Virus record (IMG/VR): IMGVR_UViG_3300021057_000274
Coordinates: 186,001-250,000 of that record
Direction: 5' to 3' (one strand)
DNA length: 64,000 nucleotides
Source: a virus
Position numbers and translations under genes: made by a program. Shown piece by piece: positions 1-64,000 of this stretch (the first letter of the stretch is position 1; each line of letters begins with the position of its first letter). Below the pieces are notes generated by a model. It had not been told where the DNA came from and ran no database searches. It saw only the letters and a list, made by a program, of their open reading frames with translations.

Positions 1-769
1 TAGTGCGTGGATGATCGTCATGAAACTTCTCTGGAAGGGGATTCAGCTCGATTTGCCCCTTGAGAATGTACTGAGCGAACAACTCATAGATAAACTCAAA
101 GTAAGTCACGAGGTTTTTCTTCCTCGCAGAGCGCATCGTCCCGAGATGATGCGCCAGGTGCTTGATGAGAGCGTTCATCGCGTCCTCCCAGACATGGTAA
201 TTGTTTAAGTGACTAGGATGGCCCGGATCTGCTTCCTCAACGTCATATCCAGTCTTGATGATTTCTAATAAGGACTTTTCTAATCTCGTGATGAAGCCTG
301 TGAGTGGACTGTGGCTCTTTGGCCCTCCAGTTAGAGCATGGGCAAACCGGTGAGCTAGCATCCAGGGTGTCAGGCTAACCAGCTTTTCGTCAGACAGATT
401 GTTCGTGATGATGACAGAGATGTTGCTCGAGTTGCTAGTTTTGCTCGCCCACTCAGCCGCGTTCTTTCCTAAATGCTCCTTGATCCATGACACTGGCTTG
501 CTTCCTACCTGAACGGGAGCAGATTCAATTCCATAATACATGATGGTACCCTTAGACGGTTTGCTACCGTCCGCTTTCCTTGAATCCGGGTCCCAAAAGT
601 AAAAATTGACGTCTACGGGTACCTTCTTAAAGAATTCACGATACTTTTCTTGATGTTCAGAGCTAGGAATTCTCTTAGAATCAGAGCTAGCGTAACCCTT
701 TCCTGAAAACCCATCAGCGACCTTAAGATCTGCGATGGGCGCTTCGACGAGAAGGTCCGTGAGTTTCAT
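1..769 (-). CDS. Unknown protein with capsid-targeting-like N-terminus (partial, 3' end outside window)
   Basis: An open frame runs from an ATG at 769 to base 1 without a stop (256 codons seen). The ATG overlaps the stop of the upstream gp25-like gene (TGATG-type junction), so the two are probably translationally coupled. The protein starts MKLTDLLVEAPIADL. The same MKLT(E/D)L start is found on two other unrelated proteins here (start codons at 32269 and 58875). LVE at residues 7-9 fits the (L/I)xE cleavage rule of T4-type prohead proteases. Further on there is an HRFAHAL segment and a helical, charged C-terminal half. I do not recognise the family. An internal head protein is an inference from the N-terminus only. 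Confidence 0.75.
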   Translation of the reverse strand, partial: MKLTDLLVEAPIADLKVADGFSGKGYASSDSKRIPSSEHQEKYREFFKKVPVDVNFYFWDPDSRKADGSKPSKGTIMYYGIESAPVQVGSKPVSWIKEHLGKNAAEWASKTSNSSNISVIITNNLSDEKLVSLTPWMLAHRFAHALTGGPKSHSPLTGFITRLEKSLLEIIKTGYDVEEADPGHPSHLNNYHVWEDAMNALIKHLAHHLGTMRSARKKNLVTYFEFIYELFAQYILKGQIELNPLPEKFHDDHPRT

Positions 770-2193
770 CAGCTCGGGATCGTGATCTGGAGGTTCTTCG
801 TCACGTTGAACTCGTGATAATTGAGCTTCGCTACGGCGATGATCGCGTGATCGTTGGGTGACGAAAAGACCTCCAAGCCGAGCACCGTAACGCGAGGATC
901 TCGATCAAAGACTTGCTGCAGGTCTTCTCGAATCACTGCTAGAGTCTGAGCGTCGATCGGCTCAAACATGCTGCTTGGAATTCGTGTGCCGAAGCTGTCA
1001 ACCATGCGAAGCCTCTCACCGCGCATCGTGAGGATCTCGTTGAGCAGATCCTCCTCGACGCACTTGACGTTGTAGATCTCGAAGGTACCTCCCTGCTCCT
1101 CGTAGTTGCGAGTTGTATGGCCCTTGTAGAACTTCGTGAAGGTACCGATGTTTCGAGGTGCCGGAAGGACGGGCTGATTGATGACGGCCACGAGAGGATC
1201 CGTGGTCGTCCCGATCGGAGCAAATTGAGGAGTAGCTCCACCGCGAATGATCGAGCCGATGATGATTGGGGTGCATGCGACCGTGCCGCTTGAGGCCGCG
1301 AGAGCGTTCGAGACGCCGAGCACGCTCGAGGGATTCTCGACGAGCGAGAAGCCAGCCGTCGTCGCCGTCGCGGTGAGCTGACCGTTGACGATCGCCATGC
1401 TTGTGATCGTCGCTGGAGCACCCATGCGAGCGATCGCTTCGGCGACGCCAGCAGCTGAAACGGTGACCTCGGCGAGCGCGTTCGACGAGCTAGCGACCGT
1501 CGCCGCCGCTGAGGCAGCAGCTATGGCTCCAGCGAGAGCGGTCGACGTTGCGCCAGCGGAGGTAGCAGCTATGGCTCCAGCGAGAGCGGTCGACGTTGCG
1601 CCAGCGGTCGCCGTCGCGGTCATTCCTGCCAAGCCAGTTACGGATGCGACGGCGGTCGAGCTGCCTGTGAGGTGAGCCGTCGCGTTGAGAACACCGTTAA
1701 CTGAGGCGGCACCTGTAGACGTCGCCGTCGCGGCCATGAGAGCGTTGACTTGCGCTTGTCCGGCGGCGGTCGCTTGCGCTCCAGAGAGCGACCCGGCGGT
1801 CGCAACTCCTGCGGCGGTGAACGTGGATCCTGCTAGAGCGCTGACGGTCGCAGAGGCCGAGGTAGAGGCCGTCATTCCTGCGAGAGCCGACGCGACAGCA
1901 GATCCCGCGGCGAGGAACGTAGCGCCAGCTAGCGCTGAGGTTGTAGCTACACCGTTGCCGTTCGTGAGGAGAGCCCCAGCGAGGGCTTGGACGATCGCTG
2001 ACCCGGTAGAGATCGAGAGAGATCCGGCGAGAGCCGCGGCTGTCGCGACCGCGGTGATCGTGCCGGTAGATCTAAACTCGGAAGCACCTACCGCTGAAAC
2101 GGCCGCGAGGCCGTTAGAGGTACCGACGCTGTCTAGGGAAGCTGTCGCGACGCCGTACGGTACGGCACCGTACGGAATGCCGGTGTAGGCCAT
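769..2193 (-). CDS. Baseplate wedge gp25-like protein with long Ala-rich repeat domain
   Basis: 474 aa in two parts. Residues ~15-300 are an Ala/Ser/Thr/Gly-rich array with a 16-19 residue period built around an ALAGA-type core; two copies are identical at DNA level. Residues ~355-474 match the gp25/GpW wedge fold: a folded start (KFYKGHTTRNYEE), a long helix with LLNEILTMRGERLRM, then a VIREDLQQVFDRDPRV segment corresponding to the T4 gp25 C-terminal half. gp25 is part of the conserved sheath-initiating wedge of contractile tails. A second gene of the same architecture lies at 20449-21357. A late promoter sits 38 bp upstream. The repeat domain is not part of T4 gp25 (about 132 aa); its role as a stalk or surface extension is inference. 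Confidence 0.8.
   Translation of the reverse strand: MAYTGIPYGAVPYGVATASLDSVGTSNGLAAVSAVGASEFRSTGTITAVATAAALAGSLSISTGSAIVQALAGALLTNGNGVATTSALAGATFLAAGSAVASALAGMTASTSASATVSALAGSTFTAAGVATAGSLSGAQATAAGQAQVNALMAATATSTGAASVNGVLNATAHLTGSSTAVASVTGLAGMTATATAGATSTALAGAIAATSAGATSTALAGAIAAASAAATVASSSNALAEVTVSAAGVAEAIARMGAPATITSMAIVNGQLTATATTAGFSLVENPSSVLGVSNALAASSGTVACTPIIIGSIIRGGATPQFAPIGTTTDPLVAVINQPVLPAPRNIGTFTKFYKGHTTRNYEEQGGTFEIYNVKCVEEDLLNEILTMRGERLRMVDSFGTRIPSSMFEPIDAQTLAVIREDLQQVFDRDPRVTVLGLEVFSSPNDHAIIAVAKLNYHEFNVTKNLQITIPS
1517..1607. repeat. 48-bp perfect tandem duplication inside the gp25-like gene
   Basis: The 48-bp unit at 1517-1564 is repeated from 1565, with identity for 43 bp (to 1607). 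It adds exactly one 16-residue protein repeat in frame, which suggests recent expansion of the Ala-rich array by slippage or unequal recombination. Confidence 0.9.
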
Positions 2194-2230
2194 CTATGCT
2201 CTCCCTGAGGGAGCCTCCAGTGCAAAGATG

Positions 2231-2237
2231 TATTTAT
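2231..2237 (-). promoter_or_regulatory. T4-type late promoter
   Basis: On the minus strand this reads CATAAATAC, close to the T4 late consensus TATAAATA, 38 bp upstream of the gp25-like start at 2193. The same motif and spacing recur upstream of many virion genes here. Confidence 0.65.
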
Positions 2238-2270
2238 GACCTAGGGCTTACTAGACGGGCCCTTCTTTTC

Positions 2271-2621
2271 TTACAAGGTTTGCACGTAGTCCTGGAGAAC
2301 CGTGAGAACCTCGGCCTCGACGCCGGCGAAGTAGTTGTTTAGAGTCGCGATCTCGAGCTTGTAATCTAGGTCCTTCTTCTGGATCTCCTCAGGATTCCAG
2401 TAGAAGAGCCGATCTGGATCGATCAGCTGCCCCTCAGCGTTGAACGCTGACGCGGGCGGCGCGCCGTTGACTTGATAGAGCTTTCCGTCATGCACGTAGA
2501 GGACGTAAGAGTACCTCTGATCTGGCTTGTGGCACGCCACGACGACGTCGCCCTCTAGGGGAGCTCCCAAAAAGGCCTCTAGATCAGCTCTAGAGGACCA
2601 TGCACCAAAGTATGAGTCCAT
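2271..2621 (-). CDS. Hypothetical protein
   Basis: 116 aa from an ATG at 2621 that overlaps the upstream methyltransferase stop by one base (TGATG), preceded by AAGGAG. A GTG one codon earlier is possible but fits the ribosome binding site less well. The protein is acidic, starts MDSYFGAWSSRADLEAFLG and has no motif I recognise. It is the last gene of the fibre-modification set (methyltransferase, glycosyl/sulfotransferase). The late promoter at 2231 follows, so it probably ends a transcript that starts far upstream in the fibre region. Confidence 0.7.
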   Translation of the reverse strand: MDSYFGAWSSRADLEAFLGAPLEGDVVVACHKPDQRYSYVLYVHDGKLYQVNGAPPASAFNAEGQLIDPDRLFYWNPEEIQKKDLDYKLEIATLNNYFAGVEAEVLTVLQDYVQTL

Positions 2622-3253
2622 CACTTCTCCTTAAAGTTTTCGCTCATCCAGTCAGAGCCTCGTCCTGGCTTATGAACCTTGACGAAGACCTGGATCTCCT
2701 CGCTGATGTTGTTCAGCGTGTTGAGCTTCATGATGAGCTCTTGCTGTCCTAACATTCCCTGCTTCACCTGCTCTAGCCAGTGCGGCATGATCAACGGCTC
2801 AACTCCGTCTTGAGGGACCTCGAGATCAATCCCATGGATGAGACCCAACGGTGTCGTCGGTAGCCCACGATCGTGGTCCGAGATGTTTTGCCTCTGGTCG
2901 AAGAGCGTGAACGTGCGATGGGTCAGCAGCCTCTTGTGCGTCGGGTCCGAGACCGCGTTGTCGCAGTTCCAGTGAGGAAGCATGATCACCCACTCGGCGC
3001 CAGGAGCGCTGGCGCGGTACATCTCCTTGATGACCTCGATGAAGTGATTCGACGAGTCACCTAGATGCTCGAGGATGTGGAACGCTCGGATCTTCCTGAA
3101 GCGACTCGTCTCCCACGGCCACGGCGTCTTCTCGAGATCGACGACCTCGTCAGGCCTGAATCGCGGCTCGATGTCGACGTTCAAGTAACCTGGCTGCTTG
3201 TTGAAGCCACAGCCGAGGTTGAGCTTGTCGTAAGCTTCTACCTCCCTGATCAC
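2621..3253 (-). CDS. SAM-dependent methyltransferase
   Basis: 210 aa starting at GTG 3253, overlapping the upstream gene by four bases (GTGA). The N-terminal LNLGCGFNKQPGYLNVDIEP is the glycine-rich SAM-binding motif I followed by an acidic residue after strand 2, typical of class I methyltransferases of the Methyltransf_11 type that sit in polysaccharide clusters. FRKIRAFHILEHLGD corresponds to motif IV and the post-motif helix. The substrate cannot be read from the sequence. Coupling to a glycosyltransferase-sulfotransferase gene and position next to the fibre genes suggest methylation of a glycan or of a fibre modification (inference). Confidence 0.8.
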   Translation of the reverse strand: MIREVEAYDKLNLGCGFNKQPGYLNVDIEPRFRPDEVVDLEKTPWPWETSRFRKIRAFHILEHLGDSSNHFIEVIKEMYRASAPGAEWVIMLPHWNCDNAVSDPTHKRLLTHRTFTLFDQRQNISDHDRGLPTTPLGLIHGIDLEVPQDGVEPLIMPHWLEQVKQGMLGQQELIMKLNTLNNISEEIQVFVKVHKPGRGSDWMSENFKEK

Positions 3254-5178
3254 GTCATCGTGCTCCAGAAGATCTGTCGGCTGTACTGGTCGGTCAAGTC
3301 AAGGCCGATCACCGCGACGGTGTTGATCTCGGCCTTCCGGATCGCGGGTTGATAGTCATGCTCCTCAAGGCCGATGAAGCTTCCGATGCGGTTAAGCTGC
3401 GTCTTCGGCGTGCCGCAGAGCTTCTGGTAATCGACGAAGAGCATGTTTGGCTTAAAGCCCTGAATCGTCGCGTCGAGGAGCATCGCGTGAGCTGCTCCCA
3501 TGCGCCCCTCCGGCTTCGCGTAGTGGTAGCATCGAGCGGCGATGCTGCCTCCTTCTCCGACCGCTCGGTCAGCTTCCTGGATCTTGAACGGATTGTCTCT
3601 GCGCTCGAGCTCTAGAGCCGAGAGAATCTCGGCCGGGTTGCGCACGGGGCAGATCACCTTGAAGTCATCTCCGAGCACTCGCTTGAGGACGTGGAGCTTC
3701 GACAGCCATCCCACGCTCTTCGTGACCACGACCGGGTGGTCAAAGCCGACGTAGTAGCTGTCGAGCAAGCCACGCAGAACCGACGCGCGTTGCTCGTAGC
3801 TCATCCTGACCTCAGATTCGGGCATGCCGTAGAGGAGGCTCGTGAAGAGCTGCTCGAGGCAAGAGAGGTCGTCGATGAGAACGTCTGGATGATCCATCAA
3901 TCCACGCATGATCAGGTTGGCGCCGCTCTTGGGGAGACCCGCGACGAAGACAAATTTTCGGCTTGGCTTCTTCGAGTTGCTCCTGTAGTCATCCCTCTCG
4001 AGATCGTTTTGCATCGTCAAGGCTCCGTCATTTGATTGCAAGGGCACGGCCGCCATCCGACCGCGCTCAGGCCTAACCTCTGCGGGGGCTTGGATGAAGG
4101 CGCCGTAGTGCCGCTCCTCCGCGTTATAGTCCACGTGCGTGCCTGCTAGCTGATATTTGGCTATCAGCTCGTCGTGAAGCTGGTTGAAGGTGTCCCCCCA
4201 CCTAGCGAACTCTTGTTGCCTGAAGACGCGCGCCGTCTTGTACCAGGGACTAGTCTGGCTTCCGTACGCCCAAGTGTGGTAGGGCAAGATCGGAACGATC
4301 ACCCACGTCTCCTTGCCCAGAGACGCTGAGACGTGCGCGATGCTCGTGCACGAGGTGATCACGAGGTCGAGGTTCATGATCGCCGCGGCGGTGTCCTCCC
4401 AGCTTAGCATGAGGTGCTGGAGATCGTTGATTCCCTCGGGGAGCTCACGCAGGTCATTGTCACGCTGCAAGCTGTAGACCTGAAGCTCAGGGTAGTTGAC
4501 GAGGTCGATCAGCGGCTCAGCGGGGAACTTTCGAAACTGCTGGTGCTCAAACTTTGGGTTGCCACTCCATCGGATGCCGACCTTGATCTTGTCTGAGGTG
4601 ATGAGGCTCTTCCAGATCTCCATCGACTCTGGCTTCGCGGTGAGGAAGGGCTCGTTCGGAAGGTTCTCGAAGGTGTGTCCGCAGACCCAACATGCTGAGA
4701 ACCCGGGCAGCCAAAAGTCATGCCTCGTCTCGCCTGTCTCCTCATGGCTGATCAGCTCGTCGATGAACGGAACTCGCTTGAGCAAACAATGGATCGACGG
4801 ATCTGCTGCGACGATCACCGTCGCGCCCATCTTCTTCAGCGACTCGGCGAAGCGCACCTGGATGATCTCGTCGCCGATCCCGCCCTCCAGGTTGAGAAGG
4901 ATGCGTTTTCCCTCGATCGGTTGAGACGGATGCCAGATCGACTTGGTCGTTCTGATCATCCCAGAACCGTAGACGTTGACGAATCGCCCTGATTCTAGAG
5001 CTTGAAAGCCCTCTTGAAAGCGTCCCTGGTTGAGGAGGAACCAACCGCGGTTAAAGGTGTGACGTACGTGGGTCGGGTCACTCTGGTCGAGCATGCGCTC
5101 GAGCTCTTCCGAGATCTCCCAAGCCTTGTCAAACTCACCGCGGATCATCAGGTTTAGCTGTTGATCTATCGGATGCAT
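3250..5178 (-). CDS. TPR - glycosyltransferase (GT9-like) - sulfotransferase fusion
   Basis: 642 aa, ATG at 5178. Residues ~1-80 are TPR-like (GWFLLNQGRFQEGFQALE). Residues ~90-345 resemble the heptosyltransferase-like GT9 domain seen in TPR glycosyltransferases: LLNLEGGIGDEI near the start, VGIRWSGNP, then ITSCTSIAHVSASLGKETWV and a SPWYKTARVFRQ segment. After a linker, residues ~415-642 look like a sulfotransferase: LPKSGANLIMRGLMDHPDV is the 5'-phosphosulfate loop and CPVRNPAEILSALE the 3'-phosphate motif of PAPS-binding enzymes. One polypeptide would thus transfer sugar and sulfate. It is transcribed directly after the giant fibre gene. The acceptor is unknown; the fibre or a host glycan are guesses. 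Confidence 0.75.
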   Translation of the reverse strand: MHPIDQQLNLMIRGEFDKAWEISEELERMLDQSDPTHVRHTFNRGWFLLNQGRFQEGFQALESGRFVNVYGSGMIRTTKSIWHPSQPIEGKRILLNLEGGIGDEIIQVRFAESLKKMGATVIVAADPSIHCLLKRVPFIDELISHEETGETRHDFWLPGFSACWVCGHTFENLPNEPFLTAKPESMEIWKSLITSDKIKVGIRWSGNPKFEHQQFRKFPAEPLIDLVNYPELQVYSLQRDNDLRELPEGINDLQHLMLSWEDTAAAIMNLDLVITSCTSIAHVSASLGKETWVIVPILPYHTWAYGSQTSPWYKTARVFRQQEFARWGDTFNQLHDELIAKYQLAGTHVDYNAEERHYGAFIQAPAEVRPERGRMAAVPLQSNDGALTMQNDLERDDYRSNSKKPSRKFVFVAGLPKSGANLIMRGLMDHPDVLIDDLSCLEQLFTSLLYGMPESEVRMSYEQRASVLRGLLDSYYVGFDHPVVVTKSVGWLSKLHVLKRVLGDDFKVICPVRNPAEILSALELERRDNPFKIQEADRAVGEGGSIAARCYHYAKPEGRMGAAHAMLLDATIQGFKPNMLFVDYQKLCGTPKTQLNRIGSFIGLEEHDYQPAIRKAEINTVAVIGLDLTDQYSRQIFWSTMT

Positions 5179-5204
5179 CTTGAGACTATAACCTCACGGA
5201 GCTA

Positions 5205-8200
5205 TCAGGTAAATTTTAGCGGAAGATACGGTGGCCTAAACGAGGTAGAGTGGTAACGCGCTGCTCCCTTCGTGACGCGCACGCCGGCGAACGCGCCGTT
5301 GTGATGCGCGGAGGTGCCGTTGGCGGAGCCGCCGATGGTAAACACGGGGGTACTTGCGATGTTAGAAGTGTCGATTCCTTGGCCTCGTAGAACTCCGTCG
5401 ATCCAAACGCGTACTAGCCCGAGGTGACGTTGACATACGATGTGATACCACTTGTTAAGTGTCGGAGTGAAATCGTTGAAGATGATGACGCTGTTCGTTT
5501 GGTGCCAGAGGATCCAACCACCCGCTGGATCGTATCTCGTGAAGGCCCACCCGTTATTTGCGTTCCAATTATAGTTGCAAGCGCCGAAGATGTGCACGTC
5601 AGCGGTGGACGAGTAAGAGGCCCAGGACACGAAAGCTTCTGCCGTGTAAGAGCCGGTGCCGAAGTCAAAGTCCGCCGAGGTAGAAGCGACCTCTAAGCGA
5701 CTTGTCCCGTTTAGAACTACGCTCCTCGCCGCCCCCTCCGGCGGGCTAGCGTCGGACCACACGACGGTTCCAGTCGTCGACAGAGCGCGCGCGTGCCTCG
5801 ACTGGTCGATGAACGTTGATCCGGTGCCGTTCTCGTTCGCCATGATCAAGACGGTGCTGTCATATTGCGGGTCGAGCACAAAGGACTCACCTGGAATTCC
5901 AGTGATGCCGTATCCCGACAAGACCGTGCCGCCGATCTTCCCAAACTTGACGGTCGTGATCGCGGTCGGCGTTGATCTGGTCGTGACAGACCCGTCTCCC
6001 AATTGCCCCGACGAGTTGGACCCCCAACCGAAGAGCGCTCCGTCGGCTCTCAGCGCGTGAGTCCAGTTCACTCCGGTCACGACGTCAACGAACTTCATGT
6101 TCTCGAGGCCGAGCGGCTGGACAGGGATGGGGTTGAACGACAGCGAGGATCCGTTACCGATCTGCGCGCTAGCGTTGTCACCCCACGCGAAGAGCTTTCC
6201 GTCTGAGCGCTTCGCGTACGTCGTCGAGTGGAGAGTCGCGATCGCGACCCAAGATGAAGTTCCGATCTGGATCGGTGATGAGCGATTGGTGAGGGTAGCG
6301 TCGCCTAGTTGATACAGAGAGTTCAATCCCCAGGCGAAGAGCGCTCCGTCAGAGCGGATCGCTACCGTATGTGACGTCGCGGCCGAAACTGCTGTCCACG
6401 ACGATGAACCGATCAACACCGGAGAGGAGCGCGAGGTCGTTGACCCGTCACCGAGCTGCCCGGATCCGTTAACCCCCCACGCGAAGAGAGCGCCGTCGAT
6501 GCGAATCGCCATGGAGGTGGTTGAGCCAGCACATACAGCCGTCCACGACGAAGTACCGATCTGGATCGGAGACGACTTAGGAGTGGTAGTGTTGTCACCG
6601 AGCTGCCCGCTTCCGTTACCGCCCCACGTGAAGAGCGCGCCGTCAGAGCGGATCGCTAGAACGTGCGACGTGCCGCCGCTGACGGCGGTCCACGACGAGG
6701 TGCCGACCTGCACAGGAGACGAGAAAGATGTAGTGCTTCCAAGGCCCAACCGTCCATCGTTTCCGATTCCCCACGAGAATAATCCGCCATCGGTGCGGAT
6801 CGCGTACGACGAGCCGCCGAAGCCAGACTCACCACCGTTTGAGATCGCGGTCCACGACGACGCACCGATCTGTACGGGAGAGGATCTAGCTCCAAGAGTT
6901 CCCTGGCCAAGTTGCCCCCAAGTGTCGATCCCCCACGCGAAGAGCAGACCGTCGTCGCGGATCGCTGTCATGTGATCATATCCAGCCGCGATCGCGATCC
7001 AAGAGCGCTCATCTAGCTTCGTTGGGAAGACGTACGATAAGCCGACCGTGGCACCCACAGACTTGTGGTCGCCGATGTGTCCAGAGGTGTTGTACCCCCA
7101 GAGGAAGAGCTTTCTGTCACCGCGAATCGCGGCGGCGTGGCTGATCGATTTCGTAGCGGATGGGAGGGCGTGCCAGCTCTCCGTACCAACCTGGATCGGT
7201 GAGCTAACGCGATGTGTCAAGACGCCGAGCTGGAAGCTCGCGTTACTCCCCCACACGAAGAGTGCGCCGTCAGAGCGGACCGCGGCGGTGTGGGAGCCGG
7301 TCGAGACCGCTGCCCAAGAGTTAACTCCCACTTGCACTGGGGATGACTCGTGTGAGTACTCGCTTGACTTACCGAGCTGCCCGAAGGAGTTGTCACCCCA
7401 AGTGAAGAGCGCGCCGTCAGAGCGGATCGCCGCCATGTTAGAGGCGTAGCTCCCAGAGATCATGACCCAGCTGCTCTTCGTCACTGGATCCCCGCTCGGC
7501 ACCAGGACCGGGGAAGACATGGTTGCGCTAGAGAGGGTGCCGAGCATGCCGCTAAGGTCGACGCCCCACGTGAAGAGCGCGCCGTCAGAGCGAATCGCTG
7601 ACGGCGTCGAGGTAGACGAACCAGTACCGATGAACGTCCAAGAGCTTGTGCCGATCTGCACCGGTGATGACTTGATAAAGCCAGTGATGGTAGCACCATG
7701 CCCCAGCTGTCCGTTTTGTCCGTCGCCCCAGGTAAAGACCGCTCCGTCGGTGCGAATCGCGAGAGAGGTGTGCTTAGCAGCTCCGACCATCGTCCAACTT
7801 GAGGTACCGATCTGCACCGGCGATGACTTAGTTACGGTAGATAGGTCACCGAGTTGCCCGGTGCCGTTGTAACCCCACGCGAAGAGAGCCCCGTCGGAGC
7901 GGATCGCGAGAGAGTGGTCGCTCCCCCCAGCGATCGCCGTCCAGGATGACGATCCGATAGGCACCGGTGAGGAGCGGTTCGTCGTCGACCCGTCACCTAA
8001 TTGTCCAGTTAAGTTGAGTCCCCACGTGAAGAGCGCGCCGTCAGAGCGGATCGCGATCGTGTGAGAACCTCCGCCAGAGATCGCTGTCCACGACGACGAA
8101 CCGATCTGTACCGGTGACGAGGTGTTGCTAGGAGACTCGTTTCCAAGTTGTCCCGCGTTATTCAACCCCCACGCGAAGAGCGCTCCGTCGGTTCGAATCG

Positions 8201-11200
8201 CGAGAGAGTGAGTACCCCCAGCAGAAACCGCGGTCCAGCTTGAAGATCCCAGTTGAATCGGAGAGTTGATGTTTCCTGCCGAACCGTTCCCGATCTGGCC
8301 GTTCGACCCAGCTCCCCATGCAAAGAGGCCGCCATCGGTGCGGAGAGCGATCGCGTGGTTGGCGCCCTTCGAAACGGCCGTCCAAGAGCTAGATCCGCCG
8401 ATTAACACCGGAGACGACTTAGCGACCGAGGTGCCGTCACCCAGCTGGTTGATCGAGTTATTGCCCCAACCCCAGAGTGACCCGTCGCTCTTGATTCCTG
8501 TGGATGAATCCGCTCCAGTTGAGACCTTTGACCAGCTTCTAAATTGTCCGAGAACCGTTGGGAATGACTTGTTCACGCGGATCCACTGTCCGTGCACGCC
8601 CTGAGTGCTGTTACCCCAGGTCATGAGAGCACCGTCGCTCCTGATCGCGCCGATGACCCGATCTCCCGCGGACACCGCGACGAAGCTCGAGGGGGTACGC
8701 TGGTGATTGTTGCCGAGCTGCCCCTTGCCCTCCGCCCCCATCGCGAAGAGACGTCCGTCGGTGCGGATCATGTAGCGAACTGACTGGTTCGTGTCGGCGT
8801 CAAGGTTGCTAGATCCGACCGCCGTCCAGCTAGATGACCCGATCTGTGTCGGGACGCTGTAGTTGACTCCAGAGCTGTCGATGTTTTCGACGGTGGAGTT
8901 GAAACCCCAAGCGAACAGCGCCCCATCGGCTCTCCGCGCGATCGTACCCGGAGCGTACGTCGCGACCGCTGTCCAAGAGTGAGAGCCGCTCACTAGCACC
9001 GGGGACGAGACAGCGGCGTTTGAGTTATTGCCGAGCTGGCCGTTAGTTCCAAACCCCCACGCGAACATCGCGCCGTCCGTGCGGATCGCGTGACCGTGGT
9101 CACCTGAGGTCGCCACGGCGGTCCAGCTTGAGGTTCCACCGATGAGGACCGGCGAGGACCTCGACGTGCTGCTGCTGTCTCCGAGCTGGCTGGAAAAGTT
9201 TGAGCCCCAGCCGTAGAGAGCGCCGTCTGAGCGGATCGCGTACGTCATTCCCTGGTTCGAGATCGTTGACGCTGCGACCGCGGTCCATGATGACGTGCCC
9301 ACCTGGGTCAAGAGCTTAGAATAGATGTTCGGAAAGTCAGAGAGACCTAGAGATGAGGGGCCGCCTCCCCACACGAAGATCGCGCCGTCGGTGCGGATCG
9401 CGGCCGTAGAGATGTCGAGCGCGGCGACGGCTGTCCAGGAGGAGGAGCCGATCTGCACGGGTGACGACTTGCTCACCGTCGTGCCGTCACCGAGGCGGCC
9501 GGTAGACCCGACGCCCCACGTGAAGAGCGCCCCGTCGGATCGGAGCGCGGCGGTGTGAAAGTTTCCGGTCGTGACGGCCGTCCAGCTCGAGGTGCCGATG
9601 CTCACGGGGCTCTGTTGAGTGACGATCGTGCCGTCACCTAGCTGACCGCTTCCGTTGTTCCCCCACGCGAAGAGCCGTCCGTCTGAGCGGATGCCCATCG
9701 CGTGCGACGGACCAGCCGCGAGAGCCGTCCACGACGAGGTGCCGACTTGCATCGGTGATAAAACGGTGCCAGGAGTGCCAGCTCCGAGCTGTCCTGAGTC
9801 GTTTGATCCCCAGCCGAAGAGAGCTCCCCCGAACCGGATTCCGTGACCCGTGGTGTATCCGATGCCGAGCGCCGTCCACGACGACGAGCCGATCTGCACG
9901 GGGGAAGACTTGTTAACTTGGGTGCCGTCGCCGAGCTGTCCGACTGAGTTATTCCCCCAGCCGAACAACGCTCCGTCGGAGCGAATTCCGATCGCGAACG
10001 GTGTAGAGGCGTGGAGACAGGTTGTTCTGATCGCGGTCCACGACGACGAGCCGATCGATACTGGCGAGGACCGGTTCGTCGTCGTACCGTCACCGACGGC
10101 GCCGCTTCCGTTGTAACCCCAGCAAAAGAGGGCGCCGTCGGTACGGATCGCGCCGACGGTGCCCATGTTGCCGCCGAAGCCAGAAGAGACAAATGTCCAA
10201 GACGACGTACCGACTTGAACTGGTGATGACCTCGCCCCGTTGGAGTCACCTAACTCCCCGCCGTCACCTGTCCCCCAGGTGAAGAGCCCGCCGTCTGTTC
10301 GGATCGCGAGAGTGTAGTATCCTCCGCACGCGACCATCGTCCACGAGGAGGTGCCGATCTGTACTGGCGAGAGCACGTTTCCAGAAGACGATCCGTTCCC
10401 CAAGCGACCTCGGTTAGCTGTCCCCCAAGTAAAGAGCGCTCCGTCGGAGCGGATCGCGGCGCTGTGAGCGTCACCGTTTGCGGTGTTTCCTCCGCCAGAG
10501 ATCGCCGTCCACGAGGAGGTGCCGATCTGGACGGGTGATGACCTGTTGGTTTGTGAACCGTCGCCAAGCTGTCCAGTGCTGTTCCACCCCCACGTGAAGA
10601 GGGCACCGTCGGAGCGAATCGCGACCATGTGCGAGCTACCTGCAGAGACCGCCGTCCACGATGACGTGCCGATCTGCACGGGTGACTGCTTGAAAGCGCT
10701 CGTCCCGTCACCTAACTGACCAACGTCATTGGTACCCCAGGTGAAGAGCGCGCCGTCAGACCTGATCGCACAGGTAAAGTTTCGTCCGCCGGCGATCGCC
10801 GTCCAGCTGCTTGCACCTACAGCGAGAGGCGACGTATGATAATTCGCGTTACCGATCTGCCCAAAGTCGTTATTTCCCCAACCGTAGAGGGCGCCGTCCG
10901 AGCGAATCGCGAGCGAGAACGAGGTGCCAGCTCTGACCGCGGTCCACGAGGAGACGCCGATCTGTACGGGGGAAGACTTGTTAACTTGCGTGCCGTCGCC
11001 GAGCTGACCGACGTTGTTCATTCCCCACGTGAAGAGCTTGCCGTCATTGCGGATCGCGAGGGTGTGGGCTAGTCCGAGTGAAACCGCGGTCCAGCTCGTG
11101 TCCCAACCTACCAGGGTTGGGGATGATTGATTCGTCGTCGCGTTGATTCCCAGCTGACCGTTTGCGTTGGCGCCCCACACGAAGAGCTTTCCGTTGGAGA

Positions 11201-14200
11201 TCGCGGCCAGGTGGGACCCTCGCCCTTGAGTGACCGCCGTCCATGACGAGGTACCGAGCTGGTGCGGCATGAATATCTCGTTAGACGTGCCGTCACCTAG
11301 CTCGCCGATGGATGAGGTCCCCCACGTGAAGAGCTTTCCGTCTGAGCGGATCGCTGATCTTGTCGTAGCACCTCCGCCGAGCGCGGTCCACGAGGAAGAT
11401 CCCACCTGCATCGGCGACGAGATTCCAGCCGTGGGGTGATAGTTTAACCCGAGCTCGCCGATCGAGTCAACTCCCCAGGTAAAGAGCTTTCCGTCTGAGC
11501 GGATCGCGACGCCGTGGCTCGCCCCCGCCGCGACCGCTGTCCATGAGGAAGAGCTGATCAAGACAGGAGATGAGTAGTTTAGACCTCCTGACGTGGTGTG
11601 CTGTAGCGTCACCGGGATCCCGAGCTGTCCCACCGTGTTGTTGCCCCAGCCGAAGAGCTTGCCGTCGAAACGAATCCCGATCGTCGAGCTGAGCCCGTGC
11701 GCGATCGCGACCCATGACTCGTTGCCAATCTGTGTCGGCGCCGACTCGCGCTTCAGAGAGTTGTTGCCGAGCTGACCCGCGCCGCCGTCACCCCACATGA
11801 AGAGCTTGTCGTCGCCGCTGATCGCCGAGAAGTGCGACATTCCGCCGACTCCCAGCTTCTTGAAGCTGAGATCAGACGCCACCTGGGTCGGTGAGGCCTT
11901 GACCTGAGAGAACGACATGTTGATGAAGCCCCAGGTGAAGAGCTTCTTGTCCGAGCGAATACCTGCCCCCTCGGTCAACCCAGCGGAGATCTCACGCCAC
12001 GTCAAGGTGGGTACTAGCACTGGAGACGACCTGGAGCTTGGAGCTCGACCGTCACCGATCGAGCCAGCCAGATTGGATCCCCAATTGAAGAGCCTGCCGT
12101 TCAGGTCGAGGCCTGACGAGTTGTCAGAGCTCGCGTGGCCGATCACGGACCAGCGCGAGAGGCCGACCTGGACGGGGCTTGAGTAACTAACGATGTCATC
12201 AAGACCAAGGCGTCCGCTCGCGCCGTTGCCCCACGCGAAGAGCAGACCGTCGCTCCTGATCGCCTTCGTCTGCGCGTTCCCTCTCGAGATCGCCGTCCAC
12301 GACGACGTGCCGACCTGTACCGGGGAGGAGCGGCTCGTCGTCGTTCCGTCACCGAGCTGGCCCAAGGAGTTGAGCCCCCAGGTAAAGAGGGCTCCGTCCT
12401 CTCTCAGGGCGCCGCTGTAGGAAGCTCCGCCCGCGACGGCGATCCATGAGGAGGTACCGACTTGCACGGGGCTAGAGCGGTTCGCCCCAGCGTCACCGAG
12501 CTGCCCAGACGAGTTCGATCCCCAGGTAAAGAGACCGCCGTCTGACCGAATTCCCAAGACGTGGTTGTTACCGCCGTCAACCACGATCCAAGAGGAGGTG
12601 CCGACCTGAACGGGTGACGAGCGCTCACCGGTCGTACCGTCGCCGAACTGTCCGTTGGCTCCGTCGCCCCAGCTGAAGAGCCCACCGTCCGCGCGAATCG
12701 CGACGGAGTAGTTAGCTCCGCACCCAGCGGTGATCGCGACCCAAGATGAGGTGCCGATCTGTACGGGTGAGGAGCTGTTTGAGATCGAGCTATTTCCTAG
12801 CTCGCCAGACGCGCCGCGCCCCCACGCGAAGAGCCTACCGTCGGAGCGAATCGCGAGCACGTGCTGTGACGCTGAGATCGCTGACCAGGTAGAAGTGCCG
12901 ATCTGCACGGGAGATGAGCGGTCGATCGTCGTGCCATCTCCGACCGCCCCGTTTGCGTTGTGGCCCCAGCCGAAGAGAGATCCGTCGGAACGGATCGCGA
13001 CGGTGAAGCTGTGACCTGACGCGACCTGGCTCCAACTCTTATAGCCGATCTGGACCGGCGACGAAGCTAACGAGGTCGCGATGCCGAACAAGTTGAAGGC
13101 GGATCCGTCTGACGCTGACCCCCACATGTACAGCTTGCCGTCCTTGATACCGCCAGTTGACTGATTTCCTGAGCTGACGGTCGCCCAAGACGAGAGTCCG
13201 ATCTGGATCGGTGATGATCGCGAGCTGATCTCACCGTCACCCAACCGGCCGTTCGTGTTGATCCCCCACGCGAAGAGCTTGCCGTCGACGTCGATCGCGT
13301 GCGAGGTGAGGGATCCAGCGTGAACCACCGCCCATGAGCTAGCTCCGATCGAGACTGGAGATGACCGAGCGGTGGTAGAGTCGTCACCGAGCTGCCCGCT
13401 TCCATTATTGCCCCACGCGAAGAGCTTGCCGTCGAGGCGAATCGCGAGGGTGTGATCGTCGGTTCCAGCGCTGACCCCGACCCAGCTAGAGGTGCCGATC
13501 TGTACCGGGGAAGACAGGTCAGGAGCAGCGGTACCGTTACCCAAGCGTCCGTTAGCTGCTGCACCCCAGGTAAACAGTCCGCCGTCAGAACGAATCGCGA
13601 CGCCGTGAGATCCAGCCAACGAGATCGCGGTCCACGACGACGTGCCGATCTGTACTGGCGATGATCGATTGGTGACGGATCCGTCACCAAGCTTTCCTGC
13701 GGTGTTCTCGCCCCAAGTAAAGAGGGAGCCGTCGGAGCGGATCGCGGCAGTCTGAAAGTTTCTAGCTGCGATCGCGATCCAGCTCGAAGTTCCGACCTGC
13801 GTTGGGCTAGAGATCGAGGTGGTGTTGCCAAGGCCGAGTTGCCCCTCGGTCCCTCGCCCCCACACGAAGAGAGCGCCGTCCTTTCGCAGAGCGGCCGAGT
13901 GCAAGCCACCGCAGGCGATCGCGGTCCAGCTTGACGCGCCGATCTGGAGGGGGCTCGAGAGCGACGCGGTGTCGTTGGAGCCCAAGCGCCCTTGCCCGCC
14001 GTTGCCCCACGCGAAGAGTCCCCCGTCGGAGCGCAGAGCGAGGGTGTGCGCCGAACCGAACGCTAGCGCGACCCAGCTTAGAGGATCATGTTGGCCGATC
14101 TGAACGGGTGACGAGCGATCATTGAGCAGGCCGTCACCGAGCTGCCCTGAGGAATTTCCTCCCCAAGCGTACAGGGATCCCTCTGAGTCGATGACGACCG

Positions 14201-14222
14201 CATAGCTGCCGACCGAGCTCAC
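5205..14222 (-). CDS. Giant RCC1-repeat tail fibre/adhesin with C-terminal LamG domain
   Basis: 3005 aa, GTG start at 14222 overlapping the upstream stop (GTGA). Residues 1 to ~2760 are RCC1-type repeats of about 51 residues, consensus SSPVQIGTSSWTAVSAG followed by HTLAIRSDGALFTWG and GQLGDG, so about 54 repeats by length. RCC1 repeats normally form seven-bladed propellers, so about seven or eight propellers in a row would fit. Residues ~2780-3005 are a concanavalin/LamG-type domain (FGTGSYTAEAFVSW, KWYHIVCQRH, RVWIDGVLRG), a common carbohydrate-binding module. No signal peptide is seen. It is coupled to two other fibre-like genes upstream. A receptor-binding or long tail fibre role is inference from context; no chaperone was recognised. 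Confidence 0.8.
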   Translation of the reverse strand: MSSVGSYAVVIDSEGSLYAWGGNSSGQLGDGLLNDRSSPVQIGQHDPLSWVALAFGSAHTLALRSDGGLFAWGNGGQGRLGSNDTASLSSPLQIGASSWTAIACGGLHSAALRKDGALFVWGRGTEGQLGLGNTTSISSPTQVGTSSWIAIAARNFQTAAIRSDGSLFTWGENTAGKLGDGSVTNRSSPVQIGTSSWTAISLAGSHGVAIRSDGGLFTWGAAANGRLGNGTAAPDLSSPVQIGTSSWVGVSAGTDDHTLAIRLDGKLFAWGNNGSGQLGDDSTTARSSPVSIGASSWAVVHAGSLTSHAIDVDGKLFAWGINTNGRLGDGEISSRSSPIQIGLSSWATVSSGNQSTGGIKDGKLYMWGSASDGSAFNLFGIATSLASSPVQIGYKSWSQVASGHSFTVAIRSDGSLFGWGHNANGAVGDGTTIDRSSPVQIGTSTWSAISASQHVLAIRSDGRLFAWGRGASGELGNSSISNSSSPVQIGTSSWVAITAGCGANYSVAIRADGGLFSWGDGANGQFGDGTTGERSSPVQVGTSSWIVVDGGNNHVLGIRSDGGLFTWGSNSSGQLGDAGANRSSPVQVGTSSWIAVAGGASYSGALREDGALFTWGLNSLGQLGDGTTTSRSSPVQVGTSSWTAISRGNAQTKAIRSDGLLFAWGNGASGRLGLDDIVSYSSPVQVGLSRWSVIGHASSDNSSGLDLNGRLFNWGSNLAGSIGDGRAPSSRSSPVLVPTLTWREISAGLTEGAGIRSDKKLFTWGFINMSFSQVKASPTQVASDLSFKKLGVGGMSHFSAISGDDKLFMWGDGGAGQLGNNSLKRESAPTQIGNESWVAIAHGLSSTIGIRFDGKLFGWGNNTVGQLGIPVTLQHTTSGGLNYSSPVLISSSSWTAVAAGASHGVAIRSDGKLFTWGVDSIGELGLNYHPTAGISSPMQVGSSSWTALGGGATTRSAIRSDGKLFTWGTSSIGELGDGTSNEIFMPHQLGTSSWTAVTQGRGSHLAAISNGKLFVWGANANGQLGINATTNQSSPTLVGWDTSWTAVSLGLAHTLAIRNDGKLFTWGMNNVGQLGDGTQVNKSSPVQIGVSSWTAVRAGTSFSLAIRSDGALYGWGNNDFGQIGNANYHTSPLAVGASSWTAIAGGRNFTCAIRSDGALFTWGTNDVGQLGDGTSAFKQSPVQIGTSSWTAVSAGSSHMVAIRSDGALFTWGWNSTGQLGDGSQTNRSSPVQIGTSSWTAISGGGNTANGDAHSAAIRSDGALFTWGTANRGRLGNGSSSGNVLSPVQIGTSSWTMVACGGYYTLAIRTDGGLFTWGTGDGGELGDSNGARSSPVQVGTSSWTFVSSGFGGNMGTVGAIRTDGALFCWGYNGSGAVGDGTTTNRSSPVSIGSSSWTAIRTTCLHASTPFAIGIRSDGALFGWGNNSVGQLGDGTQVNKSSPVQIGSSSWTALGIGYTTGHGIRFGGALFGWGSNDSGQLGAGTPGTVLSPMQVGTSSWTALAAGPSHAMGIRSDGRLFAWGNNGSGQLGDGTIVTQQSPVSIGTSSWTAVTTGNFHTAALRSDGALFTWGVGSTGRLGDGTTVSKSSPVQIGSSSWTAVAALDISTAAIRTDGAIFVWGGGPSSLGLSDFPNIYSKLLTQVGTSSWTAVAASTISNQGMTYAIRSDGALYGWGSNFSSQLGDSSSTSRSSPVLIGGTSSWTAVATSGDHGHAIRTDGAMFAWGFGTNGQLGNNSNAAVSSPVLVSGSHSWTAVATYAPGTIARRADGALFAWGFNSTVENIDSSGVNYSVPTQIGSSSWTAVGSSNLDADTNQSVRYMIRTDGRLFAMGAEGKGQLGNNHQRTPSSFVAVSAGDRVIGAIRSDGALMTWGNSTQGVHGQWIRVNKSFPTVLGQFRSWSKVSTGADSSTGIKSDGSLWGWGNNSINQLGDGTSVAKSSPVLIGGSSSWTAVSKGANHAIALRTDGGLFAWGAGSNGQIGNGSAGNINSPIQLGSSSWTAVSAGGTHSLAIRTDGALFAWGLNNAGQLGNESPSNTSSPVQIGSSSWTAISGGGSHTIAIRSDGALFTWGLNLTGQLGDGSTTNRSSPVPIGSSSWTAIAGGSDHSLAIRSDGALFAWGYNGTGQLGDLSTVTKSSPVQIGTSSWTMVGAAKHTSLAIRTDGAVFTWGDGQNGQLGHGATITGFIKSSPVQIGTSSWTFIGTGSSTSTPSAIRSDGALFTWGVDLSGMLGTLSSATMSSPVLVPSGDPVTKSSWVMISGSYASNMAAIRSDGALFTWGDNSFGQLGKSSEYSHESSPVQVGVNSWAAVSTGSHTAAVRSDGALFVWGSNASFQLGVLTHRVSSPIQVGTESWHALPSATKSISHAAAIRGDRKLFLWGYNTSGHIGDHKSVGATVGLSYVFPTKLDERSWIAIAAGYDHMTAIRDDGLLFAWGIDTWGQLGQGTLGARSSPVQIGASSWTAISNGGESGFGGSSYAIRTDGGLFSWGIGNDGRLGLGSTTSFSSPVQVGTSSWTAVSGGTSHVLAIRSDGALFTWGGNGSGQLGDNTTTPKSSPIQIGTSSWTAVCAGSTTSMAIRIDGALFAWGVNGSGQLGDGSTTSRSSPVLIGSSSWTAVSAATSHTVAIRSDGALFAWGLNSLYQLGDATLTNRSSPIQIGTSSWVAIATLHSTTYAKRSDGKLFAWGDNASAQIGNGSSLSFNPIPVQPLGLENMKFVDVVTGVNWTHALRADGALFGWGSNSSGQLGDGSVTTRSTPTAITTVKFGKIGGTVLSGYGITGIPGESFVLDPQYDSTVLIMANENGTGSTFIDQSRHARALSTTGTVVWSDASPPEGAARSVVLNGTSRLEVASTSADFDFGTGSYTAEAFVSWASYSSTADVHIFGACNYNWNANNGWAFTRYDPAGGWILWHQTNSVIIFNDFTPTLNKWYHIVCQRHLGLVRVWIDGVLRGQGIDTSNIASTPVFTIGGSANGTSAHHNGAFAGVRVTKGAARYHSTSFRPPYLPLKFT

Positions 14223-16843
14223 TTACTCCACCGTTTCAGATACTTGAGGGCTCTGTCTAACACCGCGGCCGTGAGATCCGTAAACGACCATCCGCTGTTG
14301 TTGCCACCGTTGACCGAGTGCGCTCCTGCGTACCAGGTCCCAGGTTGCACCGTCGACCTGCTGATCGACAGCCAATCGGTCACTACTCTCCCAACCGTCC
14401 TCTTGACGAGAGTGTGACTTGCCGCGGTGAGACTTCCGATAGTTACCAACTTTCCTGGCTCGCCCCTTACGTTCCAAGTATTTACCGTTGTGGTAGAACC
14501 GGCAGTGAAGCGGAGAGTCTGCGGGGGAGTTGTAACGGAGATCGAGTCAAACGTGTTATTTCCGACGAAATCAAGTCCGCTGTTGGGCGTGTCGCAAGAA
14601 AAAGCTATGGCTGGCCAAGTCTTGCCTCCACCCCTAAACTGTCGCGGGTTCGTCGTGTTTCCGGCGACCTCTAGAGTCCAAGAGTGAGGCTTGACCGTCA
14701 AGTTCGTCGCCGTGTCAAAGTCGAGAACGTTCTCGGCGTCCGTTGACATGGTCGTGAGCTTTCCGCCAGACGCCGATGACCTTATCTCTCGTAAGTTCGC
14801 GTTGTTCGACAAAAACTTTCCGACCGTGAGCTTCTTTCCGTTCAAGTCAACGATTCCTTGAGTGAGCGTAAACGCCCACAGGTCAGGGCTCATCGTGATG
14901 TTGTCTCCGAGCGTCAACGTGCTTCCCGACGAGTTATACGTGATGGGTCGCCTGAAGGCTACTCCATTAGAGGTGATCGTGCTAGACGGTCCAGCGAACC
15001 CAACAGCCGTAGAATCTGACGTGACGGTCATGGTCGGTGAGAGAGTCAAGTTACCGATGATGGTCAGCGCGAACGTGGGGACGCCCATCGTCCCTGAGAA
15101 ACCAGTAAAGTTGAGGTTGCTGCAATTGCCCACTTGCGGGATTACCGTGTCTGATCCTGCGGTAACGTTCATGAAGAGGTTCGCGTGACCCCCGCCGTGG
15201 ATCGTCCGAGTACCAGTAGACCCGCTGTAGGTGAAGTTGACATTGACGACGTCGTTTGCGGTGACCGGGCTGTTAGCGTTGAAGACGTTGGTATTGTTGC
15301 CAGTGATGTTGATCTGCCCGCCAGCCGCGGTGACCGAATGTCCAAATGACCCGTTGCTGTACCAACCAGTGATCGTCAGCGTCTTTCCGTTGAGGTCGAG
15401 AGTGCCGCTCGTGACCGTGGTCGAGAGGTTAATGTTCCCGGTGAGCGTCGCGTTATCGCTCAACTTCAACGTCGTTCCCATCGTGAACTGCCAGTTGGCT
15501 GGCCAAGTTTTACCCGCGGAGGTGATGTTCTGGGTCGTCCGCCCCTGAAAGAGAACGTCGGTGCCAGTAAGCGAAGCGTTAGAGTCAAGCGTGACGTCGC
15601 CGAGGAAGACTGGCTGCTGGCTAAAGTTAAGCGTAAATGTCTGGTCGGTGCCAGAACAGAGAAGATTGCCGATCCCGACGTTTGAGATGTTGATCGTGAC
15701 CGTTTGCCCGTTCGCTGAGAAGCTGCTCGCGTCAAAGACAACCGTGTCTTGAGGCAGCGGAAAGTTGTTCGCGTCGGTCGCTCCGTTGCTAGATGTCGCC
15801 CAACGGTTCGACGCGTTCCAGTTTCCGGTTCCACCCACCCAAAACTTGTCAACTCCCGTAGTGAAGGTGATCCCCGAGTTTCCCTTGAGATCACCGACCC
15901 GCGTACCTGACCAGGTCGCCGCCCCAGCTCCAGTGACGTCTCGGAAATCAACGTCGGTCAGCGACACCGCTGCGGCGGTAAGCGTTCGAGCGGTGCCGAT
16001 CGTGTTGGAGCGCACGAGCCACCTCTCGGTCGCGGCGAAGGGCTGCGGAAACGACAATGTACCGTTGATCGTTTGATTTGCCTCAAGCGAGAGCTCAGCG
16101 CCCCACACTCCGACCCGCTCAAAGGTGAGGTTGTTGAACGTGTTTGTCCCGCTGATCGACCTAACGTTGGGGGTAGCCGTGTTCGTGAAGCTCACGTTGT
16201 GAAAGGTGCGTCCGTTGCCGCGAAAGAGAGCCGACGATGATGACATGTTGATCGTCGATGTTCCGGCGTTTAGAGTGGGAGCTGATCCGTTGGTGAAGTC
16301 GAGGTTGCTCGTAACCGTGACCGTGGACGCCCCTAACGTCAACGTGCCAGATCCCCCGGAGTTGTTGAGGGTAGCTACGGTGAGCGTTTGTCCGTTGGTG
16401 TCAAAGGTGCCAGTTCCGATCGTCAGGGCAGCTCCGATCACTCCTGCGTCTTGCATGGTCCACGTCCCAGCACCTAGCGTAGTGACTGTACCGGCGATCG
16501 TTTTGCCGTTGAAGGTGATCGTGTGGGATCCTGTTCCTCTGAGAGCTTTAGTCGCGCTGTGAGTGAATGTCATCCCGGATCCGAGCGTCAGGTTTCCGTA
16601 GATGTCAACGCCGTCAGAGCCTTGGAACGTTCCCGTGAAACCCGTGAAATTGAGGTTAGCGCAAGTGAGCGGTCCGTTTTCGGTGCCCACGGTGACCGAG
16701 CCGCTGTTTCCGTCAAAGAACACGTTGTCGGTCGAGGTGGGTCTTGAGGCCCCACCGGTGCCGCCGGTGGAGGTCGCCCACAGCGACCCGTCAGAGGTGC
16801 CGCTCCAGTTAGCTGATCCGCCTACCCAGTATCTGTCGGCCAT
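14219..16843 (-). CDS. Beta-solenoid-like tail fibre protein
   Basis: 874 aa, ATG at 16843, one base after the upstream stop. It begins ADRYWVGGSANWSGTSDG, and the same module recurs mid-protein as DKFWVGGTGNWNASNRWATS. Between are many short Thr/Asn/Gly-rich beta strands of the form TLTLGASTVTVTSNLDF and GTVTTLGAGTWTM, as in beta-solenoids of fibres and autotransporter-like adhesins. The C-terminus (GRVVTDWLSISRS ... AGAHSVNGGNNSGWSFTD) resembles a capping module and ends in a basic helix. It lies between the two RCC1/LamG proteins in one coupled operon, so a component of the same fibre assembly is likely (inference). Confidence 0.7.
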   Translation of the reverse strand: MADRYWVGGSANWSGTSDGSLWATSTGGTGGASRPTSTDNVFFDGNSGSVTVGTENGPLTCANLNFTGFTGTFQGSDGVDIYGNLTLGSGMTFTHSATKALRGTGSHTITFNGKTIAGTVTTLGAGTWTMQDAGVIGAALTIGTGTFDTNGQTLTVATLNNSGGSGTLTLGASTVTVTSNLDFTNGSAPTLNAGTSTINMSSSSALFRGNGRTFHNVSFTNTATPNVRSISGTNTFNNLTFERVGVWGAELSLEANQTINGTLSFPQPFAATERWLVRSNTIGTARTLTAAAVSLTDVDFRDVTGAGAATWSGTRVGDLKGNSGITFTTGVDKFWVGGTGNWNASNRWATSSNGATDANNFPLPQDTVVFDASSFSANGQTVTINISNVGIGNLLCSGTDQTFTLNFSQQPVFLGDVTLDSNASLTGTDVLFQGRTTQNITSAGKTWPANWQFTMGTTLKLSDNATLTGNINLSTTVTSGTLDLNGKTLTITGWYSNGSFGHSVTAAGGQINITGNNTNVFNANSPVTANDVVNVNFTYSGSTGTRTIHGGGHANLFMNVTAGSDTVIPQVGNCSNLNFTGFSGTMGVPTFALTIIGNLTLSPTMTVTSDSTAVGFAGPSSTITSNGVAFRRPITYNSSGSTLTLGDNITMSPDLWAFTLTQGIVDLNGKKLTVGKFLSNNANLREIRSSASGGKLTTMSTDAENVLDFDTATNLTVKPHSWTLEVAGNTTNPRQFRGGGKTWPAIAFSCDTPNSGLDFVGNNTFDSISVTTPPQTLRFTAGSTTTVNTWNVRGEPGKLVTIGSLTAASHTLVKRTVGRVVTDWLSISRSTVQPGTWYAGAHSVNGGNNSGWSFTDLTAAVLDRALKYLKRWSK

Positions 16844-16844
16844 C

Positions 16845-19769
16845 TTATCCGACTCTCCGGACGATCTTCGCTAGGTTGGGATCATAGCCGGTACCCATCA
16901 GCCCTGACGTGTCCGAGCCAAACGCGAAGAGCTTCCCCTGAGAGTCGATCGACATGTTGATCGCGGAGCCGTAAGCCGTTTTCGCCCAGTCGGTCTTCGC
17001 GCCGATCTGAACTGGTGACGACTTGGAGGAGAGAGATCCGTCCCCGAGGGCGCCTTGGGATGCGCTGCCCCACGTAAAGAGCGCGCCGTCGGTGCGGATC
17101 GCTGCAACTCCGCTGATGTGGGCGCTCACCGCGGTCCATGACGAGGATCCCACCTGGATCGGTTCGCTCCAAAAGGTTGAGTGATTCACTCCGAGCTGTC
17201 CGCTTCCGTTACCGCCCCATGTGAAGAGCGCACCGTCGGAGCGAATCGCCGCGACGATGCTTGAGCTAACTCCCACAGATGTCCAGCTAGAGGTACCTAC
17301 CTGCACCGGCGACCGCGGACCCGTTGACGTGAAGTTGCCGTACTTTGACCCCGAGAGAGAGTTGTTGTTGTCGCCCCAGATGAAGAGCTTCCCCGACCTG
17401 ATCGCTAGGCTAGTTGACCTCGCTCCACAGATCGCTGTCCAGTCGGTCGCTGCGCTGATCGCGATCGGGCTGTTGACGTTGTTGGTGTTGCCGTCTCCCA
17501 CCTGTCCCATTCCCCCTTGCCCCCACCCGAAGAGCACGCCGTCATAACGGATTCCTAGAGCGTGGTTCGTCCCGGGGCCAACCGTTCTCCACCCGAGGGT
17601 GCCGACCTGAGTCGGCGAGCTCCTGGTAGAGGTGTCCCCCACCCCGAGCTCTCCGCTCGTGTTCATCCCCCAACCAAAGAGATTGTTTGACACGACGAAC
17701 GCGGTAGCTGACGGAGTGAAGTTCGCGGTGTAGAGCGCCCTCTTGACGATCCGCACCTCATCGATGTAGCCGTTGATCGTATACCCTGACGCCTCATCTA
17801 ACCCACCGATCTTGAAGGGCTTCGACGAGTTATTGATCGTGTCGTTGATAGTTCCAGTAGTGCCTAGCTGGGTGCCGTCGACGAAGAGATAGAGGTTAGA
17901 TCCTGAGCGGCACACCGCGACGTGATACCAAGTGTCGGTTGACCAGGTGAAATCGCGCGCGTATACGTTGACGTTAGTTCCATCCGTTGACCACAGAAAC
18001 GCGAGACCGTTTCCTGTGGTGTCTGCCTCGTTGAGAAATTGGAAGTTCCAAGCTCGGTTAAGTCCGCTCACGCTCCCTAGCTGGTCGACGATCAACGCGT
18101 TCTTTCCAGGTGCTCCGATGTGCCTCACCCACGCTTCGACCGTGAAGTCACCGCTGCCCAGGGAAAAGTCAGGGTGATCTGGCGTCGAGAAGTAGCTCGA
18201 GCTCCCGTTGAACTTCGCGGACGTCTCGCCGAATTTTGCGTGTTCGGTCGAGATCGTCGCGCTGCTCCCAGCGGTGAAGACCTTTCCCTTGATCGAGTCA
18301 ATCGAGTTGGTGGATCCTCCGGCTTCATCGAAGTGCATGAGGAGAACCTCGGCGTTATCTCTGATCGCGTAGAACGAGCTTCCTCCTGGAGAGCTTCCGA
18401 CGAACGACCACGAGCTCGTTCCGATCTGCACCGGGCTAGATCGAGATGCTCCAGCGTCGCCGAGAGCTCCGTTGGTGCTAGATCCCCACGTAAAGAGCGC
18501 ACCGTCGGAGCGAATCGCCGCAGAGTTTAAGTCGCCGCACGCTACCGCAATCCACGAGGAAGTTCCGATCTGAACGGGTGACGACCTGGAGGTGGTGGTG
18601 CCGTCCCCGAGACGGCCGACTCCTGCTCCGTTTTGCCCCCACGCAAACAATCCCCCGTCAGAGCGGATCGCTAACGTGTGATTTGTTCCTGTCGAGATCG
18701 CGGTCCAGCTAGAGGTGCCAACCTGCACCGGAGAAGATCGTGGGGTAGTGTTTCCGTTCCCCAGCTCGCCGTTAGAGTTTCCGCCCCACGTGAAGAGTCC
18801 GCCGTCTTGCCTGATCGCGACGCAATATGAGGAGCCGTTGGCTACCGCCGTCCATGACGAGGACCCGATCTGGATCGGGCTGAAAGCGTCTAGGATCGCG
18901 GAGTTTCCGATCTGCCCGCTAGTTCCGAGTCCCCACGCGAAGAGGGCACCGTCGGAGCGAATCGCCACGATCGTTGAGCCTCCGTGGACCGCTGTCCACG
19001 ACGACGCTCCGAGCTGCGGGCCGGGCCTCCTTCTCAAGTGAATTTCAGCGGGAACAACGTAGCCTGGAACGTCTGATCCCCAGATGAAGAAGCCTCCGTC
19101 CGACCGGATCGCCCCCATGCAAGAGGACTCAAATGAAGATGAGACCGCGGTCCAGGATGACGTTCCGACCTGAACCGGAGATGACCTCGCGGTGTTATCG
19201 TTCAGCCCGAGAATGTCACCTGACCCCCACGTAAAGAGACCGCCGTCCGAGCGGATCGCCGCGGTGGCTGAGGGCCCGCACACGACCGCCGTCCACGACG
19301 ACGTGCCGATCTGGACGGGTGATGACCTGTTGGTTTGTGAGCCGTCCCCTAGCTGTCCGAGGCCGTTCGCTCCCCACGCGAAGAGGGCGCCGTCGGAGCG
19401 AATCGCCGCGGTGTGAGCCCCACCCACGGAGACCGCCGTCCACGACGAAGATCCCACCTGAGTCGGGAGATAGACCTGAGCGACCATGCCCAGCGGAGAG
19501 ATCTGTGACAGGTAACCAAGTTGGCCAGAGGTGTTGAACCCCCACGTGAAGAGAGCGCCGTCGGAGCGGATCGCGGCATGATGGCCGCCGATCGACGAGG
19601 GCGCCACGCTCAACCACTGGGTGCCAGGCATGAGCTCGAAGGGCTCCTTGCGGGCCGTGGAGGAGGCGCCGTCTGGCAAGAACCCCGCGTTGTTGTTCAG
19701 TCCGCCCCACGCGTAGAGCTGTCCGGCATCCTTGCCGGTAGATGCCGGGGGATTGTTGAAGATCGGCAT
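16845..19769 (-). CDS. RCC1-repeat tail fibre protein with internal LamG domain
   Basis: 974 aa. I chose the ATG at 19769 because it overlaps the upstream stop (TAATG); a 48-residue upstream extension in frame is Arg-rich and only mirrors the end of the neighbouring gene. RCC1 repeats fill residues ~15-470 and ~695-974. They use the same SSPVQIGTSSWTAV / AIRSDGALFTWG units as the 3005-aa protein. A LamG-type domain is inserted at ~473-693 (FGETSAKFNGSSSYFSTPD, GDFTVEAWV, WYHVAVCRSGSNLYLFVDG, GYIDEVRIVKRALY). The two RCC1 genes are clearly paralogous, but the LamG module sits at a different place in each, pointing to domain shuffling. Confidence 0.8.
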   Translation of the reverse strand: MPIFNNPPASTGKDAGQLYAWGGLNNNAGFLPDGASSTARKEPFELMPGTQWLSVAPSSIGGHHAAIRSDGALFTWGFNTSGQLGYLSQISPLGMVAQVYLPTQVGSSSWTAVSVGGAHTAAIRSDGALFAWGANGLGQLGDGSQTNRSSPVQIGTSSWTAVVCGPSATAAIRSDGGLFTWGSGDILGLNDNTARSSPVQVGTSSWTAVSSSFESSCMGAIRSDGGFFIWGSDVPGYVVPAEIHLRRRPGPQLGASSWTAVHGGSTIVAIRSDGALFAWGLGTSGQIGNSAILDAFSPIQIGSSSWTAVANGSSYCVAIRQDGGLFTWGGNSNGELGNGNTTPRSSPVQVGTSSWTAISTGTNHTLAIRSDGGLFAWGQNGAGVGRLGDGTTTSRSSPVQIGTSSWIAVACGDLNSAAIRSDGALFTWGSSTNGALGDAGASRSSPVQIGTSSWSFVGSSPGGSSFYAIRDNAEVLLMHFDEAGGSTNSIDSIKGKVFTAGSSATISTEHAKFGETSAKFNGSSSYFSTPDHPDFSLGSGDFTVEAWVRHIGAPGKNALIVDQLGSVSGLNRAWNFQFLNEADTTGNGLAFLWSTDGTNVNVYARDFTWSTDTWYHVAVCRSGSNLYLFVDGTQLGTTGTINDTINNSSKPFKIGGLDEASGYTINGYIDEVRIVKRALYTANFTPSATAFVVSNNLFGWGMNTSGELGVGDTSTRSSPTQVGTLGWRTVGPGTNHALGIRYDGVLFGWGQGGMGQVGDGNTNNVNSPIAISAATDWTAICGARSTSLAIRSGKLFIWGDNNNSLSGSKYGNFTSTGPRSPVQVGTSSWTSVGVSSSIVAAIRSDGALFTWGGNGSGQLGVNHSTFWSEPIQVGSSSWTAVSAHISGVAAIRTDGALFTWGSASQGALGDGSLSSKSSPVQIGAKTDWAKTAYGSAINMSIDSQGKLFAFGSDTSGLMGTGYDPNLAKIVRRVG

Positions 19770-20404
19770 TAGTAGTTCTGGCCGACGATCGAGCCCATCC
19801 AGATCGCTCCGCCGTCTAGAGTTTGGAAGCAGTACTGATCGATCTTCCCGTTCGTCGAGGTCGGGGTGGGAGCGACTCCGCCGGCCCAACGCACCGACGC
19901 CGGCCAGGTCCACGCTTGCTGAGTGCCGTTGCCGACGAGAAAGAGCACGACGGTCAAGATTTCGTTGGCGATGTTCGGCACGTTCGTGAACGACAGAGTC
20001 GTCACCGAGCCGGTGTTTGAAACGTAGAAAACGTAGCCGTTCGCGAGGTTGAGAGTGAGCGTGCCGCCGGAGATCGTCGGTGAGCTGTAGATGTAGTTAT
20101 TTTCTCGCGCCGAGACGTCGGTGACGAAGATGTCCTTCGTGCCCGCGGTGAAGTTGACCGCCGCCCCCGCGTTCGAGCTGGCGATGATGACGGTGCGAGC
20201 GAGGTTGTTACCCGCCGTCCAGGTGCCGATCCCCGTCTCCCACTCGCCAGTGGTGCCGTTAACCGCGAAGTAGGGGACGGTGTCGTTGTTGGCCACGATC
20301 GCTGAGTAAGCGCGATAGCCCGTCTTGGCTCCCGCGAGAGCGAAGGTGCCGGTACCTGTGGTGGTGCTAGTTTCCCAAACGCGATCGCCAGTCTTGCGTG
20401 CCAT
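19769..20404 (-). CDS. Tail fibre N-terminal/virion attachment-type protein
   Basis: 211 aa from ATG 20404. The first ~100 residues (ARKTGDRVWETSTTTGTGTF, a TVPYFAVN segment, GEWETGIGTWT, LARTVIIASSNAGAAVNFTAGTKDIFV) are the widespread phage domain that precedes tail-fibre modules. The rest (ISGGTLTLNLANGYVFYVSNTG, TVVLFLVGNGTQQAWTWPASVRWAGG) is the domain often found after it in structural proteins that carry receptor-binding ends. It is the first gene of the fibre operon behind a late promoter and is coupled to the RCC1 gene downstream, so it may be the link between baseplate and the RCC1 fibres (inference). Confidence 0.75.
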   Translation of the reverse strand: MARKTGDRVWETSTTTGTGTFALAGAKTGYRAYSAIVANNDTVPYFAVNGTTGEWETGIGTWTAGNNLARTVIIASSNAGAAVNFTAGTKDIFVTDVSARENNYIYSSPTISGGTLTLNLANGYVFYVSNTGSVTTLSFTNVPNIANEILTVVLFLVGNGTQQAWTWPASVRWAGGVAPTPTSTNGKIDQYCFQTLDGGAIWMGSIVGQNY

Positions 20405-20432
20405 GATCTTCTAACAGTGGAGGGTGATCCAC

Positions 20433-20439
20433 TATTTAT
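20433..20439 (-). promoter_or_regulatory. T4-type late promoter
   Basis: Minus strand reads CATAAATAG, 29 bp upstream of the fibre operon's first start codon at 20404. It lies between the second gp25-like gene and the fibre genes, so it likely gives the fibre operon (down to about 2271) its own late transcript. Confidence 0.65.
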
Positions 20440-20448
20440 GATCCAAGC

Positions 20449-21357
20449 TTACCTAACTGGAATCTCGATCTGGAGGTTCTTGGTGACGTTCAGCTCGATG
20501 TAGTTGAGCTTGGCGATCGCGAGGAGCGCGTGACGATCATCGGCGGGAATGACCTGGAGATCGACTAGGGAAACTCGCGGGTCCCGATTGAAGACCTGCT
20601 CGAGGTCGCTGCGGATGACCTGGTGAGTCGTAGGATCTGAGATCTCGAAGGTCGTGATCGGAATCCGGGTACCGAAGCTGTCGACCATGCGAAGACGATC
20701 GCCGCGAGCGGTGAAGATTTCGTTGAGCAGATCCTCCTCGACGCAGTCGATGTTGTAGATCGAAAAGGCCCCGCCGTCCTCGTAGTTGCGGGTGGTGAAG
20801 CCCTTGTAGAACTTCGTGAAGACCGGGGTTGAGCCTGGGAGCTGAACAGGTTGGGCTTGGCTCGCGAGGGGATCTCTCGGCTGAACCAGGTTGAACGGGG
20901 TCAAGATCGGGGTGAAGTCCTCACGACGTCCGACCGCCGCCGCGGTGCCAGCAGCGAGCGCCGCTCCGAGCGACTCGGCGAGCGCGTTCGAGAAGCCAAC
21001 GACGGTGGTGAGGCCGTCACCAGAGAAGTCGACCTCGAGGCCCAGCTGACCGATCGCGCTCATCGCGGCGAGGCCTTGAGACTGACCAGTGAAGCCGGCG
21101 AGCGAGGTCGCCTGCGCGGACGACGTGATCGAGGCTATGGAGCCAGCCTCACCTGCGACCGTTGCGATCGCGACCATGGTCGCGGCAGAGCCAGCGAGAG
21201 CGGTCGCTGACGCGATGACGACTGATTGCGCGATCGCGCCAGAGAGAGCCTGCGAGGTTGATGCGGCTTGCGCCGCCGCAAGCGCGCCTGACAGAGCCTC
21301 CGCCGAGCTAGACGCGGTTACATATCCGGTCGGGTCCCCGGTGAAGAGGAGAAGCAT
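20449..21357 (-). CDS. Second baseplate wedge gp25-like protein with Ala-rich N-terminus
   Basis: 302 aa, ATG at 21357. Residues ~12-120 are Ala/Ser-rich repeats (ALSGALAAAQAASTSQALSG-type); residues ~180-302 form the gp25 domain. That domain closely matches the one encoded at 769-2193: FTKFYKGFTTRNYE, CVEEDLLNEIF, RLRMVDSFGTRIP, IRSDLEQVFNRDPRVS and ELNVTKNLQIEIP. The two proteins are paralogues that have diverged most in the repeat part. T4 has one gp25. Two copies could sit at different wedge positions or one could replace gp53-like functions; this cannot be decided from the sequence. Confidence 0.8.
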   Translation of the reverse strand: MLLLFTGDPTGYVTASSSAEALSGALAAAQAASTSQALSGAIAQSVVIASATALAGSAATMVAIATVAGEAGSIASITSSAQATSLAGFTGQSQGLAAMSAIGQLGLEVDFSGDGLTTVVGFSNALAESLGAALAAGTAAAVGRREDFTPILTPFNLVQPRDPLASQAQPVQLPGSTPVFTKFYKGFTTRNYEDGGAFSIYNIDCVEEDLLNEIFTARGDRLRMVDSFGTRIPITTFEISDPTTHQVIRSDLEQVFNRDPRVSLVDLQVIPADDRHALLAIAKLNYIELNVTKNLQIEIPVR

Positions 21358-21366
21358 CTACCTAGC

Positions 21367-23412
21367 TTATCTAAAGATCGGCGTTGACCACATCTCGCCG
21401 TTCGAAGTATACGAGCCGACGTGCAAGATTGGGATTTTAGTTGCCCCGTCAACGAAGTAGCGAATGAAGATCTTGTGCCCGTAGTAGTGAGAGTATACCT
21501 TTGGCAACTTTACGAAACCTTCTACCTGCCTCGTGAGCATGTCAAACCTATTGATCGCCATCTCACCCGTGTTTTCATAACAGATGAAGTACGCGTATCT
21601 TCCGCCGTTCGCCGCTACATCTTGCGTCGCGCTGTTCCCGTAGAGGGTGATCTGGGACGTCGTCCTGGGCATCCACGGAATGTTATCGATCCAAGCTCCG
21701 TTAGTTCCACCTGCTAAGTCAAAGACGTCAATCTGCGGGCCGCCACCCCTGAAGCTATAACAATACGAGTGGCGAACCGCCTTATCGGCGTCTGGAACGA
21801 TCGAGAACGATCCAAAGAAGTTGTGCCCTGAAGTTCTTGCCACCGATCTAGCGGCAAACCTCGTAGAGCTCCAAGTGTCAGCCGCCATCGACCCGATGGC
21901 GTACGCCGCGTAGACGTACGTGGTAGTGGTGTTTGAGTTTCCTTGGTAGATCAGAAAGTTTGGATACTCGATCACGTACTTGGCGGTCGAGGACGGAGTG
22001 ACAGCCCAGGCGGTTTCCATCGTGTAAACTGGAGATGCCCCAGCGGTGTGACTAGCGATGATGCCGCGCTGACCCACGGCGGTTGGAGTAGCCGTGTCCT
22101 CAACGATCCTGATCTGAAAGTTTCGATACTCGTTTCCGAGCACGCTAGCGTCACCGCTAGCAGCTTGACCTGTCAGAGAGCTAGCTCCAGACGCGGTGGC
22201 CGTGAGAGTCCCGAAGAAGCCGTCACTTGGGTTTCGGTTGTGCGGGACATACAGCTCATCCATCATGAACATGACCGGCTCAGATTGCGACGTGTAGTTG
22301 GTCGTTGACATCGTGCTAACGGCGCCGGTAACGATGTCATAGATGCGAAGGTTGCTCGTCGTGTACTGCGAGTAAATCTTGCCGCTCAAGATCTCGTACG
22401 TGTCGCCGCTCGCTGGGGTAAAGGTGAGCGCGGAATCTAGAGTTACGGTGATCGTCCCGCCGACAAAACCTTGATCCATAACCGGATTCGTCGTATAGGT
22501 AGTGGTGACCCTCGCTCTCACGTAGAACGCGCTGACGTTGCTGAGCGTGTTCGCAAACCAATCCGTGGGCATCGTCCATGTAACCTCGCGGCCGTTTGCT
22601 ACCGACGCGGTGAAGCTAGAGGTGGCATCCGAGACGCCAGACAAGGCGGTCCAAGCCGTTCCGTTCCAATACTCCCAAGCTACGACTCCGCCCACGCCAG
22701 CGGTTCCTGACGCGTAGTTGAAGACGAGCTTGCTAAACTTGGTGGGGAATCCAAACGCGGCGTAGTCTCCGACTACCTCTGATCCGGGAAAGAGAGCCCA
22801 ATCAGCGGTGGAAGAGTTGTTAGCCGCAGTGGTGGTGTTGGTAAACGAGCTCGGAGCTACCACTTGCCAAGTTTGGGTAAACTGAGTGTTGCCAGCGCTT
22901 CCCTCGGTGCTCGCGGTGATGATGCGCTCTTCTACCTTACCCGACCCTCCAGCCGAGCTTCCGATGACCCTGATCTTGTATCCACGCCCGTCTCCACGGT
23001 TCGCCAGAGCGTTGGCGCTTAGGATCGGGGGTACCGTCGGTGTAGGGGACCCAATCGGAGTCCACGTGATTCCTGTCGAGAGCACCACCTTGCTTGTCGT
23101 GTTGCCAGTAGTGATAGATCCACGAGGTCCGTGTGAGGGGGCGAAGACCGCCGTGCCGTCTGAGGATGCGCTAAACGACATCGTGGTAGACGACGTAGAT
23201 TGAATTTGGCGCTTCCATCCGTCGTTCTCTGGATTATACGCGTAGATGATCGAGCTTGAGCTCTGCCCGTAGAGATACATCAACGGGTGTTGATCAGCGT
23301 TGTTACGCATGTCATGAACATACCAGATCGCGTTCGTCTCCCAGTCATGGCGCGCTAGCTGCCGCCAGACCGGGATGTCGAGAAGGTTCTTAAATCCTAG
23401 CGTAGTAGCCAT
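21367..23412 (-). CDS. Virion structural protein (MATTLGFKNLLDIP family)
   Basis: 681 aa, ATG at 23412 overlapping the upstream stop by one base (TAATG). It starts ATTLGFKNLLDIPVWRQLA and has repeated beta-rich stretches such as LANRGDGRGYKIRVIGSSA, VTLDSALTFTPASGDTYEILSG and a second copy-like segment EYRNFQIRIVEDTATP. I associate this with a long hypothetical structural protein of several large myoviruses, often near fibre genes, without an assigned function. No signal peptide or transmembrane segment is seen. Position between gp25-like and small virion genes supports a baseplate or fibre-attachment role (inference). Confidence 0.65.
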   Translation of the reverse strand: MATTLGFKNLLDIPVWRQLARHDWETNAIWYVHDMRNNADQHPLMYLYGQSSSSIIYAYNPENDGWKRQIQSTSSTTMSFSASSDGTAVFAPSHGPRGSITTGNTTSKVVLSTGITWTPIGSPTPTVPPILSANALANRGDGRGYKIRVIGSSAGGSGKVEERIITASTEGSAGNTQFTQTWQVVAPSSFTNTTTAANNSSTADWALFPGSEVVGDYAAFGFPTKFSKLVFNYASGTAGVGGVVAWEYWNGTAWTALSGVSDATSSFTASVANGREVTWTMPTDWFANTLSNVSAFYVRARVTTTYTTNPVMDQGFVGGTITVTLDSALTFTPASGDTYEILSGKIYSQYTTSNLRIYDIVTGAVSTMSTTNYTSQSEPVMFMMDELYVPHNRNPSDGFFGTLTATASGASSLTGQAASGDASVLGNEYRNFQIRIVEDTATPTAVGQRGIIASHTAGASPVYTMETAWAVTPSSTAKYVIEYPNFLIYQGNSNTTTTYVYAAYAIGSMAADTWSSTRFAARSVARTSGHNFFGSFSIVPDADKAVRHSYCYSFRGGGPQIDVFDLAGGTNGAWIDNIPWMPRTTSQITLYGNSATQDVAANGGRYAYFICYENTGEMAINRFDMLTRQVEGFVKLPKVYSHYYGHKIFIRYFVDGATKIPILHVGSYTSNGEMWSTPIFR

Positions 23413-23768
23413 TAAAAGATCCTAGAGCGCATCAAGGCTCCGAAGGCCGCGTTTCTGATCGGAGGATAGAGCATCGTGTTGGGGTCAGAGGAGGCACCGA
23501 GGTTCGTGACCGTCGAGATCGTTCCGCTGCTGATCGTGGTAGACAATGTCGTCGCGGCTTCTACGTTAACACGCATGCGTGCGTTCTGGTCGACCCACCC
23601 GGGTTTAGCAAGGGCGTAGAAGATCTGACGCAACGAGTGCGCGATGTCAGCCAACGTAAAGCGCTGGCGTTTTACCGTTTGGCCAGACTCGTCAACTCCC
23701 GCCTTCTCGGTATCAATGATCGGGCCAGTACCCTCTGGCCCGATCTGTACTCCCTGATTGACTGGCAT
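23412..23768 (-). CDS. Hypothetical virion-associated protein
   Basis: 118 aa, coupled on both sides: its ATG at 23768 overlaps the upstream TAA and its stop overlaps the next ATG. It starts PVNQGVQIGPEGTGPIIDTEK. It has a helical middle (FTLADIAHSLRQIFYALAKPGWVD) and ends in a Ser/Thr-rich stretch. No known domain recognised. Tight coupling to the 681-aa structural gene suggests a partner protein. Confidence 0.65.
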   Translation of the reverse strand: MPVNQGVQIGPEGTGPIIDTEKAGVDESGQTVKRQRFTLADIAHSLRQIFYALAKPGWVDQNARMRVNVEAATTLSTTISSGTISTVTNLGASSDPNTMLYPPIRNAAFGALMRSRIF

Positions 23769-24010
23769 TAGCTAAGCCCCTCTAACCTATTGATCTCAGT
23801 GATGATCGACGCTTCTAACAGAGAACTGATCGCGTCAGCTTGCTCCGGGAGGAGGCGAAGATCTCTCGCCGATTTCCCGACGGCCAGACCGGTCTCGTCA
23901 CGCAACACGTAGATGACGTGTAGCATCCAGTTGCGAGGACCCTGCTGATTAGCAATGATCGTCTCGACGTTCGCGAGCGTGACGTCAGCGATCTGGACCG
24001 ACTTAGGCAT
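23768..24010 (-). CDS. Hypothetical small protein
   Basis: 80 aa, first gene of the coupled set 24010-21367, with a late promoter 28 bp upstream. Mixed alpha/beta composition (VQIADVTLANVETIIANQQGP, then RLLPEQADAISSLLEASIITEI). I do not recognise a family. Its place in a late virion operon is the only hint of function. Confidence 0.65.
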   Translation of the reverse strand: MPKSVQIADVTLANVETIIANQQGPRNWMLHVIYVLRDETGLAVGKSARDLRLLPEQADAISSLLEASIITEINRLEGLS

Positions 24011-24037
24011 CTACTTTTCCGTTAAAGTTCATGCTCG

Positions 24038-24044
24038 TATTTAT
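24038..24044 (-). promoter_or_regulatory. T4-type late promoter
   Basis: Minus strand CATAAATAC, 28 bp upstream of the ATG at 24010. It overlaps the 3' end of the homing endonuclease gene, so the endonuclease sits just upstream of an intact virion-gene promoter. Confidence 0.65.
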
Positions 24045-24751
24045 GTAGATGTGCTAGAGTCCTGATTTGCCCATCTTCCCCGCCAACCCGACTCACGCTT
24101 CAGCCGAAGAGTCTCCTTGATCCGCGCGATCGTCTCAGGACTCCTGGGTCGACCCGTTAGCTTCTCGATCACGCTCACTCTCTGCTCTTCAGTCCAGGGA
24201 GTGCCCGGTTTGCCCCTCTTCACGAGACCCAGCTTGCGCTTGTGCTCATCGGTGCGCGTGGGCATCTTCTTTCCGAGATGGGACTCTGACATCTTTCGCT
24301 TCGTCTCGTCAGAGTGGAGGGGGCGAGGTTTGCCCTTTTGAGACAAGCTGAGGTTTAGGAGGTGCTCCGCGGTCCGGGGTGGCTTCTTTTGACCGCGGTT
24401 CTTGACGGAGATCTTCTCACCTACGGTCTTCAGCGAGGAGTTAACTCCGTGCCAGTGACCTGTACTAATCTTGAGATTATAGTACCGCTTTCCAATTTCA
24501 ACGTCTTTGATCATACCGAGCCATCTAAATTCTTCCTTTAGAAGCTCAGCTCTATCTTGGATGTTCGAAACGAGAATTCGACGCTTGAAGTCTTGAGGGC
24601 GTCGTTTTCGCGAGATATACATCCACTTAGAGCTACAGACATAGCCATCATTTTGGTCGCCCCAGTGTGACCCGATGTAGTAGCGGTTGTGCTTCTTGTC
24701 ACGCCAGATGTATATGAAACCAGAGGTAGATTGCTTTTTAGAAGTAGAAAT
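24041..24751 (-). CDS. GIY-YIG homing endonuclease with NUMOD3 repeats; apparent ATT start
   Basis: The GIY-YIG core (GFIYIWRDKKHNRYYIGSH) is encoded at about 24640-24710, but no ATG, GTG or TTG lies in frame between it and the upstream TAA. The first in-frame methionine (24622) would remove the whole catalytic motif. An ATT at 24751 lies 8 nt after a GGAG and gives a 236-aa protein. After the nuclease domain come RRPQDFKRRILV and NUMOD3 DNA-binding motifs (SDETKRKMSESHLGKKM, SPETIARIKETLRLK). It is a paralogue of the plus-strand gene at 25304. Either it uses ATT, is expressed poorly, or has lost its start. A late promoter sits upstream. Confidence 0.65.
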   Translation of the reverse strand: MSTSKKQSTSGFIYIWRDKKHNRYYIGSHWGDQNDGYVCSSKWMYISRKRRPQDFKRRILVSNIQDRAELLKEEFRWLGMIKDVEIGKRYYNLKISTGHWHGVNSSLKTVGEKISVKNRGQKKPPRTAEHLLNLSLSQKGKPRPLHSDETKRKMSESHLGKKMPTRTDEHKRKLGLVKRGKPGTPWTEEQRVSVIEKLTGRPRSPETIARIKETLRLKRESGWRGRWANQDSSTST

Positions 24752-24779
24752 GAAAATAGCTCCAAGGGTTGCTTAGAGC

Positions 24780-24786
24780 TATTTAT
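24780..24786 (-). promoter_or_regulatory. T4-type late promoter upstream of the homing endonuclease
   Basis: Minus strand GATAAATAG, about 29 bp before the proposed ATT start at 24751. Spacing matches the other late promoters of the window, which supports the upstream (ATT) start over the methionine at 24622. Confidence 0.55.
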
Positions 24787-24807
24787 CAGACGACTAAAAA
24801 GTGTTAC

Positions 24808-25236
24808 TCAGTCTTCCGTGATCGTCGACGACGAGGTCAGGATCGGGGTCACTCCGTTCGCCACCGAGATGTTCGGTGTCACGGTCCCCTTATAGAGCAC
24901 CTTGCCTGCGCCTGAGGACAACGTGCCGACCGCCCAGTGAGTGATCGTCGCGGCGCCGCCCGTGCACTGCGGAAAGTTGATGTTCGCGACAGGGGAGACG
25001 CTGTTCGAGGTTACCACCCATCCGCCCGTGGTGCGTGCGACCGCGACCCGAGCGTACGAGGTGTACGACGTCTCGTTGGTCGTCTGTGAGCCACCCTCAC
25101 CGACATCCGCGGTGTGCAGACTGACGTGGAGGTTGGTGAGCGGCGATGACGCCGCGTTGTCCGCAATGTTCGCGATCGCGGTAGCGTTGAAGATGAGCCT
25201 CAACAGATCGTTTTCGAAGGTATCGCCCTTAGAAAT
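24808..25236 (-). CDS. Virion structural protein (tail/decoration type); apparent ATT start
   Basis: 142 aa if started at ATT 25236, reading (M)SKGDTFENDLLRLIFN, which is how I recall members of this phage structural family beginning (MSKGDTFENDLL). GGAGG lies 6 nt before the ATT. An ATG at 25251 is in frame but places the ribosome binding site inside the gene, so it is unlikely. The body is beta-rich: PLTNLHVSLHTADVGEGG, SYARVAVART, ITHWAVGTLSSGAGKVLYKGTV. The fold type is seen in minor tail or decoration proteins. It is flanked by two GIY-YIG endonuclease genes. Confidence 0.7.
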   Translation of the reverse strand: MSKGDTFENDLLRLIFNATAIANIADNAASSPLTNLHVSLHTADVGEGGSQTTNETSYTSYARVAVARTTGGWVVTSNSVSPVANINFPQCTGGAATITHWAVGTLSSGAGKVLYKGTVTPNISVANGVTPILTSSSTITED

Positions 25237-25249
25237 GATACACCTCCAC

Positions 25250-25256
25250 ATAAATA
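25250..25256 (+). promoter_or_regulatory. Plus-strand late promoter for the homing endonuclease
   Basis: ATAAATA on the plus strand, 48 bp before the ATG at 25304. It faces the minus-strand late promoter at 25299-25305, so the two overlap in transcription direction within one 50-bp intergenic gap. Confidence 0.5.
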
Positions 25257-25257
25257 A

Positions 25258-25283
25258 TTGATCAAGTTACATTGCTTGATCAA
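25258..25283. promoter_or_regulatory. Perfect 9-bp inverted repeat between divergent late promoters
   Basis: TTGATCAAG (25258-25266) and CTTGATCAA (25275-25283) are perfect inverted copies separated by 8 bp. The element lies exactly between the opposing late promoters, so it could be an operator, an RNA hairpin in both leaders, or a trace of the endonuclease insertion. Confidence 0.7.
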
Positions 25284-25298
25284 CTTGGATTCAACCTC

Positions 25299-25305
25299 TA
25301 TTTAT
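25299..25305 (-). promoter_or_regulatory. T4-type late promoter for the flanked structural gene
   Basis: Minus strand CATAAATAG. It is about 63 bp upstream of the ATT start at 25236, and its last bases overlap the ATG of the plus-strand endonuclease gene. Confidence 0.6.
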
Positions 25306-26071
25306 GTCATGTCAATACTTCGGATTTGTTTACCTATGGCGGGACCGAAAGCGTAAACGTTATTACATTGGCTCTCATAGAGGCCGAATCGATGACGGCT
25401 ATATCTCTTCATCGATTTGGATGCGTAGAACTTATCATCGACGTCCAGAAGATTTCAAGCGTCGAATTTTGGTTTATTGCTTTGAAGAGAGCAAGAAAGC
25501 TCTTCATGCTCTAGAACAAGTCTGGCTTGATAAGATCAAGAACGATGAGCTTGGAAAACGCTATTTCAACCTCAAGAAAGCTGCAAGAGGTGGGCAAACT
25601 GACTCTTCAGAAAATATCTCGCGTAAGCAAAAGCTCTCTTGGACTCCAGAAAGAAAAGCCAAGTGGGTCGCTAAGATGGCAGAGTGGCGTGATCGTGACC
25701 CTACCGCTAAGGCAAAGCTCGCGACCATGGTCGGGCGTACCCACTCAATATCAGTGTTAGAAAAGATCGGAGCTGGCAATAAAGGTAAGATCATGTCGAA
25801 CGAAGTGAAGGCCATCATGTCAGAAAAGGCTCAAGCTAGAGCTCACTTAACCGCAGAACGAAATAAACAGCTACATGCTGCTGGCAAGATCGGAATGAGA
25901 GGACGTCAACACTCGGCTGAGACCAAGGCCAAGATGTCTGAAGCAAACCGACTCAGGTGGGCAGCGAAGCGAACTCAAAAAGGCGCCAGGAAGATTAAAC
26001 CGATAACTCTAGACAGCTTGAAAGGCATGATCTCGGCGATCGCCGAAGCTAGAGCTACTGCTCAGCCCTGA
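25304..26071 (+). CDS. GIY-YIG homing endonuclease with NUMOD3 repeats
   Basis: 255 aa from ATG 25304 (a second ATG follows at 25310). GFVYLWRDRKRKRYYIGSHRG is the GIY-YIG core; RRPEDFKRRILV and EQVWLDKIKNDELGKRYFNLKK follow, then NUMOD3-type basic repeats (SNEVKAIMSEKAQARA, SAETKAKMSEANRLRW). The gene runs against the surrounding minus-strand virion genes and overlaps the 3' end of the gp5-like gene by 10 bp. Base use is visibly more A/T-rich than the flanks, a usual sign of a mobile free-standing endonuclease. The likely effect is spread of this locus during mixed infection. Confidence 0.85.
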   Translation: MSCQYFGFVYLWRDRKRKRYYIGSHRGRIDDGYISSSIWMRRTYHRRPEDFKRRILVYCFEESKKALHALEQVWLDKIKNDELGKRYFNLKKAARGGQTDSSENISRKQKLSWTPERKAKWVAKMAEWRDRDPTAKAKLATMVGRTHSISVLEKIGAGNKGKIMSNEVKAIMSEKAQARAHLTAERNKQLHAAGKIGMRGRQHSAETKAKMSEANRLRWAAKRTQKGARKIKPITLDSLKGMISAIAEARATAQP

Positions 26072-27531
26072 TACTTCGCATTCCGTGGCGGTTGGCAACT
26101 CGCGTCCTCTGAGCGGTCCCAGGACTCGTGCTTCGGCACGACCATCTTCGGCTTGACCTGGTCAGCGCCGATGCCTGCCGCGGCCGTCGCCGCCGTCGCG
26201 CCGCCTGCTCCTCCAGTCGTCTCGATCGGTACGTTGGCCGACGATCCGATCGGCCCAACCTTCAGGCCAGTGCTGCTCAAGCTCGTCGTCATCGAGCCGC
26301 CCGACAAGTTAATCAATCCACCAGAGCCGTCAAGCTTCAGGGTGCCGCCGACCGCCTTGACGTCGACGTCGTTCTTTCCAGAGATCGTGACGCTACGAGC
26401 GTCGGCGCGGATGTCGACCCCGTGCGCCGCGTTGACGTGGATCTGACTGGTGGATGATCCGGCCTCCTCGGCGTGGTCGCGCAAGAGCCCGATCGGCTGG
26501 CCAGAGTGCGGCGGCATCGAGCAGACCTCACGCTCCGGGATCGCGCTGCCGGTCGGCCCGTTCGTCGTCTTCAAGTGGATGTCTCGCGAGGCGGTCACCT
26601 TGATGTTGGCCTGCTCGGAGAGGAGCTGAATTCCTAGCTTCCCCTGGATCTTGATCCCGCGCTGCTCTGACACCAGGTTGATCCGCTTCTTGGCGACCAG
26701 GTTGATGTTCGAGTCCGAGTAGAAGTTGATGTCGTTCTCGCTGTGAACGTTGTACTTTCCAGCCCCGTACTGGTTGACCGTACCGGATCCCTCGTCGAGC
26801 TCGAGGTAGCTTCGGCCGCGAGCCGTCGAGATGTAGATCCGCTCGTTCGTGTCATCGATCAAGATCTGACTGCCCGCGGTCGTCCGGATCCGCACGCGGC
26901 AGCGCTCGTCGATGTCAGACATCATCCAGTAATGGCCACCCGGTGTCTTGAAGACGTACATCTGCGAGTCCGCCTTCTCGGGCTCATGCGGCTTGGGCGC
27001 GTAACCGTTATCGGTCGGCTTGTTCTTGTTCTTGTTCGAGGGGTGCGCGATCGAGCGCTCGTACCCACCGATCGTGCGATAGTTGGGATCCTCGGGGCCG
27101 TGCCCCGCCTCGCGCATGTTCTCAACTGTCGGGAGCTCGTTGAGGGACTTGTAAATCCCAGACTCGTCGATGTCGGTCTTGGTCCCCTCGACCGCTTGTG
27201 GGAGGGTGCGGTTGAGCTCTGGCTGGTAGAGACAACCCATCCAAAAGCGGGTGCTCGGGTCACTCTCGAGCGTGCCGACTAGCACCTGCGCTCCGTTCTT
27301 TGGGATCGCCCAGAAACCGTACGCGGTGATTCCGCTCACCTGGTCGTGCTCACGGCCGACCTTTGGGTCAGCTGTCACCCCGCCGAACGGAGAAACGTAA
27401 CGCGCCCACGGCAGGTCCTCCACCTTGAAGTTATACGTGTCAGACGCTGGGATCCAGACCTGGAGGCGTCCCTCTTGCATGGGGTCTGCGTTGTTCTTGA
27501 CGACGCCGATCGAGAGAGTGAGTCCGCTCAT
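26062..27531 (-). CDS. Baseplate hub / spike protein, gp5-like without lysozyme domain
   Basis: 489 aa, ATG at 27531 overlapping the upstream stop. Residues ~1-110 are the OB-fold of gp5/VgrG spikes (GVVKNNADPMQEGRLQVWIP, GAQVLVGTLESDPSTRFWMGCL). Residues ~195-400 are strand repeats typical of the trimeric beta-helix needle (GSQILIDDTNERIYIST, NINLVAKKRINLVSEQRGIKIQG, ARSVTISGKNDVDVKAVGG). The C-terminal VPKHESWDRSEDAS resembles the T4 gp5 end. Unlike T4 gp5 (575 aa) there is no lysozyme segment between OB-fold and needle. Peptidoglycan cleavage is therefore likely left to the M15 peptidase of the tape measure. Its coupled neighbour is a hub candidate. Confidence 0.8.
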   Translation of the reverse strand: MSGLTLSIGVVKNNADPMQEGRLQVWIPASDTYNFKVEDLPWARYVSPFGGVTADPKVGREHDQVSGITAYGFWAIPKNGAQVLVGTLESDPSTRFWMGCLYQPELNRTLPQAVEGTKTDIDESGIYKSLNELPTVENMREAGHGPEDPNYRTIGGYERSIAHPSNKNKNKPTDNGYAPKPHEPEKADSQMYVFKTPGGHYWMMSDIDERCRVRIRTTAGSQILIDDTNERIYISTARGRSYLELDEGSGTVNQYGAGKYNVHSENDINFYSDSNINLVAKKRINLVSEQRGIKIQGKLGIQLLSEQANIKVTASRDIHLKTTNGPTGSAIPEREVCSMPPHSGQPIGLLRDHAEEAGSSTSQIHVNAAHGVDIRADARSVTISGKNDVDVKAVGGTLKLDGSGGLINLSGGSMTTSLSSTGLKVGPIGSSANVPIETTGGAGGATAATAAAGIGADQVKPKMVVPKHESWDRSEDASCQPPRNAKYQG

Positions 27532-29288
27532 GTGTTGAAGACGTGCGTCCCGGTGGCGTACTCGAAGACGTCACCGTCGGGAGTGGTGGTGTTGGTCGAC
27601 GAGATCGCGCCGGGTGACTCAGGCCGAACGACGCCGGTTGACGGCTGCGTGCCTCGGACGTTTGAGAGCAGAAACTTGTCATTTTCTTGCAAGGTCAGCG
27701 TCATCAGCTGCAAGAACTGGCCGCCGCTGAAGATGTTCTCGACGCGGGTCACCAGGTACCAGCCGGTGTAGTAGACAGGCGTCGGCGGCTCATAGCCCCG
27801 ACGAGAGTTGATGTTGACCTTGACGAACATCTGCTCGACGTTGCCAAACCCGCTGGGAGCCTTTCCCGGGTCGATCATCCTCGCGATCGGCGTCGCGCAG
27901 TCGTCGAGAATCTTGTAGTGCCCCCTGATCTTGAACATGAACTGGTTGGTCGTCGCAGACGCGGCAGCCGCGAGAGTGTTCAAGGCTAGACGCGTCGTTC
28001 TCGCCGAGTCGTGCCGCTGGTCGATCATCCCTGAGTTCTCGTAAGCGGTCGAGATCGGGAGGGTGAAGACGTCGCCGCTACCGAGAATCGGCGGGTCGTT
28101 CGGCTGCTGATAGCCTAGCATGCGCGAAACGGTGCGATCAGGGTGGCAGATCTGGTTGCTCCAGTAGAGCTGGTCGCTCGTTTGCACCGTGCTCGAGAAG
28201 TTGATCGACTTGTCCGCGCTGATCTCTGACGAGTTCAGCCACGCGATGAGGCTCGAGAACTTGACGTCAAACTCTAGCACGTCGACGTTCTTCCCCGCGT
28301 CGGAGAAGTAGAAGTCGAAGATGTAGTTCTTGTCGCGGCCGCCCTCGAGGAGCAAGATGTCGTACATCTGCTTGGCCTCTGTGCTGTCGATCATCCAGCG
28401 CGCTCTCACCACCGGGAGCTTCAACCCGATCTGTCTGTCAGCCAAGATCTTAGATCGGTTCTCGGCGATCTGGTCACTGACGGTCTTACTCGACAGCAAG
28501 ATCTTCCAGATCATCTCCATCACGGGCATCTTGCTAGCCTGGAAGGTGATCCAGCTATCTGAGCCGTGAGATCGATCGGTCGTGTTAGCTAGGGTGATCG
28601 CGCCGTCGATCTTAGCGGTGTTCTCGATGACGTATCTCATCCGCTTCCGACGGCCCCCGTTTGCCTCATACTCGATCTCGTAGTTCTCGTTGAGCTTCTC
28701 CTCTAGCTCCTTGAGCGCATCTGACACCGTGGACGCCTTGATCGTGATGTTGTTGTTGACCAGCCCTAGCACGGCGGCTTTGTTCCGCCCGTTACGAGTC
28801 ATCACTGAAGCGATCGACACGAACTTCATCCCGTACTTCCCGCCCTGGTGATTGAAGGAGGCCTCCATGTCGTTGAAGATGATCGGGATCGCGATGGGCT
28901 CAAGCGGTACCGACCCGATCTCGCCCACGAAGAAGATCTTTAAGAGGAAGTGCATCGACGACGTCACGCTGAGCGACAATCCCCTCCACATGAGCGCTTG
29001 AAACTTCTGGGCGAACAACATGCCGCCCGGCTCGAGAACGTCGAAGGTGATCTCGCTGACGACGGCTGCTGACGACGGCTCGTAGGTGAAGCGCACGTTG
29101 TCGATCGACTGGTGAGCGTCGCGTCGAGTGTTGATGAGCAACGTGCCGTTGGGCTTCTCAGGGTCAGTTCTGAGGTTGTGGTCCTTCTCGATCACCGCCT
29201 CGATGTCATGCCAGTCGTGAGCTCCGTGAAGCTCGAAGTGATACGTGTAAGTCTTAAACCGGTCGAGCGGGTTCTGGGGGTTCGCCAT
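27528..29288 (-). CDS. Baseplate hub protein candidate (gp27-like position)
   Basis: 586 aa, ATG 29288 overlapping the gp53-like stop (TGATG). N-terminus DRFKTYTYHFELHGAHDWHDIEAV; then a RDAHQSIDNVRFTYEP stretch, a beta-rich part and a C-terminal region with YYTGWYLVTRVENIFSGGQFLQLMTLTLQ, which resembles hub proteins where a final beta domain binds the spike. No transmembrane or signal sequence. It lies directly before the gp5-like spike gene, where T4-type genomes often keep a hub gene. Homology to gp27 is not proven from sequence alone. Confidence 0.55.
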   Translation of the reverse strand: MANPQNPLDRFKTYTYHFELHGAHDWHDIEAVIEKDHNLRTDPEKPNGTLLINTRRDAHQSIDNVRFTYEPSSAAVVSEITFDVLEPGGMLFAQKFQALMWRGLSLSVTSSMHFLLKIFFVGEIGSVPLEPIAIPIIFNDMEASFNHQGGKYGMKFVSIASVMTRNGRNKAAVLGLVNNNITIKASTVSDALKELEEKLNENYEIEYEANGGRRKRMRYVIENTAKIDGAITLANTTDRSHGSDSWITFQASKMPVMEMIWKILLSSKTVSDQIAENRSKILADRQIGLKLPVVRARWMIDSTEAKQMYDILLLEGGRDKNYIFDFYFSDAGKNVDVLEFDVKFSSLIAWLNSSEISADKSINFSSTVQTSDQLYWSNQICHPDRTVSRMLGYQQPNDPPILGSGDVFTLPISTAYENSGMIDQRHDSARTTRLALNTLAAAASATTNQFMFKIRGHYKILDDCATPIARMIDPGKAPSGFGNVEQMFVKVNINSRRGYEPPTPVYYTGWYLVTRVENIFSGGQFLQLMTLTLQENDKFLLSNVRGTQPSTGVVRPESPGAISSTNTTTPDGDVFEYATGTHVFNT

Positions 29289-29644
29289 CAGGCCTCTCGC
29301 TTGCTAGGTGCTCCGCCCGTCGCCTTGCCCAGGAACAGCTCTCGCTGCATGCGGTCCTTCAAGGGGATCAAGAGAACCTTCCCCTCGACGATCTCCTCGA
29401 TCGGATCGATGATCCCGTTGTACTGTGCGATCACCCACCAGAGACCCTCGTCACCGTACCACACGTAACCCAACAGCTGGGGCTTGCCCTCGTACTTCTT
29501 CTCGACGACGTAAACGATGTCCGACGGGTGGCTTGAGATCTTCGCCCTGCTCCACCACTCGAGACCGAACGTCGACATCTCGGTCGTGCCGCCGAGCACG
29601 TACCGACCGTTCTTCAGGTTGTAGGTCGAGTTCTTAACCGACAT
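29288..29644 (-). CDS. Baseplate wedge gp53-like protein with LysM-type segment
   Basis: 118 aa, ATG 29644 overlapping the upstream stop. The core DIVYVVEKKYEGKPQLLGYVWYGDEGLWWVIAQYNGIIDPIEEIVEGKVLLIP has the gp53/LysM pattern: a short helix, LWWVIAQYNGI, DP and a closing (V/L)LIP strand. gp53 is a conserved wedge protein of contractile tails that acts with gp25. It is shorter than T4 gp53 (196 aa). It is coupled to the gp48/54-like gene upstream and the hub candidate downstream. Confidence 0.75.
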   Translation of the reverse strand: MSVKNSTYNLKNGRYVLGGTTEMSTFGLEWWSRAKISSHPSDIVYVVEKKYEGKPQLLGYVWYGDEGLWWVIAQYNGIIDPIEEIVEGKVLLIPLKDRMQRELFLGKATGGAPSKREA

Positions 29645-30573
29645 CAGGGCTCAGACGGACCAGGGTTGGGCAGAACGTTTCGTCCGAACGTGTCGGCGGC
29701 GGCGACGGTCGGATTGGCTCCTGTCGTCGTCACCGTGGTGATGCGGTTAGCCAGGTTGGAGGGATTGATGCCGCTGATGAACTCGTTGACGTTGACCGAC
29801 GAGATCTGGCTAGTCAGCTCCTTGACCTGTGGGCTGTTAAAGATGACCGCTGGGTTGTGGATGACATCCAAGATCGGGCCGACGGTCTTGTTCAAGACCT
29901 CCCCGACGCTGGGCAGGCCAAAGGGACGGGAAGCTAAGCCCGGGAACTTCTTCGAGCGCTCACCGTCACCGAAGGAGATATTGTCAGGAACACGGAACTG
30001 CTCTTCACCGCCAAAGTCGGTGATATTCGCCGCATCAAGAAAGAGCTGCTTCATCTTCCACTTTTGCTGCGTCTCGCCGTCGCCAGTGATCTCGTCGGGA
30101 GTGTAGATCTCGATCAGGTCGATCGAGATCAGGCCGATCACTGGCATCGGCTCGGTGTACTCCATGTTGTTCTTGTCGAAGATGTAGTCGGTGTCGTCGG
30201 TGTAGGTCCAGGCGTAGTTCTTGATGACCACCGGCACGTTGTCGACGTTGCTGTGGTTGTATGCCGACAGATAAACGACCGGCGGAGTCGAGCCAGAGTT
30301 ACCGAAGTCGGGAAGGATCCACGACCTGATCAGGTTAAGGTAGCGGAGGTTTTGGACCGCCTCCTCGACGTTGCGAGACACGAACTTGCCCGTGATCGAA
30401 AACTGGCGGCTGCTCGTGTTGCGATAGGCCAGGATGTCGGTCGGGAGGTGGATGATCGGGTAAGGTTCGTAGTGAGCGTTACGCGTCTCCGCCAGCGGCG
30501 AGGACGCCTCGAAGATCACGACGTTCGCGTCGGTTCCAAGAGAATCCTTGATCTGGATCTTAAATTCCTTCAC
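29644..30573 (-). CDS. Baseplate tail-tube cap protein (gp48/gp54-like)
   Basis: 309 aa, GTG start at 30573 overlapping the upstream stop (GTGA). Residues ~55-165 hold SSRQFSITGKFVSRNVEEAVQNLRYLNLIRSWILPDFG and then PPVVYLSAYNH, VPVVIKNYAWTY, MPVIGLISIDLIEI. This order (a fold near RxFxxTxxFxxRN, a helix, a P-rich strand, a closing EI) is what gp48/gp54 cap proteins show. The C-terminal third is helical and Pro-rich. Such proteins join the baseplate to the first tube ring. Whether it equals gp48 or gp54 cannot be told; the next gene may be the partner. Confidence 0.6.
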   Translation of the reverse strand: MKEFKIQIKDSLGTDANVVIFEASSPLAETRNAHYEPYPIIHLPTDILAYRNTSSRQFSITGKFVSRNVEEAVQNLRYLNLIRSWILPDFGNSGSTPPVVYLSAYNHSNVDNVPVVIKNYAWTYTDDTDYIFDKNNMEYTEPMPVIGLISIDLIEIYTPDEITGDGETQQKWKMKQLFLDAANITDFGGEEQFRVPDNISFGDGERSKKFPGLASRPFGLPSVGEVLNKTVGPILDVIHNPAVIFNSPQVKELTSQISSVNVNEFISGINPSNLANRITTVTTTGANPTVAAADTFGRNVLPNPGPSEP

Positions 30574-31496
30574 GCGTTAACCTTTTGAGAGTAGGGAGCT
30601 TTGACCGGTCGATTGAAAGCGTCCAACGCGATCGGTAGAATATTTAGCCTCACCACTAGACAATTATTTGTTTGGATTCCAACGGCTTGGTGACCGAACT
30701 TGTCGAAGAGGAGGCCGGTGAAGAGAGCGACGCCTCCAGACGTCTTTCGCTTGATGTTATTCAAGGGAGCTGGGAGATCAACGTCGCGCGTGATGATGTC
30801 CGAGGCGAGATGCGGCGCGCGTGTCGGGTCATTGACGTCGAGACCGTAGAAGTCATAGACCCGAACGCGCGAGTCGGTGGTCGTGCTGGCATCTCCCTCA
30901 TTGACGACGGGCGTCTGGAAGAGGATCTTCGGGTTCTTGAACTTCGAGTCGACGTTGTTGACTAACACCGGCTGCCCGTCGATCCGATAGGCGAGCGCGA
31001 GAGGCTTTCCGGTCGCGTCATACGTCTGGTCAAAGCGAATCTCGAGGGGCAGCCGATCGGCAGGAAGCGTGGTCGGCGGCTCATAGTTGACCCACTCCGT
31101 CTTCGCCGACGAGAGCTGGTTCAACGCGTTCTTCGAGATGTCAAAGAGAGCCCGCGTCGTCGTGTAAGCGTCCGGAGCCGTCGCGGCGAAGATCGCGTTG
31201 AGCTCCGCTAGCGAGAGCAACTTGAACGAGGGAAGCAACCTGAAGACGCGATGGGTCTGGTTGTACGGAGCTCCGCGCCCCTCGTCGAGAAAGATCCCGA
31301 TCGTCACCCACTTGCCACCCATCGTCCAACTCTTCGCGCCGCGCTCTGGCGCCGCCGAGATGACCGCGGTACAGAAGAAGTCATCTCGGTTGTCTGGCTC
31401 GTACCAGTTGAAGTGTGACGGCACGACCAGGTCCTCTCCGTCGATCGAGTAGAGGTCATAGAACGCGTTTGTCGGGTCGTTGAACGGGACGCTCAC
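30570..31496 (-). CDS. Putative baseplate structural protein
   Basis: 308 aa, GTG start at 31496 overlapping the upstream gene's stop. Mostly beta-rich with no clear family: SVPFNDPTNAFYDLYSIDGED, AAPERGAKSWTMGGKWVTIGIF, a helix TRALFDISKNALNQLSSAK, then YDFYGLDVNDPTRAP and VALFTGLLFDKFGH. The tight coupling to the cap-like gene downstream and the nucleotidyltransferase upstream places it in the baseplate operon. It could be the second member of a gp48/gp54 pair, but I see no motif that shows this. Confidence 0.6.
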   Translation of the reverse strand: MSVPFNDPTNAFYDLYSIDGEDLVVPSHFNWYEPDNRDDFFCTAVISAAPERGAKSWTMGGKWVTIGIFLDEGRGAPYNQTHRVFRLLPSFKLLSLAELNAIFAATAPDAYTTTRALFDISKNALNQLSSAKTEWVNYEPPTTLPADRLPLEIRFDQTYDATGKPLALAYRIDGQPVLVNNVDSKFKNPKILFQTPVVNEGDASTTTDSRVRVYDFYGLDVNDPTRAPHLASDIITRDVDLPAPLNNIKRKTSGGVALFTGLLFDKFGHQAVGIQTNNCLVVRLNILPIALDAFNRPVKAPYSQKVNA

Positions 31497-32269
31497 TCTT
31501 CCTCACCCTTCTTTGACGGCTTCTTCTTGACATCTTGCTCGTCCTCAACCGGCTCCTCGGGCTCATCGGACTCCTCTTCCTTCGGCTCCTCCTTCTTGGG
31601 TTTGGCGACGACCTCCTTGAGCTTCGCCTGGACCATCTCGGCGATGACGTCGTCGTACTCCCCGAAAACCTGCTTGAAGACCTTCTTGAGCTCGGTCTTC
31701 GTCTCCGCTTGCAAGATGCGGTTGCGCACCTCTGTGCCAGACAGTCCGCTCTCACCCATCGGCACGATCGTATAGTAGCCTCCCTCCTTCGCGAGGGAGA
31801 GATCCTCGAGCTTGAAGTCCTTCGGAAGCTTGGAGAAGAAGTCCGACTTCTCGTAGCGCTCGGCGTCCTTTTTGCCGACGGCCGAGAGGTAGACGAGGTC
31901 ATACCCCTTGTATTGCTGGAAGATCTCCTTCGGACTGAAGGCCGGGTTCTTGCACTCGACGACGCGCCGCGGGCGAACGCCGTAGAGGGTGACGATCAGC
32001 TCTTGCTTCTCGATGAAGCTGAACGGCGAGACCTTGCCCTCCTCGGCCTTGAAGTTGGTCTTGTTCGAGGTGGCGATCCACACGTTCTGCTTGCCGAACT
32101 TCCGGCAGAGCCAGCGATAGGCGTGGTAGTGGCCGAGGTGAAAGGGTTGGAAGCGTCCGCCGTAAACGACCACCAGCTTGCGGGTGTTCTTCTCGTCAGC
32201 CTCTGGAATCTCAGGCTCCTCGTCATCGATCGGCTTGGCGGTGATGTCCTTGAGTTCAGTGAGCTTCAT
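31493..32269 (-). CDS. NMN adenylyltransferase-like nucleotidyltransferase with capsid-targeting-like N-terminus
   Basis: 258 aa, ATG 32269. After MKLTELKDITAKPIDDEEP comes a nucleotidyltransferase domain: VVVYGGRFQPFHLGHYHAYRWL (residues ~33-54) contains the HxGH-type motif, NVWIATSNKT follows, and GLSGTEVRNRI near residue 175 is the ISSTxxR-like motif. This family transfers AMP or CMP to small phosphates; NadM/NadR-type NMN adenylyltransferases start with GRFQPFHxGH as here. The last ~50 residues are an acidic/Lys-rich tail. The start MKLTEL is shared with two unrelated proteins of this phage. A late promoter lies upstream, unusual for a metabolic enzyme, so it may be packaged in the virion (inference). 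Confidence 0.75.
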   Translation of the reverse strand: MKLTELKDITAKPIDDEEPEIPEADEKNTRKLVVVYGGRFQPFHLGHYHAYRWLCRKFGKQNVWIATSNKTNFKAEEGKVSPFSFIEKQELIVTLYGVRPRRVVECKNPAFSPKEIFQQYKGYDLVYLSAVGKKDAERYEKSDFFSKLPKDFKLEDLSLAKEGGYYTIVPMGESGLSGTEVRNRILQAETKTELKKVFKQVFGEYDDVIAEMVQAKLKEVVAKPKKEEPKEEESDEPEEPVEDEQDVKKKPSKKGEEE

Positions 32270-32299
32270 TCGTTTCCCGGGGTTAAATATGCTTGCTTC

Positions 32300-32306
32300 T
32301 ATTTAC
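32300..32306 (-). promoter_or_regulatory. Late promoter variant upstream of the nucleotidyltransferase
   Basis: Minus strand TGTAAATAG, 31 bp upstream of the ATG at 32269. It differs from the consensus by one base, but the spacing fits the other late promoters and would start the whole baseplate operon. Confidence 0.5.
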
Positions 32307-32318
32307 AGGCAAACAAAA

Positions 32319-32542
32319 TGGCCGCCATAGACATATATGAGCCCTGTGAGCACTGCGGGTATGACACCGTGCATCCAGACTCTTGCCCAAACTCAGAGGT
32401 TTCGCTCGCAAAATCGCGTGCTGAATCGCGAAAATGTTCATCTTTCGCGAAGAATGATAGGATCCAATCCTCTTCCACTCTAGAAAGAGGCTTTATAGAA
32501 GGCAGATTCTCACAAAATGGCGAACCATTACCCTCGCGGTAA
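32319..32542 (+). CDS. Possible small zinc-ribbon-like protein
   Basis: 74-aa frame from ATG 32319. The N-terminal part EPCEHCGYDTVHPDSCPN has a CxxC and a later His/Cys, like a small metal-binding knuckle. The rest is Ser/Arg-rich and overlaps the first 26 bases of the gp55 gene. No good ribosome binding site precedes it. It occupies most of the 247-bp gap between the divergent nucleotidyltransferase and gp55 genes. It may be chance. Confidence 0.3.
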
Positions 32543-33182
32543 AAGAGCAAAAAACGACACAAAACCCGAGACGACGGCGAAGTACTACCTCACCAACGCC
32601 AAGCTTCTCCCAGCGGTGATTCGCGCCAAGACGATCGGGAAGATGACCGACGAGCTAGCCGAGATGCTCCTCATGCTGACGCGCAAATACGCGCAGCGCC
32701 CCTGCTTCAACGGTTACACCTACAAGGACGACATGATCTCAGAGGCGATCACGAACCTCTGTCTGAACGCCTTGAAGTTCAACTCTGACAAGTACGACAA
32801 TCCGTTCGCTTACTACACCACCTGCATCAACAGCTCCTTCCTTCAGTTCTTGAACGTAGAGAAGAAGCACCGGCGCATCCGCGACATGCTCCTGATCGAC
32901 GTCGGCGAGAACCCGAGCTTTAACTTCACCGTCGACAGCCACAAGCAAGAGGGCGGAGAGTTCACTGGCGAGCTCCGTGAACTGAAGCAACAGATCGAGG
33001 AGGCGAAGGTTCGGACCGTCGAAGAGGCTGCGCTAGCCGTCAAGATCGCCGAGGAGAAGCGCGTCCAAGCGATCAAGGATCGAGAAGAGGCTCTCAAGAT
33101 GAGCGAGTCAGAAACGGTCCGTGATCTCGAGTACGTTGAGCCGGAGCTGCAAGAAGCCGCGCTTCTTACGTACGACGAATGA
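32517..33182 (+). CDS. 55: Late-transcription sigma factor gp55
   Basis: 221 aa from ATG 32517. YKDDMISEAITNLCLNALKFNSDKYDNPFAYYTTCINSSFLQFLNVEKKHRR (residues ~68-120) is the conserved region-2-like part of T4 gp55, which replaces the host sigma and reads TATAAATA late promoters through the sliding clamp. Its presence agrees with the many such motifs in this window. The C-terminal half is a charged helix, and the protein ends in VEPELQEAALLTYDE. Length is near T4 gp55 (185 aa) with a longer tail. The order 55-47-46 follows T4-type synteny. A GAAGG lies 15 nt upstream, a weak ribosome binding site. Confidence 0.9.
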   Translation: MANHYPRGKRAKNDTKPETTAKYYLTNAKLLPAVIRAKTIGKMTDELAEMLLMLTRKYAQRPCFNGYTYKDDMISEAITNLCLNALKFNSDKYDNPFAYYTTCINSSFLQFLNVEKKHRRIRDMLLIDVGENPSFNFTVDSHKQEGGEFTGELRELKQQIEEAKVRTVEEAALAVKIAEEKRVQAIKDREEALKMSESETVRDLEYVEPELQEAALLTYDE

Positions 33183-33189
33183 GAAAATA

Positions 33190-33210
33190 TCCTCCGCCCT
33201 AGGTGGAGGA
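33190..33210 (+). promoter_or_regulatory. Hairpin covering the gp47 ribosome binding site
   Basis: A 9-bp stem (one G-U pair) with a 3-nt loop: TCCTCCGCC pairs with GGTGGAGGA. The 3' arm holds GGAGG, the best Shine-Dalgarno before the gp47 ATG at 33223. No U-run follows, so translational control is more likely than termination. Confidence 0.55.
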
Positions 33211-33222
33211 TCTAATATCGGG

Positions 33223-34308
33223 ATGGCAGTAGTCCCGCAGCGCTTCAAGAAGATCGGCATCTTCACCGACATACATTTCGGGCGTCGGTCAAACTCTCGC
33301 GTTCACAATCAAGACTGTCTAGACTTCATCGATTGGTTTTGCGCTCAGCTCGACGACAGCTACTCCCACATCGCATTTCTAGGAGACTGGTTTGAGAGCC
33401 GCTCGGCGATCAACATCGAGACGCTCCACTTCTCCTACCAGGGGCTCCAGAAGCTCAACTCGGTCGGTAAACCTGTCTACTTCTGCGTCGGCAACCATGA
33501 CCTGCATCGCCGAACTACTCGCGAGATCCACTCTGTTCAGATGTTTCAAGAGCTCGACAACTTTCACGTGATCGACAAGCCAGTAGTCGAGGACGGCTTG
33601 CTCTTCTCGCCCTACCTCTTTCCTGAGGAGTACCCGACCATGGTCGAGCACAACAAGCTCTGGGCCTGGCTAGGGCACTTCGAGTTCAAGGGCTTCGTCG
33701 TCACCGGCCAGGGACATGCGCTAGAGCACGGACCCGTCCACACCAACTTTGTCGGGCCGAAGCGCATCTTGACTGGCCACTTTCACAAGCGCCAGAGCCA
33801 GGACAACGTTCACTACGTCGGCAACGCATTTCCGATGGACTTCGGTGACGCGGGTGACTACGAGCGCGGGATGGCGACCTACTACGTCCCTGAGGACAAG
33901 CTTACCTTCACCAACTGGTCGAGTTGTCCCAAATACCTAAAGACGTCGCTGTCCAAGATCATGGGGCAAGACACGATCAAGGCCTTCCTTCCCCGGATGA
34001 AGGTCAAGTGCGTCATCGACGAGGAGCTAGGATACCAGGACGCTCAAGACCTGCGCGTCGCGATGATCGAGCAGTATCACCTACGTGACTTCATCCTCGA
34101 GGAGGATCGAGAGGCGAAGCAAGGGTTGCTAGAGGGTGACAACGCCAAGGTGGTCGACGGGTTGGGTGACTTCGGCAGCATGGATGACCTCGTCATCCAG
34201 CAGCTAGAGATGGCCAAGGATGACAAGAAGGCGAAGATCGACGTGAACCTGTTGATCGAGATCTACAAGAGCGCGGTCGCTGAGGTAGAAGACAAGGAGG
34301 AAGAGTGA
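33223..34308 (+). CDS. 47: Recombination nuclease gp47 (Mre11-like)
   Basis: 361 aa from ATG 33223, chosen because the metallophosphoesterase fold starts at once. Motifs in order: FTDIHFG (I), FLGDWFE (II), CVGNHDLH (III), LGHFEF (IV) and TGHFHKRQ (V), the full metal-binding set of Mre11/SbcD nucleases. With gp46 it forms the ATP-driven complex that resects double-strand ends for recombination-dependent replication in T4. The C-terminal ~100 residues are helical and acidic, as expected for the gp46-binding part. A hairpin covers the ribosome binding site. Confidence 0.9.
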   Translation: MAVVPQRFKKIGIFTDIHFGRRSNSRVHNQDCLDFIDWFCAQLDDSYSHIAFLGDWFESRSAINIETLHFSYQGLQKLNSVGKPVYFCVGNHDLHRRTTREIHSVQMFQELDNFHVIDKPVVEDGLLFSPYLFPEEYPTMVEHNKLWAWLGHFEFKGFVVTGQGHALEHGPVHTNFVGPKRILTGHFHKRQSQDNVHYVGNAFPMDFGDAGDYERGMATYYVPEDKLTFTNWSSCPKYLKTSLSKIMGQDTIKAFLPRMKVKCVIDEELGYQDAQDLRVAMIEQYHLRDFILEEDREAKQGLLEGDNAKVVDGLGDFGSMDDLVIQQLEMAKDDKKAKIDVNLLIEIYKSAVAEVEDKEEE

Positions 34309-34682
34309 AGCTGTTCGAGCGCAAGGACCACTACGAGGGTCAAGGATTCGCCAAGGCCGTCTTCGGCTTCGGCAAGATGTACCAAATGGCGGAGATCTGG
34401 AAGAACCACCAGCGCGCCGCCGACGAGCCGGAGTGCTGGGCGTTTACCAATGAGTGGCGTGCGAATGGCTGGTACGTGATCATCAACGTGCCTTTTATCT
34501 TCAAGCGACCGTACATCGACCCGAACTCATACTTTGAGAGGGAAGGTCCTTGCCGTCTAGTTTATCTCATCACGCGGCGCACGCCTGTGCAACTCCCGCG
34601 CTTCATCGGCGACGTTCACACGACGAAGATGACTCCGACCACGAGATTCCACAAGGATTGGATGATCGTTGATCAAGGTTAA
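34305..34682 (+). CDS. Hypothetical protein between gp47 and gp46
   Basis: 125 aa starting at GTG 34305, overlapping the gp47 stop (GTGA). Aromatic-rich: FAKAVFGFGKMYQMAEIW, ECWAFTNEWRANGWYVIINVPFIFKRPYIDP. No recognised domain; the VIINVPFIF stretch is too short and flanked by charges for a clear membrane span. It is co-translated with the recombination genes. Confidence 0.65.
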   Translation: MKLFERKDHYEGQGFAKAVFGFGKMYQMAEIWKNHQRAADEPECWAFTNEWRANGWYVIINVPFIFKRPYIDPNSYFEREGPCRLVYLITRRTPVQLPRFIGDVHTTKMTPTTRFHKDWMIVDQG

Positions 34683-34923
34683 GGTCACGGTGACAGGTCT
34701 GGGCGGCTGCATCTTCTACGAGGCCGACGTCATTCGGCGGGCCTTCGAGGGGTTAGGCTACGATGTTTCCGTGACGTCAAAGTTTGACTCGCACGACATC
34801 CCTTTCCCCGAGAAGCCAGATGAGTTCTATTCTCGGCGCACCGAGCAACTCCTCGAGCGAGTCAAGGCGGGTGAACATCCCCAGCTTGAGCTCACGATCA
34901 TACATCAACCCTGGGGCGGCTGA
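34669..34923 (+). CDS. Hypothetical small protein between gp47 and gp46
   Basis: 84 aa from TTG 34669, overlapping the previous gene by 14 bases. It has an alternating beta/alpha pattern (IKVKVTVTGLGGCIFYEADVIRRAFEGLGYDVSV) and ends in LTIIHQPWGG. No catalytic motif is visible. The start codon is the least certain part; the frame is supported by tight packing with both neighbours (its stop touches the next ATG). Confidence 0.55.
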   Translation: MIKVKVTVTGLGGCIFYEADVIRRAFEGLGYDVSVTSKFDSHDIPFPEKPDEFYSRRTEQLLERVKAGEHPQLELTIIHQPWGG

Positions 34924-35087
34924 TGAGATACGGACTCTGGGAGCTCAGATATCTCTCAAGCAAGGAGGGTCGTCACGGGGAATGGTTCAAGTGGTGGCTT
35001 AAAGATCCTTCTAGAGACGTCTATCGTGACGGCGGAAGCGTCGAGTGGCGCGTCGGGCCGTTCGTGCTCACGAGGTGGATCTCATGA
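34923..35087 (+). CDS. Hypothetical 54-aa protein
   Basis: A short frame from ATG 34923, which overlaps the stop of the previous gene (TGATGA), to a TGA at 35085-35087 that overlaps the gp46 ATG (ATGA). The protein is Trp- and Arg-rich (LWELRYLSSKEGRHGEWFKWWLKDP, VEWRVGPFVLTRWIS). No family recognised. Overlaps on both sides support it being translated as a link between gp47-side genes and gp46. Confidence 0.55.
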   Translation: MRYGLWELRYLSSKEGRHGEWFKWWLKDPSRDVYRDGGSVEWRVGPFVLTRWIS

Positions 35088-37027
35088 GCGAGATCAATCT
35101 CGACCTTGTCCGCTTCAGAAACTTCATGTCGTTCGGCAACTCGTGGACCGAGGTCAACTTGCGCTCGCGCGGCACGACGTTCATCGTCGGCGAAAATCTT
35201 GACGAGGGCGGCTCCTCTGGCGCAGGCAAGACGACGACGATCAACGCGATCGCCTACGCCCTTTACGATCGGGTGCTCGACAAGCATCTGAACAAGGACC
35301 AGCTGATCAACACCACCAACGCCAAGCAGAACACGCTGATGGAGGTGGAGCTGTACATGCGGCGAGGCGATCAGCGTTACGTCATCAAGCGCTGGCGCGG
35401 CGCGGAGTCGGGTGTCAAGCTTCTCGAAGAGGGACATCCTCTCGACCCCAAGCATGAGCCGGTCATGATCGGCGACGTCGTCTTCAGGGACGTCACCCCG
35501 GCCGCCGTCAATCGCGGAGAGGACAACTTCAACAAGAAGGTGATCGAGCTCTTCGGCTTCTCCTACGAGCTCTTCTCGAGGATCATCCTCTTCGAGGGAA
35601 ATTCGGTACCCTTCCTCAGCCAGACCGCTGGCATCCAGCGCTACATCATCGAGGAGCTGCTCAGGATCCGGATGTTGACCCAGAAGGCCAACTACATCAA
35701 GAAGCAGATCCAGCTGACGGAGAAGGACATCGACGTTCAGAAGATGCTGATCAAGCAGCAAGAGCTCCAGAACGAGAGCCAGCTGAAGCGCATCGCTGAC
35801 GCCGAGGAGCGAGTCAAGCGCTGGGAAAAGGGCCGCGAGGAAGACTTCACGATGATCCAGGCCGAGATCCAGAAGCTGTCCGATGTCGACTTCGAGACCG
35901 AGGAGCAGCTTCACGCTGAGATCCAAGCCCTCCAACAAGAGTTCGACGCCTTCAAACCCAAGTTCGACGCTCTGACGACTCGGCTGGCCGCGAAGCAACG
36001 AGAAGTTTCTCCCGCCCAGGCCGAGCTTAGCATCCTGATCTCGGGCATCGGGAAGAAGCGCAAGGACCACGAGCGTCATCACGCGAACTTCACTCACCTC
36101 CGCGACGCCAAGTGTCCGTTCTGCATGCAGGCGTTTACCGATCCGCACAAGATGCAAACCGAGGGGAACGCTTGGGCCGTCCTGGAGCAGGAGATCAAGC
36201 TCGACGAGCAACTGATCGATCAGCACGAGCGGCGCGTCGCGGAGGACAAGGCTAAGATCGCTGTCGAGATGCGCGAGATCCAGGCCGAGATCCAAGGGTT
36301 GACCGAGGAGCGGATGCAGATCAACGCCGCGATCCAGGAGGTCAAGTCGGCCGTCAAGTACCCGACGCTAACCGCGGCTCTCAAGGCTAAGAACAGCGTC
36401 ACCGCGCTCAACGAGAAGTTCATGAAGCGGGCGCAGGAGACGAATCCTCACCTAGAGACCGTCGCGGCTCTCAAGAGTGAGGGACTAGTAACGATCAACA
36501 GAGATGCCCTCGACCAATTGATCAAGTTTCATGAGCACCAGAAATTTTTGGTCAAGCTGCTGACTGACAAAAACTCCTACATTCGCAAGAACATCATCGC
36601 CAAGACGATCCCCTTCCTCAACAAGCGGATCGGCTTCTACACCGAGAAACTCAATCTGCCGCACATCATCCTCTTCCAGCCCGACATGAGCTGTCACATC
36701 TCACAGTATGGCCGCGAGCTTGGGCATGGAAACTTGTCGAACGGAGAGAAAAAGAGGCTAAATTTAGCGCTCTGCCTCGCGTTCCGTGATACATTGACCT
36801 ATCTTCACTCGAAGGTCAACGTGCTGTTCACCGACGAGGTCGACGGCGGATCGCTGGGTCAGCATGAGGTTGACCTGCTGATCAGCCTGCTCAAGCGAAA
36901 GGCTTGGGATGACGAGATCTCGATCTTCATCATCTCGCACCGTCCAGAGTTCGACGGTCGTTGCGATCGCAACCTGGTCGTCCGCAAGGAGGCTGGCTTC
37001 TCTCAACTCATTCCTCAGCCAGACTGA
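35084..37027 (+). CDS. 46: Recombination nuclease subunit gp46 (Rad50-like ATPase)
   Basis: 647 aa from ATG 35084. Walker A is FIVGENLDEGGSSGAGKTTT near residue 35-50; a long coiled coil follows, with the zinc hook CPFC (AKCPFCMQAF) near residue 346. A second coiled coil then leads to the signature GNLSNGEKKRLNLAL and Walker B VNVLFTDEVDGG. This is the SMC/Rad50 layout of T4 gp46 (560 aa), here with a longer coil. It pairs with gp47 in end resection and recombination-dependent replication. The start at 35084 overlaps the stop of the small upstream gene; a start 13 codons earlier would add an Arg-rich tail and is less likely. Confidence 0.92.
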   Translation: MSEINLDLVRFRNFMSFGNSWTEVNLRSRGTTFIVGENLDEGGSSGAGKTTTINAIAYALYDRVLDKHLNKDQLINTTNAKQNTLMEVELYMRRGDQRYVIKRWRGAESGVKLLEEGHPLDPKHEPVMIGDVVFRDVTPAAVNRGEDNFNKKVIELFGFSYELFSRIILFEGNSVPFLSQTAGIQRYIIEELLRIRMLTQKANYIKKQIQLTEKDIDVQKMLIKQQELQNESQLKRIADAEERVKRWEKGREEDFTMIQAEIQKLSDVDFETEEQLHAEIQALQQEFDAFKPKFDALTTRLAAKQREVSPAQAELSILISGIGKKRKDHERHHANFTHLRDAKCPFCMQAFTDPHKMQTEGNAWAVLEQEIKLDEQLIDQHERRVAEDKAKIAVEMREIQAEIQGLTEERMQINAAIQEVKSAVKYPTLTAALKAKNSVTALNEKFMKRAQETNPHLETVAALKSEGLVTINRDALDQLIKFHEHQKFLVKLLTDKNSYIRKNIIAKTIPFLNKRIGFYTEKLNLPHIILFQPDMSCHISQYGRELGHGNLSNGEKKRLNLALCLAFRDTLTYLHSKVNVLFTDEVDGGSLGQHEVDLLISLLKRKAWDDEISIFIISHRPEFDGRCDRNLVVRKEAGFSQLIPQPD

Positions 37028-37029
37028 CG

Positions 37030-37206
37030 ATGTTTCGCATTTACCGATCTTGCCGCCTCGACGGGACTACCTCTGAGCCGATCTACGCTAGAGACGGGGT
37101 GACGGTGATCGGCTATACCATCCACGAGCAACTCAACCCTCTAGAGACCCGCGAGGATTGGCAACGCTACTGGGACAACTACTTCAAGAAGCCAGAGGAA
37201 AAGTGA
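37030..37206 (+). CDS. Hypothetical small protein
   Basis: 58 aa from ATG 37030, two bases after the gp46 stop. Sequence starts FRIYRSCRLDGTTSEPIYARDG and ends with a charged, Trp-rich helix (REDWQRYWDNYFKKPEE). No motif recognised. Its stop overlaps the glutaredoxin GTG (GTGA), so it belongs to the same translational chain. Confidence 0.6.
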   Translation: MFRIYRSCRLDGTTSEPIYARDGVTVIGYTIHEQLNPLETREDWQRYWDNYFKKPEEK

Positions 37207-37439
37207 GAATCGTCATCATCGGAAAGAACGTCGGATGCGCCTGGTGCGAGCGCGCCAAGAAGTTCCTCGACGAGAAGCAGCTCGAGTACACCTACTTCGC
37301 GGTCGAAGATCACCCGGTGATGAGGGATCTTCTCGTCGCGATGGGGATCCGCACCGTGCCAGCGGTCTTCGTCGAGGGGTTGGGCGGCGGCATCTTTCAC
37401 CTCGGCGGCTACAATGAGCTCCAGGAGCACGTGCGGTGA
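37203..37439 (+). CDS. Glutaredoxin
   Basis: 78 aa from GTG 37203. RIVIIGKNVGCAWCERAKKFLDEK carries the CxxC redox site (CAWC, residues ~12-15). The cis-Pro stretch IRTVPAVFVEG and the GGYNELQEHV C-terminal helix complete a minimal glutaredoxin fold. In T4 the comparable NrdC serves as electron donor for ribonucleotide reductase; no reductase gene lies in this window. I chose the GTG because it overlaps the previous stop and directly starts the first beta strand. Confidence 0.85.
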   Translation: MRIVIIGKNVGCAWCERAKKFLDEKQLEYTYFAVEDHPVMRDLLVAMGIRTVPAVFVEGLGGGIFHLGGYNELQEHVR

Positions 37440-37888
37440 CGACTTGGGACGCTCCGTGGGTACAGCCGGGTGAGGCGCCGACGCAGATCGAGGGCAACCT
37501 CTGGATCGGCGCCTTCCCTCAACCGTGGGTGCGCCGCCAGTTTGACTACATCGTGTCGGTCGTCGACGCGAAGTTCTTCCCCGAGAAGCCCGGACAGATT
37601 CACGTCTGCATGCCCTTCGAGGACTCACCTGACGTCAAGCCTGTCTACTTTCACGCGATCGCTGACCTCGCTCACCGCTTCGTTCAGGACAGACCGACGC
37701 TCGTCCACTGTCAGCACGGGTACAACAGGTCAGGGGTGATCGTCGCCCTGACGCTGTTGCGGATGGGTTGGGAGCCCGAGAGGGCGGTCAATCACATCCG
37801 TGAAAAGCGTGGTGCTTCGGCCCTGTCGAACTACCACTTTCGCAACTGGATCTTAAGTAGTGCTCTACGAGCTCTGGCAGACTCCTAA
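37436..37888 (+). CDS. Dual-specificity protein phosphatase
   Basis: 150 aa from GTG 37436, overlapping the glutaredoxin stop. The P-loop LVHCQHGYNRSGVIVALTLLRMG contains the HCxxGxxRS signature: catalytic Cys and the phosphate-binding Arg are present. The general-acid Asp is likely in the MPFEDSPDVKP loop. NLWIGAFPQPWV at the N-terminus is the usual start of dual-specificity phosphatases. It could remove phosphates from host proteins or from RNA or nucleotides; the substrate is not visible. Its 3' end overlaps the next gene by 29 bases. Confidence 0.8.
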   Translation: MTTWDAPWVQPGEAPTQIEGNLWIGAFPQPWVRRQFDYIVSVVDAKFFPEKPGQIHVCMPFEDSPDVKPVYFHAIADLAHRFVQDRPTLVHCQHGYNRSGVIVALTLLRMGWEPERAVNHIREKRGASALSNYHFRNWILSSALRALADS

Positions 37889-38441
37889 AGGTCAACTTCT
37901 CATCCCCACGGACAACGTCTCCTCGATTGAGGCGGAGTCTAAGAAGCTACACACCATCTTCGCGAGAAACATCGCGGAGGCGGAGCATCTTCGCGCCGAG
38001 TACACGCGCAAGATGATCAAGCAGCGAGGCACCACTGACTGCTCCGTCGCGACCGTCGCCATGGCCGCAGACGTGCCCTACGAGACCGTTCTAGAGAAAA
38101 CGCCCGCGGATGTCGTCGAGATCTTGCTCAGCAAGGGTTGCCTCGACAAGCACATGAGCGCGATGCTCAACGCGCTCGGCTACGAGAACTTCGTCGACTA
38201 CGAGAGACGAATCTTCTCGTGCCACTACGCGACGACATCCTTCACGCGAAACATGCTGTGGGGTCGTCGCGCGATCCTTACCGTGATGTCGAAGAACGTG
38301 CGTGACGGACAGCACAACATCTACTGGGACGGTCGGCAGCTCTTTGACCCGTCACCCTTGCAAGTTTACTATTGGCACGAGGTTGAGCCGATCGAGATCA
38401 TCTTCTTTGACGAATCTCGGCTTCGCAATAGAAAAAATTAA
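37860..38441 (+). CDS. Papain/C39-like cysteine peptidase family protein
   Basis: 193 aa from GTG 37860. QRGTTDCSVATVAMAADVPYETV (residues ~60-80) has the Gln...Cys arrangement of papain-like/C39 proteins (oxyanion Gln and nucleophile Cys). The later GQHNIYWDGRQLFDPSP gives the expected His and Asp. C39-like domains occur in peptidases that cut leader peptides and in many phage proteins of unknown target. The ~55-residue N-terminal part is helical. The start is uncertain because the upstream overlap is large and the ribosome binding site weak. Confidence 0.6.
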   Translation: MLYELWQTPKGQLLIPTDNVSSIEAESKKLHTIFARNIAEAEHLRAEYTRKMIKQRGTTDCSVATVAMAADVPYETVLEKTPADVVEILLSKGCLDKHMSAMLNALGYENFVDYERRIFSCHYATTSFTRNMLWGRRAILTVMSKNVRDGQHNIYWDGRQLFDPSPLQVYYWHEVEPIEIIFFDESRLRNRKN

Positions 38442-38456
38442 GGATCTATTTCACTC

Positions 38457-38464
38457 TATAAATA
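38457..38464 (+). promoter_or_regulatory. Perfect TATAAATA late-promoter match at the homing endonuclease start
   Basis: Exact T4 late consensus, inside a small palindrome (CTCTA-TAAA-TAGAG). The GTG start of the GIY-YIG gene is only 5 bp downstream, so a transcript would start at or inside the start codon, unlike the 24-60 bp spacing elsewhere. Confidence 0.5.
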
Positions 38465-38468
38465 GAGA

Positions 38469-39125
38469 GTGGGTGGAATCTATAAGATATGCAACATCAA
38501 AGACGGCACCGTTTATATCGGTAGCGCGAAGGATTTTGTAGATCGTGAGGGAAGGCATTTCTACAATCTCACGCATAATTGTCATGTCAATCCCCACTTG
38601 CAGAGAGCGTACACTAGAGACGGCCGAGAATCATTCAAATTTTTGATCGTTGAGGTGATCGAGCCTTACGATAAGCTCACTTACTTCGCCAGGGAAAATC
38701 ATTTCATTGAGCTACACAAAACTAATGGTAAAGTTTATAACATAGCAAAAGCTGAGGGCGGGTGGACGCATCATACCTATCTTCGAAAGCGCGAGATAGG
38801 TAAGAAGATAAGCGTAGCTAGGCGAAAAACATTGTGCGCCATGTCAGCCGAAGATCGTAGGAAGAAATACGGGCATAGGCGAGGTACAAAATTAACTGAA
38901 GAAGAGAAGATAAATGTAAGCAAGAAGCTCAAAGGGGTCGTGAGATCTCCAGAAACTCGAGAAAAGATGCGCCTTGCAAAATTGGGTAAACCTTCTAAAT
39001 TGAAGGGAGTCCCCAAGAGTGAAGAGACGAAGCGAAAAATGAGTATAGCCCAGTTGGGCCACCCAGTCTCCGATGAGGCCAAGGCTAAAATGAGAGCCGC
39101 CAAATTACGGCGAAGGACCCTTTAA
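38469..39125 (+). CDS. GIY-YIG homing endonuclease with NUMOD3 repeats
   Basis: 218 aa from GTG 38469. GGIYKICNIKDGTVYIGSAKD is the GIY-YIG core (catalytic Tyr, later Arg in LQRAYTRDGRESF). Then REIGKKISVARRK and three NUMOD3-type units (SPETREKMRLAKLGKP, SEETKRKMSIAQLGHP, SDEAKAKMRAAKL) bind DNA. The gene is clearly richer in A/T than its neighbours and lies between two ordinary phage genes, consistent with insertion as a mobile element. Its TAA overlaps the next ATG. It is less similar to the other two endonucleases than they are to each other. Confidence 0.85.
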   Translation: MGGIYKICNIKDGTVYIGSAKDFVDREGRHFYNLTHNCHVNPHLQRAYTRDGRESFKFLIVEVIEPYDKLTYFARENHFIELHKTNGKVYNIAKAEGGWTHHTYLRKREIGKKISVARRKTLCAMSAEDRRKKYGHRRGTKLTEEEKINVSKKLKGVVRSPETREKMRLAKLGKPSKLKGVPKSEETKRKMSIAQLGHPVSDEAKAKMRAAKLRRRTL

Positions 39126-39700
39126 TGACAGAGCCGTTATTGCAAGAAGTAAAACCCAAGAAGAAAAAGATTAATTCTCGTAAGAAGGGGAATAATTTCG
39201 AGGGACACATCGGTCACACCCTCGCCGCGGCGCTCCCGCCCCTCCAATTTCGTCGATCCCAGCAGTCAGGCGCCATCCTCGGCGGTGTCAACGCTAAGTT
39301 CTTAGAGAACTTCTCGACAGACGCCAAGGTCCTCTTCGTCGGTGACGTCGTCCCGACCAACGAGGCGGACGTCTTTCGCGACCACGGTTGGAAGTTTCGG
39401 TTCACCCTCGAGTGCAAGTTCTACAAGACACCCGAGAACATCGAGCACCTGATCGAAGCCAAGCGAATTCGCGACTGGTTCTCGAAGGCGGTCACCGACG
39501 CGGGGAAGGTCGGGAAGGAGCCGCTCCTCATCTTCAAGTTCAACCACACGGCTACTTTTTGCGCTGCGCGGTTAGGAACTGCCCCCTCAACGATCAAGAA
39601 CAAGCTTGTTCTGGTCGATGAGAACGCCAAGAACGTGATCGAGGTTTTCCTCTTTGACGAGGTGCTCGCGATCACCGATTGGTGGCGAACCAGTTCGTGA
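39125..39700 (+). CDS. PD-(D/E)XK-like nuclease / resolvase-type protein
   Basis: 191 aa from ATG 39125, overlapping the upstream TAA. After a Lys-rich start (KPKKKKINSRKKGNNFEGHIGHTLAAALPPLQFRRSQQSGA) come a GDVVPTNEAD segment and FTLECKFYK. The Glu in the helix, an Asp and the (E)xK at ECK give the layout of PD-(D/E)XK nucleases such as RecU-type or phage Holliday junction resolvases. The late part has DWFSKAVTDAGKVGKEPLLIFKFN, as in nucleases that use a second Lys. The exact DNA substrate is not evident; no separate gp49 gene lies in the window. Confidence 0.6.
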   Translation: MTEPLLQEVKPKKKKINSRKKGNNFEGHIGHTLAAALPPLQFRRSQQSGAILGGVNAKFLENFSTDAKVLFVGDVVPTNEADVFRDHGWKFRFTLECKFYKTPENIEHLIEAKRIRDWFSKAVTDAGKVGKEPLLIFKFNHTATFCAARLGTAPSTIKNKLVLVDENAKNVIEVFLFDEVLAITDWWRTSS

Positions 39701-39712
39701 TACAATAGTCAA

Positions 39713-39874
39713 GTGAGAGATCAAGCTCCCGGCATCTTGTTCGTGATCGGCTTCGGCAACCTATTGCTAGAGCCGATGTACTTCTCTCACCTACAGCAGA
39801 CGCCCGTTTACTACTGGCTTCTCTTCCAAACTCTGATGGTCTTCCTGTGGGCGTATCACGAGAAAGATCGGTAG
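39713..39874 (+). CDS. Small membrane protein
   Basis: 53 aa from GTG 39713 to TAG 39872-39874. Two hydrophobic segments (ILFVIGFGNLLLEPMYF and VYYWLLFQTLMVFLWAY) with a short polar link suggest one or two membrane spans. A TACAAT box with TTGGTG 16 bp upstream lies at 39679-39706, close before the start. Function unknown. Confidence 0.5.
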   Translation: MRDQAPGILFVIGFGNLLLEPMYFSHLQQTPVYYWLLFQTLMVFLWAYHEKDR

Positions 39875-40314
39875 TCGCCCTCTTCGGGACCTACGACAGC
39901 AGCTCGTGGCGTGACCGCTTCATCGCGCGCTACGACGAGCTCGGCATCACGTACTACAATCCGATCGGTGAGAAGAGAGACATCGCCGCCGAGGTGGTTC
40001 AGCTCTCGACGGCGCCGATCGTGCTTCTCCCGATCACGAGTGACTCCACCGGCTTCGAGTCCCTCGTCGAGGTCGGGTTCGCCGCTGGCTCCCTGCACCT
40101 CAACCCGACTCGCACGCTAGTCACCTACATCGCGCCGACGGTCAGCCAATCCGTGAGGCTCAGGGATCTAGAGCTAGCCGACGCTTCGAACCGAGCGCGC
40201 AAGCTCGCGATCGCGCACCTCGCTTACCTGAAGTCACCCCAGATCATCCTGGTCAACGACCTAACCGAGATGCTGATGAAGAGCATCGAGCTGTGCGGAG
40301 TCAAGAACTCATGA
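39847..40314 (+). CDS. Nucleoside 2-deoxyribosyltransferase-like protein
   Basis: 155 aa from GTG 39847 (28-base overlap with the small membrane protein). VVALFGTYDSSSWRDRFIARYDELGITYYNP is the usual N-terminus of deoxyribosyltransferase-like proteins. TGFESLVEVGFAAGSL holds a Glu at the place of the catalytic nucleophile, and a LPITSDSTG loop precedes it. Such enzymes swap bases on deoxynucleosides or hydrolyse modified nucleotides. With dihydrofolate reductase and glutaredoxin it suggests control of nucleotide pools. The true start may be closer to VVALFG; no good ribosome binding site marks it. Confidence 0.65.
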   Translation: MGVSRERSVVALFGTYDSSSWRDRFIARYDELGITYYNPIGEKRDIAAEVVQLSTAPIVLLPITSDSTGFESLVEVGFAAGSLHLNPTRTLVTYIAPTVSQSVRLRDLELADASNRARKLAIAHLAYLKSPQIILVNDLTEMLMKSIELCGVKNS

Positions 40315-40326
40315 CTGGATCTTATC

Positions 40327-40554
40327 ATGGGATGTGAATACTGCAAGGTACCAGACAGATGTGAGGGTTATCATCGAACAGGACGTCCTTGTTCAGCGCC
40401 CATCGACGCCCCCTTGTCAGCCAGAGAGGGACGGAAGTGTAACTGCGGTGGCGACGTCGAGGGTCACTGCATCGATGACGTCTACGATGACTGGCGTTAC
40501 TATTGCGTCACCGGGTGCGGCAAGACCTGGGTCGAGGAGGGCGGCGACGCTTGA
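40327..40554 (+). CDS. Cys-rich zinc-ribbon-like protein
   Basis: 75 aa from ATG 40327. Starts GCEYCKVPDRCEGYHRTGRPC, then KCNCGGDVEGHC and RYYCVTGCGKTWVEEGG: eleven Cys, several as CxxC or CxC pairs, plus His residues, as in small zinc ribbons. No catalytic residues. It may bind nucleic acid or a host protein (inference from composition). Confidence 0.6.
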   Translation: MGCEYCKVPDRCEGYHRTGRPCSAPIDAPLSAREGRKCNCGGDVEGHCIDDVYDDWRYYCVTGCGKTWVEEGGDA

Positions 40555-40586
40555 ATAATTTCTAGCCTCAAGCTTTGATGTTACCT

Positions 40587-40608
40587 TGTCCTCTTACCCG
40601 AGAGGACA
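40587..40608 (+). promoter_or_regulatory. Hairpin covering a ribosome binding site
   Basis: Perfect 8-bp stem TGTCCTCT/AGAGGACA with loop TACCCG. The 3' arm contains AGAGGA, the Shine-Dalgarno for the ATG at 40611. It has the same layout as the hairpin at the gp47 start and a loop like that of the hairpin at 60621. Confidence 0.6.
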
Positions 40609-40610
40609 TC

Positions 40611-41120
40611 ATGAACCAACAAGTCGCGAAAGCGATCCGCAAGCACCTCCGTCAGATCGAAGCCGACGCCCGCAAGCGCGAGGGCGTCGAGGAACCCAAG
40701 GGACCACGCTCTCTCCGTCGCCGCGGAACCCGAGCCTACTACGAGCTCGAAAAACGTCGCCCCTTCCGCGTCCAGGTCACCGAGACCAAGAACGAGGACG
40801 GTACGGACGGCGAGCCGAAGCTCGAGAAGGTCGACATCGGCGCCGGACAGCTGGTCAACGCTCCGAGCACCACCCGCGGGCGCTACCTCGTGCTCAAGAA
40901 GTCGATCACCCGCACGATCCAGCGCCGCACCCTCGAGAGACACCTCGGCGGCAAGAAGGCCCTCAAGAAGCATGACGACAAGCTCGCGGCCGAAAAGCGC
41001 GAGGACGCGAGGCGGGCCAAGCGTCTCGAGCGCCGCCGCAAGGCCGCTAAGATCGGTTGGGAGGCGTTCAAGGTGCGTGAGGCGAAGCGACGTGAGGCGA
41101 GGGCCGCGGCGGTCGCGTGA
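40611..41120 (+). CDS. Highly basic hypothetical protein
   Basis: 169 aa from ATG 40611, with AGAGGA 5-6 bases upstream. Arg/Lys-rich throughout (SLRRRGTRAYYELEKRRPFRVQV, RTIQRRTLERHLGGKKALKK, AKRLERRRKAAKIGWEAFK). The composition suggests nucleic-acid binding. No enzyme motif. Its stop overlaps the GTG of the next gene (GTGA). Confidence 0.65.
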   Translation: MNQQVAKAIRKHLRQIEADARKREGVEEPKGPRSLRRRGTRAYYELEKRRPFRVQVTETKNEDGTDGEPKLEKVDIGAGQLVNAPSTTRGRYLVLKKSITRTIQRRTLERHLGGKKALKKHDDKLAAEKREDARRAKRLERRRKAAKIGWEAFKVREAKRREARAAAVA

Positions 41121-41659
41121 TCGAGATCACCAAGATCATCCCGGGAGAGATGCCAGCGCTCGCTCGTTGGCTCGAGGCGGAGGTCAAGCCTCAGCTGACG
41201 GGAGACGTCAGCAACTACTCCAAGGGGCGTCCGCGCTGCTGGCTGCGGATCGAGCCGGGGCTGATCAGCAAGATCAAGGACCAGCCAGGCGTTCACACAC
41301 CTAACGAATACTGGGAATTTCTCGAGTGGATCACCGGGTGGCGGTTTGACTATTGCCTGGTGACCTACTCGGGCGACGAGACGCCCGTGGGCATCACCCC
41401 TCACCGCGACTCGGGCTTCGCTGACTACGAGGCCTACGGGCTCAACATCACCAGCACCTCCGAGTTTCGCTACTGGAACGCTCGCAACTCCTTCGGGTTC
41501 TCCCACCCGGTGAGAGAGCTGACGGCGTACGACCCGCCGACCCACGTCGTCGAGCAAACTCCGGGGATGGTAACTCGCTTCAATTGCAAGAACATCCACG
41601 CCGCGATACCCCAGCCGAAGCGGTGGGCGATGAACTTCTGGCGGAAGAAGAAAAGGTAG
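41117..41659 (+). CDS. 2-oxoglutarate/Fe(II) oxygenase-like protein
   Basis: 180 aa from GTG 41117. GITPHRDSGFADYEAYGLNI carries the HxD iron pair, and FNCKNIHAAIPQPKRWAMNFW carries the distal His and the Arg that binds 2-oxoglutarate; the spacing fits the jelly-roll oxygenase core. T4-type phages often carry such genes. Possible targets are protein residues or DNA bases; nothing in the sequence tells which. It is coupled on both sides. Confidence 0.7.
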   Translation: MIEITKIIPGEMPALARWLEAEVKPQLTGDVSNYSKGRPRCWLRIEPGLISKIKDQPGVHTPNEYWEFLEWITGWRFDYCLVTYSGDETPVGITPHRDSGFADYEAYGLNITSTSEFRYWNARNSFGFSHPVRELTAYDPPTHVVEQTPGMVTRFNCKNIHAAIPQPKRWAMNFWRKKKR

Positions 41660-42051
41660 TGGCCCGCGGGGTCAAGGCGGGATCCGTTCGGGGTCCCTAT
41701 CGCAAGACGACGCAGAAGATCGAGCGGTTTCGGGTCGAGCTCAATCGGGCGCTGATCCTGGCGATCGACAATGACCGATCTCTGCCCGCGGAGAAGTTTT
41801 ACACCGGTAGAGAGATCCGCCAGCGATTCGGCCTGTCAGCTCTCGTCGAGTTCCGAGAGTGGTTTAGCTCTGAGCAGAGCTTCGACAATGACAGGGCTGA
41901 TCAGATCCTCCAAGCGTTTCGCTCGGGTAAGATCAACCAACGGACCTACACCTCTAGAATCAATCGCTGCTTCAAGTGGCGCTGGCGTCTCAAGCTCGGG
42001 CGAGTGATCGACGCGAGGTCGATCGTCAGGCCGGCGGTGCTCGAGTTTTAA
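41659..42051 (+). CDS. Hypothetical protein
   Basis: 130 aa from GTG 41659, overlapping the upstream TAG (TAGTG). Basic and helical: KAGSVRGPYRKTTQKIERFRVELNRALILA, REIRQRFGLSALVEFREWFSS, INRCFKWRWRLKLGRVIDARS. A small DNA-binding protein is possible. It is the last gene of the plus-strand enzymatic region; the next gene is convergent. Confidence 0.6.
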   Translation: MARGVKAGSVRGPYRKTTQKIERFRVELNRALILAIDNDRSLPAEKFYTGREIRQRFGLSALVEFREWFSSEQSFDNDRADQILQAFRSGKINQRTYTSRINRCFKWRWRLKLGRVIDARSIVRPAVLEF

Positions 42052-42113
42052 GTCAGGCTAAACCTGTACTAAATTGTAACATCATATAGTATAGATAGTA
42101 AGAAGAAGCAACT

Positions 42114-42247
42114 GAGGTGTCAAATTAAATGCACACCTCTAGACGACGGGCGCTAGCCCGTCCGCCGCGCCAGCGGCGAAAGATAGGAAAGTTACCGATT
42201 AGAAGCTGCGCCGGGAGAGACCCGGCGGACGGGCTAGCGCCCGTCGT
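42114..42247. ncRNA. Structured palindromic element (possible non-coding RNA or cruciform)
   Basis: The 196-bp gap between convergent genes (42052-42247) holds no gene. A 7-bp hairpin (GAGGTGT/ACACCTC, 42114-42139) comes first. Then two 25-bp arms, 42143-42167 and 42223-42247, are perfect inverted copies 55 bp apart. Each arm is itself palindromic (GACGGGC-4 nt-GCCCGTC). Inside lie two more perfect hairpins: CGCCGC-GCCA-GCGGCG (42163-42178) and GCCGGG-AGAGA-CCCGGC (42210-42226). No U-run follows on either strand, so a plain terminator is unlikely. Candidates are a structured RNA, a REP-like palindrome or a cruciform used in replication or recombination. Confidence 0.6.
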
Positions 42248-42484
42248 TCACACGAAGGGGTGTCCGCCCTTCTTCATCAAGTCTCCCGCTTCCTTCATCC
42301 GCTTGTTCAAGAAGTCGACCGCTCGATCACGCTCAGCTGGAGTGAGCGCCCACACGTCATCCCTCGTCATCGCCCCTCGAAACCAGTAGAGGATCTGGTT
42401 GAGTTGTTCGATGAGAGCTTCATTGTCACGGGTGAACGAGTTGATCACGGTCTGGATCAGCTCTCCGTTGTTGGTACCGATCAC
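42248..42484 (-). CDS. Tail assembly chaperone-like C-terminal extension, made by -1 frameshift (gp51-like position)
   Basis: 78 codons in the -1 frame after the gp26-like gene, with a GTG at 42484 overlapping its stop (GTGA). The frame is open directly after the slippery heptamer of the upstream gene, so a frameshift would add about 80 residues. Sequence: IGTNNGELIQTVINSFTRDNEALIEQLNQILYWF, then a TPAERDRAVDFLNKRMKE helix. No ribosome binding site is placed for independent expression other than coupling. T4 keeps gene 51 after gene 26. Whether it is a separate protein, an extension or both needs experiment. Confidence 0.65.
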   Translation of the reverse strand: MIGTNNGELIQTVINSFTRDNEALIEQLNQILYWFRGAMTRDDVWALTPAERDRAVDFLNKRMKEAGDLMKKGGHPFV

Positions 42485-50690: not shown

Positions 50691-51314
50691 ATGACCAAAC
50701 TCGCAGTCCTGATCGAAAACCTCTCGCCGACCACGGCGAACCTGATCGTTGAGGAACATGGCCCGACGAAGGCTTCTTACCTCAGCGGCATCTTCATGCA
50801 GTCCGAGATCCAAAACGGCAACGGCCGGATCTACCCTCTCGCCGAGATCAAGTCGGCGATCGAGAACGTCAACAAGAAGATCAAGGAAGGTCACACGATC
50901 TACGGTGAGCTCAACCACCCGGACAATCTCCAGATCGACCTGAACAACGTCTCCCACATCATCACGGAGATGAAGCTGGCGGGCAACGACGCGGTCGGCA
51001 AGGCCAAGATCCTCAACACCCCGAAGGGTCAGATCGTCAAGGCGATCATCGAGGGCGGAGGCAAGCTTGGGGTCTCTTCGCGCGGCTCTGGCAACGTCAT
51101 CGAGGGCAAGGTCAACAGCTTCAACCTGGTGACGGTCGACATCGTCGCTCAGCCGTCGGCTCCTGACGCTTATCCGTCGCACGTGATGGAAGCTCTCCAG
51201 GGCGACAAGAAGGTCATGACTCTGGCTGAACAGGTGTGCCACGACAAGGCCGCCCAGAAGCACTTCATCAAGGCGATCAATGAGTTCTTCGAGTCGCTCA
51301 AGGGAAAGAAGTAG
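50691..51314 (+). CDS. 21: Prohead core protease gp21
   Basis: 207 aa from ATG 50691. YLSGIFMQSEIQNGNGRIYP, TIYGELNHPD (catalytic His ~76) and GGKLGVSSRGSGNV (catalytic Ser ~130) are the conserved serine-protease motifs of T4 gp21 (212 aa). In T4 it cuts scaffold, capsid and internal proteins after (L/I)xE during head maturation. Several proteins in this window have LxE near the N-terminus (gp23-like QYLTE|TAAAD and the MKLTEL group), consistent with the same rule. Confidence 0.92.
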   Translation: MTKLAVLIENLSPTTANLIVEEHGPTKASYLSGIFMQSEIQNGNGRIYPLAEIKSAIENVNKKIKEGHTIYGELNHPDNLQIDLNNVSHIITEMKLAGNDAVGKAKILNTPKGQIVKAIIEGGGKLGVSSRGSGNVIEGKVNSFNLVTVDIVAQPSAPDAYPSHVMEALQGDKKVMTLAEQVCHDKAAQKHFIKAINEFFESLKGKK

Positions 51315-51317
51315 ACC

Positions 51318-51725
51318 GTGACAACTAAGAAAACGCTTCGTGAGCACCTCAACTTCCTCCGTCGGCATGCAGGTCTCCCGCAAGACTACACCCCAGAAGC
51401 CGTCAAGGACGAGCCGAAGGTAGAAGCTAAGCCCCAGGAGGAGGTTCTCCAGGAGGGCGAGAAGGGCTTGGATGTTCTCATTCAAGATTATCTCGACTTC
51501 AAGAAGATTCATCGCTTCGAGGGGCCGAGCGCGATTCGCAACCTCGAGATTCTCTTCAAAGCTCTCGACGAGAACTACCGTGACACCGACGCTTTCTTGT
51601 CTGACAACCCCGGAGCATGCGAAGCGATCATCGAGTGGCTCGGCACCGTACGCAGCAAGGAGTGGAAGGAGCGCCTCAAGGCGCTAACCCCGCCGCAAAA
51701 GGAAGATGACGATGACGGCAACTAA
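51318..51725 (+). CDS. Hypothetical head-region protein
   Basis: 135 aa from GTG 51318, three bases after the protease stop. N-terminus TTKKTLREHLNFLRRHAGLPQDY; a Glu/Lys-rich stretch follows; then GLDVLIQDYLDFKKIHRFEGPSAIRNLEILFKALDENYRDTDAFL. The position between protease and scaffold genes fits a prohead core component such as T4 gp67/gp68, but sequence does not show this. It overlaps the next gene by 20 bases. Confidence 0.6.
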   Translation: MTTKKTLREHLNFLRRHAGLPQDYTPEAVKDEPKVEAKPQEEVLQEGEKGLDVLIQDYLDFKKIHRFEGPSAIRNLEILFKALDENYRDTDAFLSDNPGACEAIIEWLGTVRSKEWKERLKALTPPQKEDDDDGN

Positions 51726-52212
51726 GGTGAGCTTCAAGGATCTTCTCGAGGGAGAGGCCGCGGCGCCGGACGCTGAGATGTGTGAGGACTGTGGCAAGCC
51801 TTCCGCTGATTGCGAGTGCGAGGGTAAGGATTGCTCAGAGTGCGGTGCTAAGGATTGCAAGGATCATCCGAAGAAGAACCATAAGATCAAGAAGGAGACT
51901 CGCGAGTATCTCGAGAAGATGCTCGCAGAGGCTGGCTCGTCGTTCTCCAAGGAAGTTGAGCTTCACTACTCTGGAAAAATGGTAGGTCAGCTTGACGACA
52001 TCATCGTTCTGCAAGGAGCTGGAATCGAAAAGATCGCTAAGCTCCTCGGGCTTGACGACGATTGGAAGCTCAAAGAAGGCAAAGTCTACGCGGCATACGA
52101 TGGCATGCGTTTGACCTTTTTCGCCAACAAGGGTGACTTTCAACCTGAAGAGGAAGACGCTGGTACTGATGGACGCAAGCTTCCGATGGCCAGTCCACGA
52201 GGCAAGCGCTGA
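51706..52212 (+). CDS. Cys-rich head-region protein with capsid-targeting-like N-terminus
   Basis: 168 aa from ATG 51706 (ATG 51712 also possible). TATKVSFKDLLEGEAAAP resembles T4-type capsid-targeting leaders of the form (S/T)(F/Y)xxxLxEA. Residues ~25-55 hold nine Cys (EMCEDCGKPSADCECEGKDCSECGAKDCKDH), a zinc-binding segment. The C-terminal half is alpha/beta (SKEVELHYSGKMVGQLDDIIVLQG, KIAKLLGLDDDWKLKEGKVY). It lies between protease and scaffold, so it may be packaged in the prohead core (inference). Confidence 0.6.
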   Translation: MTMTATKVSFKDLLEGEAAAPDAEMCEDCGKPSADCECEGKDCSECGAKDCKDHPKKNHKIKKETREYLEKMLAEAGSSFSKEVELHYSGKMVGQLDDIIVLQGAGIEKIAKLLGLDDDWKLKEGKVYAAYDGMRLTFFANKGDFQPEEEDAGTDGRKLPMASPRGKR

Positions 52213-52215
52213 GCC

Positions 52216-52869
52216 GTGGAGCTTCTCCTAGAGCTCCTGGCTCTTCGAGAAGCTAAGGGCCTCACCCTCAGTACCGATAATCCTGGCGGCAAGTGGCTCG
52301 AGAAAGAGCAAGAGTACTGCCGTAGCCAGGGAATGAGCAAGGAGTTCGGCTCACCTAATCGGTTTGGACCCGTCACCGCCACCTGGTCACGCCAACCGCT
52401 GATTCTCGTCGATGTTGTCGCCAAGATCAAGGGCTTACGCGCCGAACAGCGTTCCGTTCGTGAGCAATCTCTCAGCTTCCTCTTAAAGCACATGGAGGAG
52501 AACGATCGTCTTCCACCTAGTCTCAACGCCACTGACGCGATGTCTGAGCCAAACCAGCTCCAGTCAAAGAACTACAAGCAATACGCGCCATTCATCACGG
52601 TCTGGTACGACGGGACTCCCTGGATCAGCGAGGGGAATCACCGCATCATGGCTGCCAAGAAGCTAGGTTGGAAGTACATTCCGATCGAGCTTCGATATTT
52701 CACCGGAGGCGAAGAAGCTGACGGTCCTCTATCGCCAGCCAAGGTAAAAGCTATGGATTCTGAGGCGATCGCCGCTGGTTTTAAGCCAGAAAATGAGTTT
52801 CGTGCTCATCCAGAAAGAAGGCGGCTTAGCTCTAGAAAGCTAAGAAAAGTAAGCACTAGAAGCACATAG
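52216..52869 (+). CDS. ParB-like nuclease-domain protein
   Basis: 217 aa from GTG 52216. ITVWYDGTPWISEGNHRIMAAKKLGWKYIPIELRYF has the EGxHRxxAA signature of ParB/Srx-like domains. The N-terminus (ELLLELLALREAKGL) is a leucine-rich helix that could again be a leader. The end is Arg/Ser-rich. Such phage proteins are thought to bind or nick DNA. It is found in the head gene cluster, just before the scaffold. Confidence 0.55.
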   Translation: MELLLELLALREAKGLTLSTDNPGGKWLEKEQEYCRSQGMSKEFGSPNRFGPVTATWSRQPLILVDVVAKIKGLRAEQRSVREQSLSFLLKHMEENDRLPPSLNATDAMSEPNQLQSKNYKQYAPFITVWYDGTPWISEGNHRIMAAKKLGWKYIPIELRYFTGGEEADGPLSPAKVKAMDSEAIAAGFKPENEFRAHPERRRLSSRKLRKVSTRST

Positions 52870-52932
52870 AAATTAGTTTTAGCAGTTTCCTCCCATAAAG
52901 CGTCGAGATCTTAGCGAGAAAAGGTGCTCGAT

Positions 52933-52940
52933 TCTAAATA
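52933..52940 (+). promoter_or_regulatory. Late promoter variant upstream of the scaffold gene
   Basis: TCTAAATA, 60 bp before the gp22 ATG. Between promoter and start lies the hairpin at 52954-52974. It would serve gp22 and gp23, since no other late motif is seen before gp23. Confidence 0.45.
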
Positions 52941-52953
52941 CTAGTCATTGATT

Positions 52954-52974
52954 CTGGTGAGTTGTTTTCACCAG
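52954..52974 (+). promoter_or_regulatory. Hairpin in the scaffold-capsid leader
   Basis: CTGGTGA and TCACCAG form a perfect 7-bp stem with a 7-nt T-rich loop, near the 5' end of the expected gp22-gp23 transcript. It may stabilise this highly expressed message. Confidence 0.45.
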
Positions 52975-52999
52975 CCACATAACACCGGAGAAGCAAGCG

Positions 53000-53917
53000 A
53001 TGGATGAAATCCTGAAGAAACTGCTTGAATCCGATCTCCTTAGTGAAGAAACTAAGGCTGAGATCAAGGGTCAGTGGGAAGCCGCTACCCAGAAGTATCT
53101 CGCCGAAGAACGCGCTAAGATCGAGGTCGAGGTTCGCTCCACCTTGACGGAAGAGTTCGTCAAGGCACGGGAAGAGCTTGCTGCCAAGGTTGACGTCAAG
53201 ATCGAAGAACAGCTCAAGGCTGAATTCGATGAGCTCAAGGCCGACATCGAGAAGTTTCGTGATCTCGAGGTCGAGTACGCCGAGAAGCTGGTTGACGTCA
53301 AGGAAGAGCTGGCGCAGCAACTCGGTGAGCAACTGAACCAACTGGTCGACAAGCTCGACGCCTTCCTCGAGGTTCGCCTCGATGAAGAGATGGGCGAACT
53401 GAAGGGCGACATTGACGAAGTCAAGAAGCTCGAGTTCGGTCGTCGCATCTTCGAAGCTGTTGAATCCGAGTTCAAGAAGTTCCGCGCGGTCGATCTCAAC
53501 GAGGTCGAGCAGAAGCTGGGCGAGACGCAAGACGCTCTGGCCGACGCGCAGAACAAGATCGCTGCGATGGAGAAGGCACGCCTCTCCGAAGCTCGCAACG
53601 CCAAACTCGAAGAACTTCTGTCACCGCTGAGCGGAACCGCTCGCGAGCAGATGAAGATCATTCTCTCCAACGTCGCCACGGAGAAGCTTGACGAGGCCTT
53701 CAAGTCGTACATCGGTAAGGTCCTCAAGGAATCCGTGGTTGAACCGAAGAAGAATGAAACTCAAGCGGCACCTGCCACCGCGCCTCTGAAGGAAGACAAG
53801 CAGCCTACGGGCAAGCTCGTCACCGGAAACGAGAACGCGGAGCCGGCACCGGTTGAAGACAACAAGACGAACGATCAGCTTGCTCGCATTAAGAAGTTGG
53901 CGGGTCTGTCTCGATAA
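53000..53917 (+). CDS. 22: Prohead scaffolding core protein gp22
   Basis: 305 aa from ATG 53000 (MDEILKKLLESDLLSEET). Almost entirely charged helix (EEFVKAREELAAKVDVKIEEQLKAEFDE), then LEELLSPLSGTAREQMKIILSNVATEKLDEAFKSYIGKVL, the conserved C-terminal part of T4 gp22. The end is Ala/Pro-rich. gp22 forms the inner core that shapes the head and is then degraded by gp21. It is directly followed by the capsid gene, as in T4. Confidence 0.88.
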   Translation: MDEILKKLLESDLLSEETKAEIKGQWEAATQKYLAEERAKIEVEVRSTLTEEFVKAREELAAKVDVKIEEQLKAEFDELKADIEKFRDLEVEYAEKLVDVKEELAQQLGEQLNQLVDKLDAFLEVRLDEEMGELKGDIDEVKKLEFGRRIFEAVESEFKKFRAVDLNEVEQKLGETQDALADAQNKIAAMEKARLSEARNAKLEELLSPLSGTAREQMKIILSNVATEKLDEAFKSYIGKVLKESVVEPKKNETQAAPATAPLKEDKQPTGKLVTGNENAEPAPVEDNKTNDQLARIKKLAGLSR

Positions 53918-53942
53918 CGACACCTTTTACAAGGAGCCTCAC

Positions 53943-55295
53943 ATGAAGGAACTGTTCGAAAACTGGGAAGCGACCAAGAAGACTCTGGTCGAGGGCCTGG
54001 ACGCGCGTCGCGCGGCGATCGTTTCCACGGTGCTGGACAACCAACGCCAATACCTGACGGAAACTGCAGCTGCTGATGCCACTAGCGTTGGAAACATCGC
54101 TAGCTTCCAGAAGATCATGCTCCCGATGATCCGCCGTATCATCCCAGGCACCATCGCGACCGAGCTTGTCGGCGTTCAGCCGATGACTGGTCCGGTTGGC
54201 CTGGTCTTCTCGCTGCGCTTCGTCTTCAAGAACACAGCGACCACGTCGGAAACCCCTGGCGGCGACATCGCTGTCAATGACGAAGTCTTCGGTAACACGT
54301 CGGCAACCCCGCCGTACTCGTCGAAGATGCGTCGGTTCTACTCCGGCGGTATCGATCCGGCTGCCTCTGGCGGTCTCTACGATGCCACCTTCGGAGTGAA
54401 CCAGGGCGGTGCATACACTCCTGGCAGCTCGTTCTCGCTGTCTTCGACGCCTCTGAGCGGCGAAGCCGGTGACACGGTTGACATGGAATCGTTCCCTGGC
54501 CGCAACATGGGTCTGCAGGTTGTTCGCCAGCCGGTGAACGCCAAGACCCGCAGGCTGCAGGCCAAGTGGACCATCGAAGCGATGCAGGACCTCTCGGCCA
54601 TGCACGGGCTAGATCTCGAGTCGGAGATCACCCAGGCGCTGTCGGCTGAGATCGTGCACGAGATCGACAATGAGATCGTGACGGACCTGATCCGCCTCGC
54701 TGGCACCACCGAGACCTTCGACATGTCGGGCACCTTCACGGGCGTTCCGCACTACGTCGGTGATCGTCACGCCGTCCTCGGCGTCCTGATCAACAAGGTC
54801 GCGAACGAGATCGCAGCCAAGACGCGTCGCGGCGCTGGCAACTTCATCGTTGTCTCCCCGCAGATCGTCTCGCTCCTCCAGTCGGCGTCCAAGTCGGTGT
54901 TCGCACCGGCCGTTGCCGGATCCTTCTCGGGTCCGAACAACACCCAGCTGGTCGGCACGCTGAACGGCACCATCAAGGTCTACAGCTTCCTGTTCAACGC
55001 GTCGTTCGCGACCGTTGCGACGGCGACCGCTGTGCCGGGTGGAGCTGGCGCGTCCTCGGAAGTCATCCTCGTCGGCTACAAAGGCGGCGGCGGTGAGACC
55101 GACACGGGCTACTTCTACTGCCCATACATCCCGCTCATGACCACGAACACGGTCACTGACCCGGCGACGTACGGCAGCCAGCTGATGGTGATGACCCGGT
55201 ACGGAAAGGTGACGTTCACCAACTCCGCTACCTCGCTCGCCAACAGCGCGGACTACTACGGCAAGATCATCGTCAACAACATCACCTTCCTCTAA
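53943..55295 (+). CDS. 23: Major capsid protein gp23
   Basis: 450 aa from ATG 53943, with AAGGAG a few bases before; an in-frame upstream start at 53853 lies inside gp22 and is rejected. The N-terminal 40 residues are a propeptide; QYLTE|TAAAD fits cleavage at LTE, as at the T4 gp23 site. IMLPMIRRIIPGTIATELVGVQPMTGPVGLVFSLRF follows and corresponds to the T4 motif around the start of the HK97-like fold; RRLQAKWTIEAMQDLSAMHGLDLESEITQALSAEI and TRYGKVTF(T) near the end are also conserved. It forms the hexamers of the head shell. A UUCG-loop terminator follows. Confidence 0.93.
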   Translation: MKELFENWEATKKTLVEGLDARRAAIVSTVLDNQRQYLTETAAADATSVGNIASFQKIMLPMIRRIIPGTIATELVGVQPMTGPVGLVFSLRFVFKNTATTSETPGGDIAVNDEVFGNTSATPPYSSKMRRFYSGGIDPAASGGLYDATFGVNQGGAYTPGSSFSLSSTPLSGEAGDTVDMESFPGRNMGLQVVRQPVNAKTRRLQAKWTIEAMQDLSAMHGLDLESEITQALSAEIVHEIDNEIVTDLIRLAGTTETFDMSGTFTGVPHYVGDRHAVLGVLINKVANEIAAKTRRGAGNFIVVSPQIVSLLQSASKSVFAPAVAGSFSGPNNTQLVGTLNGTIKVYSFLFNASFATVATATAVPGGAGASSEVILVGYKGGGGETDTGYFYCPYIPLMTTNTVTDPATYGSQLMVMTRYGKVTFTNSATSLANSADYYGKIIVNNITFL

Positions 55296-55827
55296 ACCGG
55301 GAAGGTAGTTGCTGGCACGTAGTAGAAGCATCAGCCAAAGCATCAGAGGAGAGGGTCACTTCGGTGACCCTTTCCTTTTGGTTCAGCTGTTGAGTGAACC
55401 TCTCGAAGGGCGAGAGAACGGATGATCTTAGCTCGGAGATTCCACTTACGCCGCGATTGAAGCCTGCTTTAGGATTCCAATCCGCGCTTAGAATTGTCAA
55501 CTCGCAAATCACGTCTGCGACCGTACGGTAGTGCTCGTTTGCCGCGACTTGATCACCGACTGTTCTGCTACTTTCGCATGATGCTGTTCCGTGCTTCCAA
55601 GCACACTCGAGCACGTAGCCAGTCTTCACCCACTTCGTGGTGATCGTGTAGGACGAGATAACTCTACCAGCTCCGTCAAGAAGCTGCACGGTGTTGCGAA
55701 GGAACCAATCTCGCTCGTGCACAGGTAATTGATGTTGCGAGTAGTTCGAGTGCATCTTGTTCGAGATGCTAGGACCCGTCCAACCGTGCGGCTTCGAAAA
55801 GTAAGTGGTGCCGGTGAAGTCGCTCAT
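55282..55827 (-). CDS. Hypothetical protein convergent with gp23
   Basis: 181 aa from ATG 55827. N-terminus SDFTGTTYFSKPHGWTGPS, then LRNTVQLLDGAGRVISSYTITTKWVKTGYVLECAWK. The frame runs on through the gp23 terminator hairpin (encoding KERVTEVTL) and ends 14 bases inside the gp23 gene on the other strand. The C-terminal ~40 residues may therefore be a read-through remnant. First of four coupled minus-strand genes (read 56835 to 55282, it is the last). No family recognised. Confidence 0.55.
   Translation of the reverse strand: MSDFTGTTYFSKPHGWTGPSISNKMHSNYSQHQLPVHERDWFLRNTVQLLDGAGRVISSYTITTKWVKTGYVLECAWKHGTASCESSRTVGDQVAANEHYRTVADVICELTILSADWNPKAGFNRGVSGISELRSSVLSPFERFTQQLNQKERVTEVTLSSDALADASTTCQQLPSRFRGR
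55352..55379 (+). terminator. Rho-independent terminator after the capsid gene
   Basis: An 8-bp stem AGGGTCAC/GTGACCCT with a UUCG tetraloop followed by TTCCTTTT. It is a textbook terminator 57 bp after the gp23 stop. Confidence 0.85.
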
Positions 55828-56087
55828 CGCCCCTGAAGGAATCTGTCTGTCATGTTACCGACCGCGGCCTTGTAGTACTCGAGATACTCACGAGCTTCCT
55901 GCACCGTCATGTCGTGAATCTTCTTGATGATGTCTACGTTGTGAAAGTTGTAGGTCTCGAAGTGTGATCCCTCAGGCAACCCGACGATGTGAATCTCGTA
56001 GGCTGGTCCGCTGGGAGTGCTCGTGTCATACGTTACCACCGCCCACGGTCCGACCTTGTCGTGATAGATGATCGGTGGCTCAGTCAT
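55824..56087 (-). CDS. Hypothetical protein
   Basis: 87 aa from ATG 56087, overlapping neighbours by four bases on both sides (ATGA). EPPIIYHDKVGPWAVVTYDTSTPSGPAYEIHIVGLPEG is beta-rich; VDIIKKIHDMTVQEAREYLEYYKAAV is helical. No function recognised. Belongs to the small minus-strand accessory island between gp23 and gp18. Confidence 0.6.
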   Translation of the reverse strand: MTEPPIIYHDKVGPWAVVTYDTSTPSGPAYEIHIVGLPEGSHFETYNFHNVDIIKKIHDMTVQEAREYLEYYKAAVGNMTDRFLQGR

Positions 56088-56620
56088 GCTCTAGACCAGA
56101 GGTGCACATGAGGAAACTGCGGAACGGTCCCGCGCACTAGCCGCGTGGTGACGTTGAGGGGGCGCTCGAAGAGGATGATCTCGTTTACGTCTAGCTTGAG
56201 GTGCATGACGCATCTCGCGATGAACTTCATCACTGATGAGCGATCAACGAGGGGGCTCGCGCACCAAACTATTCGCTGCTTTGTGTCCGTTGGGAGATCA
56301 TAGGGGTACGCGTTGTCTGCTAGGAGAATCAGACTTCGCTGAAAATAGGCATCTACCTCGGCTGCGAGCTGTTCTTTGGTGAAGGTGTGATAGTAAGCGT
56401 ACATCGTGTCGCTCTTGAGCGGCACGAGCTGAAGATTTTTGATCGACCTGCGACGCGCTAAGAGGTCATCGAAGCTAGGGTAGTTCGGAACGAGAATGGG
56501 CTCAGGGCTCTCGGTCACTAGCTCTCCAGCGACGACCTTGAGAGGCGTCATCAATCGCTTGATCTGGTTGAGCAACCGTGGCTCGGGAACGTGCTCACGC
56601 ACGTCTCTCAGCCGAATCAT
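56084..56620 (-). CDS. Hypothetical protein (DUF3605-like)
   Basis: 178 aa from ATG 56620, overlapping the upstream stop (ATGA); an in-frame start at 56707 would lie inside the previous gene and is less likely. RSLILLADNAYPYDLPTDTKQRIVWCASPL recalls the NxFPYxLPxDxxHxxxW pattern of the DUF3605-type family. The N-terminal half is basic. Biochemical role unknown. Confidence 0.55.
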   Translation of the reverse strand: MIRLRDVREHVPEPRLLNQIKRLMTPLKVVAGELVTESPEPILVPNYPSFDDLLARRRSIKNLQLVPLKSDTMYAYYHTFTKEQLAAEVDAYFQRSLILLADNAYPYDLPTDTKQRIVWCASPLVDRSSVMKFIARCVMHLKLDVNEIILFERPLNVTTRLVRGTVPQFPHVHLWSRA

Positions 56621-56835
56621 CTCCACAGGCCGCTCTCGACCCAGTGCTCTGGACAGAACCACTTCTGGTTCTTTCCGTAAGTTGACGGTTGTGGGCACTT
56701 CGAGCACGGAAACGGCACTGGGACCTCCTTCGGTCCGTCTGGCGTCATGATCGTTGCCCGGTAAGCTTCATTCTTCGGCATCTCCTCGGTCTGGAGAAGG
56801 CCTTCAATGTCAAGATCCACTAGAGACTTTAACAT
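56617..56835 (-). CDS. Small zinc-finger-like protein
   Basis: 72 aa from ATG 56835. PCSKCPQPSTYGKNQKWFCPEHW holds a CxxC and a CxxH pair, spaced like a single zinc ribbon. The N-terminus is acidic and helical (LKSLVDLDIEGLLQTEEM). It is the first gene of the minus-strand island and overlaps the next by four bases. Confidence 0.6.
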   Translation of the reverse strand: MLKSLVDLDIEGLLQTEEMPKNEAYRATIMTPDGPKEVPVPFPCSKCPQPSTYGKNQKWFCPEHWVESGLWR

Positions 56836-56888
56836 ATTCGTAGCAATGAGTAAACATGAAGCATTCTTGGCTCAAGCGTTGCTCTGGA

Positions 56889-56901
56889 GATAAATACCTC
56901 C
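56889..56901 (+). promoter_or_regulatory. T4-type late promoter for the tail sheath gene
   Basis: GATAAATACCTCC, identical over 13 bp to the portal promoter, about 32 bp before the sheath ATG, flanked by GGAG/CTCC. Confidence 0.65.
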
Positions 56902-56927
56902 GACATCTTGAATCAGGAGACAATTCG

Positions 56928-58502
56928 ATGCCCACTCTAGTTTCCGCCGGTGTAAGCGTTACGATCGAAGATGAGAGCTTCTACATCCCAGCCTCAGCTT
57001 CGACGGTGCCGCTCTTCATTCTTGCGACTCGTGCTGACAAGTTGCAGCCTGACGGCGTGACCGCGGCAGCTGGAGCGCTCGAGAACAACGTCGTTCGCAC
57101 GATCACCTCGTTGAACCAGTCGGTGACAACGTACGGCGTCCCTCACTTCCGAACCACTGGCAGCGCTCAGCATCACGGCGACGCTCGCAACGAGTACGGC
57201 CTCTTCGCACTGAACCAGTATCTCTCGCTCGGCAACCTGGCTTACACGGTTCGTGCTAACGTTGACCTAGCTGACGCTCCTGTCATCACCTGGTCAGCTT
57301 CGGCTCCAGCAGCTGGCGGCGGCAACGTCGGTAACGGCACGGTCGGTAGCTTGACCGTTGACCAGAACACTGCTGTCGCTGAGACTTGGACCCTGACCGC
57401 TACTAACGCGACGACCTTTACGGTTGACGGTTCGGTATCGGCCCCGGTCCCGAACGCGACCGTCGGCACTCCGTACAGCAACGGCATCGTGTCATTCACG
57501 ATCACGGCAGGCGGCACCGCGTTCCAGGCGGGTGACACGTTCACCTTTACGGTGTCTTCTTCGACCCAGAACAACCCTCTCGGCGCGACCGACGCGCTCC
57601 GTCGCACCACGATCGTCAGCGCTCTCGCGTCGGTGATCAACAGCAACATGGATATTCGCTCTGACCTCTACGAGTACAACATCCTCTGCTGCCCTGGCTA
57701 CCATGAGGTCGTTGATGAGCTCCTCGCGCTGAACGACGCGATCGGCAAGGAAGCTTTCATCGTTGCGGATACGCCGTTCAACAAGACCCCAGAAGAGACC
57801 GCAACCTGGTCCCTGACGGTTGACCGTCGTCGCAGCGAGAACGTTTCCTACTACTACCCGCACTGCCTGGCCTCAAACCTGGACGGTGTGGAGGTCTTCG
57901 GAGCTGCCTCTGGTGTCGCCCTCAAGGCGATCACCTACAGCGACAACGTCTCTGAGGTCTGGATGCCGCCTGCTGGCTTCCGCCGTGGCAACGTGACGGG
58001 CGTGGCGAACATCGGTTACGTCACCGGCACTCTCGGTGCGGCGACTACCTTTGTGGCAGCTCCGCTCAACCAGGGTCAGCGTGACGCGCTCTACGACTTC
58101 AACAAGAACGTCAACCCGATCTCGTTCTTCCCTGGCCGCGGCATCACCGTGTTCGGTCAGAAGACGTCTTACAACGTCGCGTCGGCGCTCGACCGCATCA
58201 ACGTGGTTCGCCTGCTGAACAAGATGAAGCGGGACATCCGCAAGGCGTCTATGTCGTTCTTGTTCGAGCTGAACGACCGGATCACGCGCGAGACGATCAA
58301 GGCGATGATCGACGATTACCTCAGCGACATCCTGCAGCGCCGTGGCTTGTACGATTACGTTGTGCAGTGCGACGAGCAGAACAACACCGCTGTACGTATC
58401 GATCGCAACGAGCTGTGGGTCGACATCGCGGTCAAGCCGGCGAAGGCTGTGGAGTTCATCTACATCCCGATTCGCGTCGTGACCACTGGAGCAGATCTCT
58501 AA
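56928..58502 (+). CDS. 18: Tail sheath protein gp18
   Basis: 524 aa from ATG 56928 with CAGGAG upstream. PTLVSAGVSVTIEDESFYIPASASTVPLFILATRADK is the conserved sheath start. FFPGRGITVFGQKTSYNVASALDRINVVRLLNKMKRDIRKA is the conserved C-terminal part, which with the RRGLYDYVVQCDEQNN segment makes the links between subunits in the contractile sheath. An inserted domain lies at ~115-230 (ADAPVITWSASAPAAGG ... FTFTVSSSTQNNPLG). The T4 protein has 659 aa, so this one is shorter. In T4 the tube gene 19 follows; here no gp19 is seen. Confidence 0.92.
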   Translation: MPTLVSAGVSVTIEDESFYIPASASTVPLFILATRADKLQPDGVTAAAGALENNVVRTITSLNQSVTTYGVPHFRTTGSAQHHGDARNEYGLFALNQYLSLGNLAYTVRANVDLADAPVITWSASAPAAGGGNVGNGTVGSLTVDQNTAVAETWTLTATNATTFTVDGSVSAPVPNATVGTPYSNGIVSFTITAGGTAFQAGDTFTFTVSSSTQNNPLGATDALRRTTIVSALASVINSNMDIRSDLYEYNILCCPGYHEVVDELLALNDAIGKEAFIVADTPFNKTPEETATWSLTVDRRRSENVSYYYPHCLASNLDGVEVFGAASGVALKAITYSDNVSEVWMPPAGFRRGNVTGVANIGYVTGTLGAATTFVAAPLNQGQRDALYDFNKNVNPISFFPGRGITVFGQKTSYNVASALDRINVVRLLNKMKRDIRKASMSFLFELNDRITRETIKAMIDDYLSDILQRRGLYDYVVQCDEQNNTAVRIDRNELWVDIAVKPAKAVEFIYIPIRVVTTGADL

Positions 58503-58522
58503 GCTCTCACTTAGAGAAGTAA

Positions 58523-58553
58523 AGAAGCCGCCTTCGGGCGGCTTCTGTCTTTC
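58523..58553 (+). terminator. Rho-independent terminator after the sheath gene
   Basis: A perfect 10-bp stem AGAAGCCGCC/GGCGGCTTCT with a UUCG loop, followed by GTCTTTCT, 20 bp after the sheath stop. Confidence 0.85.
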
Positions 58554-58569
58554 TGGAGCTAAATAGAAG

Positions 58570-58878
58570 ATGCGACTTTCTGAGATCATCGCCGCTCGAG
58601 GCGAACCCCGCAAAGCTACGAAATTTCGGCTACAGTCGGCCGTTCCAGGCACGAAAAATTGGGAAGACTTGAGCAAGGAGCCAGTAACTCGTGAGGAGGC
58701 GACCGAGTTTCTAGAGCAAAACCCAGACGAACACTTGATGAAGTATAGGGCGCTCGGCGTCGACACCAATGAGACCCTCTACCGTGCAGATAAGCCCGAC
58801 CTGAAGAGCACGTTAGCACGCCACGCGCCTCCTGAGGTTCACAAGCGTAACGAGGACTTCTTCAAGAAATATCTATGA
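58570..58878 (+). CDS. Small protein with capsid-targeting-like start
   Basis: 102 aa from ATG 58570 (MRLSEIIAARGEPRK). The start resembles MKLTEL. The rest is charged and helical (EEATEFLEQNPDEHLMKYRALGVD, PEVHKRNEDFFKKYL). Its stop overlaps the phosphoribosyltransferase ATG (ATGA). A TAAATAG lies 5-12 bp upstream, too close to be its late promoter. If packaged, it would be another head-internal protein; this is inference. Confidence 0.6.
   Translation: MRLSEIIAARGEPRKATKFRLQSAVPGTKNWEDLSKEPVTREEATEFLEQNPDEHLMKYRALGVDTNETLYRADKPDLKSTLARHAPPEVHKRNEDFFKKYL

Positions 58879-64000: not shown

Follow-up and report, generated by a model that had tools for sequence, protein, structure and literature searches.

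A perfect 25-bp palindrome where operons of a T4-like jumbo phage converge: a probable bidirectional terminator in a likely non-coding RNA locus

Two operons of a T4-like jumbo phage converge on a 196-nt gap, which holds the longest perfect inverted repeat in the sequence scanned around it. We establish the anatomy, predicted stability, uniqueness and position of this element. The evidence favours an unusually large structure with an ordinary role, that of ending transcripts which arrive from either side; a bidirectional transcription terminator or 3′-end stem is probable. The main gain is one of context, since the gap is likely a non-coding RNA locus of a group of jumbo phages, and this member appears to be without the usual RNA.

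The window, the whole stretch of 64,000 nucleotides analysed, represents bases 186001-250000 of a 389,331-bp IMG/VR record and encodes T4-like structural proteins (portal, major head protein, tail sheath and baseplate hub). Named phages provide only distant protein relatives, the best being Xanthomonas phage XacN1 with 32% for the baseplate-hub gene. Positions 40000-47000 have no DNA match to GenBank phages.

Anatomy, rarity and setting of the palindrome

The gap extends from the end of a + strand gene at 42051 to the stop codon of a − strand gene at 42248-42250. The last + strand open reading frame (41584-42051, 155 amino acids) has no PHROG or Pfam match. The − strand gene (42248-42484) encodes 78 amino acids and is the last of a baseplate operon. 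We consider it real because it is 51-53% identical in four syntenic contigs, located by way of their portal protein. The same operon includes the T4 baseplate-hub (gp26-like) protein at 42481-43296 (PF12322, phrog_150) and a gene at 43316-43714, and runs toward the + strand genes. An AT-rich stretch, TATAGTATAGAT, at 42065-42107 on the + strand is a possible promoter. It lies just ahead of the palindrome and, in a genome rich in G and C, ranks among the stretches richest in A and T, being one of four of its kind at 40 nt (two at 60 nt) in 184 kb. A search for phage promoter motifs gave nothing clear, and no Rfam family matches the window at gathering score. A gene resembling GIY-YIG/NUMOD3 homing endonucleases lies at 38469-39125, between the gp46 region and the gap.

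The two arms, at 42143-42167 and 42223-42247, are complementary at 25 of 25 positions and separated by a 55-nt spacer (42168-42222), as originally predicted; the right arm abuts the stop codon of the 78-residue gene. The prediction that each arm is itself palindromic is likewise correct: both hold the near-palindrome GACGGGC-4 nt-GCCCGTC, at 42145-42162 and 42228-42245. Further hairpins had been placed in or beside the element and these are present, though they number four and not three. Two adjoin the arm palindromes, CGCCGC/GCGGCG at 42163-42178 and CGCCGGG/CCCGGCG at 42209-42227. The other two flank the core. GAGGTGT/ACACCTC (42114-42139), read on the − strand from 42139 to 42114, is followed by a pyrimidine-rich, terminator-like tail (AGTTGCTTCTTCTTACT; AGTTGCTTCTTCTT). 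GAAGGG/CCCTTC (42254-42272, with a tail to 42275) carries TTCATC on the + strand and falls within the last codons of the − strand gene. Inspection of the flanks confirmed that on neither strand is the core stem directly followed by a U-run. The gap is convergent as first described, but the element does not fill it, covering only the 3′ 105 of its 196 nt.

Predicted RNA folding is far more stable than that of shuffled sequence, with z values of −8.0 for the + strand and −7.2 for the − strand, and none of 200 shuffled sequences was equally stable. The local hairpins of 6-7 bp together give approximately −57 kcal/mol and the single 25-bp stem approximately −73 kcal/mol, so that the long stem is predicted to be favoured by 15-16 kcal/mol.

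The palindrome is statistically striking. In 184 kb, comprising the window and 60 kb on either side out of the 389,331-bp record, the next longest perfect inverted repeats with a spacer of at most 110 nt have arms of 17 and 15 bp, and in 20 first-order Markov simulations the longest measured 11-14 bp. The 17-bp repeat (49545-49579, 1-nt loop) follows the end of a − strand gene; nine bases further along that strand comes a T5 run. The heptamer GAGGTGT occurs after both this hairpin and the 25-bp stem; with 28 occurrences in 184 kb against approximately 22 estimated, it was dropped as a candidate signal.

Could such an element be mobile? The arms form perfect terminal inverted repeats, the GC content differs from that of the flanks and the element is absent in relatives, as would suit a palindrome of the REP/BIME or MITE type. 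However, further copies of the 18-nt unit, sought in the full record and in bacterial genomes, are missing or at chance level. Without mismatch it occurs in the 389-kb record only in the two arms and is absent from other IMG/VR contigs, a search from which the window's own record was possibly left out. Among 84,980 bacterial species genomes there is one match in each of four unrelated assemblies, where an arithmetic estimate for random sequence gives approximately 7. The many dispersed copies typical of REP/BIME elements are thus not seen in the record, IMG/VR or bacterial genomes, nor are the related copies typical of MITEs seen in the record or IMG/VR, and no target-site duplication is visible at the arm ends. 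We have dropped the REP-like reading put forward originally because the record and other viruses hold no further copy and the bacterial matches are at chance level. The REP version is largely refuted, and a mobile palindrome of any type is very unlikely.

A role at the level of DNA, as a cruciform or as the site for a palindromic DNA-binding protein or an SbcC-like nuclease, is similarly improbable. The nested palindromes would suit it, and the gene for gp46 (phrog_77, annotated as 'SbcC-like subunit of palindrome specific endonuclease') lies at a distance of 5-7 kb, but gp46 is also near this gap in relatives that have no palindrome. The long spacer would disfavour extrusion, and convergent genes would favour positive supercoiling, which opposes it. 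No evidence was obtained for the cruciform bound by recombination proteins that had been suggested.

A putative bidirectional terminator

Several observations support termination. The element sits in a convergent gap, the palindrome runs right up to a conserved gene's stop codon, and the core stem is common to both converging transcripts. The best reading is a composite, in which a shared core stem is combined with a weaker hairpin on each strand that leads into a pyrimidine-rich tail, and together these would end transcription. RNA polymerase from either side would transcribe the GC-rich core, the RNA of which may form the local 6-7-bp hairpins first and then rearrange into the single 25-bp stem. 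Polymerase would then meet the weaker hairpin with its pyrimidine-rich tail, 42254-42275 on the + strand or 42139-42097 on the − strand, where release is expected. The large stem could pause polymerase, block antisense read-through into the neighbouring operon and keep exonucleases off the 3′ ends of both mRNAs.

Do other genes of this phage end in hairpins? With 194 genes called in the 184 kb by a simple codon model, a heuristic in place of an annotation, we scanned the approximately 80 nt past each stop codon for perfect stems of 9 bp or more. Such hairpins occur at 11 of the 194 gene ends, compared with 4 of 194 mid-gene positions and 1 of 194 positions upstream of starts. The excess at gene ends (11 against 4) is modest. 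The 11 hairpins have 1-5 T among the first eight tail bases, with a median of three. Since gene-end hairpins here mostly carry weak U-tracts, the missing U-run weighs less against a terminator.

Compared with the canonical intrinsic terminator, the element has the GC-rich hairpin after a stop codon but not the U residues directly after the stem, and the flanking hairpins offer only pyrimidine-rich tails. It does agree with the I-shaped (U-less) type as PMC5335608 defines it, a stable gene-end hairpin without a U-trail. Against a terminator, the 55-nt spacer is far above the size of a normal terminator loop. A terminator scan did not report the 25-bp element. The closest relative (locus L024, among the best 80 of 98 loci) has no such hairpin at this place, and many others lack a perfect arm of at least 12 bp. 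In the open full-text literature we found nothing on phage convergent inverted-repeat terminators that treats RNase III and transcript ends.

A small structured RNA transcribed on its own is an alternative that we regard as unlikely, though less so than the mobile and DNA-level readings. It would span approximately 42098-42277 on the + strand, with an AT-rich promoter, a 5′ hairpin and a long branched stem closed by GAAGAAG/CTTCTTC. The exceptionally AT-rich TATAGTATAGAT lies just upstream, the minimum-energy fold of the sequence from 42097 onward pairs 42102-42108 with 42269-42275 to enclose all the hairpins, and gap and strand are those of a long RNA of relatives, described below. However, the promoter scan gave no consensus + strand site there. 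The closing helix gains approximately 1 kcal/mol (−96.3 against −95 for a shorter stretch) and breaks the 42254 hairpin, whilst its two halves also have another explanation, as pyrimidine-rich tails belonging to a pair of opposed terminators. The 3′ end would also enter the last codons of the neighbouring gene, and no homologue, hence no covariation, was found.

The same gap in related phages

A profile scan for gp26-like proteins provided loci for comparison, of which the best 80 of 98, some on repeated contigs, were considered. No close relative at this gene was found in IMG/VR. The closest locus among these 80, L024, shares 54% in gp26 and has a different arrangement, without such a hairpin. 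Many syntenic relatives have a hairpin of 12-17 bp with a loop of 0-13 nt, 225-290 nt past the end of gp26. In L062 and L082 the arms are 16 bp with a 1-nt loop, after the stop codon of the 78-residue gene, and at the same place L075, L084 and L034 have arms of 15, 17 and 13 bp, respectively. Many other relatives examined have no perfect arms of at least 12 bp in the gap. None of the best 80 of 98 gp26 loci has arms longer than 17 bp, and an inverted repeat like the 25-bp palindrome was found in the gap of no syntenic locus examined. Since ordinary hairpins are frequent at this position and none exceeds 17 bp, terminators would often occur there in relatives, yet this palindrome is found in this lineage only. 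It is most likely a lineage-specific form.

In four relatives (L005-L008) the same gap is approximately 0.7-0.9 kb long and contains conserved non-coding sequence. An exact 19-nt core matched seven IMG/VR contigs, all at this gap. The Rfam family EGFOA (RF02955, gathering score 37.7) gave scores below threshold of 30.4 bits in L020 and L023, 27.3 bits in L022 and L008, and 19.1 bits in L006; L005-L008 have no match at gathering score. A 5-bp stem around GGTAAAGCGTAACCTGGGC is paired in 100% of 25 cells, with double changes at three of the five pairs. Its covariation score exceeds those of all 500 shuffles and all slid versions, with the caveat that only five sequences are compared and kinship alone can exceed shuffles. 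Free folding of four isolated core segments is no better than that of shuffles (z from +1.3 to −1.0), so the case for structure depends on the covariation and the EGFOA match.

A core model, R1, was built from five of these RNA sequences and given 41 of the best 80 gp26 loci, the others having been omitted as duplicates or lower rows. It added four loci: L041, L044, L053 and L059. The total is 11 contigs (L005-L008, L020, L021, L023 and these four) or nine distinct sequences, with the pairs L005/L006, identical over 912 nt of gap, and L021/L023 each counted once. In all 11 the RNA lies in the gap and converges on the gp26 operon. Regions assigned to it include L006:4600-5511, L007:4940-5631, L008:4950-5631, L020:1114-1990, L021:3994-5070 and L041:5777-6658. 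A degenerate core pattern selected 22 new loci; 15 were tested for EGFOA and four, on other IMG/VR contigs, exceeded the gathering score (L137:3024-3128, L126:10261-10412, L119:5339-5474 and L134:3205-3348). A conserved non-coding RNA with an EGFOA core is likely in the gap of related jumbo phages, judging from the sequences of the 11 contigs. The open full-text literature returned one unrelated paper only on EGFOA. A large non-coding RNA of phage ICP1 is described in PMC7567579.

Downstream of the baseplate-hub operon, two named jumbo phages, XacN1 (L104:7838-8348) and RAS14 (L107:7806-8627), have stretches of 0.5 and 0.8 kb in which no gene is annotated; R1 matches neither. In a more distant phage contig a Polynucleobacter-1 RNA (RF01718, 108 bits) lies at L014:4805-4940, with the gp46 gene on one side and the gp26-like operon on the other.

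In the phage studied here the long RNA of relatives appears to be missing, although strong divergence could also give an empty result. The RF02955 covariance model finds no match in the window or the 389-kb record, and the record holds neither a match to R1 nor DNA similarity to L008. Alignment of the 196-nt gap with nine of the long RNAs is no better than that of random windows. By eye, the spacer sequence CCGATTAGAAG resembles CCGATAGAAG, a 3′ motif in the long RNA of relatives; an overall test was negative and the resemblance was not used. With up to one mismatch, CCGATAGAAG is no commoner in the window than in shuffles.

These results bear on two further readings. The palindrome might be what is left of the long EGFOA-like RNA, shrunken to a 3′ hairpin domain. 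It occupies the same gap, and abutting perfect hairpins occur near the 3′ end in several of the long RNAs (L025, L046). However, the summed local score of the gap against the nine RNAs is 174, compared with a mean of 176 over 400 windows taken from this genome and of 179 over 300 shuffles, and covariance and profile searches of the window and the 389-kb record gave no match, so there is little chance that it is such a relic. Alternatively, the gap could be a dedicated non-coding RNA locus of the jumbo-phage group at which a compact, self-closed RNA of approximately 175 nt, with the perfect 25-bp stem and its own AT-rich promoter, replaced the long RNA. This is unlikely, slightly more so than the small RNA considered above.

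Implications and comparison with known systems

As a putative terminator, the palindrome is a strong case, open to testing, of the means by which a jumbo phage may keep convergent operons apart without terminators rich in U. Through the relatives the EGFOA motif is linked to one constant genomic position within a phage group, and the gap gives a natural contrast between presence and absence of an EGFOA-like RNA.

How does the element compare with systems already described? It occupies the same convergent gap as the EGFOA RNA (RF02955) of relatives but has no sequence or model match to it in this phage. Like REP/BIME elements it is intergenic and consists of two palindromic units in inverted orientation; unlike them it is present in single copy and has no family in the phage, other viruses or bacterial genomes. 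With I-shaped terminators it shares a strong gene-end hairpin without a U-trail. PMC5335608 describes such hairpins as fairly common in GC-rich mycobacterial genomes, and the type is contested, with contradictory evidence within the same paper too. The palindrome is far larger and branched; termination is disputed for the class and putative here. Bidirectional terminators are reported for Bacillus in PMC5381666. The 25-bp arms, the structured 55-nt spacer and the core stem without a U-run distinguish the palindrome from bidirectional intrinsic (rho-independent) terminators, but in common with these it places a GC-rich hairpin, stable on both strands, in a convergent gap after a stop codon.
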